From NCBI GenBank assembly GCA_017463325.1, contig JAFTPK010000004.1, positions 1-64,000 on the forward strand: a DNA stretch of 64,000 nt, in the 5' to 3' direction. This stretch comes from Clostridia bacterium (GTDB lineage: Bacteria; Bacillota; Clostridia; Christensenellales; Borkfalkiaceae). The translations under genes were made by a program, and so were the position numbers. The stretch's first letter is position 1. Every line of letters begins with the position of its first letter. This document shows, in pieces, positions 1 through 64,000 of this stretch. Under the pieces are notes generated by a model, which was not told where the DNA came from, searched no databases, and saw only the letters and a list, made by a program, of their open reading frames with translations.

Positions 1-189
1 AACGACAGCATCTACATTGTTCGTAACCGCAACGGTATCACCGCAGAAAATCTTTCCACTATCTTGAAGCGTAACGACATCAAGAAGAGTGAGGCATATG
101 AGAGCGGTTTCCTCGAAGGAACTGTTCCGATGTACGATGCTTATATGGAGCTTAAGAAAAGCATCATTCGTTCTCGGAAGGAGGACTGA
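1..189 (+). CDS. C-terminal end of a probable AAA-type ATPase (partial)
   Basis: An open frame enters from the left edge and ends at TGA 187-189, giving 62 residues. The tail contains ENLSTILKRNDIKKSEAY, then ESGFLEGTVPMYDAYMELKK. A 'yxxGxLxGxxP' tail of this sort resembles the C-termini of RloA/AbiL-type AAA ATPases, so an ATPase partner of the next gene is a reasonable reading, but no Walker motif lies inside the window. The next gene starts 2 nt after this stop and its ribosome site (GGAGG) lies inside this frame, so the two are translationally coupled. The identification rests on tail resemblance and gene pairing only. Confidence 0.45.
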   Translation, partial: NDSIYIVRNRNGITAENLSTILKRNDIKKSEAYESGFLEGTVPMYDAYMELKKSIIRSRKED

Positions 190-191
190 CC

Positions 192-710
192 ATGGAGCTT
201 TCAAAATATATTGCCTGCATCTGTGAAGGAACTGCAGAACAAGCAATTATGAATTTGCTCCTTGAAAACAATCGCCTGATTTTCACTTATGACGATCTTC
301 TTGACGGTGAGGTTCTCCGTTGCAGAAAAGCAAAAGACTTTGAGGAACAACACTTAAGAAAAGGCTTCACGGAAAAAATCACAGTTCTTCGCATTTTAGA
401 TTCTCGCAGAGAAAATTTCACCTTGAGCAAACCTTACGCACCGAAAATTAAAGTTGTAAATGTAATCACTGCACCCGAAATTGAAATGCTTGTAATTTTC
501 AGAGAGGGCAAATACAACGAATTCAAAAAATCCAAGAAAAAGCCGAGCGAATTTTGCACCGCTGATTTAAGATTCAAAGGTGTAAAGAGTGCTTCTTTCT
601 TGAAAGAATACTTTTCCGATGTGGAGTCTATCGTTGCCGCCATCGTGGAATACAAAAGAGTTTCCAATGTCCAGAGTGGTGAGTACACCTTGGCTGATTT
701 GCTAAGATAA
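192..710 (+). CDS. Small TOPRIM/RloB-like protein, probable partner of the upstream ATPase
   Basis: 172 residues, started by ATG 192 behind GGAGG. The N-terminus YIACICEGTAEQAIM has the 'CEG-x-x-E' look of a TOPRIM/RloB-type acidic motif. A second acidic position occurs in RILDSRRENF, and a conserved-looking PEIEMLVIFREGKYNEF segment follows at about residues 95-112. In ATPase plus RloB-like pairs the small protein is thought to be the nuclease-type effector of an anti-phage or abortive-infection module. Here the pair sits next to mobile-element debris, which suits a defence role. I see no signal peptide or membrane segment. The protein could also be an unrelated accessory protein, so the family call is tentative. 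Confidence 0.5.
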   Translation: MELSKYIACICEGTAEQAIMNLLLENNRLIFTYDDLLDGEVLRCRKAKDFEEQHLRKGFTEKITVLRILDSRRENFTLSKPYAPKIKVVNVITAPEIEMLVIFREGKYNEFKKSKKKPSEFCTADLRFKGVKSASFLKEYFSDVESIVAAIVEYKRVSNVQSGEYTLADLLR

Positions 711-726
711 CCCGCAATTTTTGATT

Positions 727-787
727 AAATGCGCACCCATAAATCCTTATACCGCTTGGTGTTTGTGTTTTGGCTGCGCATTTTTTC
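727..787 (+). terminator. Possible intrinsic terminator after the small RloB-like gene
   Basis: AAATGCGCA (727-735) and TGCGCATTT (775-783) form a 9-bp stem with a long 39-nt loop, followed by a T run reaching 786. It begins 17 nt after the stop of the upstream gene. The large loop makes it a weaker terminator candidate than others in this window. Confidence 0.4.
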
Positions 788-909
788 TTTTCCGTTTCGT
801 ATTTTTGTGCATACCCGAAAAGGCTCAAAACTCCTTATTCGGTCGGCGTTGCCGTCTGATGTAATGTGGGCGAAAGCGCATATTTGCGCAAGCCCTTATT
901 CCTGCAACA

Positions 910-938
910 AAATCGGGCGAGGCATACCTGCCCGATTT
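910..938. repeat. Inverted repeat in the mobile-element remnant
   Basis: AAATCGGGC at 910-918 and GCCCGATTT at 930-938 are perfect 9-bp inverted repeats around an 11-nt loop. No strong T run follows on either strand. Its role is unknown. Confidence 0.4.
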
Positions 939-1298
939 CGCCGTTTCTCTAACTGTTCGTCGTTGGTTTTCTTCTTTCGCTTACAGCCCGAATTTCCGTC
1001 CGTTGAGGATGGTTCGGGTGTTTGCTTGGGTTTGCCCCTCAAATCGCAACACGGGGCGTTTTTGGCGGTCTGTGGCGGTCAACCGCTTGGCTTCTCTTTT
1101 TGGGATATGACCTTGCCCTTGAGTTTTTCAAAGCAGCACTCGGTATAGGAGAGTCCGTTCTCCGTAACGACACGGTCAAGCACGGAGAGCATCTCGGCTT
1201 CTCTCAGCTTGACCGTATCGGTCGGGGTTTCGTAACAGATCCACTCATCTGAGTCGGGGGTAAAATCTCTTATCGGAGAGAGCCGTTTTGACAGTACA

Positions 1299-1733
1299 AT
1301 GTTGCAAGAACTGTTGTCTAAAAAAGAACTTGAAGTCAAGAGTAGTGCCGAGCAGATCGAGAACAAGGAACGAGAACTTGAGGGCTTGACGAGCAGCCGA
1401 AATAGCGTTTTTGAACTCAACAGTAAAATGCAGTCGTGGGAAACAGACTTTGAAGATCAAGAGGTGGACGGACAAAAGGCTATGTTGTATCAAGTTGTTG
1501 ACCGCATAGACATTTACCGCGATAGAGTTGAAATCCACGTTAATATTAAAATGGATATGTATGAGAACGGCTTGTCGGATAGGTTACAAGCTCCGACAAC
1601 CGAACTCATAACAGTTCCCGCGAGAATTGAGGATAACGACAATCTCCCTATGGTAGCTTGTGGAGCAGACCAAACCGTTTTATCGGGACAGTCTATTATA
1701 GGGGGTGTAAACTCGGTATCGTTAGCAGCGTAA
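1299..1733 (+). pseudogene. C-terminal remnant of a large serine recombinase
   Basis: The frame is open from 1236, and its protein-like part begins about 1287. It shows a coiled coil (KKELEVKSSAEQIENKEREL), then QKAMLYQVVDRIDIYRDRVE, the typical end of a large serine recombinase: a helical zinc-ribbon/coiled-coil region followed by 'ALI-x-x-VV-x-RI-x-VY-x-D-x-VEI'. The catalytic resolvase domain and the recombinase domain are absent, so it cannot act as an enzyme. No ribosome site precedes ATG 1299. The last 25 or so codons overlap, in another frame, the start of the leucine-rich-repeat gene. I read it as a scar left by an excised or deleted integrative element. Confidence 0.6.
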
Positions 1734-4700
1734 CGAGTATTGGCGACTATGCGTTCTGTGATTGTGATAATTTAACGGAAGTTGTAATTGGCAATGGTGT
1801 AGAAAGTATCGGTAACGGTGCGTTCTATTATTGCGATAGCTTAACAAAAGTTGTAATTGGCAATGCTGTAACAAGTATCGGTTTTCATGCGTTCTATAGT
1901 TGCGATGGATTAACCGAAATCGTCATTCCAGATAGCGTAACGAATATTGGTAGTAGTGCTTTCTATGCTTGCTTTGAGTTAACAGGGGTATATTATCAAG
2001 GCACGATAGAAACATGGTGCAATATTTCGTTTGATGATTCTTCCGCAAATCCTTTGTATTACGCAAAGAATTTATATTTAAATAATAATCTTGTGACGGA
2101 GCTGGTAATTCCCGAGGGTGCAACGGAAATAAAAGCCTATGCGTTCTATTATTGCAGTAGCTTGACGAGTGTTGTAATTCCCGATAGCGTAACTACGATT
2201 GGCAATGGTGCGTTTGATAGATGTAGCAGTTTAACGGAAATCGTAATTCCCGACAGCGTAACTTCGATTGGGAATTCTGCGTTCTATGCGTGTAGGGGTT
2301 TAACGGAGTTTGTTATTCCCGATAACGTAACAAGCATTGGGGATTCTGCGTTCTGTGATTGCGATAATTTAACGGAAATCATAATTCCCGATAACGTAAC
2401 AAGCATTGGGGATTCTGCGTTCTGTGATTGCGATAATTTAACGGGAATCGTGCTTCCAAATAATATAATAAGTATTGGTAATCATATATTCTCTGGATGC
2501 AGTGGTTTAACGGAAATCGTAATTTCAAACAGTGTTACAAGTATTGGTTATGCTGCATTCTCTGGTTGCAGTGGTTTAACCGAAATCGTAATTCCAGATA
2601 GCGTAACTACGATTGGCGATGCTGCATTCTCTGGATGTAGTGGTTTAACCGAAATCGTCATTCCAGATAACGTAACTACGATTGGCGATGCTGCATTCTC
2701 TGGATGTAGTGGATTAACGGAAATTAAATACAATGCAATAGAATGTGAAGACTTAAGTCGCAATAATGCATTTGGAGATGCGGGGAAAAACACCGACGGG
2801 ATTACGGTAACGATTGGTGCAAGCGTTAAAAAAATTCCCGCCAATTTATTCTCTTCCTATTATAGCAATTATTATAGTGTATATAAACCGAAGATTACGC
2901 ATATAGTTTTTGAGGAAGGAAGCATTTGTGAAAGTATCGGCGAAGGAGCGTTCCGTGATTGTGATAATTTAACGGAACTCGTAATACCTGATAGCGTAAT
3001 GATTATTTGTGAATCTGCTTTCTCTGGATGCACTGGGTTAACGGCGCTTGTAATTCCCGATAGCGTAACGAGTATCGGTGAGGGTGCATTCTATCAATGC
3101 AGTGGTTTGACGAAAATAACGTTGCCGTTTTTGGGTGCAAGCAGTAGTGCAACGTCTGCAAGTGATTCAACGTTATTTGGCTACATATTTGGTCGGTTTG
3201 TAACCGGAAGTGGAAGAACTCAGCAATACTATTCTTCGAGTGAGTCCGTGTCCTATTATATCCCCCCGAGCTTACAATCGGTAACGATAACGGGTGGAGA
3301 TATTTTCTATGGCGCATTCTATAATTGTTGGTATTTAACGGAAATCGTACTTCCCGACGGCGTAACGAATATCGCTCCTTATGCGTTCTATAATTGTGTT
3401 AATTTAACGAAAATCGTAATGCCCGAAAACATCACTACGATTGGTTATTCTGCATTCTCTGGATGCACTGATTTAACGGATATTGTAATTCCCAACGGCG
3501 TAACGAGTATTGGTGGTAGTGCGTTCAGCGGTTGCAATAGTTTAACGAAAATTATCGTTCCCGACAGCGTAACGAGTATCGGTAGTTCCGCATTCTTTGG
3601 ATGCAGTGGGTTAAAAGAAATGACGTTGCCATTTGTTGGGGGAAGAGGTGGCGCAACGTCTGCAAGCAATTCCACGTTATTCGGGTATATCTTTGGTGAG
3701 AATGCATTTGATGGCGGAATAGAAATAAAACAATATTACTCTTCCTCTTCCTATTCGTACTCGACGTATTATATTCCGACGGGCTTACAATCGGTAACGA
3801 TTACGGGCGGCGATATTCTTTACGGTGCATTCTCTAATTGTAGCAACTTGACGAACGTAGCAATTGGCGAGGCTGTAACGAGCATTAGCGATTCTGCGTT
3901 TGATGGTTGCGATAGCTTGGTGTATAGCGAATATAGCAATGCTTATTATTTAGGGAACGACGAAAATGAATTCTATGCGCTGATAAAAGCGAAAAATACG
4001 GACATAACTCGTTGCATTATGAACGATGGCACGGGGTTGATTGCGGATCGAGCTTTTTATAATTGTAGCGGATTAACAGAAATCGTACTTCCCGACGGCG
4101 TAACGAATATTGGCGCTTATGCCTTCTTTGGGTGCAGTGGATTAACGGAAATTATCATTCCCAATGGAGTAACGAGTATTAGAGATTATATTTTCTCTGG
4201 TTGCACTGGGTTAATGGAAATTGTCATTCCCGATAATGTAACGAGTATCGGTAATTCCGCATTCTATCAATGTAGTGGTTTGACGCAAATTACGTTGCCT
4301 TTTGTAGGGGCAAGTAAAGATGGAATGAGCAATACACATTTTGGATATATCTTCGGGGCAAATAGTTATAGTTATAATGATGACTATGTTCCTGCTTCCG
4401 TAAAAAAAGTGACAATAACCAGTGTAACTAGCATTAGTAAGTATGCGTTCTATGGTTGCAGTAGTTTAACGGCGATTGTCATTCCTGCTGGCGTAACGAC
4501 TATTGGTAATTATGCATTCTATACTTGCAGCGGTTTAACGAAAATCGTTATTCCCGACAGCGTAACGAGTATTGGTTTTATGGCGTTCGATAATTGTAGT
4601 AGCTTGACAAGAGTGTATTATAAAGGAACGGCGGAAGAATGGTCGGTGATTTCAATCGGCTCTTATAATACGTCTTTAACTAACTCAATACGGTATTATT

Positions 4701-4816
4701 ACAGCGAAACTGCCCCCGCTCTCAACGCTGACGGTACGGCGTACGACGGCAATTATTGGCACTACGACAAAAACGGCAATATCGTCGTTTGGGTGTATAC
4801 AAAACCCGAAGAATAA
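1658..4816 (+). CDS. BspA-type leucine-rich-repeat (LRR_5) protein lacking its 5' end
   Basis: The open frame has 1052 codons, but the first 20 or so (1658-1718) are recombinase DNA read in another frame. LRR sequence begins at about 1719. From there I count about 30 repeats of a 23-residue unit with consensus LTEIVIPDSVTSIGxxAFxxC. They are interrupted by longer inserts (for example the two similar blocks near 3110-3330 and 3610-3830 with ATSAS-STLFGYIFG). It ends with YWHYDKNGNIVVW and no sortase or choline-binding anchor. BspA-like proteins are normally secreted surface adhesins of gut and oral bacteria. This copy has no signal peptide, no upstream promoter and no ribosome site, so it is probably a truncated or silent copy, or a cassette that needs recombination to be expressed. 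Confidence 0.7.
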   Translation: MWSRPNRFIGTVYYRGCKLGIVSSVTSIGDYAFCDCDNLTEVVIGNGVESIGNGAFYYCDSLTKVVIGNAVTSIGFHAFYSCDGLTEIVIPDSVTNIGSSAFYACFELTGVYYQGTIETWCNISFDDSSANPLYYAKNLYLNNNLVTELVIPEGATEIKAYAFYYCSSLTSVVIPDSVTTIGNGAFDRCSSLTEIVIPDSVTSIGNSAFYACRGLTEFVIPDNVTSIGDSAFCDCDNLTEIIIPDNVTSIGDSAFCDCDNLTGIVLPNNIISIGNHIFSGCSGLTEIVISNSVTSIGYAAFSGCSGLTEIVIPDSVTTIGDAAFSGCSGLTEIVIPDNVTTIGDAAFSGCSGLTEIKYNAIECEDLSRNNAFGDAGKNTDGITVTIGASVKKIPANLFSSYYSNYYSVYKPKITHIVFEEGSICESIGEGAFRDCDNLTELVIPDSVMIICESAFSGCTGLTALVIPDSVTSIGEGAFYQCSGLTKITLPFLGASSSATSASDSTLFGYIFGRFVTGSGRTQQYYSSSESVSYYIPPSLQSVTITGGDIFYGAFYNCWYLTEIVLPDGVTNIAPYAFYNCVNLTKIVMPENITTIGYSAFSGCTDLTDIVIPNGVTSIGGSAFSGCNSLTKIIVPDSVTSIGSSAFFGCSGLKEMTLPFVGGRGGATSASNSTLFGYIFGENAFDGGIEIKQYYSSSSYSYSTYYIPTGLQSVTITGGDILYGAFSNCSNLTNVAIGEAVTSISDSAFDGCDSLVYSEYSNAYYLGNDENEFYALIKAKNTDITRCIMNDGTGLIADRAFYNCSGLTEIVLPDGVTNIGAYAFFGCSGLTEIIIPNGVTSIRDYIFSGCTGLMEIVIPDNVTSIGNSAFYQCSGLTQITLPFVGASKDGMSNTHFGYIFGANSYSYNDDYVPASVKKVTITSVTSISKYAFYGCSSLTAIVIPAGVTTIGNYAFYTCSGLTKIVIPDSVTSIGFMAFDNCSSLTRVYYKGTAEEWSVISIGSYNTSLTNSIRYYYSETAPALNADGTAYDGNYWHYDKNGNIVVWVYTKPEE

Positions 4817-4827
4817 TTTTTATATAG

Positions 4828-4866
4828 AAAAGGGCGCTCTGCGATTGCGGGGCGCCTTTTCTTGTG
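4828..4866 (+). terminator. Intrinsic terminator after the LRR gene
   Basis: AAAGGGCGC pairs with GCGCCTTTT (one G-T wobble) around a CTCTGCGATTGCGG-type loop, followed by TTTTCTT. It starts about 12 nt after the LRR stop codon. Confidence 0.7.
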
Positions 4867-4905
4867 ATTTTTTTTGTTTTTTCACAAAAATTTTCCGTCA
4901 AACTG

Positions 4906-4934
4906 TTTACATTAAAATCGTTTTGTGATATAAT
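4906..4934 (+). promoter_or_regulatory. Promoter of pckG
   Basis: TTTACA at 4906-4911, a 17-bp spacer, and TATAAT at 4929-4934. The predicted transcript start near 4941 leaves a leader of about 145 nt before pckG. That leader holds two hairpins: AGAAG-TGGA-CTTCT, and a nested stem GGGAAA...TTTCCC around ACGG...CCGT. They could act in regulation or stability; neither matches a riboswitch class I know. Confidence 0.75.
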
Positions 4935-5085
4935 TATAATTGGAAGAGAAGTGGACTTCTTTTGGGGAAGGGAAACGAAACGGCTGTAAATCCGTCGAAA
5001 TTTCCCGAAAAAAAAAGAAACTTTCTGCTCTTTTCTGTATAAAATCACGAAAAAATGATAAAATAATCGTAAGGAGATTTTTAAA

Positions 5086-6873
5086 ATGACCAACAACAAG
5101 AAAGTTCTTCAATTCGTTGCGGACTGTGAAGCGTTTGCTCAGCCCGACAAAGTAGTGTGGATCGACGGTAGCGACGCACAGCGCGACGCTCTTCGCGCCG
5201 AAGCTTGCGCAACCGGCGAGATTATCAAGCTCAATCAGGAAAAGCTGCCTGACTGTTATTATCACAGAACGGCGGAAAACGACGTTGCCCGCGTCGAGGA
5301 CAGAACCTTTATCTGTTGTGAAAACGAAGCGGACGCGCTTCCTCATTCTATCGTTAAATGGAAGGCTCCCAAAGAAGCGTACGCAATGGTGAACGAGATC
5401 GCAAAAGGCGCTTACAAGGGCAGAACTATGTACGTGATCCCTTATTCCATGGGCGTCGTTGGCTCGCCTTTCTCCAAGATCGGTATTGAAATCACCGACT
5501 CTATCTACGTCGTTCTTAACATGATGATCATGACGAGAGTAGGCAAGATGTGTCTTGATCAGCTCGGCGAAACGGGCGATTTCGTTAAGGGTTTCCACGC
5601 AAAGTGCAACGTAGACCCCGAAAAGAGATATATTATGCATTTCCCCGAAGACAACACGATCATTTCCGTGAACTCCGCTTACGGCGGCAACGTTCTTCTC
5701 GGTAAGAAGTGTTTCGCGCTCCGTATTGCAACCAACCTCGGTAAGAAAGAGGGCTGGATGGCAGAGCACATGCTTATTCTCGGCGTAAAGCGTCCTCAGG
5801 ATAAGGAAATTAAGTACGTTGCGGCGGCTTTCCCCTCCGCTTGCGGTAAGACCAACCTTGCTATGTTGATCCCTCCCAAGCAGTATCTTGATAAAGGTTA
5901 CGAAGTATTCTGTGTGGGCGACGATATTGCATGGATTCGCGTAGGCGAGGACGGCAGACTTTGGGCGGCGAACCCCGAAAACGGTTTCTTCGGTGTTGCT
6001 CCCGGTACGAACGAAAAGTCCAACCCCAACGCGCTTGCGTCCACTATGCAGGGTACTATCTTCACCAACGTTGCGTATAACCCCGAGGACGGCACCGTTT
6101 GGTGGGAAAAGCTCACGAAAGAAGCTCCTGCAAACCTGATCGACTGGAAGGGCAACCCTTGGACGCCTGACATGAACGCGGACGGTAAGCACCCTGCGGC
6201 GCATCCCAACTCCCGTTTCACGGCTCCCGCGATCAACTGCCCTTGCATTTCCCCCGAATTCAACTCTAAGGCGGGCGTACCTCTTTCCGCAATCATCTTC
6301 GGCGGTAGAAGAGCGACGACGACTCCGCTCGTATATCAATCCAGAGATTGGAACCATGGTACGTTCGTAGGGACGATCATGTCCTCTGAAACGACGGCAG
6401 CGGCGACGGGCGCGGTAGGCGTTCTCCGTCACGACCCTATGGCAATGAAACCTTTCATGGGCTATTCGGTAGATCAATACTTCCAGCACTGGATTGACAT
6501 GGGCGCAAAGGTAGAAGAAAGCAAGCAGCCTAAGATCTTCAACGTAAACTGGTTCCGTCAGGACGAAAACGGCAACTTCATGTGGCCTGGTTTTGGTGAC
6601 AATATGCGCGTGCTTGACTGGATTCTCGACAGATGCGAAGGGAAAGCGGACGCACAGGAAACGGCGATCGGCTATCTGCCTTACGCAAAGGACATCAATA
6701 TCGACGGCGCGGATATCGACGCGGCGACGCTTGAAAAGCTCCTTTACGTAGACAAGACCCGTTGGGCGGCAGAAGCGGAGGAAATCGAAAACTACTACGC
6801 AGAAAACTTTGGCGACAAGATGCCTAAGGAAATCGTAGCAAACCTCGAAATCCTTAAAAAGAACTGCAAATAA
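5086..6873 (+). CDS. pckG: Phosphoenolpyruvate carboxykinase, GTP type
   Basis: 595 residues, the normal length of the GTP-dependent family. It catalyses oxaloacetate + GTP to PEP + CO2 + GDP; in anaerobes it often runs in the carboxylating direction. Visible motifs: the active-site segment NSAYGGNVLLGKKCFALR at about 196-213, the PEPCK-specific P-loop FPSACGKTNLAM at about 249-260, GDDIAW (kinase-2/metal) at 278-283, and the NCPCISPEFN and FGGRRATTTPLVYQ blocks downstream. The start is ATG 5086 behind TAAGGAG. It is monocistronic, with its own promoter and a hairpin directly after the stop. A cytosolic enzyme of the gluconeogenic/anaplerotic node. A 525-codon antisense frame over this gene is only a codon-usage shadow. 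Confidence 0.97.
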   Translation: MTNNKKVLQFVADCEAFAQPDKVVWIDGSDAQRDALRAEACATGEIIKLNQEKLPDCYYHRTAENDVARVEDRTFICCENEADALPHSIVKWKAPKEAYAMVNEIAKGAYKGRTMYVIPYSMGVVGSPFSKIGIEITDSIYVVLNMMIMTRVGKMCLDQLGETGDFVKGFHAKCNVDPEKRYIMHFPEDNTIISVNSAYGGNVLLGKKCFALRIATNLGKKEGWMAEHMLILGVKRPQDKEIKYVAAAFPSACGKTNLAMLIPPKQYLDKGYEVFCVGDDIAWIRVGEDGRLWAANPENGFFGVAPGTNEKSNPNALASTMQGTIFTNVAYNPEDGTVWWEKLTKEAPANLIDWKGNPWTPDMNADGKHPAAHPNSRFTAPAINCPCISPEFNSKAGVPLSAIIFGGRRATTTPLVYQSRDWNHGTFVGTIMSSETTAAATGAVGVLRHDPMAMKPFMGYSVDQYFQHWIDMGAKVEESKQPKIFNVNWFRQDENGNFMWPGFGDNMRVLDWILDRCEGKADAQETAIGYLPYAKDINIDGADIDAATLEKLLYVDKTRWAAEAEEIENYYAENFGDKMPKEIVANLEILKKNCK

Positions 6874-6883
6874 GAAAAAAGGA

Positions 6884-6911
6884 ACGCCCCGACGCTATGC
6901 TGTCGGGGCGT
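6884..6911 (+). terminator. Strong hairpin between pckG and the flavoprotein gene
   Basis: ACGCCCCGAC and GTCGGGGCGT form a perfect 10-bp stem with an 8-nt loop. No T run follows; instead ATG 6918 comes 6 nt later. It may therefore act as a partial terminator, a 3' stabiliser for pckG mRNA, or a structure that masks the weak ribosome site of the next gene. Confidence 0.5.
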
Positions 6912-6917
6912 ACAATT

Positions 6918-7463
6918 ATGATGAAAAAAGTATTGATTTTATCTGGCAGCCCGAGAAAGGGCGGCAACTCGGATACTCTTTGCGACGAATTTCTGCGCGG
7001 CGCTTTTGACGCGGGAAACGCAGTTGAGAAAATCCGCGTCGCGGATAAAAAAATCGCGCCCTGCACAGGCTGTTATTTTTGTAAAGATCATGGGGGCAGG
7101 TGTGCGTTCAACGACGATATGGGCGAAATTTTGCAAAAGATTATCGACTGTGACGTGCTCGTTCTTTCCAGCCCTGTGTATTTTTATTCGATTTGTGCAC
7201 AGCTTAAAACCGTGATCGACCGTACGGTTGCCCGTTGGACGGAAATCGCGAATAAGGATTTATACTATATTGCCACGGCGGCAGAGGACGAGGAGGAAAC
7301 GCTTGACACAACGCTTGCCTGTTTCCACGGCTTTGCAATGTGTATTGACGGCTACGAAGAAAAGGGCACGCTGTACGGTAAGGGGCTTTACGAAAAAGGC
7401 GACCTTGCTACCCGTCCCGAGCTTACGACGATCGCCTATGAAATGGGCAACAGTATTCGTTAG
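6918..7463 (+). CDS. Flavodoxin-fold NAD(P)H-dependent FMN reductase family protein
   Basis: 181 residues from ATG 6918 (an ATG at 6921 is the alternative; an earlier in-frame ATG at 6897 would lie inside the hairpin). The N-terminus KKVLILSGSPRKGGNSDTL is the FMN-phosphate-binding loop of the FMN_red/iron-sulfur flavoprotein family. CTGCYFCKDHGGRCAFNDDM follows at about 49-68, the two-cysteine motif common in such reductases, and then VLVLSSPVYFYSICAQLKTV. It is probably a cytosolic quinone or flavin reductase acting in redox stress; the substrate is unknown. The ribosome site is weak and formed by the 3' arm of the preceding hairpin. The TAG stop belongs to a MITE-like element (7461-7509), so the original C-terminus may have been changed by insertion. 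Confidence 0.8.
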   Translation: MMKKVLILSGSPRKGGNSDTLCDEFLRGAFDAGNAVEKIRVADKKIAPCTGCYFCKDHGGRCAFNDDMGEILQKIIDCDVLVLSSPVYFYSICAQLKTVIDRTVARWTEIANKDLYYIATAAEDEEETLDTTLACFHGFAMCIDGYEEKGTLYGKGLYEKGDLATRPELTTIAYEMGNSIR

Positions 7464-7509
7464 CCATTACGAAGATCAAAATCAGGTTCAACTCATTCCG
7501 TAATGGCTA
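7461..7509. mobile_element. Short MITE-like element, deletion derivative (49 bp)
   Basis: TAGCCATTACG at the left end and CGTAATGGCTA at the right end are perfect 11-bp terminal inverted repeats that start and end in TA. The right 35 or so bases match the right end of the 242-bp copy at 59377-59618 almost exactly (shared core TCAAAATCAGGTTCAAC). The left TA supplies the TAG stop codon of the upstream gene. It is an internally deleted relative of the long copy. Confidence 0.75.
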
Positions 7510-7524
7510 AGAAAAGGAAAAGAT

Positions 7525-8343
7525 ATGAAAAAAATTACGAAATTCTTTGTAACTGCTTGCGTAGGTCTAACCGTTCTTGGCGCGGCGAGCGGCTGTAATC
7601 GCTACGTTGGCGACTACACGTACGCGCAAAAAAGCTTTATAGAAAGCGGCTCGGGCGAAATTGTTTCCCTTTCGATCGACTACGAAAACGCGGCGATCGA
7701 GGTTAAATTTGACCCGTCCGCGACGGCGGTAAGCGTTTCTTATCCGCAAATGCAAACGAAAAGCGGAAAGGAGCTTTCCGAGGTCACCGTGCGCGAAACG
7801 GCGAATGCATTGACGATTGAAGAAGACACGGATGTTATTTTTAAGCTCGGGGTTGGGATAAACACCCCGGAGGCAAAAATTTCCGTCGTGTTACCTGCCA
7901 CTCGGACGTATGCGCTCGACTTATCGGTAGATAACGGGGCAATTACGTTTTTGGGGGATTCGGCTGCGCTTTCCTCCCTTACAATCGACACGGATAACGG
8001 AGCGATCGCCCTTTCCGCGACGGAGGTAAATGTGGCAGGCAGGGTTGAGATGACGACGGATAACGGCGCGATCAGCGTAGGAAAGCTCACGGCATCCGCT
8101 CTTATGATTGAAACGGACGTGGGGGCGGTTTCGGCGAGCGAGCTTTTTGCACCCGAAGTGACCGTTTCTGTGGACGTTGGCGAGATCGACGTGACTCTTG
8201 CTGGTAAAAAAGAGGAGTGGTCGGTGGTTGCGGAAACGAACGTCGGGGAGAGTAATATTTCCACCAACGTGGATACCGCTCGCCCGTACAAGCTTACCTT
8301 ATCGACGGACGTCGGCGGCATCAAGGCAAACTTTTTAGGCTGA
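7525..8343 (+). CDS. DUF4097-family lipoprotein
   Basis: 272 residues. A signal peptide with a lipobox ends ...LGAASGC, lipidation at about C24, so the protein should be anchored to the outer face of the membrane. The rest is a beta-strand-repeat (DUF4097, adhesin-like) domain: alternating short strands with repeated ID-x-DNGAI, TTDNGAIS and ETDVGAV units (residues about 130-270) that look like a right-handed beta-solenoid. Such proteins often accompany envelope-stress or DUF1700/PspC-type regulators, none of which is seen here. The start is ATG 7525 behind AAAGGAAAAG. It lies 15 nt after the short MITE-like element and could be co-transcribed with the flavoprotein gene. The function is not known. 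Confidence 0.8.
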   Translation: MKKITKFFVTACVGLTVLGAASGCNRYVGDYTYAQKSFIESGSGEIVSLSIDYENAAIEVKFDPSATAVSVSYPQMQTKSGKELSEVTVRETANALTIEEDTDVIFKLGVGINTPEAKISVVLPATRTYALDLSVDNGAITFLGDSAALSSLTIDTDNGAIALSATEVNVAGRVEMTTDNGAISVGKLTASALMIETDVGAVSASELFAPEVTVSVDVGEIDVTLAGKKEEWSVVAETNVGESNISTNVDTARPYKLTLSTDVGGIKANFLG

Positions 8344-8404
8344 GCCGCACCGAGCGGCGCAAGCAATTCGCGCGAGGTTTTGCCTTTTATTTTTAAAACA
8401 ATAC

Positions 8405-8518
8405 AAAAAACGCATAAAACGATAACCGCCCCGCAGTCTTACGACTCCGAGGCGGTTACCTATATGATAAGGGGGAAAATGATGAGCTGTTTCAGTTCGG
8501 TTTCCTCAACCGATTTAC
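8405..8518 (-). ncRNA. Candidate small regulatory RNA with a C-rich loop
   Basis: The 317-bp gap 8344-8660 between convergent genes holds no ORF but a complete-looking minus-strand unit. A promoter at 8553-8525 predicts a start near 8518. The RNA then has a hairpin CGGUU-GAGGA-AACCG (8512-8498), a mostly unpaired stretch containing UUUUCCCCCUU (about 8482-8470), and a long hairpin (8457-8424) with AACCGCC/GGCGGUU, an inner AGUC/GACU stem and a GUAA tetraloop. That hairpin is followed by a U-rich tail (AUCGUUUUAUGCGUUUUUUG). No start codon lies in it behind an SD. C-rich single-stranded loops in Firmicutes small RNAs (RsaE/RoxS-like) pair with ribosome-binding sites, so a trans-acting role is plausible. 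It may also terminate spmB transcription. Confidence 0.55.
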
Positions 8519-8524
8519 GAGTAT

Positions 8525-8553
8525 ATTTTATCATATATTTTTCTTCTTGTAAA
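8525..8553 (-). promoter_or_regulatory. Promoter of the candidate small RNA
   Basis: Read on the minus strand: TTTACA (8553-8548), a 17-bp spacer, TAAAAT (8530-8525). The predicted start near 8518 is 7 nt downstream. No gene follows on this strand before the terminator hairpin. Confidence 0.6.
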
Positions 8554-8660
8554 TAATTTTGACCATATTTTTTTAAAATTTTTTTCTTGCTATTTTTTGT
8601 TCGTTTTTTGTTATTTTTTCACAAATTAACATTTAAAAATGTGAAAATTTACAATTTTTG

Positions 8661-9176
8661 CTAAATTACCCGACAAAGCGCGCAGCAAACGATCAACGAA
8701 AGGAAGTAAGCGAGGAGAGAAAAGAAGATCGCGAGGGAAAGTTTTTTTCGTTTAATTCCTGAAAAATAAACGGCGGCGACGTAAAAAACGGTGTCTGAGG
8801 CACCGTAAGCGACGCAGGCGCAACGCGCAACGTAGCTATCTACGCCATACTTTTCAAGTAAGTCGGCGAGCATGGCGATCGAACCGCCGCCAGAGAGCGG
8901 TTTTAACAAAATAAGCCCCGCGATTTCCTCAGGGATCCCAAAAAATCGAAAGGCGGGGGCGAGCAGGGAAAGTAGGTCGTCTTCCAGCCCGCTTGCGCTT
9001 AAAAGCTTGGTGAGAACGGTCACCGCCATCACAAACGGAAAAATGGAAAGAATGAGAGGCGCCGCCCTTGCCGCTCCTTTGGTAAAGCTGTCATAGACTT
9101 TTACTTTCCGCATTGCCGCCAGCGCCAGCGAACCGAGAAAGAGAATGGGAATTACAAAAGAAAACGCCTTGATCAC
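8661..9176 (-). CDS. spmB: Spore maturation protein B
   Basis: 171 residues with about five membrane helices and a nucleoside-recognition ('Gate') domain. Family signatures are present: KGAARAAPLILSIFPFVMAV, LLKPLSGGGSIAMLADLLEK and YGASDTVFYVAAVYF. In Bacillus SpmA and SpmB are needed for spore-core dehydration and heat resistance and act in the mother-cell membrane. The start codon overlaps the stop of spmA by 4 nt (ATGA), so they are translationally coupled. It supports an endospore-forming host or a recent ancestor. Confidence 0.95.
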   Translation of the reverse strand: MIKAFSFVIPILFLGSLALAAMRKVKVYDSFTKGAARAAPLILSIFPFVMAVTVLTKLLSASGLEDDLLSLLAPAFRFFGIPEEIAGLILLKPLSGGGSIAMLADLLEKYGVDSYVARCACVAYGASDTVFYVAAVYFSGIKRKKLSLAIFFSLLAYFLSLIVCCALCRVI

Positions 9177-9760
9177 GTACCTGCCACCTCCTTTCGTGTA
9201 AAAAAGCGGCGGTGTTTTTTAATAAATACCCAAACGAGCAAGCAAGAAACGATTGTGGAAACGGCGGTGGTAAGGAGGGTGGGCAGAATAATATCGGCGG
9301 GGGAGCCGCTGCCAAGAGCGGCGCGAAGTCCCACGACGGAGGTGGGAATAAGCTGAATACTCGTGGCGTTAAGCACGAAAAACATACAGGAGGAGTATTC
9401 GGGATCGGGGGCGTCGTTTAAGCGTCCTACGGCCTCTATTCCGTAAGGGGTCGCGGCGGCGCCGATTCCGAGGAGGTTGGCGGCGAGGTTCATGGAGATT
9501 GCGACGAGGGTCGGCTCGTCCTCCACGCCGAGGAGGGTTTTGGAGAGGGGGCGAAGTAGGCGTGCGCCCGCGCGGGTAAAACCGCTGTCCTCCCACACCT
9601 GCATCAGTCCAAGCCAAACGGCGTAGGAGGCGAGAAGAGCAAGACAAAGGCTTGCGGCTGCACCCGCGCCGTCAAGGACGGTGGAGAGGAATAGTTCGGG
9701 GTCGGTGAAAAGGGTGGCGACGCCGAGGAGTAGGAAGAGAAAAAGAAAAATAGCGTTCAT
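9173..9760 (-). CDS. spmA: Spore maturation protein A
   Basis: 195 residues, membrane protein with Gate domain. Recognisable blocks are LGLMQVWEDSGF, AISMNLAANLLGIGAAATPYGI and SSCMFFVLNATSIQLIPTSV. It is the partner of SpmB in spore-core dehydration. ATG 9760 has no Shine-Dalgarno. A sigma-E-like promoter (-10 at 9774-9767) puts the predicted transcript start at or within a base or two of this ATG, so the mRNA may be leaderless. Confidence 0.95.
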   Translation of the reverse strand: MNAIFLFLFLLLGVATLFTDPELFLSTVLDGAGAAASLCLALLASYAVWLGLMQVWEDSGFTRAGARLLRPLSKTLLGVEDEPTLVAISMNLAANLLGIGAAATPYGIEAVGRLNDAPDPEYSSCMFFVLNATSIQLIPTSVVGLRAALGSGSPADIILPTLLTTAVSTIVSCLLVWVFIKKHRRFFTRKEVAGT

Positions 9761-9766
9761 ATTTTT

Positions 9767-9794
9767 ACTATATGCGCCCCATAGCGGGGTTTAT
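9767..9794 (-). promoter_or_regulatory. Sigma-E-like promoter of spmAB
   Basis: On the minus strand ATAAAC (9794-9789), then 14 nt, then CATATAGT (9774-9767). The -10 resembles the mother-cell sigma-E/sigma-K -10 (CATACAnT) and the spacing fits. spmAB is sigma-E-controlled in Bacillus subtilis. The inverted repeat CCCC-ATAGC-GGGG lies in the spacer. Confidence 0.45.
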
Positions 9795-9829
9795 GAGGGA
9801 CGAATTCGCTTTTTTGCCGCCGTGAACGC

Positions 9830-9858
9830 TTTACATTTTCCATAAAAAGGTGTATAAT
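9830..9858 (+). promoter_or_regulatory. Promoter of the metG operon
   Basis: TTTACA at 9830-9835, a 17-bp spacer, TATAAT at 9853-9858. The start near 9865 leaves a leader of only about 24 nt, with no T-box or SAM riboswitch in front of metG. Confidence 0.75.
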
Positions 9859-9888
9859 AAAACCGTATCACCAAAACGGAGGCCGACT

Positions 9889-11868
9889 ATGGCAGAGAAG
9901 AAACCTTATTACATCACGACGGCGATCGCCTACACTTCGGGAAAACCGCATATCGGGAACACCTACGAGGCAATTTTAGCGGACGCGATCGCGCGGTTTA
10001 AAAGAAAAGAGGGCTACGAGGTATTTTTCCAAACGGGCACGGACGAGCACGGTCAAAAGATCGAAGAAAAGGCGAAAGCGGCGGGCGTTTCCCCGCAGCA
10101 ATTCGTAGACGGCGTTGCCGCCGAGATTAAAGATATTTGGGATCTTGTGGGGACCTCGTACGATAAATTTATGCGTACCACCGATAAAGAGCACGAAAAG
10201 CAGGTATCGGCGCTCTTCGAGCGGTTTTATAAGCAGGGCGACATTTATAAGAGCGAATACGAGGGGATGTATTGCACCCCTTGCGAATCCTTTTGGACGG
10301 AGAGCCAGCTTGTAGACGGCAAATGCCCCGATTGCGGCAGAGAGGTAAAGCCTGCTAAGGAGGAGGCATATTTCTTTAAAATGGGGAAGTATGCCGATCG
10401 CTTGATCGAGCATATCGAAAAGCACCCTGAATTTATCCAGCCCGTTTCGAGAAAGAATGAAATGATGAACAATTTCTTGAAAAAAGGCTTGCAGGATCTT
10501 TGCGTTTCCCGTACCTCTTTTAAGTGGGGGGTACCCGTGGAGTTTGATAAAAAGCACGTCGTGTACGTATGGCTGGACGCGCTCACCAACTATATCACGG
10601 GGATCGGCTTTCAAGCGGACGGTAACCATTCGGAGCAGTATAAAAAGTTCTGGCCTGCCGATCTGCACTTAATCGGGAAAGATATTCTCCGTTTCCATAC
10701 CATTTATTGGCCCATTTTCTTAATGGCGCTCGGCGAACCGCTGCCCAAACAGATTTTCGGTCACCCGTGGCTGCTGATGGGCGACGGCAAGATGAGTAAA
10801 TCGAAAGGCAACGTCATTTATGCGGACGATCTTGCAAGGCTGTACGGCGTGGATGCGGTGAGATACTTCGTTCTCCACGAAATGCCGTTCGAGAGCGACG
10901 GTCAAATCACGTGGGAACTGGTCACCGAGCGGTTCAATACCGACCTTGCCAACGTTCTCGGGAACCTCGTTTCGCGTACTGTGGCTATGATCACGAAATA
11001 CTTCGGCGGTACGGTGCAAAAAAGTCTTGTAGCAAATGAAGAGGAGCCAGACGGCGAGTTCAAGGAAACGGTCAAACTCACCGTGGAAAAGGTAAAGGCG
11101 AAAATGTCTGCCCTCCGCGTTGCGGACGCGATCGGCGAAATTTTCACGACTCTTCGTAGAGCAAATAAATATATCGACGAAACTATGCCTTGGGCGCTCG
11201 CGAAAGACGAGGCAAAAAAAGGCCGTTTGAACGACGTTTTGTACAACCTTTCGGAGGCGGTGCTCACCTGTGCCTCTTTGCTTGACAGCTTTATGCCTGA
11301 AACAAGCGAAAAGATTTTCGCCGCGTTCGGTGGAAAAGCACGCTCCTTGGAGGAATGTGAGAGCTTTGGTCTTTTAGAAAGCGTAACGGTAACGGCAACG
11401 GCACCTTTGTTTGCGCGGCTTGATTTTAAGACGCTTGAACCTGAAATTGAAAAGATCCGTGCGGCGCAGATCGCAAGCGCGCAAGCGGCTCAACCCGTAC
11501 CTGCCCCCGTCAAAGAGGAAAAAGAAGCGGAAAAAGTACCCGAAATTTCCATTGACGATTTTGCGAAAGTGCAGCTTCGCGTCGGTGAGATCGTTGCGTG
11601 CGAAAAAGTGCCGAAATCAAGTAAGCTTTTACACGAAACGGTGAAATTTGGGGAGGAAACGCGCTCTGTCGTTTCGGGGATCGCCAAGCATTACACGCCC
11701 GAGGAAATGGTGGGTAAAAAAGTGGTGTTCGTTACCAACCTTACCCCCGTCAAAATTTGTGGCGTGCTCTCCGAGGGGATGATCCTTGCAGCGGAGGACG
11801 AGGACGGAACGCTTTCTCTCGTCGTGCCTGAAAAAGCCGAGTTAAAGAGCGGCGCTTCTATTCATTGA
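9889..11868 (+). CDS. metG: Methionyl-tRNA synthetase with C-terminal tRNA-binding domain
   Basis: 659 residues from ATG 9889, chosen because GGAGG lies 6 nt upstream (an in-frame ATG at 9850 falls inside the -10 region). Class I catalytic core: HIGN at 21-24 (HIGH-type signature) and KMSKS at 301-305. One zinc knuckle is CTPCESFW...CPDCGREV at about 126-150. The anticodon-binding helices follow, and residues about 553-659 form the EMAP/Trbp111-like OB-fold domain (FAKVQLRVGEIVACEKVP). It charges tRNA-Met and tRNA-fMet in the cytosol. It is the first gene of a coupled operon: its stop overlaps the ATG of tatD. Confidence 0.97.
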   Translation: MAEKKPYYITTAIAYTSGKPHIGNTYEAILADAIARFKRKEGYEVFFQTGTDEHGQKIEEKAKAAGVSPQQFVDGVAAEIKDIWDLVGTSYDKFMRTTDKEHEKQVSALFERFYKQGDIYKSEYEGMYCTPCESFWTESQLVDGKCPDCGREVKPAKEEAYFFKMGKYADRLIEHIEKHPEFIQPVSRKNEMMNNFLKKGLQDLCVSRTSFKWGVPVEFDKKHVVYVWLDALTNYITGIGFQADGNHSEQYKKFWPADLHLIGKDILRFHTIYWPIFLMALGEPLPKQIFGHPWLLMGDGKMSKSKGNVIYADDLARLYGVDAVRYFVLHEMPFESDGQITWELVTERFNTDLANVLGNLVSRTVAMITKYFGGTVQKSLVANEEEPDGEFKETVKLTVEKVKAKMSALRVADAIGEIFTTLRRANKYIDETMPWALAKDEAKKGRLNDVLYNLSEAVLTCASLLDSFMPETSEKIFAAFGGKARSLEECESFGLLESVTVTATAPLFARLDFKTLEPEIEKIRAAQIASAQAAQPVPAPVKEEKEAEKVPEISIDDFAKVQLRVGEIVACEKVPKSSKLLHETVKFGEETRSVVSGIAKHYTPEEMVGKKVVFVTNLTPVKICGVLSEGMILAAEDEDGTLSLVVPEKAELKSGASIH

Positions 11869-12650
11869 TGATTGACGTTCATTGCCACTTAACGGGTGAG
11901 GAGTTTGGTGCAAGCGGCGGGCTTGACGGGCTTTTGCGGCGTGCCAAAGAAAACGGCGTAAACCGCATGATCGCAAGCGGCTTTGACGTAAACTCTTCCT
12001 TTTTATCCATGCGCTTTGCGGCGGCACACGAGGAAATTTATTTTAGCGCTGGTTTTCATCCAAGCGAGCTTTTCAAGTACCGTGAGGGGGACCTCGATAA
12101 ACTGAAAACGTTTTGCGAGCATGAAAAATGCGTGGCGGTAGGGGAGATCGGGCTTGATTATCATTTTGACGACAATCCCCCGAAAGAGCTGCAACGGGAA
12201 CTGTTTATTCGACAGCTTTTTATGGCTGACGAATTGTCGCTTCCCGTGGTGCTGCATAGCCGTGACGCGTGCGCGGATACCCTGTCTATTTTGCGAGAGC
12301 ATCAATCTCTTTTAAAAAAGGGCGGGCTGATGCATTGCTATTCCTATTCCGCGGAGTGTGTGGACGAGTTTTTAGAGTTGGGGTTGAGCTTTTCGTTTGG
12401 CGGGCCTTGTACCTTTAAAAACGCAAAAAAGGTTTTTGAAAGCGTTCGACGCGTACCTGCCGCCCGCATTTTAACGGAAACGGATTGTCCGTACCTTACT
12501 CCCGCGCCTTATCGCGGGGTATTTCCCAACGAACCCAAGAATATAAAATATATCGTGGAGCGGCTTTCCGAGCTTCACGAAGTAACGCAAAAGGAGATGG
12601 AAAGGAGCGTCGAGGAAAACGCAAGACGGCTCTTTTTCAAATTACGCTAA
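11868..12650 (+). CDS. tatD: TatD-family metal-dependent hydrolase (DNase)
   Basis: 260 residues, TIM-barrel amidohydrolase fold. Metal ligands are visible: DVHCHL at the N-terminus, GEIGLDYH at about 95-102, LHSRDA at about 128, MHCYSYSAE at about 156 and TETDCPYLTPAPYRG at about 205. The family are 3'-5' exonuclease/DNase-like enzymes of DNA repair or nucleic-acid turnover. ATG 11868 overlaps the metG stop (TGATG). It is followed with a TAATG overlap by its usual partner, the TatD-linked radical SAM protein. Confidence 0.95.
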   Translation: MIDVHCHLTGEEFGASGGLDGLLRRAKENGVNRMIASGFDVNSSFLSMRFAAAHEEIYFSAGFHPSELFKYREGDLDKLKTFCEHEKCVAVGEIGLDYHFDDNPPKELQRELFIRQLFMADELSLPVVLHSRDACADTLSILREHQSLLKKGGLMHCYSYSAECVDEFLELGLSFSFGGPCTFKNAKKVFESVRRVPAARILTETDCPYLTPAPYRGVFPNEPKNIKYIVERLSELHEVTQKEMERSVEENARRLFFKLR

Positions 12651-13597
12651 TGGAAGACGAAAAGAAACCGTCCGCACCCGTAGGGGAAGGACAGGGCAGA
12701 AAAAGACGTCGTCACCGTCGCCGTCATAGCGGTGGAAACGGTGGAAATGTTGGAAACGCTGGAAACGGCGGCGAACGTTCGCAAGGCGTACAAGGCGGCG
12801 GGAACGGTCAAAAACCGCAGGCGGCTCAAAACGCGCAAAAGGCGCAGCCTGCGCAACCGCAAAAACAGCAAAAGCCCGCGCAGCAGCAGCCGAAAAAGCA
12901 GCAGCAACCGCAGCCGCAGAATAAACAGAAGAATAAGCAAAAACAAAGCAAGCAAGAGGGAGTACCCAAGTTTGAAAATCCGGGAAAAAAGGATACCTAC
13001 GTATACGTTCTTGACGGGAATTTGTATTTGAACTTGACGAATAAATGCTCGAATGCTTGTGATTTTTGCGTACGCAACGAGCGCACGAGTTATTACGGGA
13101 ATTATCTTTGGTTGACAAAAGGAGAACCGACGACGGAAAAGGTGGTCGCCGCGCTGGACGCTTTGGGGGATCTTTCGCAGTACAAGGAGGCGGTTTTCTG
13201 TGGCTTTGGCGAGCCGACCTACCGCATGACGGAAATGTTGGAGCTGTGTGACTACTTGCACCAAAAGGGGCTGTCCACCCGTTTAAATACCAACGGACAG
13301 GGGAGCCTTATTAATAAGCGGGATATCGTGCCGGAACTGAAAGGAAAAATCGACCTTGTGAACGTTTCCCTCAACGCCTCCTGTTATGAGAAATATCAAA
13401 AAATTTGTCGTTCGCAATTTCGCGAGGCGGGCTTTGACGGAATGGTCGAGTTTGCAAAAAGTTGTAAACGCGCGGGCGTCAACGTTCGTTTCTCCATAGT
13501 GGACTGTATCGGCGAAGAGGAGGTCGAGGCGTGCAAGAGCCTTGCGAAATCCGTCAACGTGCCTTTGTATATCCGCGACTATATTACCGATTCGTAA
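12650..13597 (+). CDS. TatD-linked radical SAM protein with a long basic low-complexity N-terminus
   Basis: 315 residues from ATG 12650, which overlaps the tatD stop. Residues 1-105 are disordered and low in complexity: an arginine block GRKRRRHRRRHSGG, a glycine/asparagine stretch, then a Q/K/P/A-rich region. Residues 106-315 are a compact radical SAM domain with the [4Fe-4S]-SAM motif C133-x3-C137-x2-C140 (CSNACDFC), the GFGEPTYR loop at about 186-193, and LNTNGQG at about 223. It belongs to the radical SAM family found next to tatD; the reaction is unknown. The basic extension suggests nucleic-acid or ribosome binding and is not part of the core family. Confidence 0.85.
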   Translation: MEDEKKPSAPVGEGQGRKRRRHRRRHSGGNGGNVGNAGNGGERSQGVQGGGNGQKPQAAQNAQKAQPAQPQKQQKPAQQQPKKQQQPQPQNKQKNKQKQSKQEGVPKFENPGKKDTYVYVLDGNLYLNLTNKCSNACDFCVRNERTSYYGNYLWLTKGEPTTEKVVAALDALGDLSQYKEAVFCGFGEPTYRMTEMLELCDYLHQKGLSTRLNTNGQGSLINKRDIVPELKGKIDLVNVSLNASCYEKYQKICRSQFREAGFDGMVEFAKSCKRAGVNVRFSIVDCIGEEEVEACKSLAKSVNVPLYIRDYITDS

Positions 13598-13606
13598 GGG
13601 GCAGGT

Positions 13607-14302
13607 ATGCGTTTAAAGAAGCTTTTTGCGGATAGAAAACGAGAGATGCTGCCTCAGCGCTATCGCTTGAATTATTGCGTTTTACCTCTTTTTCTTCTCC
13701 TTGGCATAGCGGCCGTGGTTTCGACGGTTGTGTTTGAACGCTTGGAGAATACGCTGGGAACGGTTTTAGGGCTTGCCTTTTTTGTTCTTCTCGGCGTTTG
13801 CGTGGCGTTTTTTAGCGTGCGTGTACGGCGGTTGGAGATAGAAAGGGCGCTTAAAGAGTTTTCGTATTTTTTTGAAAAAGGAGAGGGGATTGCGGAAGCT
13901 CACGGCGAGGATGTGGAGCTTGGCGTAAAATTCTTACTCAAAAAGGAGGGCGTACAGATCACCTATCCTATACAAGGGGAGCAGGTATTTGACGAGCTTG
14001 GAGAGAATACGGAGTTTTTGCCGTGGGAGGACGCGACGGTGGGGCTTGCCACCGATAATTATTGCCGACGGGTGCGGCTCGCGTTGCTTTTGATTGACGA
14101 GCGTACGCGAGAAATTGATGAAGACGGCGTTTCTTCCGTGGAGGAGCCTTTCTTTTTGGAAATGAGTAAGGAGCTTGTGTGGGCGATCCGCTCGTTCGGG
14201 CTTGACGGAAGAATGAACGCCGATTATTATGCGCTATTGAAAAATCCGCGTCGAGGAATGGGACAGATCCTTGATCACGGTTATATCAAAAGGAAGATTT
14301 GA
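13607..14302 (+). CDS. Hypothetical protein with two N-terminal membrane helices
   Basis: 231 residues. Two membrane segments (about 26-45 and 52-72) with a basic N-terminus precede a soluble, acidic domain (about 75-231) predicted to face the cytosol. I recognise no family. It lies in the position usually taken by rnmV (RNase M5) between tatD and ksgA in Firmicutes, but shows none of the TOPRIM features of that enzyme. The start is ATG 13607 behind GGGGCAGGT. Its stop codon region overlaps the ribosome site and alternative TTG start of ksgA, so expression is coupled to that gene. Confidence 0.75.
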   Translation: MRLKKLFADRKREMLPQRYRLNYCVLPLFLLLGIAAVVSTVVFERLENTLGTVLGLAFFVLLGVCVAFFSVRVRRLEIERALKEFSYFFEKGEGIAEAHGEDVELGVKFLLKKEGVQITYPIQGEQVFDELGENTEFLPWEDATVGLATDNYCRRVRLALLLIDERTREIDEDGVSSVEEPFFLEMSKELVWAIRSFGLDGRMNADYYALLKNPRRGMGQILDHGYIKRKI

Positions 14303-14304
14303 TC

Positions 14305-15138
14305 ATGCAGGATTTGCGTAGCGTGCTGCAAAAGCACGGCTTTCAATTCAAAAAACAATTTGGACAAAATTTTATTTCCGATACAAACCTGTTAGAGAGT
14401 ATCGTTTCTGCTGCGGGCGTGGGAGAAAACGACGTCGTGGTGGAGATCGGCTGCGGTGCAGGTACGCTGACGCGGGCACTTGCGGAGCGGGCGAAAAAGG
14501 TATACGCGTTCGACGTAGATACGGCGCTAATGCCCGTATTGAAAGAAACGCTTGCAGGGTTAGAAAACGTGGAGGTCATCTTCCGCGATTTTTTAAAGGT
14601 GGATTTAAAGGCGTTTGAGGAGGAGATCGGCGAATACGTCGTTGTTGCAAACCTGCCCTATTACGTCACGACCCCGCTCGTCACAAAGCTCTTGGAGGAT
14701 AGCGAAAAGGTGCAAGGTATTTCCGTTATGGTGCAAGAAGAGGTGGCGGAGCGTTTCGCGGCGAAGGAGGACACCCCCGAATACGGCGCGATCACGGCGG
14801 CGATCGCTTTAAAAGGGAGGGCGAAAATCGTCAAGCGTGTATCGAGGAATTTGTTTTATCCCCGTCCCAACGTAGATTCGGCGGTAGTGCGAATCGACTT
14901 CGAGCGAGGACGGCTTGGAGAGGTGGATCCTGCGGCTTATCGAAAGACGGTAAAATGCGCCTTTTTGAATAGAAGAAAGACGCTTGAAAATAATCTTGTA
15001 AACTTTTTTAAGGTGGACAGGGCTTTGGCGAAAGCGATTTTATTCGAGGCGGGCGTGGACGAAAAGGCGCGCGGCGAAACGCTTTCCCCCGAAAAACTGG
15101 CTTTTTTGGCGAGAATTTTGCAAGAAAAGGGCTTGTGA
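14305..15138 (+). CDS. rsmA: 16S rRNA (adenine1518-N6/adenine1519-N6)-dimethyltransferase
   Basis: 277 residues (also called KsgA). SAM-binding motif VVEIGCGAGTLTRAL at about 48-62 and the catalytic NLPYYVTTPLV at about 118-128 are clear. PRPNVDSAVVRID and FLNRRKTLENNL near the C-terminus mark the rRNA dimethylase family. It dimethylates two adjacent adenines in helix 45 of 16S rRNA late in 30S assembly. ATG 14305 is preferred to TTG 14299 because AGGAAG lies 8 nt before it. It is the last gene of the metG operon, before a strong terminator. Confidence 0.96.
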   Translation: MQDLRSVLQKHGFQFKKQFGQNFISDTNLLESIVSAAGVGENDVVVEIGCGAGTLTRALAERAKKVYAFDVDTALMPVLKETLAGLENVEVIFRDFLKVDLKAFEEEIGEYVVVANLPYYVTTPLVTKLLEDSEKVQGISVMVQEEVAERFAAKEDTPEYGAITAAIALKGRAKIVKRVSRNLFYPRPNVDSAVVRIDFERGRLGEVDPAAYRKTVKCAFLNRRKTLENNLVNFFKVDRALAKAILFEAGVDEKARGETLSPEKLAFLARILQEKGL

Positions 15139-15174
15139 TGGCGACAAGAATGAAAAAACTTTAAAAAAATGCGT

Positions 15175-15216
15175 AGACCCGAAAACCGACGTTTTCGGGT
15201 CTAAAAATTTATTTTT
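15175..15216 (+). terminator. Intrinsic terminator of the metG-ksgA operon
   Basis: AGACCCGAAAAC (15175-15186) and GTTTTCGGGTCT (15191-15202) form a perfect 12-bp stem with a CGAC loop, followed by an A/T-rich tail with TTTATTTTT. Confidence 0.85.
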
Positions 15217-15327
15217 AAGTAGGGCAGGTACGAGTTGAAAATTTTTTCAAGGTAGGGGGTATGGAAATAAAGGAGAGGATAGGGGCAGGGATTGAAAGAA
15301 ATATTAATTTTTTTTGGCAATGAGTTC

Positions 15328-15356
15328 TTGACAGGAATGAAAAAATATGGTACAAT
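15328..15356 (+). promoter_or_regulatory. Consensus promoter of the polysaccharide operon
   Basis: TTGACA at 15328-15333, a 17-bp spacer, TACAAT at 15351-15356. It is the only clear promoter I see before the terminator at 34647. The gap 15203-15327 in front of it holds only a possible 20-codon ORF (15261-15323) that I do not trust. Confidence 0.8.
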
Positions 15357-15408
15357 AGAAGCGTAAAAAGAGCATAATTTAAAAAATTATGAACCACGAA
15401 AGAAAAAT

Positions 15409-15437
15409 CGGCGCAAATCGAGAACCGATTTGCGCCG
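15409..15437 (+). promoter_or_regulatory. Leader hairpin of the polysaccharide operon
   Basis: CGGCGCAAATCG and CGATTTGCGCCG form a perfect 12-bp stem with an AGAAC loop, about 45 nt after the predicted transcript start and 43 nt before the first gene. It is followed by TATTTCTTGGGATTTT, a mediocre U tract. It may be an attenuator overcome by antitermination, as in other long polysaccharide operons, or an RNA-stability element. Confidence 0.55.
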
Positions 15438-15479
15438 TATTTCTTGGGATTTTGAAAAATTCACAAAAGGGGGATAACC

Positions 15480-16118
15480 ATGTATCGTTGTTTCTTTAAG
15501 CGTTTTTTTGACTTGATTGTTTCCGCGGTGGGTATTATTGTGCTTGCGTTGCCCATGTTGATTATTGCTCTTGTGATCAAGTGCGACAGCAAAGGACCTG
15601 TTTTTTTTAAGCAACAACGCGTTGGAAAAGGAAAGAAAAATTTTACAATTTTAAAATTCCGCACAATGCGGACGGATACGCCGCACGACGCGCCGACGCA
15701 CGAGTTGGCCGATCCTAAAAAATGGATAACGAAAGTGGGTGGATTTTTAAGAAAAACTTCTCTTGACGAGCTTCCGCAGATTTTCAATATTTTTGTTGGA
15801 CAAATGTCCGTTATAGGTCCTCGTCCTGCTCTTTGGAACCAAGACGATTTGGTGGCAGAGCGGGATAAATATGGGGCGAATAATGTTCGTCCTGGGCTTA
15901 CCGGTTGGGCGCAAATCAACGGACGAGATGAACTTGAAATCCCCGTAAAAGCAAAGTTGGACGGCGAGTATGTTGAAAAAATGGGATTTTTGTTTGACTG
16001 TAAATGCTTTTTCGGTACAATTAAGTCGGTTTTAAAACATGACGGCGTTGTCGAGGGCGGCACGGGTGAAATGGCAAAACAGGAAAAAACGGAAAACGAC
16101 GGCGGTGAGGAACAATGA
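15480..16118 (+). CDS. Undecaprenyl-phosphate sugar phosphotransferase (initiating enzyme)
   Basis: 212 residues, a small monotopic phosphoglycosyl transferase (bacterial sugar transferase family, PglC/WcaJ core). There is one N-terminal re-entrant membrane helix (about 8-32). Family blocks: GPVFFKQQRVGKGKKNFTI, KFRTMRTD, LRKTSLDELPQIFNIFVG and MSVIGPRPAL, containing the catalytic Asp-Glu of SLDELPQ. RPGLTGWAQINGRDEL completes the signature. It transfers a sugar-1-phosphate from a nucleotide sugar to undecaprenyl phosphate at the inner membrane face and so starts the repeat unit. It has a good GGGGGA ribosome site and is first in the operon. The acidic tail after about residue 195 is not conserved in the family. 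Confidence 0.93.
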   Translation: MYRCFFKRFFDLIVSAVGIIVLALPMLIIALVIKCDSKGPVFFKQQRVGKGKKNFTILKFRTMRTDTPHDAPTHELADPKKWITKVGGFLRKTSLDELPQIFNIFVGQMSVIGPRPALWNQDDLVAERDKYGANNVRPGLTGWAQINGRDELEIPVKAKLDGEYVEKMGFLFDCKCFFGTIKSVLKHDGVVEGGTGEMAKQEKTENDGGEEQ

Positions 16119-16996
16119 AGAAAATTTTAATCACCGGCGCAAACAGCTATATCGGTTGCGCATTTGAAAATTATTTAAAAAAGCATTATCCCGAAGCCTA
16201 CGAAATTGACGTGGTTGATATGATCGACGGCACGTGGCGTGAAAAAAGTTTTTGCGAATATGATGTGGTATATCATGTGGCGGGGATTGCGCATTCCGAT
16301 AATGGGAAAATCAGCGAAGAAAAAGAAAAGCTTTATTATTCCGTCAATACCGATTTGACGATTGAAACGGCAAAAAAAGCGAAAGCGGAAGGAGTAAAGC
16401 AGTTTATTTTCATGAGTTCCGCAATCGTGTACGGCGAAAGTGCAAAAATAGGTAAGCCGAAGAAAATTTTTGCCGACACTCCCGTTAAGCCCGCTAATTG
16501 CTATGGGGATAGTAAAGTGCAGGCGGAAAATGGAATTCAGCCTTTAAGCGACGTGGCGTTTAAAGTGGTAATTCTTCGGCCGCCTATGATTTACGGAAAA
16601 GGAAGTAAAGGGAATTACCCTACTCTTGTAAAGTTTGCCAAAAAACTCCCGTTTTTTCCGTACGTTAAAAACGAGCGCTCTATGTTGTACGTAGAAACGC
16701 TTTGCGAATTTGTTCGATTGATGATCGAGAACGAAGAAGAGGGGATTTTTTGGCCTCAAAACAAGGAATACAGCAATACGTCCGAACTTGTAAAAATGAT
16801 CGGTCAAGCGCATGGCAAAAACGTAAGACTGGTGAAAGGGTTCGGCTGGCTTTTGAGATTGATTAGTCCGTTTACGGGTCTGGTAAATAAGGCTTTTGGA
16901 AATTTAACCTACGACCAAACATTGAGTGAATACAAGGAAGAATATGCTCGATATTCCTTAAAAGAAACGGTAGATTTTACGGAGAAAGAGATATGA
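16115..16996 (+). CDS. NAD-dependent sugar epimerase/dehydratase (extended SDR)
   Basis: 293 residues. Rossmann motif GANSYIG at about 8-14 and the catalytic Y-x3-K in CYGDSKVQAENG at about 129-140; SSAIVYGES supplies the Ser. It resembles 4-keto-reductases/epimerases placed beside small phosphoglycosyl transferases (WbpV/Gne-like), which make or adjust the first UDP-N-acetyl sugar of the repeat unit. The exact substrate cannot be read from the sequence. Its start overlaps the previous stop by 4 nt, so it is coupled to the initiating transferase. Confidence 0.85.
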   Translation: MKKILITGANSYIGCAFENYLKKHYPEAYEIDVVDMIDGTWREKSFCEYDVVYHVAGIAHSDNGKISEEKEKLYYSVNTDLTIETAKKAKAEGVKQFIFMSSAIVYGESAKIGKPKKIFADTPVKPANCYGDSKVQAENGIQPLSDVAFKVVILRPPMIYGKGSKGNYPTLVKFAKKLPFFPYVKNERSMLYVETLCEFVRLMIENEEEGIFWPQNKEYSNTSELVKMIGQAHGKNVRLVKGFGWLLRLISPFTGLVNKAFGNLTYDQTLSEYKEEYARYSLKETVDFTEKEI

Positions 16997-18084
16997 GTAA
17001 AGTTTTATTTCTCGTAAATCATGACGTTGTGATCTACAATTTTCGTTTGGAGCTTGTAGAGGCTTTATTAGCCGCAGGGCACGAGGTTGTAATATCCTCG
17101 CCGCATGGGGAAAGGATAGACGATCTGGTTTCTTTGGGTTGTAAATTTAAAGAAATAAAGATGGCTCGACATGGCATGAATCCGTTAAAGGAGTTAAAAT
17201 TACTTTCCCAGTATAAAAAACTTTTGAAAGAAGAAAAACCCGATATCGTATTTTCTTACACGATCAAACCGAATATTTACGGTGCAATTGCTTGTAGAAA
17301 AGCAAAGATACCTTGCGTTGCGAATATTACAGGTCTGGGCAGCGCGGTGGAAAACGGCGGTCTAATACAAAAAATCACGGTGCTTCTTTATAAGTATGCG
17401 TTCAAAAAAATCAAAAAAGTATATTTTCAGAATACGGAAAATATGCAATTCTTCATTGATAGAAAAATCGCGCTTGGCAAGCATGATCTTTTGCCTGGCT
17501 CGGGGGTAAACTTAGAACGTTTTTGTTTGTTGGAGTATCCGAATACGGAAACCGTCGAATTTGCATTTATTTCCCGCATTATGAAAGAAAAAGGCGTGGA
17601 ACAGTATTTAGAGGCGGCAAAAGCGATTAGAGAGAAATATCCCTTTACCCGTTTTCACGTTTGCGGATTTTGTGAAGAAGAGTACGAAGAAAAGCTTGGC
17701 GAGTTGACGAAAAAAGGGATTGTTGAATATCACGGTATGGTTCGTGACGTTAAGGCTTTTTTGCAACAAATTCATTGTACTGTACATCCGACCTATTATC
17801 CGGAGGGACTTTCCAACGTATTGTTAGAAAGCTCTGCTTGTGGGCGTCCGATCATCACGACCGACCGTTCGGGCTGTCGAGAGGTAATCGACGACGGGGT
17901 GAATGGTTTTATCGTAAAGCAAAAAGACGGAGCGGATCTTATTGAAAAGCTGGAAAAATTTCTTGCTCTTTCGTGGGAAGAAAAACGGCGGATGGGTTTA
18001 AACGGCAGGGCAAAAGTCGAAAAAGAATTTGATAGAAAAATTGTTGTAGAAAAATACTTGGGGGAGCTTGATAGTGGATTATAA
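16993..18084 (+). CDS. GT4 glycosyltransferase (first of three GT4/ATP-grasp pairs)
   Basis: 363 residues, GT-B fold. N-terminal LFLVNHDVVIYNFRLELVEAL and the glycine-rich GLGSAVENGG loop are followed by the C-terminal nucleotide-sugar site YPEGLSNVLLESSACGRPII (the E-x7-E motif) at about 261-280. It resembles CapM/PglA-type enzymes that add the second sugar to an undecaprenyl-linked HexNAc derivative. It acts in the cytosol at the membrane. Start ATG 16993 overlaps the SDR stop. Its 3' end overlaps the next gene, an ATP-grasp protein. Confidence 0.9.
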   Translation: MSKVLFLVNHDVVIYNFRLELVEALLAAGHEVVISSPHGERIDDLVSLGCKFKEIKMARHGMNPLKELKLLSQYKKLLKEEKPDIVFSYTIKPNIYGAIACRKAKIPCVANITGLGSAVENGGLIQKITVLLYKYAFKKIKKVYFQNTENMQFFIDRKIALGKHDLLPGSGVNLERFCLLEYPNTETVEFAFISRIMKEKGVEQYLEAAKAIREKYPFTRFHVCGFCEEEYEEKLGELTKKGIVEYHGMVRDVKAFLQQIHCTVHPTYYPEGLSNVLLESSACGRPIITTDRSGCREVIDDGVNGFIVKQKDGADLIEKLEKFLALSWEEKRRMGLNGRAKVEKEFDRKIVVEKYLGELDSGL

Positions 18085-18970
18085 GAAAATTTTTAAAAGC
18101 CGCAAACTTCGAGCGTTTATTTTAGGTTTGTTGCGATTTGTTCCCGATAAAACTATGTTGAAAATGCAGTATAAGATAAAAACGGGAAGGCAATTAAATT
18201 TAAAAGATCCCAAGCGCTATACGGAAAAATTGCAATGGTATAAATTAAACTATAAAAATCCTATTATGCACCGTTGCGTTGATAAGTATCAGGTTCGGGA
18301 ATTTATAAAGGAAAAAGGATTAGAAGAAATTTTAGTAAAATTATATGCAAAATCAGATTCCGTAAAAGGGTTGGATTTTGAGCGACTTCCCGATCAATTT
18401 GTTATTAAAACGACAAATGGTGGGGGTGGATTAAACGTAATCGTTTGCCCTGATAAAACAAAACTTGATAGACGAGAGCTTGAAGAGAAATTAGCCTGTA
18501 AAAAAATTAAAAGTAGAACGGGCGGGAGAGAGTGGGCTTACTACGGGTTGGAGCCTGGCGTTATAGTAGAAGAGCTTTTAATTAATAGCAAAAATCCTTT
18601 GGCTGGCGTAAACGACTATAAAATTTTCTGTTATCAAGGAAAAGCAAAATATATTGTCGTAGACGTGGATAGATATGTTGGGCATAAACGTAATTTTTAT
18701 GACCGTGACTGGAATCGTTTAGAGTATTCAAGCGATTGCCCTCCTGCCGATTGCGATATTGAAAAACCTGAAAATTACGAAAAAATGTTGCAGATTGCAG
18801 AAAAGCTTTCGGAGGATTTTCCTTACGTGAGAGTGGATTTGTATAACGTTGAAGGAAAAATTTATTTTGGAGAGTTGACTTTTTATCCGTGGAGCGGCTA
18901 TGTTCAATTTGAACCTGACGAGGCGGATTTTGTATTTGGAAAAGATTTTGAATTAAAGTCTTTTAAATAA
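18074..18970 (+). CDS. TupA-like ATP-grasp amidoligase, copy 1
   Basis: 298 residues. I chose GTG 18074 because GGGGGAG lies 7 nt upstream; TTG 18068 is too close to it. N-terminal block LNLKDPKRYTEKLQWYKLNY and VDKYQVREF, then QFVIKTTNGGGGLNVIV, GGREWAYYGLEPGVIVEELL (ATP-grasp lysine/glycine-loop region), and C-terminal VRVDLYNVEGKIYFGELTF with the metal-binding Asp/Glu. The family is named after TupA of alkaliphilic Bacillus, needed for teichuronopeptide, where amino acids are amide-linked to uronic acids. The likely reaction is ATP-dependent amide formation on a glycan carboxyl group; the substrate is inferred. Confidence 0.85.
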   Translation: MDYKKIFKSRKLRAFILGLLRFVPDKTMLKMQYKIKTGRQLNLKDPKRYTEKLQWYKLNYKNPIMHRCVDKYQVREFIKEKGLEEILVKLYAKSDSVKGLDFERLPDQFVIKTTNGGGGLNVIVCPDKTKLDRRELEEKLACKKIKSRTGGREWAYYGLEPGVIVEELLINSKNPLAGVNDYKIFCYQGKAKYIVVDVDRYVGHKRNFYDRDWNRLEYSSDCPPADCDIEKPENYEKMLQIAEKLSEDFPYVRVDLYNVEGKIYFGELTFYPWSGYVQFEPDEADFVFGKDFELKSFK

Positions 18971-18990
18971 AAAATGGGGATAATAACCTT

Positions 18991-20049
18991 ATGGATAAAA
19001 AAATCATCTTCTTTTCTGGCGCAATGGGTCGTGGCGGTGCGGAAAGAGTAATTAGTATATTAAGCGAGGCGTATGCAAAAAAAGGCTGGAAGGTCAAAAT
19101 TGCGACGGTGTTACACTCCCAAGTAGATTATGTTTTGGCGGATGGGGTCGAGGTTGTAGATCTTTCGCCGAAAGAAGGAATAAAAAAGGGACTTTTTAAA
19201 ACGTTAAAAAAGATTCGTCGCTTTGTAAAAGAGGAAAAGCCGAACGTTGTAGTAGCGTTTATGGCGCAAATTTGTTTATTAGTGGGATTTGCTTTAAAAG
19301 GAATAAAGACACCGTTGATCGTTTCGGAACGAATTGATCCTTCGCAGGTAAAACGAAGCTTTCTTTATAAAAAATTACTCAATAACACGTATCAAAAATC
19401 AGACGTTGTAGTTTTTCAAACGGAAAGAGCAAAAAACTATTTCAATAAAAAAATTCGCGATAAGAGCGTGATTATTGCAAATCCGATCAAGGTGAATACG
19501 GAAATCGTAGAAAACGGAAAGCGGCGTATCGTGACGGCTGGGCGTTTAGAGAAACAGAAAAATCAGAAAATGTTGATTGCGGCGTTTGCAGAGTTTAAGA
19601 AAACGCATCCTGAATACTCTTTGACGATTTATGGTGAGGGACCGTTAAGAGGAGAGCTGGAAGCACAAGTCAAAGCGCTTGCGTTGACGGATTCGGTGGA
19701 GCTTCCCGGAAATCTTCTTGATTTGCATGAGCAAATGAAAGATGCACAAATTTTTGTATTACCGAGCGATTTCGAGGGGCTTTCCAACGCGTTGTTGGAA
19801 GCAATGATGATGGGATTCCCTGTTGTTTCTACTGACTGTGCGGGGTCTGACGAGGTGATAAAAAATGGAGAAAACGGATTGTTGATTCCTGTGAGCGACG
19901 AAGGCGCATTGTTGGAAGCGTTGAATAAGCTTGCGGACGATCCTGTTTTGCGTACAAGGCTTTCGCAAAACGCGAGGTTGTCCGTGGAACCTTATAAGAC
20001 GGAAAATATTATTCAAAAATGGGAAGATGCGATTGAAAAAGCACAGTAA
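18991..20049 (+). CDS. GT4 glycosyltransferase (second pair)
   Basis: 352 residues, GT-B fold. N-terminal FFSGAMGRGGAERVISILSE is the acceptor-side motif of the GT4 'GGAER' group. RIVTAGRLEKQKNQKMLIAA begins the C-terminal Rossmann domain, and SDFEGLSNALLEAMMMGFPV carries the E-x7-E nucleotide-sugar motif. It extends the lipid-linked repeat unit in the cytosol. It lies 20 nt after the first ATP-grasp gene and 14 nt before the second. Its codon use is A/T-rich like its neighbours. Confidence 0.92.
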   Translation: MDKKIIFFSGAMGRGGAERVISILSEAYAKKGWKVKIATVLHSQVDYVLADGVEVVDLSPKEGIKKGLFKTLKKIRRFVKEEKPNVVVAFMAQICLLVGFALKGIKTPLIVSERIDPSQVKRSFLYKKLLNNTYQKSDVVVFQTERAKNYFNKKIRDKSVIIANPIKVNTEIVENGKRRIVTAGRLEKQKNQKMLIAAFAEFKKTHPEYSLTIYGEGPLRGELEAQVKALALTDSVELPGNLLDLHEQMKDAQIFVLPSDFEGLSNALLEAMMMGFPVVSTDCAGSDEVIKNGENGLLIPVSDEGALLEALNKLADDPVLRTRLSQNARLSVEPYKTENIIQKWEDAIEKAQ

Positions 20050-20063
20050 AGTGAGAGGTTGAC

Positions 20064-20924
20064 ATGAAAAAATTATTAAAAGCTGCGTCGAGAATTTTGC
20101 CTGACAAGATTTATATTGCGTTGAAATATCGAATGCGTCTTGGGAGGTTTCCTAATTTAAAGAATCCGCAGACGTTTAGTGAAAAACTGCAATGGTTAAA
20201 ACTTCACGACCGTAGACCCGAGTATACGCAAATGGTGGACAAATACGAGGCGAAAAAGTACATTGCAGAAAAGATCGGGGAGGAATATATCATTCCAACG
20301 CTTGGCGTTTGGGATAATTTCGACGATATTGATTTTGATCAATTACCCGAACAATTCGTTTTAAAAACGACGCACGATTCGGGCGGCGTTGTTATTTGTA
20401 GGGATAAGTCTAAGCTGGATTTAGTTGCGGCGAAAAAGAAAATTAACGAATCCTTAAAAACAAATTATTACTGGCAAGGTCGCGAGTGGCCCTATAAAAA
20501 TGTAAAGCCGCGTATTTTGGCGGAGGAATTACTGGTTGAAAAATCAGATGATGGGGAAGAAAGCGTTACCGATTATAAATTTTTTTGTTTTAACGGTACT
20601 CCTCGTATAATGTTCATAAGCAAAGATAATGCAGAGAATACTTATCGTGATTTCTTTGATATGGATTTCAATGAGGTAAATCTTCGTATGAAAGCAGAGC
20701 GTTCTCCAACGCCGCTTAAAAAACCGATTGCCTTCGAACGAATGAAATATATTGCAAAGGAGATATCGAGAGATATACCTTGTATTCGTGTTGATTTTTA
20801 TTTTGTTGAAGGAAATTTGTATTTAGGTGAATTGACTCTTTTTCATAATGGTGGATTTTTTAATGGCGAACCAAAGGAATGGGATTATACCCTTGGAAGT
20901 TGGATAGAATTGCCGAAAAAATAA
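20064..20924 (+). CDS. TupA-like ATP-grasp amidoligase, copy 2
   Basis: 286 residues, homologous to 18074-18970 and 22032-22967. Shared blocks: PNLKNPQTFSEKLQWLKLHD, VDKYEAKKY, ERFVLKTTHDSGG-type segment (here EQFVLKTTHDSGGVVICRDK), YWQGREWPYKNVKPRILAEE, then TDYKFFCFNGTPRIMFIS and the metal-binding CIRVDFYFVEGNLYLGELTL. It is closer to copy 3 than to copy 1 (both have THDSGG and WPYKNVKPRI). A cytosolic ligase by family; the donor amino acid and acceptor sugar are unknown. Confidence 0.88.
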   Translation: MKKLLKAASRILPDKIYIALKYRMRLGRFPNLKNPQTFSEKLQWLKLHDRRPEYTQMVDKYEAKKYIAEKIGEEYIIPTLGVWDNFDDIDFDQLPEQFVLKTTHDSGGVVICRDKSKLDLVAAKKKINESLKTNYYWQGREWPYKNVKPRILAEELLVEKSDDGEESVTDYKFFCFNGTPRIMFISKDNAENTYRDFFDMDFNEVNLRMKAERSPTPLKKPIAFERMKYIAKEISRDIPCIRVDFYFVEGNLYLGELTLFHNGGFFNGEPKEWDYTLGSWIELPKK

Positions 20925-20932
20925 GAGGAAAT

Positions 20933-22018
20933 ATGAAAATATTATTTATTAGTGGAAATCTTTGCGACGGTGGGGCGCAGCGTGTAATTGCCGTTATTGC
21001 GAGCGAGCTTGCGGAAAAGGGTCACGACGTTTCATTACTGTTATTTAGTCGAAATGAAAAAGAGTACCCGATTAGCGAAAAAGTGAAAATCACAGCGCTC
21101 GGAAAGAATTTTGAGGAATATTCTAAAATTTCCGAGTTTTCACGCATTAAAAAAATTCGCAAGTATTTAAAAGAAACGAAACCGAACGTTGCGGTTGGTT
21201 TTTTGGAGGGTGGATACGCATTATATCTTTCTTCCTTTGGATTAAAATTTAAAAAAGTTGCTTCGGCAAGAATTAATCCGAAAAGCATTTTAGCGGGAAA
21301 AGGGATTCGCGCAAAAATCAACAGGGCTTGGTTTAATCACGCTGACTCTATCGTTCTACAAACGGAAAGTCAAAAAGCGCTTTCCCCTAAAAGTTGGTTG
21401 AATCGTTGTACGGTGATTGCAAATCCCGTATCGGAAACAGCACTTGCCAAAGGAAAAGAGGAATACGTCGAAAGTTGTCGCAGCTTTTTGATGATAGGGC
21501 GATTAGCGCAACAAAAAAATTATGAAATGGCATTGCAGGCTATTCAAAAGGTAAAGGAAACGTATCCCGACATCCATTTGGATATTTTTGGAAAAGGCGG
21601 TTTGGAAGAAACGTTAAAAGAACAAATTAAAGAGTTGGGGCTTACTGACAACGTAGCTCTTTGCGGTTGGACGCAAGATTCGATCGGGGAGTATAGAAAA
21701 CACGATGGATATTTGCTGACTTCCGATTACGAGGGGATGCCAAACGCGTTGATGGAGGCAATGGCCGTGGGGCTTCCTTGCATTTCCACGAATTGCGATA
21801 CGGGGCCGTCCGATTTGATTGAGGACGGAAAAAGCGGATTTCTTATTCCCGTGGGCGACGTGGACGCCTTGGCAGAAAGCATTTTAAAGGTGATTAAGAT
21901 GTCGAGTGAGCAAAGAGAAAGTATCGGTCAAGCGGCGAGAAAACGTATGCAAGAAAATTTTAATAATAAAGTAATTGCAGAGCGATGGGAAGAATTATTT
22001 AAAAATCTTTGTAAATAA
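20933..22018 (+). CDS. GT4 glycosyltransferase (third pair)
   Basis: 361 residues from ATG 20933, chosen over an in-frame ATG at 20879 that lies inside the previous gene; AGAGG precedes 20933. N-terminal LFISGNLCDGGAQRVIAVIA, then FLMIGRLAQQKNYEMALQAI and SDYEGMPNALMEAMAVGLPC with the E-x7-E motif at about 265-285. It is similar to the second GT4, which suggests that the pair was duplicated. It follows the second ATP-grasp gene by 8 nt and is followed by the third after 13 nt. Confidence 0.92.
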   Translation: MKILFISGNLCDGGAQRVIAVIASELAEKGHDVSLLLFSRNEKEYPISEKVKITALGKNFEEYSKISEFSRIKKIRKYLKETKPNVAVGFLEGGYALYLSSFGLKFKKVASARINPKSILAGKGIRAKINRAWFNHADSIVLQTESQKALSPKSWLNRCTVIANPVSETALAKGKEEYVESCRSFLMIGRLAQQKNYEMALQAIQKVKETYPDIHLDIFGKGGLEETLKEQIKELGLTDNVALCGWTQDSIGEYRKHDGYLLTSDYEGMPNALMEAMAVGLPCISTNCDTGPSDLIEDGKSGFLIPVGDVDALAESILKVIKMSSEQRESIGQAARKRMQENFNNKVIAERWEELFKNLCK

Positions 22019-22031
22019 GGGAGGACAAACA

Positions 22032-22967
22032 ATGTCCAAAGAGGGGTTAAAATTTTACTTGAAGAATCCGAAACGGATATACGGTTTTTTTGCGTCGAGA
22101 GGACTTTTAAATTGGATGTCGGATAAGGCGTTCGTTAAAATGGCATATAAAAACAATACGGGCAAAAAACTGAATCTAAAAAACCCGCAAACGTTTAATG
22201 AAAAACTGCAATGGATGAAAGTATACGATCATAATCCTCTCTATACTCAGCTTGTAGATAAATATGAAGTGAGAGAATTCGTTGAAAATCTGAACGTAAA
22301 AGATCTGCATTTAATTCCGCTTTTAGGGGTATGGGAGAAATTTGATGATATTGATTTTGATAAATTGCCCGAGCGATTTGTTTTAAAATGTACGCATGAT
22401 AGTGGTGGACTGTGTATTTGTCGAGATAAGTCTGCTTTTGATAAAGAAAAAGCGAAAAAGAAAATCAACAAATCCCTTTCGCGTAATTTTTATTACCAAG
22501 GTCGCGAATGGCCCTATAAAAACGTCAAGCCGAGAATTATTGCCGAAGCGTATATGGACGATTTTGAGGAGGGCGAAGAGGGGTATGGACAGGGCTTGAC
22601 CGATTATAAATTTTTTACCTTTAACGGCGAGCCGAAGATGTTATATATTTCTCGTGGGTTGGAGAATCATGCGACGGCAAAAATATCCTTTTTTGATTTA
22701 AACGGCGAGTTTATGCCGTTTAAACGTAGTGATTACGAGGGGTTTTCAGAAAAGCCGGATATGCCCAAAGAATTGTCGCGCATGACGGAAATTGCGAGGG
22801 AGTGTTCTAAAAAAATAGAAGCTCCGTTTTTGCGGGTGGATTTGTACGTCATTAAAGGAAGAATTTATTTTTCCGAATTTACGTTCTTTCCCTGCGGGGG
22901 CATGATGCCGATTGATCCGCCTGAATGGGATAATAAAATTGGAAGTTGGATAAAACTTGAAGACTAA
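22032..22967 (+). CDS. TupA-like ATP-grasp amidoligase, copy 3
   Basis: 311 residues from ATG 22032 behind GGGAGG (an in-frame ATG at 21975 is inside the previous gene). It has the same order of blocks as copies 1 and 2: LNLKNPQTFNEKLQWMKVYD, VDKYEVREF, ERFVLKCTHDSGGLCICRDK, YQGREWPYKNVKPRIIAEAY, TDYKFFTFNGEPKMLYIS, then LRVDLYVIKGRIYFSEFTFF. A 25-residue basic/aromatic extension at the N-terminus is extra. By family it is an ATP-dependent amidoligase of surface-polymer synthesis. Confidence 0.88.
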   Translation: MSKEGLKFYLKNPKRIYGFFASRGLLNWMSDKAFVKMAYKNNTGKKLNLKNPQTFNEKLQWMKVYDHNPLYTQLVDKYEVREFVENLNVKDLHLIPLLGVWEKFDDIDFDKLPERFVLKCTHDSGGLCICRDKSAFDKEKAKKKINKSLSRNFYYQGREWPYKNVKPRIIAEAYMDDFEEGEEGYGQGLTDYKFFTFNGEPKMLYISRGLENHATAKISFFDLNGEFMPFKRSDYEGFSEKPDMPKELSRMTEIARECSKKIEAPFLRVDLYVIKGRIYFSEFTFFPCGGMMPIDPPEWDNKIGSWIKLED

Positions 22968-22991
22968 AAAGAAACCTTTACGGAGGGGGAA

Positions 22992-24338
22992 ATGGAAAAT
23001 ACTTTTATAAATAAAAAGGAGGAAAACGCTTTGCAGGACGTACGGAAAAAAACGCCTACGGTTGTTTCGGTGGTTGAAATTTTATTAAAATCATTTGTCG
23101 TTTTCTTATTTTTATTTGAATTTAATTGCTCGGTGTTTGGCTTACCGACATTTGTGACAACTCGACGAGTTGCCGTCGGGATCATGTTTTTACACGTGCT
23201 TTTATGCAGTTCTTTAAAGAGAACGCCCAGAACGACGTCGGCGACGTATTATAAAAAAATAATATTATTGCAAGCGTTGATGCTTGCATATGCCGCGATT
23301 TTGTTGATTGTAATCGGTAGGGGAAGCGGTGAGCACGTATTTAATCGTATTGCCACATTTTTTCTTGTAGGCATATTTGGCGCGTATATAATTAGTAGGT
23401 ATTTTTCCTCTTTGGAAGAATTGATGAAAACCTTGTTGATCGCATGTCTTGTGCAAGCGTTCTTTATCGTTTTATTTGCGTTGGTTCCTACAATAGGGGA
23501 CAGAGTAGACCGTTTCATCGGACTTTATGAAGGAAATGCAAGTTTAAACAGGCGAGGATATTTGACGGGGTTTGCTTGCTCAGCGGCGCCTGGTATGCTT
23601 TGCATGGTTCCCGGGTTTGCGGCTTGTATTTACTTTATTTTAAAACGTCCAAATAAAGAATTTTTCTTTGTTGCGCTTTTTTCCGTTCTTGTATTTGCCG
23701 CGACCATGATTGCGAGAACGGGATTGGTGATTGGGTTAATAGGTTTATTTTTAATCTGGCTTGGCGGCGGAAAAACGAAAAAGGGAAGAGGAATCAAGAT
23801 ACTTTTAATGTTTCTCGGGATTTTCCTTTTCGGTTTTACTTTTATCGTCGTTTTTGGGTTGGGAGATAAAATAACATCGTTATTCAATCGTGTGGTGGAT
23901 CTACTTAGAGAAGGACTTTGGGGGGATTTCTTTGCGGCTTATTTCGGGCAAGTAGCTGGGTCAAAAACAGTAATCCCACCTATTTCATTAGAAACTATAG
24001 TAGGAACGGGAATTTTAAGCGGTACTTCCGCGAATGGGGTTACCGTTAACGTGGACGGTGGTTTTGTACGTGTATATACTGCGTTAGGCCTCCCGATGGC
24101 AATCATTTCCTATCTTTCATTGTTTGGAAACTCCATTCAGGCAGCCAGAAAGCTTTCCGATCCTGTTTTTAAATATACAATGATCTTTATGGTGGCGTAT
24201 TTATTTGTTGGAGAATTTAAAGAATTCTTCTTGTATAATGGGCTTGCAATCGCTACATTCTTTGGAATGCTTCTGCTTTATGATAAAGATAGCATCAAAA
24301 AGGAAAGAGAGAGGAAATTGCTTAATGCTGAAATATAA
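22992..24338 (+). CDS. O-antigen/capsule polymerase-like membrane protein (Wzy)
   Basis: 448 residues with about 10-12 predicted membrane helices, beginning at about residue 25 (ILLKSFVVFLFLFEFN). A long extracytoplasmic loop sits between about residues 295 and 350, as in Wzy/WaaL proteins. GYLTGFACSAAPGMLCMVPG precedes the central helices. Wzy proteins share little sequence, so the call rests on topology, length and position between glycosyltransferases and the flippase. It would polymerise repeat units on the outer face of the membrane. The start is ATG 22992 behind GGAGGGG. Confidence 0.75.
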   Translation: MENTFINKKEENALQDVRKKTPTVVSVVEILLKSFVVFLFLFEFNCSVFGLPTFVTTRRVAVGIMFLHVLLCSSLKRTPRTTSATYYKKIILLQALMLAYAAILLIVIGRGSGEHVFNRIATFFLVGIFGAYIISRYFSSLEELMKTLLIACLVQAFFIVLFALVPTIGDRVDRFIGLYEGNASLNRRGYLTGFACSAAPGMLCMVPGFAACIYFILKRPNKEFFFVALFSVLVFAATMIARTGLVIGLIGLFLIWLGGGKTKKGRGIKILLMFLGIFLFGFTFIVVFGLGDKITSLFNRVVDLLREGLWGDFFAAYFGQVAGSKTVIPPISLETIVGTGILSGTSANGVTVNVDGGFVRVYTALGLPMAIISYLSLFGNSIQAARKLSDPVFKYTMIFMVAYLFVGEFKEFFLYNGLAIATFFGMLLLYDKDSIKKERERKLLNAEI

Positions 24339-25362
24339 TTACGTGTTTTTTAATGTGGCAGACGCCAAAACGAGAAAAAAGGATCCAAATGGTTATAATG
24401 CCATCTGTGTAAAAGATTTAGAGGATATGGAGGGGGTACAAGTAGTTTCCTATCCTCTGGATTATGCGCCGTATATCGTGCGTTGGCTGTTTGCGGTGCA
24501 CCATACTCCCAAAATCAATAAAATTATTAAATTGCCTTTTAAAAAAGCTTGGTATCCGCATTATTTTAAAGCGAAATTTAAAGAAAAAAAGCCTATTTGT
24601 TTCGTAATTAGCGGGACTTATTTGCCTGTTGAATATTTGCGTTATTTAAAGAAAAAATATCCTGACGCGAAGTTTGTAAAAATTCATCGGGACCTTGTCA
24701 GTCTTTGGTGGAAACTCAATCCTTCGTTTACGCCAGAAATCGTGAAAGAGATTTTTGATTTGAGTTTTGCTTACGACGAAGAAGAGGCTAAGCAGCTCGG
24801 GTGGTCGCATTTTAATGAGTTTGAATCGAAAATAGACGTGCCTATTTCTCCTGAGTATCCTTTATCCGACGTGTTCTTTGCGGGACGCGTAAAAGATCGT
24901 TTCCCGAAGCTTTTAGAAATTTATGACGTTTTAACGAAACAGGGCTTGCGTTGTAATTATTATTTGATGGGAGTTCCAAAAGAAAAGCGCGTACAACTTC
25001 CCGGAATAGAATATGCCGAGCGATCAATGTCTTATAGCGAAATGCTTTACCGTTCGGTAAATTCTCGCTGTATTTTAGAAGTAAATCAAGCGGGTGCGGT
25101 AGGGTATACGTCAAGGTTTTTGGAGGCGGTTTTATTCAATAAGCGTTTATTGACAGACAATCGTTCTATTAAAAATTCAAAATTCTATAATCCCAAGAAT
25201 ATTTGCTGTTTTAACCATGCGGAGGAGCTTGACGCTGCGTTTGTTTTAAATGAAGAACCTGTTGAGTATTATTACGGCGGTGAATTTTCGCCTGTCAATT
25301 TGATAAAACAAATAGATGAAGAGCTTTTAAGGATTGGTGAGGAGAAAGACGGTGGGAAATAA
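24325..25362 (+). CDS. Putative glycosyltransferase-like protein of the polysaccharide operon
   Basis: 345 residues from ATG 24325 (GAGGAAA upstream; overlaps the polymerase gene by 14 nt). No membrane segment. A Rossmann-like middle (SDVFFAGRVKDRFPKLLEIY at about 187-206) and CILEVNQAGAVGYTSRFLEA near the C-terminus, followed by FNKRLLTDNRSI, resemble the donor-binding half of GT-B enzymes of the CgeB/GT1-like type. No precise family is recognised. It is probably another transferase or a modifying enzyme of the repeat unit. Confidence 0.6.
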   Translation: MLKYNYVFFNVADAKTRKKDPNGYNAICVKDLEDMEGVQVVSYPLDYAPYIVRWLFAVHHTPKINKIIKLPFKKAWYPHYFKAKFKEKKPICFVISGTYLPVEYLRYLKKKYPDAKFVKIHRDLVSLWWKLNPSFTPEIVKEIFDLSFAYDEEEAKQLGWSHFNEFESKIDVPISPEYPLSDVFFAGRVKDRFPKLLEIYDVLTKQGLRCNYYLMGVPKEKRVQLPGIEYAERSMSYSEMLYRSVNSRCILEVNQAGAVGYTSRFLEAVLFNKRLLTDNRSIKNSKFYNPKNICCFNHAEELDAAFVLNEEPVEYYYGGEFSPVNLIKQIDEELLRIGEEKDGGK

Positions 25363-26806
25363 TGAAACGATAACTAAAAAAAAGGTTGTCGGTTCCTTTT
25401 TATGGAAACTGATGGAAAGACTTTTTTCTCAAGGAATCAATTTGGTCGTGCAGATTATCCTTGCAAGGTTATTGCTTCCTGAGGATTTTGGAAGTCTTGC
25501 TATTATTGTTGCAATCACGAATTACGCGGCCATTTTTGTACAGTCCGGTTTAGCGACAGCTATCGTTCAAAGAGAAGAGATAGACGATTTGGATATTTCC
25601 ACACTCCTTACGGCTAGTTTGGGGATTGCAGGGATTTTTTACGTCATCTTGTTTTTTGTTTCGCCGTTGATAGCGAATTTTTATGAAATTCAAGAATTAA
25701 CGTGGGCATTGCGAGTGCTTTCACTTATTCTATTCCTCAATGCAATTAATTCCGTTCAAACGGCGGTTTTGTCGAGAAAGATGCAATTTAGAAAGCTCTT
25801 TTTACGTACGATCGTTGCCGTGCCTATTGCAGGGGCTGTCGGTATCGTTATGGCGTATATGGATATGGGGATTTGGGCACTCGTTGCTCATAATCTTGTA
25901 AATATGGCCGTAATCGTTATCTTTATGAGCTTTGACAAAACGCTGCGCTTTCCTTTGAAATTTTCTTTTTCGCGCGTAAAAAAAATTTATGCGTTTTCGG
26001 GAAAAATTTTATTGACAAGTATTGTGACGGGGTTGCACGATACCATCCGTACCATGGTAATAGGGAAAAAATACTCTTCCGAGGATCTCGGGTATTATGA
26101 TAAAGCGTATACCTATTCTAATTATATTACTTTAATTGTTAATTCTTCAATTTCTAGTGTGCTATTGCCTACATTTTCGCGCAGTCAAAACGATTTTGGT
26201 GCGTTAAAGGGAATGGCGCGTCGCTCGATAAAATTATCTGCGTTTATTATGTTCCCTGTTCTTGTTGGGGCAGCGTTGATTTGCGAACCGCTTGTGCGAT
26301 TACTTTTGACCGAAAAATGGCTACCTTGTGTGCCGTATTTGGTATTATTCTGCTTTTTGCGTATTCCGGGGTGTCTTTTGTCGGTTGATAGACAAGTGTA
26401 TTATGCGATCGGGAGGAGTGGAATTAATTTATTTTATGAAATAGGATTATTTATTTTAAATATTGCTACGCTACTCGTGACAATGCAATATGGGGTAATA
26501 TATATTGCAATTGGGGCGACGGCAGTCGAATTTTTAGGGGGATTCTTAATTTGTTGTATTAGTCATAAAACGTACGGATATACGTTATGGGAAAGGTGCT
26601 TTGATCTTTTTAAGCCTTTTATGAATACAGCAATTATGGCGGTTTGTGTATGGGCGGCTAAATTTATACCCGTAGGATATTTTGGGGGAATGTTGTTGCA
26701 AATTTTCTTCGGGGTTCTCGCTTATATTGGGAGTGCCATTCTACTTCGGGATGAAAATTTTAAATATTTATTGAGTACGATTAAGCAAACAATAAGTAAA
26801 AAATAA
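25352..26806 (+). CDS. Wzx-type polysaccharide flippase (MOP superfamily)
   Basis: 484 residues from GTG 25352 (GAGGAG 7 nt upstream), about 14 membrane helices. N-terminal GSFLWKLMERLFSQGINLVV and ARLLLPEDFGSLAIIVAITN are typical of the WzxC/TuaB-like group; TuaB serves teichuronic acid export in Bacillus. It moves undecaprenyl-linked repeat units across the membrane. With the polymerase-like protein it indicates a Wzx/Wzy-dependent pathway. It overlaps the previous gene by 11 nt. Confidence 0.92.
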   Translation: MGNNETITKKKVVGSFLWKLMERLFSQGINLVVQIILARLLLPEDFGSLAIIVAITNYAAIFVQSGLATAIVQREEIDDLDISTLLTASLGIAGIFYVILFFVSPLIANFYEIQELTWALRVLSLILFLNAINSVQTAVLSRKMQFRKLFLRTIVAVPIAGAVGIVMAYMDMGIWALVAHNLVNMAVIVIFMSFDKTLRFPLKFSFSRVKKIYAFSGKILLTSIVTGLHDTIRTMVIGKKYSSEDLGYYDKAYTYSNYITLIVNSSISSVLLPTFSRSQNDFGALKGMARRSIKLSAFIMFPVLVGAALICEPLVRLLLTEKWLPCVPYLVLFCFLRIPGCLLSVDRQVYYAIGRSGINLFYEIGLFILNIATLLVTMQYGVIYIAIGATAVEFLGGFLICCISHKTYGYTLWERCFDLFKPFMNTAIMAVCVWAAKFIPVGYFGGMLLQIFFGVLAYIGSAILLRDENFKYLLSTIKQTISKK

Positions 26807-26833
26807 AAAAATAAATAACGGAGAAGTTAAATT

Positions 26834-27964
26834 ATGATTAATGTATTTCAACCTACTTTGGGAAAAGAAGAGCTGGCGCGGTTAGAAAAAGTTTTTGCGT
26901 CTAATTGGATTGGAAAGGGAAAACTTGTTGATGAATTTGAAGCAACTTTTGCAAAGCATTTAGGGTCGACGCCTCAAAAGGTGTTGACGACAAATTGTTG
27001 TAGCGAAGGCTTATTCTCTTCTATGCATCTTTGTGACGTAAATCCCGGTGATGAAGTCATTCTTCCAACGATCAGCTTTGTTGGCGCGGGCAATGCGGTT
27101 TGCGCTAACGGTTCAAAAATGGTTCTTTGCGACGTAGATAAAAGAACGCTCAATGCGCGCGCGGAAGATATTGAAAAGTGTATCACCAAAAAGACTAAAG
27201 CCATCTTACTTCTTCATTTTGGAGGGATTCCCTGCGAGATGGACGAAATCATGGCGCTCGCTAAGGCGTATAATTTGAAAGTAATTGAGGATTGTGCGGC
27301 GGGGGTTTGCTCTACGTATAAAGGACAGGCGCTTGGGACTTTCGGCGATATGGGTATGTGGTCTTTTGATGCGATGAAAATACTTGTTTGCGGCGATGGG
27401 GCGGCGTTACATTTCCGCGACGAAGAGCTTCGGGAAAGAGCCTCGAAGTGGTTGTATTTTGGATTGGAAACGAAAAGCGGCTATGAAAACAGCGTAGCGC
27501 AGAAATGGTGGGAATTTGACATTTCTTGCTTTGGACATAGAGCGATTATGAATGACGTTACAGCGGCAATCGCGCTTGAACAGTATAAAAAATTGCCGAT
27601 GTATATGGAAAAGCGGGCTGCGGTACATGCGTTCTATAATGAAAACTTAAAAGATATTTCTTGGTTGGATTTACCGATAGAAATCCCGCAGGATTGCACT
27701 TCGTCTTACTATTTTTATCACATCCAAGCTAAAAACGGGAAGCGTGATTTGCTTGCGAAATATTTAAGAGAAAACAATATTTATACGACTTATCGTTATT
27801 ATCCGCTCCACCGTGTGCCCGGATATGGTGTAACAGGAGAATTCCCGAATGCGGATTATGCGGCAGATAATACCCTTTGCTTGCCGATGCATCAAAGTTT
27901 GTCGGAAAATGATCTTGCTTTAATTGTGGAGAAAATTAAAGAGTTTGATAAAAAATATTGCTAA
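26834..27964 (+). CDS. DegT/DnrJ/EryC1/StrS-family sugar aminotransferase
   Basis: 376 residues, PLP fold type I. Residues about 33-75 are the N-terminal cofactor region, VIEDCAAGVCSTYKGQALG at about 152-170 holds the Asp that pairs with the PLP pyridine nitrogen, and MWSFDAMKILVCGDGAAL carries the PLP lysine. Such enzymes convert a 4- or 3-keto nucleotide sugar to an amino sugar. The gene directly precedes the dTDP-sugar genes, so dTDP-4-keto-6-deoxyglucose is a likely substrate, but this cannot be proved here. It has its own good ribosome site and no separate promoter. Confidence 0.92.
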   Translation: MINVFQPTLGKEELARLEKVFASNWIGKGKLVDEFEATFAKHLGSTPQKVLTTNCCSEGLFSSMHLCDVNPGDEVILPTISFVGAGNAVCANGSKMVLCDVDKRTLNARAEDIEKCITKKTKAILLLHFGGIPCEMDEIMALAKAYNLKVIEDCAAGVCSTYKGQALGTFGDMGMWSFDAMKILVCGDGAALHFRDEELRERASKWLYFGLETKSGYENSVAQKWWEFDISCFGHRAIMNDVTAAIALEQYKKLPMYMEKRAAVHAFYNENLKDISWLDLPIEIPQDCTSSYYFYHIQAKNGKRDLLAKYLRENNIYTTYRYYPLHRVPGYGVTGEFPNADYAADNTLCLPMHQSLSENDLALIVEKIKEFDKKYC

Positions 27965-27985
27965 AAAACAATTCTAAGGAGGAAG

Positions 27986-28876
27986 ATGAAATTGAAAGGT
28001 ATTATTCTTGCAGGTGGGGCAGGCACGAGGCTCTACCCTTTGACTATGGTAACGTCGAAACAGCTTTTGCCCGTTTACGATAAGCCTATGATCTATTATC
28101 CTCTTTCAACGCTGATGCTTGCAGGGATTAAAGATATTTTGATTATATCCACGCCACAAGATTTGCCGAATTTTGAGAAATTACTCGGTGACGGAAGTCA
28201 ATTTGGGATAAAGCTTTCTTATAAAGTGCAGCCCTCTCCTGATGGGTTGGCGCAGGCATTTTTGATCGGGGAAGAATTTATCGGTGATGATCTTTGTGCA
28301 ATGATCCTTGGGGATAATATTTTTTATGGAAGCGGTTTAGTAAAATATTTACATGAAGCGGTGAAAAATGCCGAAGAGGGGCAGGCGACCATTTTTGGTT
28401 ATTACGTCAACGATCCTGAGAGGTTTGGGATTATGGAGGTTGATGAGAACGGGAAAATTATTTCGGTGGAGGAAAAGCCGAAAAATCCGAAAAGTAACTA
28501 TTGTATTACGGGACTTTACTTCTATGATAATCGAGTGGTTGAATACGCTAAAAAGGTTAAGCCTTCCGCACGAGGTGAATTGGAAATTACCGCATTGAAC
28601 GACTTATATTTACAAAATGGGAGCTTGAAAGGAATTTTGCTTGGAAGAGGTTTTGCTTGGCTGGATACGGGAACGATGGATAGTTTAGTGGAGGCGACCG
28701 ATTTCGTGCAGATGATCGAGAAACGGCAGGGGGTAAAAATATCTGCTCCAGAAGAAATTGCGTTTAAAAACGAGTGGATCACGAAAGAAGAGCTTTTAAA
28801 ATCTGCCGAAAAATATGGAAAATCTCCATACGGTCAGCATCTTAAAAACGTTGCCGATGGAAAATTTGTCTATTAA
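27986..28876 (+). CDS. rfbA: Glucose-1-phosphate thymidylyltransferase
   Basis: 296 residues. [63 protein letters not shown] and [14 protein letters not shown] are hallmark RmlA motifs. It makes dTDP-glucose from dTTP and glucose-1-phosphate, the first step to dTDP-6-deoxy sugars. Start: ATG 27986 is only 3 nt from AGGAGG, whereas TTG 27992 is 9 nt away and would give the canonical MKGIILAGG, so 27992 may be the true start. Next are rfbC and rfbB. Confidence 0.97.
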
Positions 28877-28885
28877 GAGGAGAGT

Positions 28886-29437
28886 ATGGGAAATTTTACA
28901 TTTCATAAAACCAAGCTGGAAGGAGTCTATGTGATTGACGTTAAATCATACGGGGACAATCGAGGCTATTTTTTGGAAACTTACAAAAAGAGTGATTTTG
29001 ATGCGGCGGGCTTAAACTACGCTTTTGTTCAAGATAATCAATCTAGTTCTCGAAAAGGCGTATTGCGTGGACTTCATTTTCAGAAAACCTATCCGCAGGC
29101 AAAACTTGTTCGGGTTTTGAAAGGCGAGGTTTTTGACGTAGCGGTGGATCTGAGAAAGGACAGCAAGACGTACGGGCAATGGGTAGGCGTATTGCTGTCC
29201 GAGGAAAATAAAAAGCAGTTTATGATTCCTCGCGGATTTGCACATGGATTTCTCGTTGTCAGCGATTATGCGGAATTTGCCTATAAATGCGACGAATTTT
29301 ATCACCCTGAGGACGAGGGTGGGCTGATGTATAACGATCCTGCAATTGGTATAGAATGGCCGAATGTAGGGGAAATTATTTTGAGCGAGAAGGATAAAAA
29401 ACATCCGTTATTAGAAGAATCAAAAATCAGTTTTTAA
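28886..29437 (+). CDS. rfbC: dTDP-4-dehydrorhamnose 3,5-epimerase
   Basis: 183 residues, cupin-fold RmlC. The motifs DNRGYFLETYKKSDF, VQDNQSSSRKGVLRGLHFQK (catalytic His in LHF), AVDLRKDSKTYGQWVGV and PRGFAHGFLVVSD are present. It epimerises C3 and C5 of dTDP-4-keto-6-deoxyglucose to give the L-lyxo intermediate of dTDP-rhamnose. It is 9 nt after rfbA. No rfbD (4-keto reductase) follows in the window. Confidence 0.96.
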   Translation: MGNFTFHKTKLEGVYVIDVKSYGDNRGYFLETYKKSDFDAAGLNYAFVQDNQSSSRKGVLRGLHFQKTYPQAKLVRVLKGEVFDVAVDLRKDSKTYGQWVGVLLSEENKKQFMIPRGFAHGFLVVSDYAEFAYKCDEFYHPEDEGGLMYNDPAIGIEWPNVGEIILSEKDKKHPLLEESKISF

Positions 29438-29449
29438 GGAGGAAATATT

Positions 29450-30469
29450 ATGACGATTATCGTGACAGGGGGAGCGGGTTTTATCGGGAGCAATTTTATT
29501 TTTCATATGATGAAAAAATATCCCGAGTATAGGATTGTTTGTTTGGATAAATTAACTTATGCGGGAAATCTTTCGACGCTTGCGTCTATAATGGATAACC
29601 CGAATTTTCGTTTTGTAAAAGAGGATATTTGCGATCGGGAAGCAGTTTTCGCATTATTTGAAGAGGAAAAACCCGACGTGGTTGTTAATTTTGCCGCCGA
29701 ATCGCACGTAGACCGTTCTATTGAAGATCCCGGTGTTTTTCTTAAAACGAATATTATGGGCACGGCAACGCTTATGGACGCTTGTCGTAAGTACGGTATT
29801 GCGCGTTATCACCAAGTTTCAACCGACGAAGTTTATGGGGATCTTCCGTTAGATCGCCCCGATTTATTCTTTACCGAAGAAACCCCTATACATACTAGTT
29901 CTCCGTACAGTTCCAGCAAGGCAGGGGCGGATTTATTGGTATTTGCATATTACAGAACGTACGGTTTGCCTGTAACAATCAGTCGTTGTTCTAACAATTA
30001 TGGACCTTACCATTTTCCTGAAAAATTGATTCCGCTTATGATCGCGAATGCTTTGAATGATAAACCCTTGCCTGTCTACGGCGAGGGATTAAACGTACGT
30101 GACTGGCTGTATGTGGAGGATCATTGTAAGGCGATTGATTTAATCATTCATAAAGGAAAAGTGGGGGAAGTATATAATATTGGTGGCCATAACGAAATGC
30201 GGAATATTGATATCGTCAAGCTGATTTGTAAAGAACTTGGGAAACCCGAAAGCTTGATTACGCACGTTGCCGACCGTAAAGGACACGATATGCGCTATGC
30301 AATCGATCCGACAAAAATCCACAGGGAGCTTGGGTGGTTGCCTGAAACGAAGTTTGCTGACGGTATTAAGAAAACCATTCAATGGTATCTTGAAAATCGT
30401 GAGTGGTGGGAAACAATCGTTTCCGGAGAATATCAAAATTATTACGAGAAAATGTACGGAAACAGGTAG
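29450..30469 (+). CDS. rfbB: dTDP-glucose 4,6-dehydratase
   Basis: 339 residues, extended SDR. TGGAGFIGSNF at about 6-16 binds NAD, FAAESHVDRSI at about 82-92, STDEVYGDLP at about 124-133 and PYSSSKAGAD (Y-x3-K) at about 152-161 form the active site. It converts dTDP-glucose to dTDP-4-keto-6-deoxyglucose. Its product can feed RfbC and the DegT aminotransferase of the same operon. It lies 12 nt after rfbC with GGAGG ahead. Confidence 0.97.
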   Translation: MTIIVTGGAGFIGSNFIFHMMKKYPEYRIVCLDKLTYAGNLSTLASIMDNPNFRFVKEDICDREAVFALFEEEKPDVVVNFAAESHVDRSIEDPGVFLKTNIMGTATLMDACRKYGIARYHQVSTDEVYGDLPLDRPDLFFTEETPIHTSSPYSSSKAGADLLVFAYYRTYGLPVTISRCSNNYGPYHFPEKLIPLMIANALNDKPLPVYGEGLNVRDWLYVEDHCKAIDLIIHKGKVGEVYNIGGHNEMRNIDIVKLICKELGKPESLITHVADRKGHDMRYAIDPTKIHRELGWLPETKFADGIKKTIQWYLENREWWETIVSGEYQNYYEKMYGNR

Positions 30470-30475
30470 TTTGGA

Positions 30476-31669
30476 ATGCAGCTAAAAGGGGAACAAAAAA
30501 GAGTTTGGGCGGAAATTGATCTCGACGCCGTTGAATGGAATTTTAACGTCGTCAAGAATTTCGCTGCAAAAAATAGTAAAATTTGCTGCGTTGTGAAAGC
30601 GAATGGCTATGGACACGGCGCCGTAACGCTTGCTAAGTTTTATGAAAAACTTGGCGCGGACTGTTTTGCCGTTTCTAATATCGAAGAAGCCTTACAGCTC
30701 CGCGAGGCAGGAATAAAATTTCCGATCCTCGTACTTGGCTATACCCCCGTTGAATGTGCCGCTCTTCTTTCCCGCTACGATATTTCACAATGCGTTTATT
30801 CCCTTGCCTACGGCGAGTTGCTCGCGCAAGAAGCCAAGAAGGCGGGTGTAAAAATCAAAGTGCATATTAAAATAGATACAGGCATGGGCAGACTAGGGTT
30901 TTCTTGTCGAGGCGAACAAGAAAAGGAGCTTGAAGACGCCTATGCCGTTTGCCGTTTTTCCGAATTTGAAACGGAGGGGATTTTTACCCATTTTGCCGTT
31001 TCGGACGAAGGGGAGAAAGGGAAAACCTTTACGCGGCAACAAGGCGAAGATTTTTGCCGCGCTATACAGTTTTTAAAAGAAAAAGGAGTGCGCTTTTCCT
31101 TAGTGCATTGCGCCAACAGCGCGGCTATTTTCGATTATCCCGAACTTCAAATGGATATGGTTCGCGCGGGAATCATTTTATATGGGATAGCTCCTTCCTA
31201 CGAGGTTGGTATTCAAGAAATGCTCCGCCCCGTAATGACGCTCAAAGCGGTGATTTCGAGTGTGAAAACTTTAAAAAAGGGGGAGAGCGTCAGCTATGGA
31301 CGAACGTTTATAGCGGATAAAGAAATGCGCATCGCTACAATTCCTATCGGGTATGCGGACGGGTTTTGGCGAAGCAATTCCTCCGTCGGCGCGAAAGTGT
31401 TTTTTCGGGGACGGCTACTAACCATTCTCGGGAGAATTTGTATGGATCAGCTTATGATTGATCTTCAAGACTTGCAAGACGTACAAATCGGGGAAGAAGT
31501 TGTGATTTTTGGTGCTGAGAAAGGCGCAATGACGGTAGAGGAAATTGCGCAAAGGAATAGTACAATCTCTTACGAGATTCTTTGTGCACTTGGCGAGCGG
31601 GTGCCGCGAGTATATACTTATCAAGGAAAAATTGTGTCCATTTTGGATAATATTTTTAATAAAGGATAA
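30476..31669 (+). CDS. alr: Alanine racemase
   Basis: 397 residues, fold type III PLP enzyme. PLP lysine K41 in CVVKANGYGHGAV, KIDTGMGRLGF, FTHFAVSDEG, HCANSAA, MVRAGIILYG, and the second catalytic base Tyr in SYGRTF at about 273-278; IPIGYADGFWR and GRICMDQ follow. It interconverts L- and D-alanine. It lies 6 nt after rfbB and 3 nt before the next gene, inside the polysaccharide operon rather than with cell-wall genes. This suggests that D-alanine is used by this pathway, for example by the TupA-like ligases; a general housekeeping role cannot be excluded. The ribosome site is weak. Confidence 0.93.
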   Translation: MQLKGEQKRVWAEIDLDAVEWNFNVVKNFAAKNSKICCVVKANGYGHGAVTLAKFYEKLGADCFAVSNIEEALQLREAGIKFPILVLGYTPVECAALLSRYDISQCVYSLAYGELLAQEAKKAGVKIKVHIKIDTGMGRLGFSCRGEQEKELEDAYAVCRFSEFETEGIFTHFAVSDEGEKGKTFTRQQGEDFCRAIQFLKEKGVRFSLVHCANSAAIFDYPELQMDMVRAGIILYGIAPSYEVGIQEMLRPVMTLKAVISSVKTLKKGESVSYGRTFIADKEMRIATIPIGYADGFWRSNSSVGAKVFFRGRLLTILGRICMDQLMIDLQDLQDVQIGEEVVIFGAEKGAMTVEEIAQRNSTISYEILCALGERVPRVYTYQGKIVSILDNIFNKG

Positions 31670-31672
31670 ATT

Positions 31673-32845
31673 ATGACTACAATACAAGCTTTTGAACAAA
31701 CGTATAAAAGAGAGCCTGAGGGGGTCGCGTTTTGCCCCTATCGCGTTTGCCCGATTGGCGCTCACGTCGATCATCAGTTTGGTAAAATTACCGGCTTTGC
31801 TATCGACAAGGGAGTTAAAATCGCTTTCGCGCCTAAACAAAACGGCGTCGTCGAGCTTTCTTCTTTACAATTCCCTAAACGCGCGCAATGGCATATCCTC
31901 TCTACCCCTAAGGAAAAACAAAACGACTGGGCGGATTGCTTGCGCGGCGCGACGATTGCTCTTGCGCAAAAATATACCTTGCGCGTCGGGCTTTGCGGCG
32001 TCATTAAAGGTAGCCTTCCTATCGGCGGGCTTTCCTCCTCGGCCTCCGTTACTATCGCCTTTTTATCGGCGCTTTGTATGGTAAACGGGATTCACTTGAC
32101 CGAGCTGGAAATGATCCTCACCGCACAGGCCGCGGAAAATAATTACGTCGGCGTGTCTTGCGGTAAGCTTGACCAGTCCTGCGAGGTCTTTTCTAAAAAA
32201 GGGCATTTGCTCTATCTCGATACCTCTAACGACAAATACGAGCTGATTCCCAAAACCGAAAACATGAAGCCGTACAAGTTCGCCATTTTCTTTTCGGGAG
32301 TGGAACGGTCGCTTGCGGGTAGCAAATTCAATATGCGCGTGGACGAGTGCCGAAGCGCGGCGTACGCCTTGAAAGCCTTTGCGGGTATGGAGTATGGGAA
32401 GTTTAATGAAACGCATATGCGCGAGGTACCGTTTGAAGTGTATTCCGCTTACAAGGACAAGCTGCCTGAAAACTGGCGTAAGCGCGCAGAGCATTACTTT
32501 TCCGAACAGCGGCGCGTTGAGGCGGGCGTTGACGCTTGGCGTAAAGGGGATATTGAGGAATACGGCAGACTCTCTTTTGAAAGCGGTAAGTCGTCTATTG
32601 AGAGCTGGGAAACAGGCTCGGACGAGCTGAAAAGCTTATATGAAATTATGCTGCGCACGGACGGCGTATACGGCGGTCGGTTTTCGGGCGCGGGCTTTAA
32701 GGGTTGCTGTATGGCGATCATTGATCCTGCTTATGCAGAGTCGATCACGGAGAAAATTACGAGAGAATATTTAAAGGATTTCCCTGCGCTTGCAGAGAAA
32801 TTCTCGGTGCATATTTGCGAAAGTGCTAACGGAGTGGAATTATGA
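31673..32845 (+). CDS. GHMP sugar kinase, galacturonokinase-like
   Basis: 390 residues. The galactokinase signature position reads PYRVCPIGAHVDHQFG (about 22-37) instead of the usual R-x-N-LIGEHTDY. The form RVCP-x-GAH-x-DHQ is what I know from plant galacturonokinase. ATP loop GGLSSSAS at about 119-126 and motif 3 GGRFSGAGFKGCC at about 334-346 are intact. The predicted reaction is galacturonate (or a related sugar) + ATP to sugar-1-phosphate. It is followed without gap by a nucleotidyltransferase and a UDP-glucuronate 4-epimerase, which fit a uronate activation route. G+C is higher than in the upstream operon body. Confidence 0.8.
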   Translation: MTTIQAFEQTYKREPEGVAFCPYRVCPIGAHVDHQFGKITGFAIDKGVKIAFAPKQNGVVELSSLQFPKRAQWHILSTPKEKQNDWADCLRGATIALAQKYTLRVGLCGVIKGSLPIGGLSSSASVTIAFLSALCMVNGIHLTELEMILTAQAAENNYVGVSCGKLDQSCEVFSKKGHLLYLDTSNDKYELIPKTENMKPYKFAIFFSGVERSLAGSKFNMRVDECRSAAYALKAFAGMEYGKFNETHMREVPFEVYSAYKDKLPENWRKRAEHYFSEQRRVEAGVDAWRKGDIEEYGRLSFESGKSSIESWETGSDELKSLYEIMLRTDGVYGGRFSGAGFKGCCMAIIDPAYAESITEKITREYLKDFPALAEKFSVHICESANGVEL

Positions 32846-33576
32846 AATGCTTGATCCTTGCTGCGGGCTATGCGACCCGTTTATACCCCCTGACGGAGAA
32901 TTTTCCCAAGCCCCTTTTGACGGTGGGTGGGAAAACGATTCTCGACTGGTTGATCGACGATATTGACGCCTCGGGTGAGGTGGACGAATACGTCGTAATT
33001 TCCAACCATAAATTCGCGCCGCATTTTACGGCTTGGGCGAATGAGAAAAAGCAAAAGATCGTTGTCGTGGACGACGGTACTTCCACCAACGAAACGCGGC
33101 TTGGGGCGGTCAAGGATATTCAATTCGCAATCGAAGCTTTGGGGCTTGACGACGATATGCTTGTGATTGCAGGGGATAATCTTCTCGATTTTAGCTTGAC
33201 GAGGTTTATCGCATACGCGAAAGAAAAAGGAACCTCCTGTATTATGCGTTACTTTGAGCCAAGCGCAGAAAAGCTCAAAAAGAGCGGCGTTGCGGAGGTG
33301 GACGGGCAGGACTTGATTTTACGCCTTTCCGAAAAGCCGCAGGAGCCGAAATCCAACTGGGCTTGCCCGCCGTTCTATTACTATACCAAAGAGGACGCGC
33401 GGCTTGTCAAGGAAGGCATTGTGGCGGGTTGCGGCGTAGACGCGCCTGGGAGCTACATTGCTTGGCTTTGTACGCAAACGGACGTGCACGCTATGGAAAT
33501 GCCCGGAAAACGGTATGATATCGGTAACCTCGAATCTTACGAAAAAGTACAAAAGGAATACCAAGGAATATGTTGA
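32842..33576 (+). CDS. Sugar-1-phosphate nucleotidyltransferase (RmlA-like)
   Basis: 244 residues. N-terminal CLILAAGYATRLYPLTENF is the NTP-binding G-x-G-T-RL variant of the NTP_transferase family (GYATRLYP), FPKPLLTVGGKTILDWLI, IAGDNLLDFSL with the metal Asp, and LSEKPQEPKSNWACPPFYYY. It is shorter than RmlA and lacks GalU features. Its start overlaps the kinase stop (ATGA). I infer that it uses the sugar-1-phosphate made by the kinase to form a UDP- or dTDP-sugar. Confidence 0.85.
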   Translation: MKCLILAAGYATRLYPLTENFPKPLLTVGGKTILDWLIDDIDASGEVDEYVVISNHKFAPHFTAWANEKKQKIVVVDDGTSTNETRLGAVKDIQFAIEALGLDDDMLVIAGDNLLDFSLTRFIAYAKEKGTSCIMRYFEPSAEKLKKSGVAEVDGQDLILRLSEKPQEPKSNWACPPFYYYTKEDARLVKEGIVAGCGVDAPGSYIAWLCTQTDVHAMEMPGKRYDIGNLESYEKVQKEYQGIC

Positions 33577-34643
33577 AAAATAATATTGATTTAAACGGCA
33601 AAACGGTGCTTGTAACGGGCGCGGCGGGGTTTATCGGGAGTAATCTCGTTTTGGAGCTTTTTCGCTCGTTTGCGGATCTGACGATCGTCGGCGTGGATAA
33701 CATGAATGACTATTACGACCCCGCGTTAAAGGAATACCGTCTTTCTTTGATCGAGGAGGAGGTGCTTTCTCGGCCCGATTTGTCATGGGAATTCGTGCGT
33801 GGGAGTATTGCCGATAAGATTTTAGTGGACGAGCTGTTTAAACAGTATCGTCCCGCCGTCGTTGTCAATCTTGCCGCGCAAGCAGGGGTCAGGTATTCGA
33901 TCACCAACCCGAGCGCGTATATCGAAAGCAATATCGTCGGGTTTTACAATATCTTAGAGGCGTGCCGTAATTTCCCTGTGGAGCACCTCGTGTACGCGTC
34001 TAGCTCGTCTGTGTACGGCTCGAACGAGAAGGTGCCGTATTCGACGGACGACAAGGTTGATAATCCCGTTTCCTTATATGCGGCCTCCAAAAAATCCAAC
34101 GAATTATTTGCGCACGCGTACAGTAAGCTGTACGATATTCCTTCGACCGGCTTGCGGTTTTTCACCGTTTACGGCCCTGCGGGGCGGCCTGATATGGCAT
34201 ACTTTGGCTTTACGGATAAGCTGATCAAAGGTCAGACCATCAAAATTTTCAACTATGGGAATTGCAAGCGCGACTTTACCTACGTGGACGATATTGTAGA
34301 GGGGGTAAAGCGAGTGATGCAGGCTGCGCCCGAAAAGAAAAAGGGCGAGGACGGGTTGCCTGTGCCGCCGTATCGGGTGTATAATATCGGCAATTCTTCC
34401 CCGGAAAACTTGCTCGATTTCGTGCAGATTTTAAGCGAGGAGCTTGTTTTGGCGGAGGTGCTGCCCAAAGAGTACGATTTTGCAGCACATAAAGAGCTTG
34501 TGCCTATGCAAGCGGGGGACGTGCCCGTGACCTTTGCGGATACCGCGCCGCTTGAACGGGATTTCGGCTTTAAACCGTCAACCTCCTTGCGGACGGGCTT
34601 GCGGAAGTTCGCGCAGTGGTATAAGAAATTTTATAAGGTATAA
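33570..34643 (+). CDS. NAD-dependent epimerase, UDP-glucuronate 4-epimerase type
   Basis: 357 residues, extended SDR. GAAGFIGSN at about 17-25, VDNMNDYYDPALKEYRL at about 42-58 (diagnostic of the UDP-glucuronate 4-epimerase group), NLAAQAGVRYSITNPSAYIE, SSSSVYGSN at about 147-155, LYAASKKSNE (Y-x3-K) at about 168-177, and TVYGPAGRPDMA. It interconverts UDP-glucuronate and UDP-galacturonate. It overlaps the preceding gene by 7 nt and is the last gene of the operon, directly before a bidirectional terminator. Confidence 0.93.
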   Translation: MLKNNIDLNGKTVLVTGAAGFIGSNLVLELFRSFADLTIVGVDNMNDYYDPALKEYRLSLIEEEVLSRPDLSWEFVRGSIADKILVDELFKQYRPAVVVNLAAQAGVRYSITNPSAYIESNIVGFYNILEACRNFPVEHLVYASSSSVYGSNEKVPYSTDDKVDNPVSLYAASKKSNELFAHAYSKLYDIPSTGLRFFTVYGPAGRPDMAYFGFTDKLIKGQTIKIFNYGNCKRDFTYVDDIVEGVKRVMQAAPEKKKGEDGLPVPPYRVYNIGNSSPENLLDFVQILSEELVLAEVLPKEYDFAAHKELVPMQAGDVPVTFADTAPLERDFGFKPSTSLRTGLRKFAQWYKKFYKV

Positions 34644-34646
34644 AAT

Positions 34647-34676
34647 AAACGCGACCCTTTTTTGAGGGTCGCGTTT
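34647..34676. terminator. Bidirectional terminator ending the polysaccharide operon
   Basis: AAACGCGACCCT (34647-34658) and AGGGTCGCGTTT (34665-34676) form a perfect 12-bp stem with T/A flanks on both sides. It separates the convergent epimerase and hydrolase genes. Confidence 0.85.
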
Positions 34677-34681
34677 TTATC

Positions 34682-35590
34682 TTACAGTCTATGTAAAAAT
34701 TCGTTTACGGCTTTTGTGTACTCCTTTGGAGCTACGATATAGCTAAGGGCATGATCGGCTTGGGGAAAGGTGACGAGGGTCACGTCGGCTTGCCCTCTGG
34801 CGGCGTAAAGCTCGCGGCTCATATCGCAGGGCACGAAACCGTCGTTTTCGCCGTGTAGGAGCAAAACGGGAACGGTGGTTTTCGAGATCGCGGATAAGCA
34901 GCTTGCGCCGCGGGTGCTGAATTTCCCGAAAAGGCGCGCGCCCGTGCGCAATGCAGGCATTGCCAAAAATCGCGGAACGCGCATATCTTTACACACCTTT
35001 TGAATAATTGCGTCGGGGGTGGTGAAAGGGCTGTCGGCAACGATCGCCTTGACGGCTGTCGGTAAGGGGAATTCCGCAGCCATTAGGACGGTGGACGCGC
35101 CCATGGATACGCCGACAAGGTAGATCGGGGTGTTCTCGCCAAACCGTTTTATCACATAATCGAGCCAAGCAAGACAGTCCTTGCGCTCTTTGACGCCAAA
35201 AGTGATCGTTTTACCGCCGCTTTTTCCGTGGGCGCGCTGGTATACCAACAAGTAATTGTGTTCTGCCTCCCGCGCAAGCTTGCTCCCGCCGCAAAGATCG
35301 CGTCGAGGGAACCCCACGTAGCCGTGGAATTGAATATGTAAGGGCGCGCCGTCGCGTACGTGATAATACAGCCCGCAAAGGCGGGTGCCGTCGTAGGAGT
35401 TTATACAGACCGTTTCGTAAGGAATGGCAGTCAATTCCTCAATGAGCGCGGACATGGTATGCCGATTTTCCTCGCTCTGCACTTCGGGCGGCGGGGTAAG
35501 CGTTTCCGTTCTTTTCCTCGGAGAGGAGTAAAAAACGAAACGGTAGCATAAAAAAGACAACAGAAAAAACAAAAGCGTGAGCGTAATCAT
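34682..35590 (-). CDS. Membrane-anchored alpha/beta hydrolase
   Basis: 302 residues. One N-terminal membrane helix (about 2-22) anchors a hydrolase domain. The nucleophile elbow GVSMGAST at about 161-168, acid in LLHGENDGFVP at about 245-255 and HADHALS-type His (here QADHALSY) near 278 form the Ser-Asp-His triad. FHGYVGFPRRD is the oxyanion loop region. It resembles the YqkD/BAAT-type 'alpha/beta hydrolase' esterases of Firmicutes. The substrate is unknown. It faces the polysaccharide operon across a shared terminator and has its own promoter. Confidence 0.85.
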   Translation of the reverse strand: MITLTLLFFLLSFLCYRFVFYSSPRKRTETLTPPPEVQSEENRHTMSALIEELTAIPYETVCINSYDGTRLCGLYYHVRDGAPLHIQFHGYVGFPRRDLCGGSKLAREAEHNYLLVYQRAHGKSGGKTITFGVKERKDCLAWLDYVIKRFGENTPIYLVGVSMGASTVLMAAEFPLPTAVKAIVADSPFTTPDAIIQKVCKDMRVPRFLAMPALRTGARLFGKFSTRGASCLSAISKTTVPVLLLHGENDGFVPCDMSRELYAARGQADVTLVTFPQADHALSYIVAPKEYTKAVNEFLHRL

Positions 35591-35596
35591 AGTATC

Positions 35597-35625
35597 AGTA
35601 TAGCAGATTTTTTAAAAAAGGTCAA
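35597..35625 (-). promoter_or_regulatory. Promoter of the hydrolase gene
   Basis: On the minus strand TTGACC (35625-35620), a 17-bp spacer, TATACT (35602-35597). The predicted start is near 35590, at the annotated ATG, so the true start codon may be slightly downstream or the mRNA leaderless. Confidence 0.65.
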
Positions 35626-35651
35626 CAAGTGCGGAGGAAAAGGCAAAAACA

Positions 35652-35681
35652 AAAAAGACGCCAATAGCGTCTTTTTGTATC
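35652..35681. terminator. Terminator of glmM
   Basis: AAAAAGACGC (35652-35661) and GCGTCTTTTT (35667-35676) form a 10-bp stem with a CAATA loop. On the minus strand it follows glmM and ends in a T run. Confidence 0.8.
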
Positions 35682-35696
35682 TTGGAGGGGGAAGAA

Positions 35697-37016
35697 TTAC
35701 ACTTCTTTGTCTGCTTTTTTGACGATCGAATGCAGGCGGTCGGCGTAGGAACGGTTTAACGATTCGTCCTCGCTTTCGACCATAATTCGTACCTTTGGCT
35801 CGGTGCCCGACGCGCGCACCATAATTCGTCCCTTGCCCTCTATACTTGCTTGCAAATGGGCAAGCTCGTGCGAGAGTAGCTGACTGTTCATTACCTTTAA
35901 TTTGTCGAAAACGGGTACGTTGATATTGACCTGCGGGTAGGGCGTGACGTCGAAAAGTTCATCCAACGACTTGCCTTTCTCCACAATCATATCCGCGACG
36001 GCAATCGCCGTTAATATTCCGTCGCCTGTTGAGTGCAGATCCTTTAAAATGATATGCCCGCTTTGCTCGCCGCCGAGCGAAAGCCCCTTTTCTATAAGCT
36101 TTGCCAGCACGTATTTATCCCCGATATCCGTACGGATAAATTCGATCCCCGCTTTATTCAACGCTCGTTCGATTGCCATGTTCGTATGGCTGGTACCCAC
36201 CACCGTGTCCGCGTTGAGGCGGTTTTTTTCTTTGAAATGCTTTGCAAGCATATACAAAATCATGTCCCCGTCGATAATTTTTCCGTTCTTGGAAACCGCG
36301 ATTAGACGGTCGGCGTCACCGTCGAAAGCAAAGCCGACGTCCGCTTTATACCGTTTCATGCGCCGCGCAAGCGTTTCGGGGTAAAGCGCGCCGCAAGCGT
36401 CGTTGATCTTCATGCCGTCGTCCGAGCAGTTGGACGCAACTACGAAAGCGCCGAGCTTACGGAATACGGCGGGGGCGATCCTACACGCCGCGCCGTTTGC
36501 GCCGTCTAAAACGACGGTGAGGCCTTGGAAATTTTGCGTCGCGGAGTCGATCAGGAAATCCTCGTACTTTTTATAATAATTCGGCTCGCTCCTAAATCGG
36601 CCGATCGCGGGGAAGTCGTTGATTTTATTGCGGATAAAGCAGCGTTCGATTCGCTCTTCTTCCTTATCGCCGAGCTTATAGCCGTTGCCGTCGAACACCT
36701 TGACGCCGTTGTATTCCTTGGGGTTATGCGAGGCGCTGATAACTACGCCGTAATCGGCGCCCAGTTTTCTTGTAAGATATGCTACGCCCGCCGTAGGAAT
36801 TACCCCTAAATCGACGACGTGCCCGCCGCCTGCCGTAACCCCGCTTGCGACGGCTAAGGTGAGGTGTTCACCCGATACACGGGTATCCCGTCCGATTAAA
36901 ACGGTAGGGGAATTTTTAAGAGAAGAGAGGGCGTTGCCGCATTTATAAGCCACGTCGAAAGAAAGCTCCGAGCCGACGACGCCGCGCAGTCCGTCCGTAC
37001 CGAAATATAAACCCAT
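35697..37016 (-). CDS. glmM: Phosphoglucosamine mutase
   Basis: 439 residues, alpha-D-phosphohexomutase family. FGTDGLRG at 5-12, the phosphoserine loop SASHNP with catalytic S96, metal loop FDGDADR at about 237-243, sugar loop GGEQSGH at about 318-324, and phosphate-binding RASGTEPKVRIMVE near the C-terminus. It converts glucosamine-6-phosphate to glucosamine-1-phosphate, on the way to UDP-GlcNAc. Its start overlaps the stop of the GlmU-like acetyltransferase gene, so successive steps of the pathway are coupled. Confidence 0.96.
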   Translation of the reverse strand: MGLYFGTDGLRGVVGSELSFDVAYKCGNALSSLKNSPTVLIGRDTRVSGEHLTLAVASGVTAGGGHVVDLGVIPTAGVAYLTRKLGADYGVVISASHNPKEYNGVKVFDGNGYKLGDKEEERIERCFIRNKINDFPAIGRFRSEPNYYKKYEDFLIDSATQNFQGLTVVLDGANGAACRIAPAVFRKLGAFVVASNCSDDGMKINDACGALYPETLARRMKRYKADVGFAFDGDADRLIAVSKNGKIIDGDMILYMLAKHFKEKNRLNADTVVGTSHTNMAIERALNKAGIEFIRTDIGDKYVLAKLIEKGLSLGGEQSGHIILKDLHSTGDGILTAIAVADMIVEKGKSLDELFDVTPYPQVNINVPVFDKLKVMNSQLLSHELAHLQASIEGKGRIMVRASGTEPKVRIMVESEDESLNRSYADRLHSIVKKADKEV

Positions 37017-37657
37017 TATTTTACCTCCTTCAAATACTGAACCGCTCTGCCCGCCTTGACTTCGGGACGAACTCTACCGATTACGAAATCGCCGTTTACC
37101 GTATCTTCCGTCACCGTCGTACCTGCACAGATATACGAATTCGTTTGAATTTTTACGGGGGCGATCACGTTGCAATTACTGCCGATAAAGCAGTTATCGC
37201 CGACATGGGTGCGGTGTTTTGCCTTTCCGTCGTAGTTGACGAAGATGGCACCGCAGCCGATATTACAACCCGTGCCCACGTCGCAATCCCCGACGTACGC
37301 AAGATGGGAAACGGCGGTGCCGTCGCCGACGGTGGCGTTTTTCACCTCGACAAAATTGCCGATCTTGACCTTTTTTCCAAGCCGTGCGTTCGGCCGCAGC
37401 CGCGCGAACGGACCGACGCTCGTTTCGTCACCAACGACAGCATTCTCGCTTTGCGAGTGGTTAAAGGTCACGCCGTTGCCTAGAACGGTATCCCGAATGA
37501 AATTATTCGGGAGGAGTACGCAATGATCGCCGATCACCGTTTTCCCTTCGATACGGTTGTTTTCGTAGATCGTTACGTTTTCACCGATCACTACTTCGTC
37601 GCCTATGAAGATACTTTTTTCATCCATAAGCTTTAAATTTTTGCCTGCTTGATACAT
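37016..37657 (-). CDS. Stand-alone GlmU acetyltransferase domain (left-handed beta-helix)
   Basis: 213 residues made of hexapeptide repeats. It corresponds to the C-terminal half of bifunctional GlmU: GPFARLRPNARLGKKVKIGN, NFVEVKNATVGDG, the catalytic His in SHLAYVGDCDVG, NIGCGAIFVNYDGKAKHRT and GSNCNVIAPVKI all match GlmU positions. The N-terminal uridylyltransferase (LNAAGxGTRM) is absent. It should acetylate glucosamine-1-phosphate to GlcNAc-1-phosphate; UDP transfer must then come from another protein. ATG 37657 follows AGGAGGAAA. It is coupled to glmM downstream. Confidence 0.88.
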   Translation of the reverse strand: MYQAGKNLKLMDEKSIFIGDEVVIGENVTIYENNRIEGKTVIGDHCVLLPNNFIRDTVLGNGVTFNHSQSENAVVGDETSVGPFARLRPNARLGKKVKIGNFVEVKNATVGDGTAVSHLAYVGDCDVGTGCNIGCGAIFVNYDGKAKHRTHVGDNCFIGSNCNVIAPVKIQTNSYICAGTTVTEDTVNGDFVIGRVRPEVKAGRAVQYLKEVK

Positions 37658-37739
37658 TTTACTTATTTCCTCCTATGCCTGAAAAATTTACCCCTTATTT
37701 TTGAAATCGCGTAAGGTCGATTTTTTGGCTCTTAGGGGT

Positions 37740-37768
37740 AGTATAACAGTATATTTTACTTCTGTCAA
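37740..37768 (-). promoter_or_regulatory. Promoter of the glmU-C/glmM operon
   Basis: On the minus strand TTGACA (37768-37763), a 17-bp spacer, TATACT (37745-37740). The leader is about 75 nt; no glmS-type ribozyme is apparent. Confidence 0.8.
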
Positions 37769-37845
37769 CTGAAAAAAAGTGCCTGTACGCGCCCAAAATC
37801 TCAAAAAAAAGGGAAAATTAGGGTGCTTTTTCAAAATTTTACCTT

Positions 37846-37929
37846 AACACGATTTCATTTTTAGGGGGTAAAGTTTTCTAAAAAAGTGGGCGGCGCGGAA
37901 AAATGACTCCCGAAAGGAAAAATCGTGTT
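37846..37929. repeat. Spaced inverted repeat in the glmU-C/ferritin-like intergenic region
   Basis: AACACGATTT (37846-37855) and AAATCGTGTT (37920-37929) are perfect 10-bp inverted repeats 64 nt apart. Inside, TTTTACC (37837-37843) could alternatively pair with GGGTAAA (37866-37872). The 378-bp gap 37658-38035 contains no gene I can support besides the two divergent promoters. A structured RNA or protein-binding region is possible. Confidence 0.45.
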
Positions 37930-38035
37930 TTAAAAAAGTGGTCATAAAAAATTTTTTTCGTTTTCGTACAAAAAAATTCGCCGATTGCATAAAATAGTAG
38001 GGTGTAGTCATTTCTAAATGGCTAAGGAGGTGGAA

Positions 38036-39310
38036 ATGAATCCGTTTTTAGAAAAACCGAAAAGTATTTTGTCAAGCTTTCAAAACTGGAAGCAGCTTTA
38101 TCCTACCCCTTATAATAAGGCGGAGGTGGACCCTTACACCAAGACTCGTATTATTTTGATGAACGGCACCGAGTTTGAAGCCAACTGGTTCTCTCATCAG
38201 TTCGCGCGGCATACCGCAGATAACGATTTGCGCCGCGAGCTTGCCTTGACGAGAGAGGTGGAAAAGCAACAGCAATTGAAAATATCGTTGCTTAAACCCA
38301 TGGACGAGAGCGCGCTCGAACACACGATCGCTTACGAGCAACTTGCGGTGGACTTAACTGCCGAGCTTGCCAAGCGCGAGCCGGATTGTTACGTCAAAAA
38401 AGCGTTGGATTTCGCACTACTTGAAGATTTCGACCATTTATACCGCTATGCGAATTTGCTTGAAATGCAGCAGGGAATCGAGGCGGAGCGGCTTGTGGGC
38501 AGGTATACCGAGATTATGCCCGGGCGACCGACGATTTCCCATCACCGTTTCCCGAAAGACAACGTGAAACGGGGGCTGAACGGTAAAAAGGCGGAAAAAC
38601 AGTCCGTGCTTGCCACTATGATCATTACTGCCGCCGAGCAGCAGACCATGAATTATTATATGAATATCACGAATTTTGGCAGAAGCGACACCGCGCGTAG
38701 GCTGTATCAGGAGATCGCGCTCGTCGAAGAGGAGCACGTGACGCAGTACGAGAGCCTTATGAACGCCGAGGCGACGTGGTTGGAAATGCTACTTTGGCAC
38801 GAGTATACGGAGTGTTATTTGTACTGGTCGTGCTATAAGACGGAAACGGACAGGGCAATCCGCGCTCTTTGGGAGCAAAATTTGGAAATGGAGATTGCGC
38901 AGCTGCATAAGGCTGCCGAACTGCTTAAAAAATACGAGGGCAAGGAATGGCAGGAGGTCATTCCCGATGGAGAATTCCCGAAGCCGCTTTCGTTGCATGA
39001 GAATATCGACTACGTGCGTCGTATTTTGGAGAGTACCGTGCAGTTTACGGGGGATAGAGAGGAATATACCCGCGTGGAAAAGCTGCCCGAGGACGCTGAT
39101 TTCTTCACTTGGCAGAAGATCACTAATCCGAAAACGGAGATCGTACCGTCGCATTGCGTGATTGAAAAACGGATTCATAGAGCGGGCAAGGATTATCGCT
39201 TTGAGGTGGCGCCAAATCCGATCGAGGAGCTGCGCTGTCGGACGAAAGACAATACCGAGGTGGGTAGAAAACCTGACGCCGCCGAAAGCACCGATTTTGA
39301 ATGTAATTGA
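38036..39310 (+). CDS. Uncharacterised ferritin-like (diiron-fold) protein
   Basis: 424 residues from ATG 38036, preferred because AAGGAGG lies 6 nt upstream (ATG 38018 has none). Two helical segments carry carboxylate/His patterns seen in ferritin-like proteins: ALEHTIAYEQLAVDLTAELA with LLEDFDHLYRYANLLEMQ (about 91-145), and EQQTMNYYMNITNFGRS with ALVEEEHVTQYESLMNAEAT (about 200-250). Each has an E-x2-H-type pair. No heme or rubredoxin CxxC motif and no membrane helix. The function is unknown: perhaps a diiron oxidase or a stress protein. It has its own terminator and is monocistronic; a weak TAAAAT -10 lies at 37990-37995. Confidence 0.7.
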   Translation: MNPFLEKPKSILSSFQNWKQLYPTPYNKAEVDPYTKTRIILMNGTEFEANWFSHQFARHTADNDLRRELALTREVEKQQQLKISLLKPMDESALEHTIAYEQLAVDLTAELAKREPDCYVKKALDFALLEDFDHLYRYANLLEMQQGIEAERLVGRYTEIMPGRPTISHHRFPKDNVKRGLNGKKAEKQSVLATMIITAAEQQTMNYYMNITNFGRSDTARRLYQEIALVEEEHVTQYESLMNAEATWLEMLLWHEYTECYLYWSCYKTETDRAIRALWEQNLEMEIAQLHKAAELLKKYEGKEWQEVIPDGEFPKPLSLHENIDYVRRILESTVQFTGDREEYTRVEKLPEDADFFTWQKITNPKTEIVPSHCVIEKRIHRAGKDYRFEVAPNPIEELRCRTKDNTEVGRKPDAAESTDFECN

Positions 39311-39326
39311 GAATAATGAAAAATGT

Positions 39327-39363
39327 GCCGAGAGGAAACCAGCCTTTCGGCTCGTTTTTTCTT
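39327..39363 (+). terminator. Terminator after the ferritin-like gene
   Basis: GCCGAGAGG (39327-39335) pairs with CCTTTCGGC (39343-39351, one wobble) and is followed by CGTTTTTTC. Confidence 0.8.
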
Positions 39364-39372
39364 CTTGTCTGC

Positions 39373-39401
39373 TTGACAAGTTTTTTCATAGCGTGTATAA
39401 T
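39373..39401 (+). promoter_or_regulatory. Consensus promoter of the isomerase/ABC exporter operon
   Basis: TTGACA at 39373-39378, a 17-bp spacer, TATAAT at 39396-39401. It lies 35 nt before the first start codon and drives 39436-43310 by position. Confidence 0.85.
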
Positions 39402-39435
39402 AATAGAGTAAAAAAAGAAAAAAGAGGAAAAACAG

Positions 39436-40317
39436 ATGAAAATAGCGGTGGATTTTTGTCAAGCGTTGTTTAATATGGGACTGAAAAAAGCGGCGGAGGC
39501 TGTGAAAGAGGCAGGCTTTGACGCCGTTGATTTTTCGTTTAAGGATAAGGCGGCACATATGCTCTTAAAGGAGGGCGACGAACAAAACGCTATCTGGGTA
39601 CGGCGCATCTTTAACGAGGTGGGCTTGGAATGTGTGCAGGCGCACGCCCCCCTCGGCTTTTCTGCCTTGGATAAAATGGACGAGGAGGACGAGCAGTTCG
39701 ACCTTATTTTGCGCTCTTTCCGCTTTGCGCAGGTGCTCGGCGCGAAAACGATTGTCGTGCACGCCGTTACCGACGTAAAGCCCGTCGATTTTATTTCCTA
39801 TAATCTTCGTTTTTATAAAACGCTGGAACCGTACGCCGAAGAGCTTGGCTTGAAAATCGCAATTGAGAATTTATATCGCTACGACAAACGCTATAAAACC
39901 TTTGACGGCGTTTTGTCGAAGCCGTCCGAAATGGTGGAATTTTTGCAAAAGCTCAAATCAGACGTGTTCACCGTTTGCGTGGACACGGGGCACGCGCTGC
40001 TTTGTGAAACGGCGCCCGAGGACTATATTGCGGGGCTTCGCTCGGCACCGATCGGGGCGTTGCATTTGCATGACAATGACGGCAAGGACGATTTGCACCT
40101 GCCTCCGTACGCAGGCGTGATGGAGTGGGATAAGATTTTGGACGCGCTCGTGGAAATGGAATACGACGGCGATATTACCCTCGAAATCATGTTCTTCCTT
40201 GGCGAGCACGCTTCGGACGAAGAGCTGCCCAAGGCTCTTTCCTTGGCGGCGCGCGCGGCGGACGATTTAAGATGGAAGTTGGAAGAGAGAAAAGAGGAGT
40301 GGGAAACCACGCGTTAA
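39436..40317 (+). CDS. Sugar phosphate isomerase/epimerase-family protein (AP-endonuclease-2-like TIM barrel)
   Basis: 293 residues. Xylose isomerase-like TIM barrel with metal-site segments IVVHAVTD at about 107-114, IAIENLYRYD at about 141-150 (Glu), VCVDTGHALL at about 179-188 (Asp/His), LHLHDNDGKDDLHLPPYAG at about 206-224 and ITLEIMF near 248. The family isomerises or epimerises sugars and inositols, but the exact substrate varies. It is 2 nt before an ABC exporter gene. RBS GAGGAAAAA is present. Confidence 0.85.
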   Translation: MKIAVDFCQALFNMGLKKAAEAVKEAGFDAVDFSFKDKAAHMLLKEGDEQNAIWVRRIFNEVGLECVQAHAPLGFSALDKMDEEDEQFDLILRSFRFAQVLGAKTIVVHAVTDVKPVDFISYNLRFYKTLEPYAEELGLKIAIENLYRYDKRYKTFDGVLSKPSEMVEFLQKLKSDVFTVCVDTGHALLCETAPEDYIAGLRSAPIGALHLHDNDGKDDLHLPPYAGVMEWDKILDALVEMEYDGDITLEIMFFLGEHASDEELPKALSLAARAADDLRWKLEERKEEWETTR

Positions 40318-40318
40318 T

Positions 40319-42046
40319 ATGAATAAGTTAAAACGTTTTTTTTCCTATTATAAGCCGCACCGCAAACTGTTTCTTTTTGACCTCGTTTGCTCTTTCTTAA
40401 TTTCCGCGGGCAATATGTTTTATCCTATGATCGCGCGCGGGCTGATGAACGATTTTATCCCAAATAAGAATTTGCAAATGATCGTGATTTGGGCGGTGGC
40501 GCTTGCGGTCATTTATATCGTAAAGAGCATGCTGACGTATATCGTCGGCTATTATGGTCACGTGCTGGGCGTGCGTATTCAAGGGGATATGCGGCGCGAT
40601 TTGTTTCATCACGTGGAAACGCTCTCCTTTTCTTTTTTTGACGAAAATAAAACAGGCTCGGTGATGTCGAGGATCGTCAACGACCTGCAACAGGTATCCG
40701 AGCTTGCTCACCACGCGCCCGAGGACGTTTTTAATTCGTGTATTACCATCGTCGGATCGCTTGTATTGCTTTGCACCATCAACGGCTGGCTTGCTCTCGT
40801 CGTGCTTTGCTATATTCCGCTGATGCTCTTTTTCGCTATGCGCGCCCGGAGGGGAATGAGCAAGGCGTTCACCGCCACCCGTAAACAGGTTGCCGAGCTT
40901 AATGCGGAAATCGAATCCTCCATTTCGGGGGTACGCGTCACCAAGGCGTATAACGCGCAAGCGGTGGAAACGGACAAGTTTGACAAGGTGAACGGCGAGT
41001 TTAAAAAAGCGCGCTCTCATGCCTATCGTGCAATGGGGATATTCCAAGGGGGCATGTCCGCGTTTAACGACTTTCTGTACCTGCTTGCGTTGGTTACAGG
41101 CGGGTTGCTTTGTTACTTTGATAAGATCGCGATTCCCGATTTTACGGCGTATATTTTATATATTACTACTTTATTAGGACCGCTTCGTACCCTCGTTGCC
41201 TTATTTGAACAAATTCAAGAGGGCGCGACGGGCTTTAACCGTTTTTGCGAGCTGATGGACACCCCCGCCGAGTTCGAGCCGGCTTCTCCCGTGGCTGCCG
41301 ATATGGACGGCGACGTGGTATTTAAGGACGTCACCTTTGGGTATAAGAGCAAGGACGGTAAGGGCGCAGAGGTCTTAAAAGGGGTTTCGTTCACGGTGAA
41401 AAAAGGAAAAACGGTGGCGCTTGTAGGAAGCTCGGGCGGCGGTAAGACGACCATTTGCCATTTGCTGCCCCGTTTTTATCTTCGCGACGGCGGTGAAATT
41501 ACGATCGGCGGCGTGGACGTCAACGACGTTTCTTCGTTGACCTTGCGAGAAAAGATCGCCGTCGTACAACAGGACGTTTTCCTGTTCGCGGGGAGTGTGC
41601 GGGATAATATTTTATACGGCTCGCCCGAAAAATCGGAGGGGGAAATGATCGACGCCGCCAAGCGGGCGAATATTCACGAGTTTGTTTTAAGTCTGCCCAA
41701 CGGTTACGACACCGAGGTGGGGGAACGGGGCGTCAAGCTTTCGGGCGGTCAAAAGCAAAGAATTTCTATTGCGCGGGCGTTTTTAAAAAACCCGCCCGTG
41801 CTTGTGCTGGACGAGGCAACCTCGGCTCTTGACAATATGACGGAAATGCAGGTGCAAGCGTCGCTTACCGAGCTTTCTAAGGGCAGGACTACCCTCGTCG
41901 TGGCGCATAGGCTTTCGACGGTGAAAAATGCCGACGAGATCTTGGTTGTAGGGGAGGGCGTGATTACCGAGCGCGGCACCCATGAGGAGTTGATTGAAAA
42001 CGGTGGACTGTACGCCGAACTGTATCGCTATCAATTTAAGGAGTGA
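40319..42046 (+). CDS. ABC exporter, fused permease-ATPase
   Basis: 575 residues. Six membrane helices in residues 1-310, then the ATPase: Walker A VGSSGGGKTT at about 369-378, Q-loop VVQQDVFLF, signature LSGGQKQR at about 473-480, Walker B VLVLDEATSA at about 493-502, H-loop VAHRLS. Half-transporter of the MsbA/LmrA type, working as a homodimer for lipids, drugs or peptides. No partner half-transporter is next to it. The start follows the preceding stop by 2 nt. Confidence 0.95.
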   Translation: MNKLKRFFSYYKPHRKLFLFDLVCSFLISAGNMFYPMIARGLMNDFIPNKNLQMIVIWAVALAVIYIVKSMLTYIVGYYGHVLGVRIQGDMRRDLFHHVETLSFSFFDENKTGSVMSRIVNDLQQVSELAHHAPEDVFNSCITIVGSLVLLCTINGWLALVVLCYIPLMLFFAMRARRGMSKAFTATRKQVAELNAEIESSISGVRVTKAYNAQAVETDKFDKVNGEFKKARSHAYRAMGIFQGGMSAFNDFLYLLALVTGGLLCYFDKIAIPDFTAYILYITTLLGPLRTLVALFEQIQEGATGFNRFCELMDTPAEFEPASPVAADMDGDVVFKDVTFGYKSKDGKGAEVLKGVSFTVKKGKTVALVGSSGGGKTTICHLLPRFYLRDGGEITIGGVDVNDVSSLTLREKIAVVQQDVFLFAGSVRDNILYGSPEKSEGEMIDAAKRANIHEFVLSLPNGYDTEVGERGVKLSGGQKQRISIARAFLKNPPVLVLDEATSALDNMTEMQVQASLTELSKGRTTLVVAHRLSTVKNADEILVVGEGVITERGTHEELIENGGLYAELYRYQFKE

Positions 42047-42053
42047 CGCCACC

Positions 42054-42503
42054 ATGTACAAGATTATGTTCGTTTGTCACGGCAATATTTGCCGTTCGCC
42101 CATGGCGGAGTTTGTCTTGAAGGACCTTGTAAAAAAGGCGGGCAGAGAGGAGGAGTTTTTTATTTCTTCCTCGGCTGTTTCGGAGGAGGAGATTTGGGGC
42201 GGCGTAGGCAACCCCGTGTACCCGCCCGTGAAAAAATTGCTTGCTACGCGTGGGATTTTCTGCGAGGAAAAGCGAGCGACGCTACTTACGGCAGAGGACG
42301 GGGAACGCTACGACGAATTTTTATGTATGGACGAAAGTAACCTGCGCCGCGCGCGGGCGATCCTTGGAGAGAAGAACGGAAAAAAGTGCCGCTTACTTCT
42401 TAATGGGCGCGCCGTTGCCGACCCTTGGTATACCCGCGATTTCGAGGCGACGTACCGTGACGTTTTAGGGGCTTGCGCTGAACTTTTGAAAAAGGGAAAC
42501 TAA
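42054..42503 (+). CDS. Low-molecular-weight protein-tyrosine phosphatase
   Basis: 149 residues from ATG 42054; AAGGAG lies inside the end of the exporter gene. The active site C8-HGNIC-R14-S is at the N-terminus, and the general acid Asp lies in VADPWYTRDF at about 121-130. Family length is usual (about 150). It removes phosphate from tyrosine; in bacteria such enzymes often oppose a BY-kinase of capsule synthesis, but no BY-kinase is seen here. It is co-transcribed with the exporter and an AraC regulator. Confidence 0.93.
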   Translation: MYKIMFVCHGNICRSPMAEFVLKDLVKKAGREEEFFISSSAVSEEEIWGGVGNPVYPPVKKLLATRGIFCEEKRATLLTAEDGERYDEFLCMDESNLRRARAILGEKNGKKCRLLLNGRAVADPWYTRDFEATYRDVLGACAELLKKGN

Positions 42504-42504
42504 T

Positions 42505-43299
42505 ATGGATTTTTTAGAGATTGAGCGGCGAAAAATGACGACGAAGTTCGACATGAGCGAGCCGCACAGCCACGACTATTATGAACTATATTTCCTGTTG
42601 GAGGGCAAGCGGGAGTTTTTTGCACGGGATAAGACCTTTCTTTTGCCGAGCGGTTCTTTTTGCGTTGTGCCGCCGTTTTGTTTGCATAAGACGGAGGGTG
42701 GCGCGTACGAGCGGGTCAACGTGAATATTTCCGAAACCCTTTTAAAAAAAGAGGAGATCCGTTTTTTGAACGAGTGCGCGAAGGTGGGCGCGCTCCGTTT
42801 GGATGAGGCGTACAGACCTTTACTCGTTTCGCTACTTCGCGAGGGGGTGACGGTGCGGGCGACGAAAGGGAGCCTGCGTCGGGATTACGAGGCCTCGATT
42901 GCGCGGACGGTGCTCTATCTTTTGCAAAAGCAGGTGCTTACGCCTATTTCCACGGCAGCCGCGCTTCCCGCCCTTGCCGCCGCCGATCCCGTGGTTTGGA
43001 AAACGGTGTTTTATATCAACGAACACTATCGCGAAACGATCACGCTCGATCTTTTAAGTGCCAAATGCTTTCTTTCCAAAGTGGCGCTTTGCGCGCGCTT
43101 TAAAAAGGTGATGCATTGTTCGATCATGCAATACCTCTTTCAAATACGGCTTTCCAAGGCGAAGGAGCTGCTTTCGTCCACGGAGAAATCTATGGAGGAG
43201 ATTGCGTGCGACTGCGGGTTCTCCTCGGCAAATTATTTTAGTTTAGTATTTAAAAAAGAAGTCGGCCTTTCGCCGCTGTATTACAAGAAAACGAGGTGA
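42505..43299 (+). CDS. AraC-family transcriptional regulator
   Basis: 264 residues. N-terminal cupin sensor domain (EPHSHDYYELYFLLEGKREF, LPSGSFCVVPPFCLHKTEGG) binds a ligand, probably a sugar. C-terminal double helix-turn-helix (about 165-264): INEHYRETITLDLLSAKCFL and EIACDCGFSSANYFSLVFKK. It lies directly before the malEFG-type operon with which it shares orientation, so it is its probable regulator. The terminator hairpin uses the DNA of its own stop codon. Confidence 0.93.
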   Translation: MDFLEIERRKMTTKFDMSEPHSHDYYELYFLLEGKREFFARDKTFLLPSGSFCVVPPFCLHKTEGGAYERVNVNISETLLKKEEIRFLNECAKVGALRLDEAYRPLLVSLLREGVTVRATKGSLRRDYEASIARTVLYLLQKQVLTPISTAAALPALAAADPVVWKTVFYINEHYRETITLDLLSAKCFLSKVALCARFKKVMHCSIMQYLFQIRLSKAKELLSSTEKSMEEIACDCGFSSANYFSLVFKKEVGLSPLYYKKTR

Positions 43300-43319
43300 C
43301 CCCTCGTTTTTTGTTTTTC
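43288..43319 (+). terminator. Terminator overlapping the AraC gene stop
   Basis: AAAACGAGG (43288-43296) and CCTCGTTTT (43302-43310) with loop TGACC, followed by TTGTTTTT. The TGA stop is in the loop. Confidence 0.8.
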
Positions 43320-43345
43320 ACAATTTCCGTTCCCACTCGTATAAC
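43317..43345 (+). promoter_or_regulatory. Promoter of the malEFG-type operon
   Basis: TTCACA at 43317-43322, a 17-bp spacer, TATAAC at 43340-43345. The -35 is imperfect, as expected for a regulator-dependent promoter. Confidence 0.55.
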
Positions 43346-43378
43346 TCTCCTTGAAAAGACGAATTCTTTTAAGGAGAG
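43345..43378 (+). promoter_or_regulatory. Long dyad at the transcript start of the malEFG-type operon
   Basis: CTCTCCTT-g-AAAAG pairs with CTTTT-a-AGGAGAG across a 7-nt centre. It begins at the last base of the -10 and covers the expected transcript start. GGTTTTTTTC follows. It may be an operator, a 5' stem-loop, or a terminator-like attenuator. Confidence 0.5.
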
Positions 43379-43401
43379 GTTTTTTTCTCGTGAGGTGAAT
43401 T

Positions 43402-44646
43402 ATGAAAAAGAAGATAGTTGCTTTAATGCTCGGCTTGTTTGCCGCATTGTCGTTGGGGGCTTGTCGGGGTATGCCCGAAGAAAGCGGCGGCGGCAGCGGG
43501 GAAACGGTAAAGCTTACCCTTTGGGGTCCAACCGAACATCAGAAGATGCTCGGGGAAATGGTGGAAACGTTTAAAAAAGAAAATGCGGGCACCAGGTATG
43601 AGATCACGCTTGCCGTCGTTTCCGAGGCGGACGCGTATAAAACGATCGGTACCGACGTTTCGGCGGGGGCGGACGTGTACGCGTTTGCCAACGATCAAAT
43701 CAACAATTTGTATCACGCGGGCGCGCTTGCTAAGCTGGGCGGAAATCATCTTGAAAAGATGCTGGAAGAAAACGGCGAGGGCGCGGTAAACGCCGCGAAG
43801 ATTGCAGACGGGTATTACGGTTATCCGTTTACCGCCGACAACGGGTATTTTTTGTACTACGATAAATCCGTCGTCAGTTCTCCCGACACGCTTGAAGGGC
43901 TATTGAGCGATCTTGGCGCGAAAAATAAAAAGCTGGTGATCGACCTTGACGAGCCGTGGTATACGTCGGGTTTCTTCTTCGGTACGGGCTGTCGTTACGA
44001 GGTGACGTACGGGGATAACGGCAAAGAGAGTGCCGTGACCTGCGATTTTGACGACCCTGTGAAAGGGGTGGCGGCAGGGAAAGCTATGATTGCTCTGAAT
44101 GCACACGACGCCTTTTTGAACGGCGGCGACGACGAGCTAAAAGCTGGCTTTGCGGGCGGTAGCGTCGGTGCGGCGGTGAGCGGCACTTGGAACGCGGAGG
44201 CAATCGAAAACGCACTTGGGGAAAATTACGCGGCGGCTAAACTCCCTACCTTTACCGTGGATGGGCAAACCTACCAGCTCTCCTCCTTTGCGGGGTATAA
44301 GCTGTACGGCGTCAACCCGACGAGCAAGTATCTTGCGCACGCGCATAGGTTAGCAGCTTTTCTTTCGGGGGAGGAGATGCAGCTCAAACGCTTTGAGGAC
44401 GTGGCGGCGGGGCCGTCCAACGTGAACGCGGCAAAAAGTGAAAAGGTACAGGCGAACGTCGCTTTGGCTGCGCTTTCGGCGCAGGGGCAGTTTGCGGTGG
44501 CGCAGACGGCGGTGCCGACGAATTTCTTTAACGCTGTGGAAGCGTTCGGCGTGGAATTGACGGCAGGGAAGGTGACGGCGTCGAATTTGAGTGAAAAGCT
44601 TGCCGTGATGACGGCTGACATTAAGACGATTACAGCAAAAAAATAA
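43402..44646 (+). CDS. Sugar ABC transporter substrate-binding lipoprotein
   Basis: 414 residues, family 1 solute-binding protein of the maltose/maltodextrin type. Signal peptide with lipobox LSLGAC, lipid-modified C21. Binding-domain blocks: KLTLWGPTEHQKMLGEMVET, GADVYAFANDQINNLYHAGA, GYPFTADNGYFLYYDKSV, and the C-terminal aromatic/helix region with AAGPSNVNAAKS. It captures an oligosaccharide outside the membrane and delivers it to the two permeases that follow. The start is ATG 43402 behind GTGAGGTG. Confidence 0.93.
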   Translation: MKKKIVALMLGLFAALSLGACRGMPEESGGGSGETVKLTLWGPTEHQKMLGEMVETFKKENAGTRYEITLAVVSEADAYKTIGTDVSAGADVYAFANDQINNLYHAGALAKLGGNHLEKMLEENGEGAVNAAKIADGYYGYPFTADNGYFLYYDKSVVSSPDTLEGLLSDLGAKNKKLVIDLDEPWYTSGFFFGTGCRYEVTYGDNGKESAVTCDFDDPVKGVAAGKAMIALNAHDAFLNGGDDELKAGFAGGSVGAAVSGTWNAEAIENALGENYAAAKLPTFTVDGQTYQLSSFAGYKLYGVNPTSKYLAHAHRLAAFLSGEEMQLKRFEDVAAGPSNVNAAKSEKVQANVALAALSAQGQFAVAQTAVPTNFFNAVEAFGVELTAGKVTASNLSEKLAVMTADIKTITAKK

Positions 44647-44684
44647 AAAACGGGCATAGCAGGTACGAGATGAAAGGAGGTTTT

Positions 44685-46085
44685 ATGCAAACGGAAATCA
44701 AAAAGGCGGGAAGCGGCGTTCTTCGCGGCGCGGGGAAACTCGTTGACGCGTTGCGTACGGGCGATTTTCGCACCCGCCTCTCCTTTCTTATTATGGGATT
44801 TGGGCTTTTTACGAGGCGGCAATTTGCGCGCGGATTTTTACTGCTGCTTTGTCAAATCGCCTTTTTGCTCTATTTTGCTTTCGCGGGACTGTCAAATTTG
44901 TCGCGGCTTACCACCCTTGGGAGCGTTGCAAGTAAAGAGGTATACGACGAGGCGCTCGGGATCTTCGTTTACAAGTATTTCGACAACAGCCTGCTTATTT
45001 TGCTCTATTCGGTGCTGACCATTTTATTTGCGCTCGTTTTCGTATACCTTTGGTACAAAGGAGTGCTTGCGGCGCGGGCGGCGCAAGCGGTGGAGGAGAG
45101 CGGGAAAAGGCTGAAAAGCGCGAAAGAGGATTTGCGGGCGCTCCTTGACGAGGAGTACCATAAGACGCTGCTGGCATTGCCCGTGCTCGGGCTGACGGTG
45201 TTCACCGTGCTCCCCATTTTGTTTATGGTGCTGATCGCGTTCACCAACTTCGACGTGGCGCATAAACCGCCTAAGGAGCTGTTTACTTGGGTGGGCTGGG
45301 AGAATTTCAAGGCGTTGCTTTCGGGAACGGCGATCGCGGGCGGGTCTAAATTCGCGCATACCTTTAAAGAGGTGCTCCTTTGGAATATCGTTTGGGCGGT
45401 GAGCGCGACGCTGAGCAATTATTTTCTCGGTATGTTGCTTGCGATTGCGATCAATAAAAAGGGGATCCGTTTTAAAAAGTTTTGGCGAAGCGTGTTCGTG
45501 ACGACGATCGCCGTACCGCAGTTCGTTTCTTTAATGTTACTTTCCAAAATGCTTGCGGACACGGGGGTAGTGAACAGGCTGCTTTTGGGGGCGGGCTTAT
45601 TAAGCAAAGCGATCCCGTTTTTATCGGACGGAAATCTTGCGCGGGTGACGGTGATCCTCGTGAACCTTTGGGTGGGTGTGCCGTATACCGTGCTCATTTG
45701 TACGGGGATTTTGATGAATATTCCCGCCGACTTATACGAAGCGGCGCGGATTGACGGGGCGGGGCCGATCGTCGCGTATTTCAAGATCACGCTCCCGTAT
45801 ATGTTGCATATCACTACCCCGTATTTAATCAGTCAGTTTATCGCGAACTTTAATAATTTCAACGTCATTTTCTTGCTTACGGGCGGAGATCCGCTCGTGC
45901 TCGATTACGCCTTCGCGGGGCGAACCGACCTCTTAATTACGTGGCTGTATAAATTGACCTTTAACGAAAGCAATTATAAAATCGCGGCGGTGATCAGTAT
46001 TTTCGTATTCCTCGTTGTAGGAACGGTGTCGCTGATCGTGTATAATCTTACGAACGCGGTGAAAAACGAGGAGGAGTTCGGTTGA
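44685..46085 (+). CDS. Sugar ABC transporter permease, MalF type
   Basis: 466 residues from ATG 44685 (AAAGGAGG just upstream; ATG 44670 precedes that site). About eight membrane helices. The long N-terminal part (1-170) with three helices and a basic coiled segment is MalF-like. The coupling-helix EAA motif is YEAARIDGAGPIVAYFKITL at about 353-372. It forms the heterodimeric channel with the next gene product. Confidence 0.92.
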   Translation: MQTEIKKAGSGVLRGAGKLVDALRTGDFRTRLSFLIMGFGLFTRRQFARGFLLLLCQIAFLLYFAFAGLSNLSRLTTLGSVASKEVYDEALGIFVYKYFDNSLLILLYSVLTILFALVFVYLWYKGVLAARAAQAVEESGKRLKSAKEDLRALLDEEYHKTLLALPVLGLTVFTVLPILFMVLIAFTNFDVAHKPPKELFTWVGWENFKALLSGTAIAGGSKFAHTFKEVLLWNIVWAVSATLSNYFLGMLLAIAINKKGIRFKKFWRSVFVTTIAVPQFVSLMLLSKMLADTGVVNRLLLGAGLLSKAIPFLSDGNLARVTVILVNLWVGVPYTVLICTGILMNIPADLYEAARIDGAGPIVAYFKITLPYMLHITTPYLISQFIANFNNFNVIFLLTGGDPLVLDYAFAGRTDLLITWLYKLTFNESNYKIAAVISIFVFLVVGTVSLIVYNLTNAVKNEEEFG

Positions 46086-46933
46086 TGAATCGTCAAAAAG
46101 GAAAGGGCAGGTATGGAAATACCGCCGTTTACACATTGCTTGTCCTGCTTTCGGCGTTTTGGGTGTTTCCCTTTTTGTATCTCGTTATGCAATCCTTTCG
46201 CGGAGAGCCGGGGGTGACGACGGATTATTTCTTCCCAAAAGTGTGGACGGTAAGAAATTACGTGGAGCTTTGGACGGATACGCAATTTTTCAATTTTCGT
46301 AAATGGTATTTGAACACTCTGCTCGTTTCCCTTGCGGTGGCGGTCATTCAGTCGGCGGTGGTGCTTTCGACCTCGTACGCGCTGTCGAGGCTACGCTTTA
46401 AAATGCGACGACCGCTGATGAATTTGATCTTGCTTTTGGGAATGTTTCCCGGGTTTATGTCCATGACGGCGGTGTATTTCGTGCTCAAAGAGCTTGCGCT
46501 TACGCAAAGTCTTGTTGGGCTGGTGATCGTGTACACGGCGGGGAGCGCCATGCAGTATTATATCAGCAAGGGTTTTTTCGATACGCTACCTAAATCGTTG
46601 GACGAGGCGGCGCGGATTGACGGGGCTAACCGCCATACCGTATTTTTCAAAATCATTTTGCCTCTGGCAAAGCCGATTATCGTCTATACCGTGCTCGTGG
46701 CGTTCACCATGCCGTGGGGCGAATATATGTATTCGTCGTTGCTTATGCTGGGGAATTCGGACAAGTTCAACGTTGCGCTCGGCTTGCAGCAAATGATCAC
46801 GCGGGAAAATTCCTATCGGTATTTCACGCGGTTTTGCGCGGGGGCGGTGTGCGTGTCGCTTCCCAACGCGATTTTGTTTTTCCTCTTGCAACGCTACTAC
46901 GTGGAGGGGGTGACGGGCGGCGCCGTCAAATAA
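46085..46933 (+). CDS. Sugar ABC transporter permease, MalG type
   Basis: 282 residues from ATG 46085 (TTG 46082 is less likely), six membrane helices. EAA motif DEAARIDGANRHTVFFKIIL at about 175-194 contacts the ATPase. AFTMPWGEYMYSSLLM near 215-230 is typical of MalG. It is the last gene of the operon. No ATPase (MsmX/UgpC type) or glycoside hydrolase is encoded nearby, so the transporter must borrow an ATPase from elsewhere. Confidence 0.93.
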   Translation: MNRQKGKGRYGNTAVYTLLVLLSAFWVFPFLYLVMQSFRGEPGVTTDYFFPKVWTVRNYVELWTDTQFFNFRKWYLNTLLVSLAVAVIQSAVVLSTSYALSRLRFKMRRPLMNLILLLGMFPGFMSMTAVYFVLKELALTQSLVGLVIVYTAGSAMQYYISKGFFDTLPKSLDEAARIDGANRHTVFFKIILPLAKPIIVYTVLVAFTMPWGEYMYSSLLMLGNSDKFNVALGLQQMITRENSYRYFTRFCAGAVCVSLPNAILFFLLQRYYVEGVTGGAVK

Positions 46934-46948
46934 CGGATAAAATTTTTC

Positions 46949-46990
46949 AAAAGATCTTGATGACCATGTACGGTTTTCAGGGTCTTTTTT
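46949..46990 (+). terminator. Terminator of the malEFG-type operon
   Basis: AAAAGATCTTGA (46949-46960) pairs with TCAGGGTCTTTT (46977-46988) using two G-U wobbles, with a T run to 46990. Confidence 0.7.
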
Positions 46991-47024
46991 ATTAATAAAA
47001 AATTTTCGGCGGCGTTTAAAATGC

Positions 47025-47052
47025 TTGACAATCATAGGATTTATGATATAAT
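47025..47052 (+). promoter_or_regulatory. Promoter of the TasA/SipW locus
   Basis: TTGACA at 47025-47030, a 16-bp spacer, TATAAT at 47047-47052. The leader before the first start codon is about 48 nt. Confidence 0.75.
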
Positions 47053-47106
47053 TAATATGCAATAGTTTATCTTAAACTATTTAAAAGCTTGCTAAGGAGG
47101 CGGGGT

Positions 47107-47634
47107 ATGGCAAAAAGAAAGTTAGACGCAAAGACTGTACGGTGGATGTCGATCGTCGTCGTATTCTTTTTGATCGTCAGCCTCGTTGTCACCATCACCG
47201 TTGGGCTGACCAACCGCGGAAAAACGCCGCAGGAAAATGCGGGGCTGAGCGTGACTTTAACGCAAGACGGCATAGCGAAAGACACCCTGCACGTCGAGGA
47301 CTTAAACGTAACCCCGGGAAAGCAGGTGCAGGTGAAAGCGAAAATTTCCTGTCAAGCCGATGGCAATTACGAGTTTACGCTTACCTTTATAGAAACGGCA
47401 GAGTCGCCCTTAAAAGATTTCTTGGACGTCACCGTTGAAAAGGGGGGTAGAACGGTTGCTCAGGCACCGCTTTCCGAATTGCTTTCGGGGGGAACCATGT
47501 CCTTTCGGCAACAGGTGTTTGAACAGGAAAGCTTTGATTTGATCATTATCTATTCCATGGATATCGACGTTTCGGACGAGGCACAGGGCGCGGAGGCAAG
47601 CTTTGACGTCGAGCTGTCCGTTACAAATCAGTAA
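47107..47634 (+). CDS. Secreted TasA/camelysin-like small protein
   Basis: 175 residues from ATG 47107 (AAGGAGG upstream; the frame's earlier TTG has none). Basic N-terminus and one hydrophobic segment (about 16-36) form a signal anchor or SipW-type signal. The rest is an all-beta domain (LSVTLTQDGIAKDTLHVEDL, VQVKAKISCQADGNYEFTLT, QESFDLIIIYSMDIDV) in the style of TasA-like fibre proteins. It is followed by a SipW signal peptidase and a second TasA-like protein, which supports an exported matrix or surface role. The match is structural in character and not strong. Confidence 0.7.
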   Translation: MAKRKLDAKTVRWMSIVVVFFLIVSLVVTITVGLTNRGKTPQENAGLSVTLTQDGIAKDTLHVEDLNVTPGKQVQVKAKISCQADGNYEFTLTFIETAESPLKDFLDVTVEKGGRTVAQAPLSELLSGGTMSFRQQVFEQESFDLIIIYSMDIDVSDEAQGAEASFDVELSVTNQ

Positions 47635-47643
47635 GGGGAAATT

Positions 47644-48504
47644 ATGAAAGGAAAGCTTGTAAAAGTCGCAAAGATCGTTTTACAGATTTTGCTATATTTC
47701 GTACTGGCGGTCTGTTTGTTGGCGGTGATCGTGGCGACGACGACAAAGCGGGACGAAAACGGCGCAAAGACCGTTTTCGGGCATCAGCTCCGTATCGTCC
47801 TTTCCGACTCCATGGCAGAGTGCGAGCTGACCGACGTAAGCGAGTACGAGATAGGCTCTTTACCTACGGAAACTCTTTTGCTCGTTGAGGTAGTGCCGAC
47901 GGATAAAGAGAAGGCGGAGGAATGGTATTCGCAGCTCAAAAAGGGGGACGTGCTCACCTTTCGGTATCAGTACGATTTACAGGTGACTATTACCCACCGT
48001 ATTGCAGAGGACCCCGTGAAAAAGGAAACGGGTGGTTATATCATCAAGTTAGAGGGCGACAACAAAACCAGCGAAAGCGAATCGGAGAGAATGTATCAGA
48101 CGATCGACACCTCTTTGAGCGAAACAAGCTCGAACTACGTGATCGGAAAGGTTGTGGGGGCGAGCTACCCGCTTGGAAAATTTATCTATATTTTAAAACA
48201 GCCCGTCGGGATTGTATGCGTGATTATTATCCCCGCGCTGATCGTCATCATCATGGAGGTCGTAAGGATCGTGTCCGTGTTGAACGAGGAAAAACGCAAA
48301 AAGGCGGAAGAGGCGGTCAAGGTGCAAGAGGACGAGATTGAAGAGCTGAAAAAGCAGATCGCCGCGCTTTCCCAAGCAATAGACGAGAAAACGGAAAAGC
48401 CTGAAAAAGAGGGCGAAGAGGCGGCGGGGCAAACGCCGAGCGAAACGCCTGAGGAAACTCAACCTGATCCTCAACCGCAAACAAACGAAGAAAACAAAGA
48501 ATAA
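47644..48504 (+). CDS. SipW-type signal peptidase I with coiled-coil tail
   Basis: 286 residues. Membrane helix at about 10-30, then the catalytic Ser S56 in VLSDSMAECEL and His H118 in VTITHRIAED. The Ser-His (rather than Ser-Lys) dyad marks the ER-type SipW peptidases that process TasA. A second membrane helix (about 186-210) is followed by a coiled coil (EEAVKVQEDEIEELKKQIAA) and an acidic P/E/T/Q-rich end, an extension not needed for catalysis. It lies between two TasA-like genes. Confidence 0.92.
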   Translation: MKGKLVKVAKIVLQILLYFVLAVCLLAVIVATTTKRDENGAKTVFGHQLRIVLSDSMAECELTDVSEYEIGSLPTETLLLVEVVPTDKEKAEEWYSQLKKGDVLTFRYQYDLQVTITHRIAEDPVKKETGGYIIKLEGDNKTSESESERMYQTIDTSLSETSSNYVIGKVVGASYPLGKFIYILKQPVGIVCVIIIPALIVIIMEVVRIVSVLNEEKRKKAEEAVKVQEDEIEELKKQIAALSQAIDEKTEKPEKEGEEAAGQTPSETPEETQPDPQPQTNEENKE

Positions 48505-48537
48505 CGAAAAAATTTTAGTACGTATCGGAGGCAAATT

Positions 48538-49236
48538 ATGGCAAAAGTAGAAAAAAGACCGTCTGTAATAAAGACCTTGCTTCTTTCTTTCGCAGCAATC
48601 GCGCTGTGCGTTACGCTTGTGATTACGGGTACCTATTCCCTGTTTACGGACAAGACGACGATCGGCAATCATTTACAGGCGGGAACGTTGGAAATGACGT
48701 TGACGCGCACCAAGCTTGTTAAGCGTTATCTGAACGAGGAAGGGAAACTTGTGACGGCGACGGACGCGCAGTCGAAGGATTTTACGGGCGAAACACAAGA
48801 AAACGTGTTTGCGCTTGGCGAGAAAGAAAAGCTTGCGCCCGATTGTAAATTTACCGCCGATATGCGGATCAGCATGACGGAGGAATCGAGCGTTGCGTTC
48901 GGGTACTACGTGGAATTGATTGTCCGCAACGCAAACAAAGACAATCTTGCCTTGCGCCAACAGTTAAAGGTCACCGTGACGAGCGTGGAGTACCCGACGA
49001 AAACCTTTTCCAAGTATCTTTCGGCGGCAGAGAACGGCGTCATCAGCCTCGGCAGTAGCACGGAACTTGTCGGCGAGGTGGTAAAAGCGACCACCGCCAC
49101 GGGCGAGCCTGCTTCGCAAAATTTCACCGTGACCGTGGAATTCGTAAACCTCGATACCGACGGTAGCGTGAACAACCTGTCGAAAACGCAGGGCGTTTCG
49201 TTTGATATCGTCGTATACGCGATCCAGCTTGTGTAA
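48538..49236 (+). CDS. TasA-like matrix/surface protein (SipW substrate)
   Basis: 232 residues. The N-terminal signal KTLLLSFAAIALCVTLVITG is followed by TYSLFTDKTTIGNHLQAGTL, the characteristic cleavage-region motif of SipW-dependent TasA/CotN/camelysin proteins ('T-x-x-x-FTD...N-x-x-x-AGTL'). The mature part is beta-rich with SVAFGYYVELIVRNANKDNL and FTVTVEFVNLDTDG. In Bacillus TasA forms biofilm fibres. The terminator follows within 25 nt. Confidence 0.88.
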   Translation: MAKVEKRPSVIKTLLLSFAAIALCVTLVITGTYSLFTDKTTIGNHLQAGTLEMTLTRTKLVKRYLNEEGKLVTATDAQSKDFTGETQENVFALGEKEKLAPDCKFTADMRISMTEESSVAFGYYVELIVRNANKDNLALRQQLKVTVTSVEYPTKTFSKYLSAAENGVISLGSSTELVGEVVKATTATGEPASQNFTVTVEFVNLDTDGSVNNLSKTQGVSFDIVVYAIQLV

Positions 49237-49259
49237 TTACGTAATATAAATAAAAAAAA

Positions 49260-49300
49260 GCTTGCCGCGGGAAATGATTCCTTGACGGCAAGTTTTTTAG
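49260..49300 (+). terminator. Terminator of the TasA/SipW locus
   Basis: CTTGCCG (49261-49267) and CGGCAAG (49286-49292) with an inner GGAA/TTCC pairing, then TTTTTT. Confidence 0.8.
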
Positions 49301-49311
49301 TTTTTTTCTGT

Positions 49312-49893
49312 TTATATTAGTAGTAAAGCGGGTAGACCGACGAGTAGACCGAGGGTCGCGCCGCCGAGAAGATCGGTAAAATAGTGGTGCCCGAATAGGA
49401 AACGGAAAAAGGCAATCCAAACGCCTACGGCGTAAAGCACGCCCCCCGCTAAGGGGAAATAGGCGAGCGTTACCGACGCGATCACGAAAGCGCACGCGGT
49501 GTGCCTTGACGGAAAGGAATTTTGGAAAGCGTTTTTCTCTACGAGCGGAAATATTTTTGCGCCCTCTTGTTCGTAAGGACGGGGGCGTTTAAAAATTTTC
49601 CGAAAAAAGGAAACCAAAAACAGACAGACCGCGGGCAACAAGAGGGTAGCCGCGGCGTTTTGCCAAGAAACGCCAAGGCGAAAAAAAGCGTAAAAAACGA
49701 GCGCGGCGTATGCCGCCATAGAAACCCCGACAAGAACCTTTTCTGCGAATACGAGGGCCTTTACGGCGCGTTTATGCGGACGTAGAGGCTCCGTTAAGGA
49801 GAGGTATAGTTTTTGATAAAAAGACTTAGACATAGGACGCATATAAAAAAGTGAATTCTCGCCCCTTTGGGGCTTGCGTGAATGGAATTGCAT
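49312..49893 (-). CDS. PAP2-family membrane phosphatase
   Basis: 193 residues from ATG 49893, but ATG 49842 or 49833 may be the real start since none has a clear ribosome site. About five membrane helices. The three acid-phosphatase motifs are present: KIFKRPRPYE (K-x6-RP), SFPSRHTAC (PSRH in place of PSGH), and FRFLFGHHYFTDLLGG (R-x5-H-x3-D). It probably dephosphorylates a lipid pyrophosphate such as undecaprenyl-PP or a phosphatidate on the outer membrane face. It is convergent with the TasA locus. A GAATTGCAnTGCAATTC-like palindrome lies just at its 5' end. Confidence 0.88.
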   Translation of the reverse strand: MQFHSRKPQRGENSLFYMRPMSKSFYQKLYLSLTEPLRPHKRAVKALVFAEKVLVGVSMAAYAALVFYAFFRLGVSWQNAAATLLLPAVCLFLVSFFRKIFKRPRPYEQEGAKIFPLVEKNAFQNSFPSRHTACAFVIASVTLAYFPLAGGVLYAVGVWIAFFRFLFGHHYFTDLLGGATLGLLVGLPALLLI

Positions 49894-49924
49894 TGCAATT
49901 CGTTATGAAAATTATTCCGCTCAT

Positions 49925-49967
49925 TTATAAACAAAAGCAAAGCCGTCCGAGGGGGATTCGGACGGCT
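49925..49967 (-). terminator. Terminator of the EF-G-like gene
   Basis: On the minus strand AGCCGTCCGA and TCGGACGGCT (49967-49958 and 49950-49941) form a perfect 10-bp stem, followed by TTGCTTTTGTTT. Confidence 0.7.
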
Positions 49968-49979
49968 CGCCCGTTAAGG

Positions 49980-50015
49980 ATTTCTACGCGGAAAGCTTAC
50001 GCTCCGCGCAGAAAT
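49980..50015 (-). repeat. Second stable hairpin in the 3' region of the EF-G-like gene
   Basis: ATTTCT-CGCGGA type arms (49980-49992 and 50003-50015) pair over 12 of 13 positions with a 10-nt loop. It lies between the EF-G stop and its terminator and has no T run. It could protect the mRNA 3' end or be part of a 3'-derived small RNA. Confidence 0.5.
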
Positions 50016-50062
50016 GGAAAGCAGTAAAATAAATCAACTATTCAAAAAATTCTTTTGACGAC

Positions 50063-52132
50063 TTATTCTTCCGTTTTTGCCGCTGCGATTACTTTCGCCG
50101 CAAGCTCGGGATTAGACAGCTCCTCGTAGCCCAAAAATTCGGAAACGAATTTCCCGCTACCGCGCGTTAAGGAGCGAAGCTCCATGGTATACGACTTGAT
50201 TTCCGCTTGCGGAACTTCTGCCGTAATGATGGAGGTGGTGCCCTCGGTGTCCGTACCCATGATACGACCGCGGCGTTTATTGATGTCGCCCATAACGTCG
50301 CCGAGGTAATCCCCGGGAACGGCGATCTTTAAACGGTAAACGGGTTCAAGCAGTACGGGTTTCGCGTTTTTAAGCCCTTCTTTATAGGCAAGCGAGGCTG
50401 CCATTTTAAAGGAAAGCTCGTTAGAGTCAACGTCGTGATAGCTGCCGTCGTACAAGGTGGCTTTCAGCCCCGTGACGGGATAGCCTGCAAGCGGGCCTTT
50501 CGCCATGCTTTCTCTCAGCCCTTTTTCTACGGCGGGGAAATAGCTCTTAGGCACCGCGCCGCCAACGACTTCTTCCGCAAATTCAAATTCTTCTTCGCTC
50601 GGCTCGAAACGGATCTTACAATGCCCGTACTGACCGTGGCCGCCCGATTGTTTCTTGTGCTTACCCTCAGCCTCCGCTTTGCCGCGAATGGTTTCTTTAT
50701 ACGCCACCTTGGGTTCGGCAAGCTTGACGTCTACGCCGTAACGGCTCTTGACCTTTTTTGCAAGCAGTTCAAGGTGCGTGTCGCCCTGACCGCCAAGGAG
50801 CAGCTCGCCCGTGGAAACGTTCTTTTCTACGGAGAAAGTGTAGTCCTCTTCGCCGAGCTTGGCAAGTCCCGCAAACACCTTGTCTTCCTCCCCTTTCTTT
50901 TCCGCCGTTACCGCCATAAAAAGGGTGGGCTTGGGGAAGTGAATTGCAGGGAAGAGCACCTTGGCTTTCGCGTCGCAAAGGGTGTCGCCCGTATTCGTCG
51001 CACCGAGCTTGTTCACCGCGCCGATATCGCCCGCGTACAATTCGTCTACCGGCTCCATTTTCTTGCCTTTAAGCACGTATACTTGACCGATACGTTCTTC
51101 CTGTGCGGAGTTAGAATTCCAAACGACGGAGTTGCTCTTTAACGTGCCGCGGAAATTTTTGATATAGGAAAGCTTGCCCGAATAGGGGTCGATCACCGTT
51201 TTAAATACCTGTGCCGCAAGGGGAGCGTCGTCGTCCGCGCCGCGGATTGCAAGTACCTTGTCGTTGGTAAGATCGTCTACGAGGATCTCGCCGCGTTCGC
51301 TTGCCATAGGCATATACGTAACGATTTCGTTTAACAGGTTGATAACGCCGCGGTTTTGGAGGGCAGAGCCTGCCATGACGGGAATGGTGTTGCAGGTCGC
51401 AATACCGACGCGGATCCCGCGAATAGTTTCTTCGCGCGTAAGCTCGCCCGTTTCAAAATATTTATCGAGCAGTACTTCGTCGTTTTCCGCCGCCGTTTCC
51501 GCAAGCTGCGCTTTCATTTCTTCTACCTGCTCTTTCATCTCCTCGGGAATGGGAATTTCGACAGGGCCGTTTTCCTTGAATAAGTACGCTCTTTCCTGCA
51601 AAGCGTTGATACAGCCCTGCATTTTTCCGTTTTCCATGATCGGGATTTGGATAGGTGCAAGCTTAGTGGGGTATTTCGCCTGCAGGGCGCGGACGGTGCC
51701 AAGGTAGTCGGCGTTTTCTTTGTCCATGCCGTTGATGAAAATAATGAGCGGTTTGCCGATCTTCAAACAATAATCAACGATCGTTTCCGCGCCGATCGGT
51801 ACGGTGCCGTTTGCGCCGACAACGAGAAGAGCGCCGCCTGCTGCTCTGAGGCCCGCCGCGCGTTCCCCCTCGAAGTCGTAGAAACCGGGCAGGTCGAGAA
51901 CGTTAATCTTTACGTCTTTCCAGAAAAGATAGGACGCGGACGCGTACACGGACATCTTTTTCGACTTTTCCAGCTCGTCAAAGTCGGAAACGGTGGTGCC
52001 GTCCGTTACCTTGCCCATACGGTCGATCGCGCCGCCGTTAAAAAGCATAGCTTCGCAAAGGGAGGTCTTCCCTTCCCCGCCGTGCCCAACGATCGCAATG
52101 TTTCTGATTTTTTCGCCTTTGATACTGCTCAT
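50063..52132 (-). CDS. EF-G-like translational GTPase paralogue
   Basis: 689 residues with the five-domain layout of EF-G. P-loop GHGGEGKTSL at 16-25, switch I KSKKMSVYASASY near 57-69 (RGITI is replaced), switch II DLPGFYDF at 80-87 (instead of DTPGH), and NGMDKENAD at 134-142 (instead of NKxD). Domain IV carries SGGHGQYGHCKIRFEP and GGAVPKSYFPAVEKGLRE. These changes mark the EF-G-like group that exists beside true EF-G in many bacteria. The loss of the DTPGH histidine suggests altered ribosome-stimulated GTP hydrolysis. It is not in an rps12/rps7 operon. The specific role is unknown. Confidence 0.9.
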   Translation of the reverse strand: MSSIKGEKIRNIAIVGHGGEGKTSLCEAMLFNGGAIDRMGKVTDGTTVSDFDELEKSKKMSVYASASYLFWKDVKINVLDLPGFYDFEGERAAGLRAAGGALLVVGANGTVPIGAETIVDYCLKIGKPLIIFINGMDKENADYLGTVRALQAKYPTKLAPIQIPIMENGKMQGCINALQERAYLFKENGPVEIPIPEEMKEQVEEMKAQLAETAAENDEVLLDKYFETGELTREETIRGIRVGIATCNTIPVMAGSALQNRGVINLLNEIVTYMPMASERGEILVDDLTNDKVLAIRGADDDAPLAAQVFKTVIDPYSGKLSYIKNFRGTLKSNSVVWNSNSAQEERIGQVYVLKGKKMEPVDELYAGDIGAVNKLGATNTGDTLCDAKAKVLFPAIHFPKPTLFMAVTAEKKGEEDKVFAGLAKLGEEDYTFSVEKNVSTGELLLGGQGDTHLELLAKKVKSRYGVDVKLAEPKVAYKETIRGKAEAEGKHKKQSGGHGQYGHCKIRFEPSEEEFEFAEEVVGGAVPKSYFPAVEKGLRESMAKGPLAGYPVTGLKATLYDGSYHDVDSNELSFKMAASLAYKEGLKNAKPVLLEPVYRLKIAVPGDYLGDVMGDINKRRGRIMGTDTEGTTSIITAEVPQAEIKSYTMELRSLTRGSGKFVSEFLGYEELSNPELAAKVIAAAKTEE

Positions 52133-52193
52133 AGTGGTATTCCCCCTGAAATTTAGTCTTTCAACATTCGGCTGTGGCCGTCTGCTTATCTAT

Positions 52194-52222
52194 ACTATAA
52201 CATACTTTTTTGGATTTTTCAA
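52194..52222 (-). promoter_or_regulatory. Promoter of the EF-G-like gene
   Basis: On the minus strand TTGAAA (52222-52217), a 17-bp spacer, TATAGT (52199-52194). Confidence 0.65.
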
Positions 52223-52294
52223 GAGGGTTTTTAAAAATTTTTTGCATTTTTTGAAAAAATTTTTCGTTTTTGGAGGATTTTTCCTCTTCTCTAC

Positions 52295-52323
52295 AAGACA
52301 AACGAAAAAAAAAGTGCTATACT
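52295..52323 (+). promoter_or_regulatory. Probable promoter of the cysteine desulfurase gene
   Basis: AAGACA (52295-52300), a 17-bp spacer, TATACT (52318-52323). A second possible -10, TATAAT, lies at 52328-52333. The two overlap in a palindrome TATACTATAGTATA, which could be a repressor site. Confidence 0.5.
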
Positions 52324-52367
52324 ATAGTATAATAGAAGCGTTAAAGTGGACAAATAAGGAAAAAAGT

Positions 52368-53510
52368 ATGGCGATTTATCTTGATCACGCGGCAACGACG
52401 CCGCTTCATCAACAGGCGTTTGAAAAAATGCGCCCCTATCTTCTCGGCGCGTTTGGGAACGCCGATTCTCCGCACGCCTTGGGACGGGAGGCGGCAGCCG
52501 CCGTTGACGGTGCGCGCGATACCCTTGCCGCGGCTTTAAACGCCCGTCCAAACGAGGTGTATTTTACCTCGGGTGGCACCGAGGCGGACAACTGGGCGAT
52601 TCTCGGCGGCGCGCGCGCTATGCGTGTGCGCGGAAAAAATCACGTTCTCCTTTCTGCGATAGAGCATCACGCGGCTCTTTATGCCGCGGAAACCCTCGAA
52701 AAGGAGGGGTTTGACGTGGAATTTTTGCCCGTGATGCGCGGCGGCGTTGTGGAGCCGTCCGAAGTAGCGGTGCGTTTGCGAGAGGAAACCGCGCTGGTTT
52801 GCTTGATGGCTGTCAATAACGAAACGGGGGTGCGGCAGCCGATCGAGGAGGTTGCGGCGCTCGTTAAAAAGACGGACGCTCTTTTGTTTGTGGACGCCGT
52901 ACAGGCGTTTCCGCATGAAAAAATCGACGTAAAAAAATGGGGCGTTGATTTATTGAGCGTTTCTTCCCATAAAATTTACGGGCCAAAAGGCGTGGGTGCG
53001 ATGTACGTGCGTGGGGGCGTAAAAATAGAGAGGCTGGTCGGCGGCGGCGAGCAGGAGCGAGGCTTGCGCGGCGGTACGCTCAACGTGCCCGCGATCGTCG
53101 GTTTTGGCGAAGCGGTGCGCTTGCTGGAAGAGGGGCGTGAGGAAACGGAAAAAAAGGTGCGCGCGGTGAGAGAGCGGTTTTTGGCGGGGCTTTCCTCGCT
53201 GGACGGCGTTACGGTAAACGGTGAAGAGGAAAAAAGGACGGCGGCGATCGTTAATTTGCGCGTTTGCGGCGTGAAAAATTCAACGCTTTTATACCGTACC
53301 GACTTAGCGGGGGTGATGATGGCGGCAGGCTCGGCATGTTCGTCGGCGTCCGTCAAGCCCAGTCACGTGCTGACTGCCATGGGATTTTCGGAGCAAGAGG
53401 CGTCGGAATGTGTGCGTGTGAGCTTTGGCGTGGAAAACACGCCCGAGGAAATGGACGAGGCGGCAAGGATTTTTACGAGAGCCGTGAACGAGCTGCGGGA
53501 AAATTCGTAA
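52368..53510 (+). CDS. Cysteine desulfurase (NifS/IscS family)
   Basis: 380 residues from ATG 52368 behind AAGGA; the open frame extends far upstream only as a shadow of the EF-G gene. N-terminal YLDHAATTPLH, SGGTEADNWAI at about 66-76, PLP lysine K202 in SSHKIYGPKGVG, GGGEQERGLRGGTLN, and the persulfide cysteine C324 in AGSACSSASVKPSH. It mobilises sulfur from cysteine for Fe-S clusters or thio-modification of tRNA. No iscU or mnmA is adjacent. The next gene is a ferredoxin with its own promoter. Confidence 0.96.
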   Translation: MAIYLDHAATTPLHQQAFEKMRPYLLGAFGNADSPHALGREAAAAVDGARDTLAAALNARPNEVYFTSGGTEADNWAILGGARAMRVRGKNHVLLSAIEHHAALYAAETLEKEGFDVEFLPVMRGGVVEPSEVAVRLREETALVCLMAVNNETGVRQPIEEVAALVKKTDALLFVDAVQAFPHEKIDVKKWGVDLLSVSSHKIYGPKGVGAMYVRGGVKIERLVGGGEQERGLRGGTLNVPAIVGFGEAVRLLEEGREETEKKVRAVRERFLAGLSSLDGVTVNGEEEKRTAAIVNLRVCGVKNSTLLYRTDLAGVMMAAGSACSSASVKPSHVLTAMGFSEQEASECVRVSFGVENTPEEMDEAARIFTRAVNELRENS

Positions 53511-53541
53511 AAATTTCCTTAAAAAACTTGCCGTCAAATTC

Positions 53542-53570
53542 TTTACTAATGAAAGAAAATGTGATATAAT
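53542..53570 (+). promoter_or_regulatory. Promoter of the ferredoxin gene
   Basis: TTTACT at 53542-53547, a 17-bp spacer, TATAAT at 53565-53570. Confidence 0.75.
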
Positions 53571-53603
53571 AAACGTACTATAAGCAATGGAGGTAAGAAA
53601 ACT

Positions 53604-53771
53604 ATGGCACACAGAATTACGGATAGCTGTCTTGCGTGCGGCGCATGTCAGTCCACCTGCCCCGTCGATGCAATCACCGAGGGCGATATCTACAAGATCG
53701 ACCCTGAGGTTTGCGTAGATTGCGGCGCTTGTAAAGCAGGTTGCCCCGTTGACGCGATTGAGGAAGAATAA
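53604..53771 (+). CDS. 2[4Fe-4S] clostridial-type ferredoxin
   Basis: 55 residues, ATG 53604 behind GGAGG. Two cluster motifs C-x2-C-x2-C-x3-CP are seen: CLACGACQSTCPVDAI (about 10-25) and CVDCGACKAGCPVDAI (about 37-52). Length and layout are those of classic clostridial ferredoxins, small cytosolic electron carriers for pyruvate:ferredoxin oxidoreductase, hydrogenase and similar enzymes. It has its own promoter and terminator. It supports an anaerobic lifestyle. Confidence 0.97.
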   Translation: MAHRITDSCLACGACQSTCPVDAITEGDIYKIDPEVCVDCGACKAGCPVDAIEEE

Positions 53772-53773
53772 GT

Positions 53774-53802
53774 AAAAAGCGGGGCGAAAGCTCCGCTTTT
53801 TA
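53774..53802 (+). terminator. Terminator of the ferredoxin gene
   Basis: AAAAAGCGGGGC and GCTCCGCTTTTT pair around a GAAA tetraloop (one G-U wobble), ending in a T run. Confidence 0.85.
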
Positions 53803-53825
53803 AGTACAAGATACAAGAGGTTTCT

Positions 53826-54662
53826 ATGTTTTGCGATTTACACACCCATTCCGTTTTTTCAGACGGAACGTATACGCCGACGGAACTTATACGGGAGGCG
53901 GACGAGCGCGGCTTATCCGCGATCGCGCTGACCGACCATAATACCGCCCGAGGACTGCCCGAATTTTTGGCAGCCGCCAAGGCTGCCGCCGTGCAAGCGG
54001 TGGCAGGGGTGGAATTTTCCGTGGACTGGGGAGAGAAAAATACCGAGCTGCATATTCTCGGTTTGTTCCTCACGCCCGACGCCTTTTTGCGTGTCGAGGA
54101 GTGGGTGCAAACGCTTCGGCGCAACAAGGAGGAGAGTAACCGTATCCTTTGCGGTCGGCTGGCTGCCGCAGGGTATGAGATCGACCTTGACGAGGTGAAA
54201 AAAAACTCTCCCGCGGAGTTTGTCAACCGCGCCTTGATCGGAGAAGTGCTTGCGAAAAAGGGATACGTCCCGTCCATTGCGGCGGCGTTTGAAACGCTGC
54301 TGAAAAAAGGCGGGGAGTTTTACGTAGAGCCAAAGCGTTTGCCCGCGCTGGAAACGGTGGCTTTTATCAAAGAGCTTGGCGGTGCGGCGGTGCTGGCTCA
54401 CCCCTTTTTGAATTTGGACGAGGAGGGACTTCGAGGATTTTTGCCGCGAGCAAAAGAGGCGGGCTTGGACGGCATGGAAACTATGTATTCCACCTATACG
54501 GAAAAAGAGAGCGCGCTTTCCGCAGCGATCGCAAAGGAATTTTCGCTCAAACAAAGTGGCGGGAGCGATTTCCACGGCACAAGAAAGCCGAATATCTTTC
54601 TCGGCGTGGGCAAGGGAAATTTGAAAATCCCTACGAATTTTTACGAGGAATTAAAAGGGTAG
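53826..54662 (+). CDS. PHP-domain phosphoesterase
   Basis: 278 residues. PHP metal-site segments: CDLHTHSVFSDGTYTP at 3-18, ALTDHNTARGL at about 34-44, GVEFSVDW at about 59-66, LAHPFLN at about 189-195, and GSDFHG at about 248-253. It matches the TrpH/YciV-like nucleoside-3',5'-bisphosphate phosphatase or 5'-3' exonuclease group. The domain order PHP with an inserted helical region (about 75-165) is typical. It is probably monocistronic. Confidence 0.9.
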   Translation: MFCDLHTHSVFSDGTYTPTELIREADERGLSAIALTDHNTARGLPEFLAAAKAAAVQAVAGVEFSVDWGEKNTELHILGLFLTPDAFLRVEEWVQTLRRNKEESNRILCGRLAAAGYEIDLDEVKKNSPAEFVNRALIGEVLAKKGYVPSIAAAFETLLKKGGEFYVEPKRLPALETVAFIKELGGAAVLAHPFLNLDEEGLRGFLPRAKEAGLDGMETMYSTYTEKESALSAAIAKEFSLKQSGGSDFHGTRKPNIFLGVGKGNLKIPTNFYEELKG

Positions 54663-54674
54663 CGAAAACAAAAG

Positions 54675-54710
54675 CACCCGCGTCCTTTATTAGGAACGCG
54701 GGTGTTTTTT
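54675..54710. terminator. Terminator between the convergent PHP and AraC genes
   Basis: CACCCGCGTCCT (54675-54686) pairs with AGG-ACGCGGGTG (one bulged A) ending at 54704, followed by TTTTTT. Confidence 0.85.
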
Positions 54711-55530
54711 AGTTGTTCTTTTTGAGCTGTATGCTCTTTACGTATTCACGCGGGGTCATGCCTATCTTGGCTTTAAACACCTTGGAAAAATACAAAGGGT
54801 CGTTAAACCCGCAAAGAAAAGCGATATTCTTCACCTCTGAAAACCCTTGCTGCATCAGCGCGCAGGCGTTTTGCGTTCGCACCGTGTTTAAGTAGTCGGA
54901 GATCCCGATTTTAAATACCGTTTTAAATAGAGCGGAAATGTATTTGGGGTGATAGGAAAGCTCGCTTGCGAGCGTTTTTAAAGACAGGTCGCAATCGGAG
55001 AAATGCTTGTCGATATACCGTTTTACGGCGTGCGCCGCCGTTTGTTCTCGATTTTTGTCTTCGACGGGGTAATATTTAGTGCCGATTTCCGCGAACGTGT
55101 AGAGTAAAATGCTCTCGCTCTTCAAGTCTGCCACGTTTTGACTGCAAGCAATCCCCTCCTCCCAAAGCTCCTTTAACTCGCCAAAGCCGCGAAAAACGCA
55201 ATTTTTTTCGTTAATGCGGAAGCGGTGTAAAAGATAGTTGGCGCGGGAGCCGAGAAAGCTCGTGTACGCGTATTTAAACGAGCCGAGGCTTTCCAAGGAA
55301 TAGGTGACGGCGGGCAGACAGAAAAACACGTCCCCCTCGTGCAGGTGAATTTCGCTCTTGCCACAACGCAAAATCCCCTGTCCTTCGAGGACGAAATGAG
55401 TGCGATAATAGGAAAGGGTACGCTGATTGTCGGGATATTGCGGCATGGTTTCGAGGACGAAATTGACGATATGAATAGGTTCCTGCGTTTCCCGCGTGGG
55501 AATGAACATACAAACGTTATCGGTTTCCAT
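54709..55530 (-). CDS. AraC-family transcriptional regulator of the oxidoreductase locus
   Basis: 273 residues from ATG 55530 behind GGAGG; the longer frame upstream runs through the promoter. N-terminal cupin sensor (YYRTHFVLEGQGILRCGKSE, HLHEGDVFFCLPAVTYSLES) and C-terminal AraC DNA-binding domain (LSLKTLASELSYHPKYISAL and VKNIAFLCGFNDPLYFSKVF). It is divergent from the two Gfo/Idh/MocA genes, whose promoters carry matching inverted repeats. It is therefore the likely activator of them in response to a sugar ligand. Confidence 0.93.
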   Translation of the reverse strand: METDNVCMFIPTRETQEPIHIVNFVLETMPQYPDNQRTLSYYRTHFVLEGQGILRCGKSEIHLHEGDVFFCLPAVTYSLESLGSFKYAYTSFLGSRANYLLHRFRINEKNCVFRGFGELKELWEEGIACSQNVADLKSESILLYTFAEIGTKYYPVEDKNREQTAAHAVKRYIDKHFSDCDLSLKTLASELSYHPKYISALFKTVFKIGISDYLNTVRTQNACALMQQGFSEVKNIAFLCGFNDPLYFSKVFKAKIGMTPREYVKSIQLKKNN

Positions 55531-55554
55531 AAAGCACCTCCGTTTTACCTTTTC

Positions 55555-55584
55555 ATTATACCTTATTTTTTTCTCTCCTGTCAA
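55555..55584 (-). promoter_or_regulatory. Promoter of the divergent AraC gene
   Basis: On the minus strand TTGACA (55584-55579), an 18-bp spacer, TATAAT (55560-55555). The -35 ends 9 nt from the operator repeat at 55593, so autoregulation is possible. Confidence 0.75.
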
Positions 55585-55592
55585 CGGTTTTA

Positions 55593-55655
55593 ATGGATAT
55601 TTTCCCTGTTTGAATGGAAAATATCCATTTCTTTCCCTAAAAAATATGTTATAAT
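55593..55655 (+). promoter_or_regulatory. AraC-type operator and promoter of the first oxidoreductase
   Basis: ATGGATATTTTCC (55593-55605) and GGAAAATATCCAT (55616-55628) are perfect 13-bp inverted repeats. The right arm ends where the -35 should be; TATAAT is at 55650-55655 with no good -35. That is the arrangement of an activator-dependent promoter. Confidence 0.7.
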
Positions 55656-55702
55656 AATGGCATAGCCTTGAAGGATCGGGGCAGAAAAGGAGAGAATAAG
55701 AG

Positions 55703-57025
55703 ATGAAAAAGATTAGAATCGGGGTCATGGGCGCCTATCGCGGAACAGGTATGATCAATTACTGTAAGACGGCGGGGAATGCGGAAGTGGTCGCCATTTG
55801 CGATAAGTGGGTAGAGGGTCTGGAAAGACAGAAAGAACTCAACGCGGGCTACGATATTACCTATTATGACAATTTCGACGATTTTATCAAGCACGATATG
55901 GACGCGGTAGTGCTTGCCAACTACGCAAACGAGCACGCCCCCTTTGCTATTCGCGCCATGAAGCTTGGCTTGCACGTGTATTCGGAGGTGCTCCCCGTGC
56001 AGAACATGAAAGAGGCCGTCGAGCTTTGCGAAGCGGTGGAGGAAACGGGCAAGGTCTATGCGTACGGCGAGAACTACTGTTACATGGAAGGCCCTTACGA
56101 AATGCGGCGGCTGTACAAGGAGGGAAAAATCGGCAACCTTGAATACGCCGAGTGCGAATATATCCACAACTGTGACTCTATTTGGCACGCGATTACCTAC
56201 GGCGATCCCAACCATTGGCGCAACAATATGTACGCTACGTTCTACTGCACGCACAGCTTAGGCCCCATTATTCACTCGACGGGGCTTCGCCCTGTGTCCG
56301 TCACGGGCTTTGAGGGCGTGAGAAAGGCGAGGGACGAAATGAACGGAAGTAAAAGCGGCTCGTTCGGTATCGAAATGGTGACCTTGGAAAACGGCGCGAT
56401 TGTAAAGAGTATTCACGGAGGCTTGTATAAAGATTCCATTTGGTACTGTATGTACGGCGACGCAGGGCGTATGGAAACGGCGAGAGAGGACGCGCGGCAA
56501 GGGGCGTTTGGCCGTTTGTACGTCAATGCGGACGAATACCCTAGCGGCTACGGCACGGGCAAGCTCGATACCTATCTTCCCAAATTGACGGAGGACGAGG
56601 ATATTCGTCGTTTCGGCCACGGCGGGAGCGATTACTGGTCTATGTATCATTTCGTGGAAAGAATTAGAGGGGATAAGAACGCGGACATTATTGACGTGTA
56701 CGAGGCGCTCGATATGTTCTTCCCCGGGCTTTTGGCTTACCGTTCGGTGTTGAACGGCGGCACGCCCGTAGAGGTGCCCGATTTCCGCGATAAGTCGGTG
56801 AGAGAAAAGTACAGAAACGATACGGCTTGTACCTATCCCAAGGCAGCGGGCGATCAGCTGATCCCCGTTTACTCCAAGGGAAATCCCGCAATCGACCCTG
56901 CTGTGTATGAGCGCATGAGAAAAAAACGGCTCGACGAATTTAAGGCGAATACGGGCTACACCAAAGCGGCGTTCACGCAGAGCAGTAAAAAGAAGGTGGA
57001 GCCTGCGGACGAAAGTAAAAAATAA
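55703..57025 (+). CDS. Gfo/Idh/MocA-family oxidoreductase, copy 1
   Basis: 440 residues. N-terminal Rossmann segment IRIGVMGAYRGTGMINYC at 4-21 binds NAD(P). YSEVLPVQNMKEAVELCEAV replaces the usual EKP motif: the family's catalytic-site lysine position reads EVLP here. YGENYCYMEGPYEMRRLYKE and HSLGPIIHSTGLRPVSVTGF define the C-terminal substrate domain. It resembles Gfo/Idh/MocA enzymes of the 'family 109 glycosidase-like' or sugar dehydrogenase type; the substrate is unknown. It is closely similar to the next gene over its whole length. Confidence 0.9.
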   Translation: MKKIRIGVMGAYRGTGMINYCKTAGNAEVVAICDKWVEGLERQKELNAGYDITYYDNFDDFIKHDMDAVVLANYANEHAPFAIRAMKLGLHVYSEVLPVQNMKEAVELCEAVEETGKVYAYGENYCYMEGPYEMRRLYKEGKIGNLEYAECEYIHNCDSIWHAITYGDPNHWRNNMYATFYCTHSLGPIIHSTGLRPVSVTGFEGVRKARDEMNGSKSGSFGIEMVTLENGAIVKSIHGGLYKDSIWYCMYGDAGRMETAREDARQGAFGRLYVNADEYPSGYGTGKLDTYLPKLTEDEDIRRFGHGGSDYWSMYHFVERIRGDKNADIIDVYEALDMFFPGLLAYRSVLNGGTPVEVPDFRDKSVREKYRNDTACTYPKAAGDQLIPVYSKGNPAIDPAVYERMRKKRLDEFKANTGYTKAAFTQSSKKKVEPADESKK

Positions 57026-57028
57026 AAT

Positions 57029-57112
57029 ATAGATATTTTCCATATTGATATGAATATTTTCCATATTTGTATGGAAAATATCTATTTCTTTCCTCAAAAA
57101 ATATGCTATAAT
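57029..57112 (+). promoter_or_regulatory. Duplicated AraC-type operator and promoter of the second oxidoreductase
   Basis: ATAGATATTTTCC (57029-57041), a further direct half-site ATATTTTCCAT (57054-57064), and inverted GGAAAATATCTAT (57073-57085), then TATAAT at 57107-57112. From the inverted arm to the start codon it is nearly identical to 55616-55702 (shared GATCGGGGCA and AAGGAGAGAATAAGAG). The promoter was duplicated together with the gene. Confidence 0.7.
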
Positions 57113-57159
57113 AATGGCGTAGCCTTGAAAGATCGGGGCAAAAAAGGAGAGAATAAGAG

Positions 57160-58488
57160 ATGAAAAAAGTTAGAATCGGGGTCATGGGCGCCTATCGCGG
57201 AACGAGTATGATCAACTATTGTAAGATCGCGGGGAACGCGGAAGTAGTCGCTATTTGCGACAAGTGGGTGGAGGGCCTTGAAAAGCAAAAAGAGCAAAAC
57301 GTCGGGCTTGACATTGCCTACTACGACAATTTTGACGATTTTATCAAGCACGATATGGACGCGGTAGTGCTTGCGAATTACGCACACGAGCACGCGCCTT
57401 TTGCCATTCGCGCCATGAAGCTTGGGTTGCACGTCTTTTCCGAGGTGCTCCCCGTACAGACCATGAAACAGGCTGTCGAGCTTTGCGAAGCGGTGGAGGA
57501 AACGGGCATGATTTACGCCTACGGCGAAAATTACTGCTATATGGAAGGCCCTTACGAAATGCGTAAATTATATAAGGAGGGCAAAATCGGTAACCTCGAA
57601 TACGCGGAGGCGGAATATATCCACAATGGCGAAACCATTTGGCCGTCCATCACCTACGGCGATAGAAATCATTGGCGTAACCGTATGTACGCTACGTTCT
57701 ACTGCACGCACAGCTTAGGTCCCATTATTCACTCGACGGGGCTTCGCCCTGTGTCCGTCACGGGCTTTGAGGGCGCGCTCAATGCAAGAGGTATGCGTAC
57801 GGGCAGAGGCTGCGGCTGCTACGGTATTGAAATGGTGACGTTGGAAAACGGAGCGATTGTAAAGAGTATTCACGGCGGTTTATATAAAAATTCCATTTGG
57901 TACTGTATGTACGGCGACGCAGGGCGTATGGAAACGGCGAGGGAGGATGCGCAGCAGGGAGCGTTTGGCCGTTTGTACGTCAATGCGGACGAATATCCTA
58001 GCGGCTACGGCACGGGCAAGCTTGAAAACTATCTGCCTAAGCTGACGGAGGACGCCGACATTCGTCGTTTCGGTCACGGCGGGAGCGATTACTGGTCCAT
58101 GTACCATTTCGTGGAAAAAATCAAAGGGAATAAAGAGGCGGACATTATTGACGTGTACGAGGCGCTTGATATGTTCTTCCCCGGGCTTTTGGCTTACCGT
58201 TCGGTGTTGAACGGCGGCGCGCCCGTAGAGGTGCCCGATTTCCGCGATAAGTCGGTGAGAGAAAAGTACAGAAACGATACGGCTTGTACCGACCCCGAGG
58301 TAGCGGGCGATCAGCTGATCCCCATTTACTCTAAGGGCAACCCCGACATTCCCGACAGCGTGTACGAGCACGCCAAGGAGCTTTGGAGAAAAGACTTCGA
58401 ATCGAAGACGGGGTACACGCAGGCGGCGTTCACGCAGAGCAGTACCAAGAGAAAGGACGACGGAAAAGAAAAAGAACACGGAATTTAA
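57160..58488 (+). CDS. Gfo/Idh/MocA-family oxidoreductase, copy 2
   Basis: 442 residues, a tandem duplicate of 55703-57025 with the same blocks: VRIGVMGAYRGTSMINYCK, FSEVLPVQTMKQAVELCEAV, YGENYCYMEGPYEMRKLYKE, HSLGPIIHSTGLRPVSVTGF and GHGGSDYWSMYHFVEKIKG. The copies differ most around residues 150-165 and 205-215 (substrate-facing loops) and at the C-terminus. It is therefore likely that they act on related but different sugars, or form a heteromer. It is followed by an EamA-type transporter 6 nt downstream. Confidence 0.9.
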   Translation: MKKVRIGVMGAYRGTSMINYCKIAGNAEVVAICDKWVEGLEKQKEQNVGLDIAYYDNFDDFIKHDMDAVVLANYAHEHAPFAIRAMKLGLHVFSEVLPVQTMKQAVELCEAVEETGMIYAYGENYCYMEGPYEMRKLYKEGKIGNLEYAEAEYIHNGETIWPSITYGDRNHWRNRMYATFYCTHSLGPIIHSTGLRPVSVTGFEGALNARGMRTGRGCGCYGIEMVTLENGAIVKSIHGGLYKNSIWYCMYGDAGRMETAREDAQQGAFGRLYVNADEYPSGYGTGKLENYLPKLTEDADIRRFGHGGSDYWSMYHFVEKIKGNKEADIIDVYEALDMFFPGLLAYRSVLNGGAPVEVPDFRDKSVREKYRNDTACTDPEVAGDQLIPIYSKGNPDIPDSVYEHAKELWRKDFESKTGYTQAAFTQSSTKRKDDGKEKEHGI

Positions 58489-58494
58489 AAAATT

Positions 58495-59379
58495 ATGGTA
58501 ATAGAGTATTTGTATCTGGCAATTGCGTCGGTAGCGTTTTCCGCACAGTTTATGTTTACTAAGCAGTATCAGCGCGCGGTTGGAAACGCCGAAGCACCCA
58601 CCTCGTTTTTTCATAAAACGGTTTCGCCGCTTGCGTTCGTGATCGTTCTGCTTGCGCTCAACGGCTTTCGGCTTTCCGTTACGCCGTTCTCGCTTGTGCT
58701 CGCCCTCGTCAACGTGGCGATCGTGCTCGGCTGTTCGCTGTGCTCCATCAAGGCGCTCTCGAAAGGCAGTCTTGCCAACTATTCTCTATACCTAATGAGC
58801 GGCGGTATGCTGTTGCCCGTCTTTTACGGATTTATATTCAGCGGCGACGAAGTTGGGGTGTGGAAGATCGTGAGTATCGTGTTGATCCTTGCGGCGATTT
58901 TCGTCAAGTACGACCCCAAGGAAAAGACGGACAAAAAGACGTTGCTTTTACTGGTCGCGCTCTTTTTGTTAAACGGCGCGGTAGGAGTGGTATCTTCCGT
59001 TTATCAAGGCGATTTGTTTTCCTTTGAGCGACCTCAGGCGCGGGATTTTCAAATCACCTACACCCTCTTTTCCATGCTTGCGGCGGCGATTTTGTTCGGC
59101 GTGGAGGCGGCGAGAAATTCGCAGGTGCGCGGCAATATGAAAAATTACCTGAAAGCCTCTCCTTGGGCGCTGGCAGAGGGGATTTTGAACGGCACGGGCA
59201 ATTTACTGTTGCTGCTTAGCTTACAGGTGCTCGAACCCTCCTTGCAGTATCCGATCATCACGGGCGGTTCTATTTTCCTCGCGGCGATCTTTGGCTTTAT
59301 CTTCAAGGAAAAGCTCACCCCTCGCGGTTGGATCTCGGTAGGTCTGGCTGTGCTCGGTACGGTGGCAATGATGTTTTAG
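58495..59379 (+). CDS. EamA/DMT-superfamily transporter
   Basis: 294 residues, ten membrane helices in two EamA-like halves. N-terminal YLYLAIASVAFSAQFMFTKQ and C-terminal PIITGGSIFLAAIFGFIFKE are typical of the drug/metabolite transporter superfamily. It probably moves a metabolite handled by the two upstream oxidoreductases, since it is co-directional and only 6 nt away. Its TAG stop is formed by the left end of a MITE-like element (59377-59618). Confidence 0.88.
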   Translation: MVIEYLYLAIASVAFSAQFMFTKQYQRAVGNAEAPTSFFHKTVSPLAFVIVLLALNGFRLSVTPFSLVLALVNVAIVLGCSLCSIKALSKGSLANYSLYLMSGGMLLPVFYGFIFSGDEVGVWKIVSIVLILAAIFVKYDPKEKTDKKTLLLLVALFLLNGAVGVVSSVYQGDLFSFERPQARDFQITYTLFSMLAAAILFGVEAARNSQVRGNMKNYLKASPWALAEGILNGTGNLLLLLSLQVLEPSLQYPIITGGSIFLAAIFGFIFKEKLTPRGWISVGLAVLGTVAMMF

Positions 59380-59618
59380 CCATTACGGGAACGAATTAAA
59401 CCTGCCCAAAACAAGTCTTTTTGCCCCTTTAAGGCTTATCGTCATTACAATACGTACAGTATTGTTGCTTCCTCTGCGCCTCAAATCATGCAAAAATACT
59501 TTGTTTTGGGTGCAGAGCAATTTTCAGCAGCCGAATTTACAGTTGTTCAAGCCCTTCGACGAAGTAGAACGCAAAATTCGGCGCTCAAAATCAGGTTCAA
59601 CCCATTCCGTAATGGCTA
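59377..59618. mobile_element. MITE-like element, long copy (242 bp)
   Basis: TAGCCATTACGG at the left and CCGTAATGGCTA at the right are perfect 12-bp terminal inverted repeats bordered by TA, as expected of IS630/mariner-type miniature elements with TA target duplication. There is no transposase ORF. Inside are a short hairpin CAATAC-GTACA-GTATTG and the TCAAAATCAGGTTCAAC block shared with 7461-7509. It lies between the transporter stop and its terminator. Apart from it the region 59380-59761 holds only the terminator and the his promoter. Confidence 0.75.
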
Positions 59619-59630
59619 CGTAACGGCTAT

Positions 59631-59668
59631 GCCCCCTTTGCAAAAGATGCAAAGGGGGCGTAAATTTT
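59631..59668 (+). terminator. Terminator of the oxidoreductase/EamA operon
   Basis: GCCCCCTTTGC (59631-59641) and GCAAAGGGGGC (59649-59659) form a perfect 11-bp stem with loop AAAAGAT, followed by GTAAATTTTTT. Confidence 0.85.
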
Positions 59669-59700
59669 TTAAAAAAATCCAAATCACCCCCGTAAAAGCG

Positions 59701-59729
59701 TTGACTTTATTGATTTAGCGTGGTAAAAT
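59701..59729 (+). promoter_or_regulatory. Promoter of the histidine operon
   Basis: TTGACT at 59701-59706, a 17-bp spacer, TAAAAT at 59724-59729. The leader is only about 26 nt, so no T-box precedes the operon. Confidence 0.7.
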
Positions 59730-59761
59730 GGTAAAACAAAAACCAAAGGTGAGGAACAAGA

Positions 59762-60040
59762 ATGGAAAAATTCCTGTTAAAGAGAGCGGACTGCTTTTTC
59801 GAGGCGGTTTTGAAATTGAAAACGAAAGAGGACTGCGAGAAGTTTTTCGAGGACGTTTGCACTATGAAAGAGCTGCAAGATTTAACGCAGCGGCTGGAAG
59901 TGGCGGCTATGCTCCAAAAAGGGTTGAATTACCGTGAAATTTCGGAAAAAACGGGGGCGTCTACGGCAACCATTTGTCGCGTGAACAAGTGTCTGCAATA
60001 CGGCAGGGGCGGCTATGCGTCCGTGCTTGCAAAGGAGTGA
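59762..60040 (+). CDS. YerC/TrpR-like DNA-binding protein
   Basis: 92 residues. TrpR superfamily helix-turn-helix: ELQDLTQRLEVAAMLQKGLN, YREISEKTGASTATICRVNK. It matches the YerC/YecD group, often beside his genes or pcrA-ligA in Firmicutes. As first gene of the his operon it is a plausible repressor of it, but this is inference. The start is ATG 59762 behind GAGGAA. Two nt separate its stop from hisZ. Confidence 0.92.
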   Translation: MEKFLLKRADCFFEAVLKLKTKEDCEKFFEDVCTMKELQDLTQRLEVAAMLQKGLNYREISEKTGASTATICRVNKCLQYGRGGYASVLAKE

Positions 60041-60042
60041 GT

Positions 60043-60975
60043 ATGAACGAGCTGTTGTCTGCACTTACCAAAGAGGAGCGGCTTTCTCTCTCTTTACGCG
60101 CGCTGTATAAAAAATACGGCTACGCGCAATACGCCATGAGCAAATTCGAGGAGTACGACTTATACGCAAAAAATAAAGAATTTCTCGTTTCCGAAAGCGT
60201 GATTACCTTTACGGACACGGACGGGCGGTTGATGGCGCTCAAACCCGACGTCACCCTGTCCATTATCCGTAATACCAAGGACGCGGTGGGCGTTTCCAAG
60301 CTCTTTTACAACGAGCACGTATACCGTGTTTCGGGGCAGACCAAATGCTTTAAAGAGATTACGCAAGTCGGCCTCGAATGTCTTGGCAAGGTGGACGGCG
60401 GCGTGCTTTCGGAGGCGGTTTTCCTTGCCGAAAAAAGCCTGTCGCTCATTTCAGACAGCTACGCATTAGAGCTTTCCTCTCTTGATTTTGTGGAGGCGGT
60501 GCTTGCCGACGCAGGGCTTTCCCGCGAGGGAACTGTCGAGGCGCTCCGCTTAATCAGCGAAAAGAACGAGCAAGGTCTTGCGGCTTTATGTACCCGCGAG
60601 GGGCTTGGCGAAAACGAGCGGGTGGCGACTCTCGCCCTCGTAAGCGTTTACGGCGACCCGAAATCCGTCTTTAAAACGCTTTCCGCGCTCCCTTTGAGTA
60701 AGACTTCGACGGACGCGCTTTCGCGCCTGCAAGAGGTGATTGAGGGGGTGGAAAAGCTCGGCGGCGGAAGAGGGGTGCGAGTGGATTTTTCGTTGCTTGG
60801 GAACACCAAGTATTATAATGGGATTGCCTTTCAGGGGTTCGTGGAAGGAGTGCCGACGGCGGCGCTTGCAGGAGGGCAGTACGATAAGCTTGTAAAGCGC
60901 GTGGGCGCGGCTTCGCGCGGCGTGGGCTTTGCCGTGTATTTGGACGGTTTGGACGCCGTGGGGGAAGAGGAATGA
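60043..60975 (+). CDS. hisZ: ATP phosphoribosyltransferase regulatory subunit
   Basis: 310 residues from ATG 60043 behind AAAGGAG (an earlier in-frame ATG is inside yerC). HisRS-like paralogue: FTDTDGRLMALKPDVTLSII, VYRVSGQTKCFKEITQVGLE and the C-terminal FSLLGNTKYYNGIAFQGFVE. It lacks the anticodon domain of HisRS. HisZ pairs with short-form HisG to form the feedback-regulated first enzyme of histidine synthesis. Confidence 0.95.
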   Translation: MNELLSALTKEERLSLSLRALYKKYGYAQYAMSKFEEYDLYAKNKEFLVSESVITFTDTDGRLMALKPDVTLSIIRNTKDAVGVSKLFYNEHVYRVSGQTKCFKEITQVGLECLGKVDGGVLSEAVFLAEKSLSLISDSYALELSSLDFVEAVLADAGLSREGTVEALRLISEKNEQGLAALCTREGLGENERVATLALVSVYGDPKSVFKTLSALPLSKTSTDALSRLQEVIEGVEKLGGGRGVRVDFSLLGNTKYYNGIAFQGFVEGVPTAALAGGQYDKLVKRVGAASRGVGFAVYLDGLDAVGEEE

Positions 60976-61607
60976 AGATGTTGAACGTGGCTTTGCCTAA
61001 GGGTAGACTGGGCGAAAAGGTGTACGACCTGTTTGAAAAGGCGGGCTTTGGCTGTCCGTCTATTAAGGAAAATAATAGAAAACTCGTGTTTGAAAACGAG
61101 GAAACGGGGGTAAGATACTTTTGGGTCAAGCCCTCGGACGTGGCGATTTACGTCGAGCGCGGCGCTGCTGACGTCGGTGTGGCGGGCAAGGATATTTTGC
61201 TTGAATACCGTCCCGACGTGTACGAGCTGCTGGATTTGAAGATAGGCAACTGCCATATGGCGGTGGCGGCGAAAGCGGGGTTTAAGGACGAGAGAAAGCG
61301 GGCGTTGAAGGTGGCGACCAAGTTCACGAATATTGCTAAGGGCTATTACGCCGAGCGTGGGCGGGACATTGATATTATCCACCTGAACGGGTCGATTGAG
61401 TTGGCACCTATTTTGGGGCTTTCCGACGTAATCGTCGATATTGTGGAAACGGGCGCGACCCTTCGGGAAAATAAGTTGGAAGTCGTGGAAAAATTCGTGC
61501 CGATCAGCGCAAGGCTGATCGCGAATAAGGCGAATTTTAAATTTAAAGGGCAGATCGTAGAACGGCTTAAACAGGAGCTTGCAGCCCTTACGGAGAAAGA
61601 AATATGA
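60972..61607 (+). CDS. hisG: ATP phosphoribosyltransferase catalytic subunit (short form)
   Basis: 211 residues, the short form that needs HisZ. LNVALPKGRLGEKVYDLFEK at the N-terminus, WVKPSDVAIYVERGAADVGV, and DVIVDIVETGATLRENKLEV (the PRPP-binding loop) are diagnostic. It condenses ATP with PRPP. It overlaps hisZ by 4 nt; ATG 60978 is an alternative start. Confidence 0.97.
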   Translation: MKMLNVALPKGRLGEKVYDLFEKAGFGCPSIKENNRKLVFENEETGVRYFWVKPSDVAIYVERGAADVGVAGKDILLEYRPDVYELLDLKIGNCHMAVAAKAGFKDERKRALKVATKFTNIAKGYYAERGRDIDIIHLNGSIELAPILGLSDVIVDIVETGATLRENKLEVVEKFVPISARLIANKANFKFKGQIVERLKQELAALTEKEI

Positions 61608-62878
61608 TTAGAATTATCGAGGACGGCGTTAAGGAGCGCGCGGAGATCTTTCAAGCGGCGCTGAAAAAACCCGACGTATCGGAAATTGTTTCCGAAATTC
61701 TTGCAAGAGTAAAAAACGAGGGCGATAGAGCGCTGAAAGAATACTCTGAAAAATTCGATAAGGCAAAGCTGACCTCCCTGCGGGTGACGGAGGCGGAGAT
61801 GGACGAGGCGTTCTCGTCGGTGGAGCCTGAATTTTTAGAAGTGCTTAAAAAGGCGGCGGACAATATCCGCGCTTTCCACGCCTTGCAAAAACGCGAGGGG
61901 TTTGTTTTAAAGCGGGAGGACGGCTCTTTGGTGGGGCAAAAGGTGCTTCCGATCGAACGGGCGGGGTTGTACGTGCCGGGCGGTACGGCTGCCTATCCCT
62001 CAACGGTGCTTATGGACGCTATTCCCGCCGTCGTTGCGGGTTGTCAGCGGGTGGTGATGGTTTCGCCGCCGAATCAGGAAGGCAAGATCAATCCCGTCAT
62101 TTTGGCGGCGGCGCGTATCGCGGGCGTAACGGAAATTTATAAGGTGGGCGGCGCACAGGCGATCGCTGCGCTTGCCTACGGCACCGAGAGTGTGCCTAAG
62201 GTGGATAAAATCGTCGGACCGGGCAACGCGTTCGTAGCCGAAGCAAAGAGGCAGGTATTCGGCGAAGTGAATATCGACATGATCGCGGGGCCGAGTGAGA
62301 TTCTCGTCGTCGCCGACGGGAAAAACGACCCCAAGCATATCGCCGCCGATCTTTTATCGCAAGCCGAACATGATAAAATGGCGAGCGCGGTGCTCGTCAC
62401 CGACGATGGAGAGTTTGCTCTTCGGGTCGCGGAGGAGATCGAGCGGCAAATTCCGCTTTTGGAGCGTGCGGAAATCGCGAGGGCGTCGATTGACGGGAAC
62501 GGAAAAATTATCGTGACGAGGGATTTGCAGCAGGCGATCGAGATCGCAAACGGGATCGCGCCCGAGCATTTAGAGCTTTGCGTGGACGAGCCGTTTGTTT
62601 GGCTGGAAAAGGTGCGTCATGCAGGCTCGGTCTTTCTCGGACGGTATTGTCCAGAGGCGATCGGCGACTATTTTGCGGGGGCTAATCACACCCTGCCCAC
62701 AAGCGGCAGCGCGCGCTTTTCCTCCCCGCTCTCCGTAGACGATTTTATTAAAAAGACGCAGTATATCTATTACGACGAAAAAGCCTTGCGCGGCGTTTGC
62801 AAGGACGTGGAATATTTTGCTAAAAAGGAGGGGCTGACGGCGCACGCGAAAAGCGCGGTCGTACGCTTTGAAGAATGA
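61604..62878 (+). CDS. hisD: Histidinol dehydrogenase
   Basis: 424 residues. VGQKVLPIERAGLYVPGGTA, the family signature around AEAKRQVFGEVNIDMIAGPS at about 206-226, LSQAEHDKMASAVLVTDD with metal/catalytic His, and NHTLPTSGSARF near the C-terminus. It oxidises histidinol to histidine in two NAD-dependent steps. It overlaps hisG by 4 nt and hisC by 4 nt. Confidence 0.97.
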   Translation: MIRIIEDGVKERAEIFQAALKKPDVSEIVSEILARVKNEGDRALKEYSEKFDKAKLTSLRVTEAEMDEAFSSVEPEFLEVLKKAADNIRAFHALQKREGFVLKREDGSLVGQKVLPIERAGLYVPGGTAAYPSTVLMDAIPAVVAGCQRVVMVSPPNQEGKINPVILAAARIAGVTEIYKVGGAQAIAALAYGTESVPKVDKIVGPGNAFVAEAKRQVFGEVNIDMIAGPSEILVVADGKNDPKHIAADLLSQAEHDKMASAVLVTDDGEFALRVAEEIERQIPLLERAEIARASIDGNGKIIVTRDLQQAIEIANGIAPEHLELCVDEPFVWLEKVRHAGSVFLGRYCPEAIGDYFAGANHTLPTSGSARFSSPLSVDDFIKKTQYIYYDEKALRGVCKDVEYFAKKEGLTAHAKSAVVRFEE

Positions 62879-63939
62879 GTACATTTTTAACGGAAAAATA
62901 CGGCGGACTTAGACCTTATACCCCGGGCGAACAGCCGAGGGAAAGAAAATACGTCAAGCTCAATACCAACGAATCCCCCTTCCCTCCCGCCCCCAAAGCA
63001 CAGGAGCTTGCGAGAGATCAAGCGGAAAATTTAATGCTTTATCCCGACCCTGAGTGTCGGGAGCTTACTCGGCTGATTGAAGAGCGGGAGAGGGTAAGAG
63101 AGGGGCAGGTACTTCTCACCAACGGCTCGGACGAGGCGCTCAATTTCGCCTTTATGGCATATTGCGACGTAACTGCGCCCGCCGTGTTTGCGAATATTAC
63201 TTACGGGTTTTATAAAGTGTTTGCCGATTTGAACGGCGTGCCGTATGAGGAGATCCCGTTGCGAGAGGATTTTTCCCTGGACGTAGACGCTTTTTGTAAG
63301 GCAAAAGGTACGCTTTTTATCGCCAACCCCAACGCGCCGACGGGCATTGCCTTGACGCGCGCGGAAATGGAAAAAATCATTTCCTCCGACCCTGCGCGGG
63401 TGGTGGTCGTGGACGAGGCGTACGTGGATTTCGGCGGTGAGAGCTGTATTCCCTTGCTTGATCAATACCCCAACCTGTTGGTGGTGCAAACCTTTTCCAA
63501 ATCCCGTTCTATGGCGGGGGCGCGGCTTGGGTTCGCCGTGGGCGGCGAGGCGCTGATTGACGATTTGAAACGGCTCAAATATTCCACTAACCCCTACAAC
63601 GTCAACCGTATGACGTTGGCGGCGGGGATCGGGTCGATTATATCCGAGGAGTATTTTGCAAACAATTGCAAAAAAATCGTCGAAAATCGGGAATGGGCGG
63701 CGGCAGAGCTTTCAAAGCTCGGCTTTTCCATGACGAATTCGACGGCGAATTTCCTGTTTGCCCGTCATGATAAGATAGGCGGGGCAGAGCTTTACGAAAA
63801 GCTTAAAGGACGGGGCGTGCTCGTCAGACATTTTACGCAAAAAGAGATTGAGGATTATAACCGCATCACCGTCGGGAGCATGGAGGAAATGCAGACGCTG
63901 ATTAAGGAGATCAAAAACATTTTGGAGGAACTCAAATGA
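62875..63939 (+). CDS. hisC: Histidinol-phosphate aminotransferase
   Basis: 354 residues, PLP fold type I. KLNTNESPFPPAPKAQELAR, LTNGSDEALNFAFMAYCD, ANPNAPTGIALTRAEME, VVDEAYVDFGG and the PLP lysine K209 in FSKSRSMAGARLGFAVG. It transaminates imidazole-acetol phosphate. It overlaps both neighbours by 4 nt. Confidence 0.96.
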   Translation: MSTFLTEKYGGLRPYTPGEQPRERKYVKLNTNESPFPPAPKAQELARDQAENLMLYPDPECRELTRLIEERERVREGQVLLTNGSDEALNFAFMAYCDVTAPAVFANITYGFYKVFADLNGVPYEEIPLREDFSLDVDAFCKAKGTLFIANPNAPTGIALTRAEMEKIISSDPARVVVVDEAYVDFGGESCIPLLDQYPNLLVVQTFSKSRSMAGARLGFAVGGEALIDDLKRLKYSTNPYNVNRMTLAAGIGSIISEEYFANNCKKIVENREWAAAELSKLGFSMTNSTANFLFARHDKIGGAELYEKLKGRGVLVRHFTQKEIEDYNRITVGSMEEMQTLIKEIKNILEELK

Positions 63940-64000
63940 GAAGCGCGGAAATTATTAGAAAGACCAAGGAAACGGATATTGCGTTACGGTTGACGGTGGA
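63936..64000 (+). CDS. hisB: Imidazoleglycerol-phosphate dehydratase, N-terminal end (partial)
   Basis: ATG 63936 overlaps the hisC stop (ATGA). The 21 visible codons include RSAEIIRKTKETDIALRLTV, which fits the N-terminus of HisB ('R-x-A-x-I-x-R-x-TKETDI'). The gene runs off the right edge. The position within a hisZGDCB order supports the call. Confidence 0.85.
   Translation, partial: MRSAEIIRKTKETDIALRLTV

Follow-up and report, generated by a model that had tools for sequence, protein, structure and literature searches.

What does the cell encode in the short minus-strand gap between a DUF4097 gene (7525-8343), which converges on it, and an spmB-like gene (8661-9176, minus strand; Pfam Gate/nucleoside recognition), its upstream neighbour on the same strand? 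The question arises from the window analysed here, a stretch of 64,000 nucleotides of contig JAFTPK010000004.1 from a Clostridia bacterium of the Borkfalkiaceae (order Christensenellales), in which a preliminary description had proposed a C-rich small RNA as a self-contained unit of promoter, open linker and terminator, possibly acting in the manner of RsaE/RoxS. Comparative genomics matched the self-contained RNA, and makes it probable that the locus is the gene of a trans-acting regulatory RNA, representing a separate family found throughout the Christensenellales and covering the Shine-Dalgarno sequence and start codon of mRNAs.

The sRNA gene (8405-8518, minus strand) follows a sigma-70-type promoter (8525-8553, minus strand) that is conserved in the genus and consists of a -35 box TTTACA (8553-8548), a 17-nt spacer and a -10 box TAAAAT (8530-8525) extended by a preceding TG. 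The promoter is present as first described, with 10 of 12 consensus letters. Transcription is predicted to start at about 8518. The RNA begins with a 5' hairpin, UCGGUUGAGGAAACCGA (8497-8513, minus strand), which is mostly retained between genera while its letters differ, continues into a single-stranded invariant core, GCUCAUCAUUUUCCCCCUUAUCAUAUAG (8460-8487, minus strand), and ends in an intrinsic terminator (8416-8460, minus strand) made of a hairpin with a GUAA loop (8460-8421) and a first U-run. The 5' hairpin, the open C-rich stretch and the long GUAA-capped hairpin with its U-rich tail had all been proposed before, and all of them appear in the predicted fold. There are two U-rich tails, at 8420-8416 and 8411-8405, and the predicted transcript accordingly measures about 104-114 nt: the conserved 3' end lies at about 8415, at the first U-run, giving an RNA of about 104 nt, and the second U-run gives the 114-nt end at 8405. 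The unit is thus self-contained as claimed, but its conserved form is shorter than the length of about 114 nt first given. Neither strand has a conserved ORF, which agrees with the unit first described as having none.

Several lines of evidence indicate that this structure is not due to chance. The stretch 8518-8405 folds at -40.5 kcal/mol (z = -3.8), better than 199 of 200 dinucleotide shuffles. In an alignment of 31 copies from the genus both hairpins covary, with changes on both sides in 11 of 21 pairs (10 of 17 in the terminator helix) and 97.4% of cells paired; none of the covariation measures was reached by any of 500 shuffles. The core is invariant over 25 nt in all 31 copies. An intergenic position without an ORF, a promoter and terminator of its own and a structure kept by compensatory changes are what is expected of a trans-acting, intrinsically terminated sRNA, and all are found here.

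The distribution of the RNA is wide and, as far as can be seen, bounded by the order. The window's own genome (a 1.66 Mb draft in 25 contigs) holds one copy, and a DNA similarity search recovers the sRNA from 53 of the 57 genus genomes, frequently as two or three copies; another member of the genus, G054, has no detectable copy in an assembly that is 96% complete, a possible natural loss. A covariance model, whose match in the window spans 8415-8518, finds the sRNA in 261 of 301 family genomes and 16 of 18 genera; the preliminary description had made its case depend on the conservation of promoter and hairpins in relatives, and these are conserved. Within the order, 82 of 297 genomes, representing 35 of 125 genera and 9 of 33 families, contain the exact 18-mer ATTTTCCCCCTTATCATA (reversed control, 0), and a scan of 84,980 species genomes yielded at least 119 stretches with the core, in records nearly all labelled Clostridia, Clostridiales, Firmicutes, Borkfalkia, Ornithoclostridium, Pumilibacter or Christensenella; we infer that these carriers are Christensenellales in the GTDB sense. 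One contig labelled Roseburia sp. (L115) also carries the sRNA and is probably a mislabelled MAG. Scans for exact matches favour invariance, and fairer measures are the similarity search of the 57 genus genomes, in which all loci have the exact core, and a search of the family allowing three mismatches, in which most cores have none. Outside the order, a class-wide search with up to three mismatches returned gene starts and chance sites only, without any sRNA-like locus. No family reached the gathering score when the window and 13 relatives were compared with Rfam 15, RsaE/RoxS was absent from the matches up to E 5 for the window's stretch, and the literature searched has no trace of the core sequence or of a small RNA from Christensenellales. 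As far as Rfam 15 and the searched literature show, this is a real and previously uncatalogued sRNA family. Carrier genomes have one to four copies, some of them in tandem; in L031, L056, L116, L128, L192 and L227 the tandem copies lie 0.3-0.9 kb apart with identical cores, and the terminators are near-identical in some pairs and different in others.

The architecture was surveyed in 170 non-redundant sRNA sites, with a RNA length of about 84-125 nt. A good promoter (score of 10 or more) precedes 158 of them, vs 20 with shuffled upstream DNA; every site has a terminator hairpin, 147 form a 5' stem at least as stable as -3 kcal/mol, and the median unpaired probability of the core is 0.87. At nine sites the leader is shorter than 20 nt and the 5' hairpin is absent, so the core and the terminator look like the minimal unit. 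Between genera the letters of the 5' hairpin and the terminator are unrelated, while GCUCAUCAUUUUCCCCCUUAUCAUA is nearly letter-perfect. What the comparison shows is an independent promoter and an unpaired core of 18-25 nt that is invariant, together with a 5' hairpin and an intrinsic terminator hairpin that can each be replaced. As a separate observation, 27 of the 170 sites (shuffled expectation, 0), among them L118, L134, L142, L146 and L252, have the motif AAAACGCTTKACA (AACGCTTKAC) overlapping the -35 box of their sRNA promoter; these sites fall in groups with unrelated terminators, and the overlap is absent from the window's own genus. The motif resembles a repressor operator with a central CG, presumably of the LacI/CcpA family type.

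The reverse complement of the core, UAUGAUAAGGGGGAAAAUNAUGAG, reads as a Shine-Dalgarno sequence, a spacer and a start codon (AAGGGGG-AAAAUN-AUGAG). When the core was searched class-wide with up to three mismatches, 4 sRNAs and 30 other places were found, and at 17 of these 30 an ORF of at least 60 codons begins on the opposite strand, its ATG in exact register with the core, vs 42 of 9000 positions drawn at random from those loci (0.5%); within the family, the same holds for five of eight near-matches outside the sRNA. Because more than half of the near-matches are gene starts in register, the core is antisense to a complete consensus ribosome-binding site, and the action proposed earlier, a C-rich seed against G-rich ribosome sites, thereby gains strong support. 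Individual near-matches include a gene reading as thymidylate synthase in two genomes (L413 and L414, genus g2), which starts with TACGATAAGGAGAAAAATTATGAG, three mismatches from the reverse complement of the core. The core also pairs, at about -20 kcal/mol, with GATAAGGGAGAAAG, which in L167 and L177 precedes the start of a gene resembling that of single-strand DNA-binding protein.

The same core invites a different explanation, namely that it is the binding site of an RNA-binding protein and that the RNA, like 6S RNA or CsrB, serves to titrate or carry a conserved protein, the likeness of the core to a ribosome site being a by-product. Invariance over 25 nt in the genus and 18 nt across nine families exceeds what pairing with drifting mRNAs usually demands, 25 nt is longer than most sRNA seeds, and a single-stranded core with hairpins on both sides would suit a protein. 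This explanation leaves unaccounted for, however, both the exact antisense register to the Shine-Dalgarno sequence, spacer and AUGAG and the complementarity to the mRNA of an EF-G paralogue described below, and we regard it as unlikely, albeit the best of the alternatives. Antisense action at ribosome-binding sites is the reading we prefer: since an unpaired core mirrors the ribosome-binding site, the sRNA probably switches off the translation of chosen genes. The 5' hairpin would protect the end of the RNA, the core would pair with the Shine-Dalgarno sequence (CCCCCUU to AAGGGGG) and the start codon (CUCAU to AUGAG) of an mRNA, and the bound core would exclude the 30S subunit and so repress translation.

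Which genes would be chosen was approached through a target search. The window's genome has no long perfect complementary target, a 16-mer search giving as many matches as its reversed control. Duplex energies were computed for 773 start regions, taken from 0.86 Mb of this genome, and the strongly complementary regions numbered 47, vs a mean of 27 and a maximum of 61 for shuffled cores, an excess that is not significant. In a comparison with a second member of the genus, 11 of 201 orthologue pairs reach -16 kcal/mol or better in both genomes, vs a mean of 3 with shuffled cores, a count attained in none of 150 trials with each of two kinds of shuffle, with weaker results at other cut-offs.

The best candidate target is a gene for an EF-G paralogue (50066-52132, minus strand; NCBIfam NF009381, PRK12740 type), carried beside canonical EF-G. 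The predicted pairing site on its mRNA (52130-52146, minus strand) comprises a GGGGG Shine-Dalgarno sequence (52146-52142) and an AUGAGC start and would pair at -22.2 kcal/mol, through two short blocks of 6 and 8 bp. Such a GGGGG sequence precedes 33 of the 773 genes in the genome sample, and the EF-G paralogue is the single one of the 201 orthologue pairs that has it in both genomes. Among its orthologues, GGGGG is found in 28 of 32 and an AUGAG start in 20 of 32, and on average they pair better with the core than with 399 of 400 flank-shuffled cores (z -3.3; for spmB, z -1.0). Borkfalkia-type genomes have a site of different layout, GATAAGGGaGtacAAAATtATGAGC, that pairs at -23 kcal/mol; in several members of the genus the pairing is weak, at -12 to -14 kcal/mol. 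When 891 start regions of genes near the sRNA in named genomes were ranked by core pairing, three EF-G paralogue genes came 6th to 8th, and two of the five places above them are the sRNA's own antisense strand. These statistics are partly post hoc, the paralogue having been picked as the best of 201, and for this reason and the weak pairing in several members it is a strong candidate rather than a proven target; we infer that its mRNA is the most likely direct target of the sRNA, and further targets with G-rich sites would be likely. In some members of the genus (G009, contig C13, 29041-31960; G045, contig C31, 8156-11265) the EF-G paralogue is followed, 0.8-1.0 kb downstream, by the sRNA. Genes for the EF-G paralogue were also located in other families, both with and without the sRNA.

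The genome-wide energies also bear on the idea that the RNA is a decoy or global modulator, slowing initiation in general through weak pairing of its core with many Shine-Dalgarno regions rather than through particular targets. The core does match the consensus start region, and 90 of the 773 start regions in this partial genome pair at -16 kcal/mol or better, but shuffled cores average 67 of 773 at the same cut-off and one gene, that of the EF-G paralogue, stands out by conservation; a general brake seems slightly less plausible still than a protein-binding site.

In most family genomes the sRNA is found 150-350 nt behind spmB, as a rule on the same strand and sometimes on the opposite one; the association with spmB is conserved within the family only, and in other families the sRNA occurs in other neighbourhoods. 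Since strand and neighbourhood vary, it is an independent gene and not part of the spmAB mRNA. Its frequent same-strand position behind spmB could suggest that it is no more than the terminator or 3' untranslated region of spmAB, or that it terminates two converging genes in both directions, but the sRNA has its own conserved promoter, is found in opposite orientation or elsewhere in many genomes, is most conserved in its open core and lacks a U-run on the plus-strand side, and this reading, rejected on the variation of strand and neighbourhood, is very improbable. Even less credit can be given to a gene for a small protein on the plus strand, where the reverse complement of the core forms a perfect ribosome-binding site followed by ATGATGAGC: a strong Shine-Dalgarno sequence and start codon are indeed present there in all copies, but the antisense frames have a median of 18 codons, frequent early stops and no conserved residue after MS, and it is the minus strand that has the promoter and the terminator. 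A sense or antisense peptide was rejected, as neither strand encodes a conserved one. A dispersed mobile repeat carrying promoter and terminator by chance would account for one to four copies per genome, some in tandem, but hardly for the constant place behind spmB across the family, the covariation or the unrelated hairpin sequences around an identical core, and can be given the same negligible weight.

Among known regulators, the closest in manner of action are RsaE/RoxS of Staphylococcus and Bacillus, trans-acting RNAs of about 100 nt that direct accessible C-rich stretches toward Shine-Dalgarno sequences; RoxS has the C-rich regions CRR1-4, and pairing of the RsaE/RoxS C-rich regions with Shine-Dalgarno sequences has been proposed or shown (PMC4409812). 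The new sRNA likewise has an accessible C-rich stretch complementary to the Shine-Dalgarno sequence. It differs in having, instead of several short C-rich regions, a single C-run per RNA within one continuous 18-25-nt core that spans from Shine-Dalgarno sequence to start codon, in belonging to another bacterial order and in matching no Rfam family in sequence and structure. Given the lack of an Rfam match and the different architecture, it is not RsaE/RoxS itself: of the type first suggested, the mode of action is supported and the membership is not. FsrA, IsrR and other C-rich sRNAs of Firmicutes resemble it in their C-rich seed and in probably acting as repressors at ribosome-binding sites (PMC8216469, PMC9410917), but no sequence relation to them was found in Rfam. 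For the putative target, a biological frame, though not evidence here, is the second EF-G of Bacteroides (fusA2/EF-G2), a colonisation factor activated on carbon limitation via BT4338 (PMC6989115). Control of a second EF-G in gut bacteria would be common to both; control there is by transcriptional activation, and here repression by an sRNA is proposed, and the paralogue scores below the cut-off of the Bacteroides EFG2 model (561 vs 1000 bits).

A 2015 paper described RsaE as the only known trans-acting sRNA besides 6S RNA common to S. aureus and B. subtilis (PMC4409812). A near-invariant sRNA core in nine families of one order of gut bacteria is unusually deep, and the core is an unusually long and old invariant, which supplies a seed, a target hypothesis in the EF-G paralogue and at least one named carrier strain, Pumilibacter intestinalis CLA-AA-M10. 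A more tentative possibility is that the RNA is an ancient cassette, in which an invariant module directed against ribosome-binding sites sits between freely exchanged hairpins in much of the order and, as its central conserved role, may keep the second EF-G silent until it is needed. If this were true, a small RNA would choose which translation elongation factor the cell uses.
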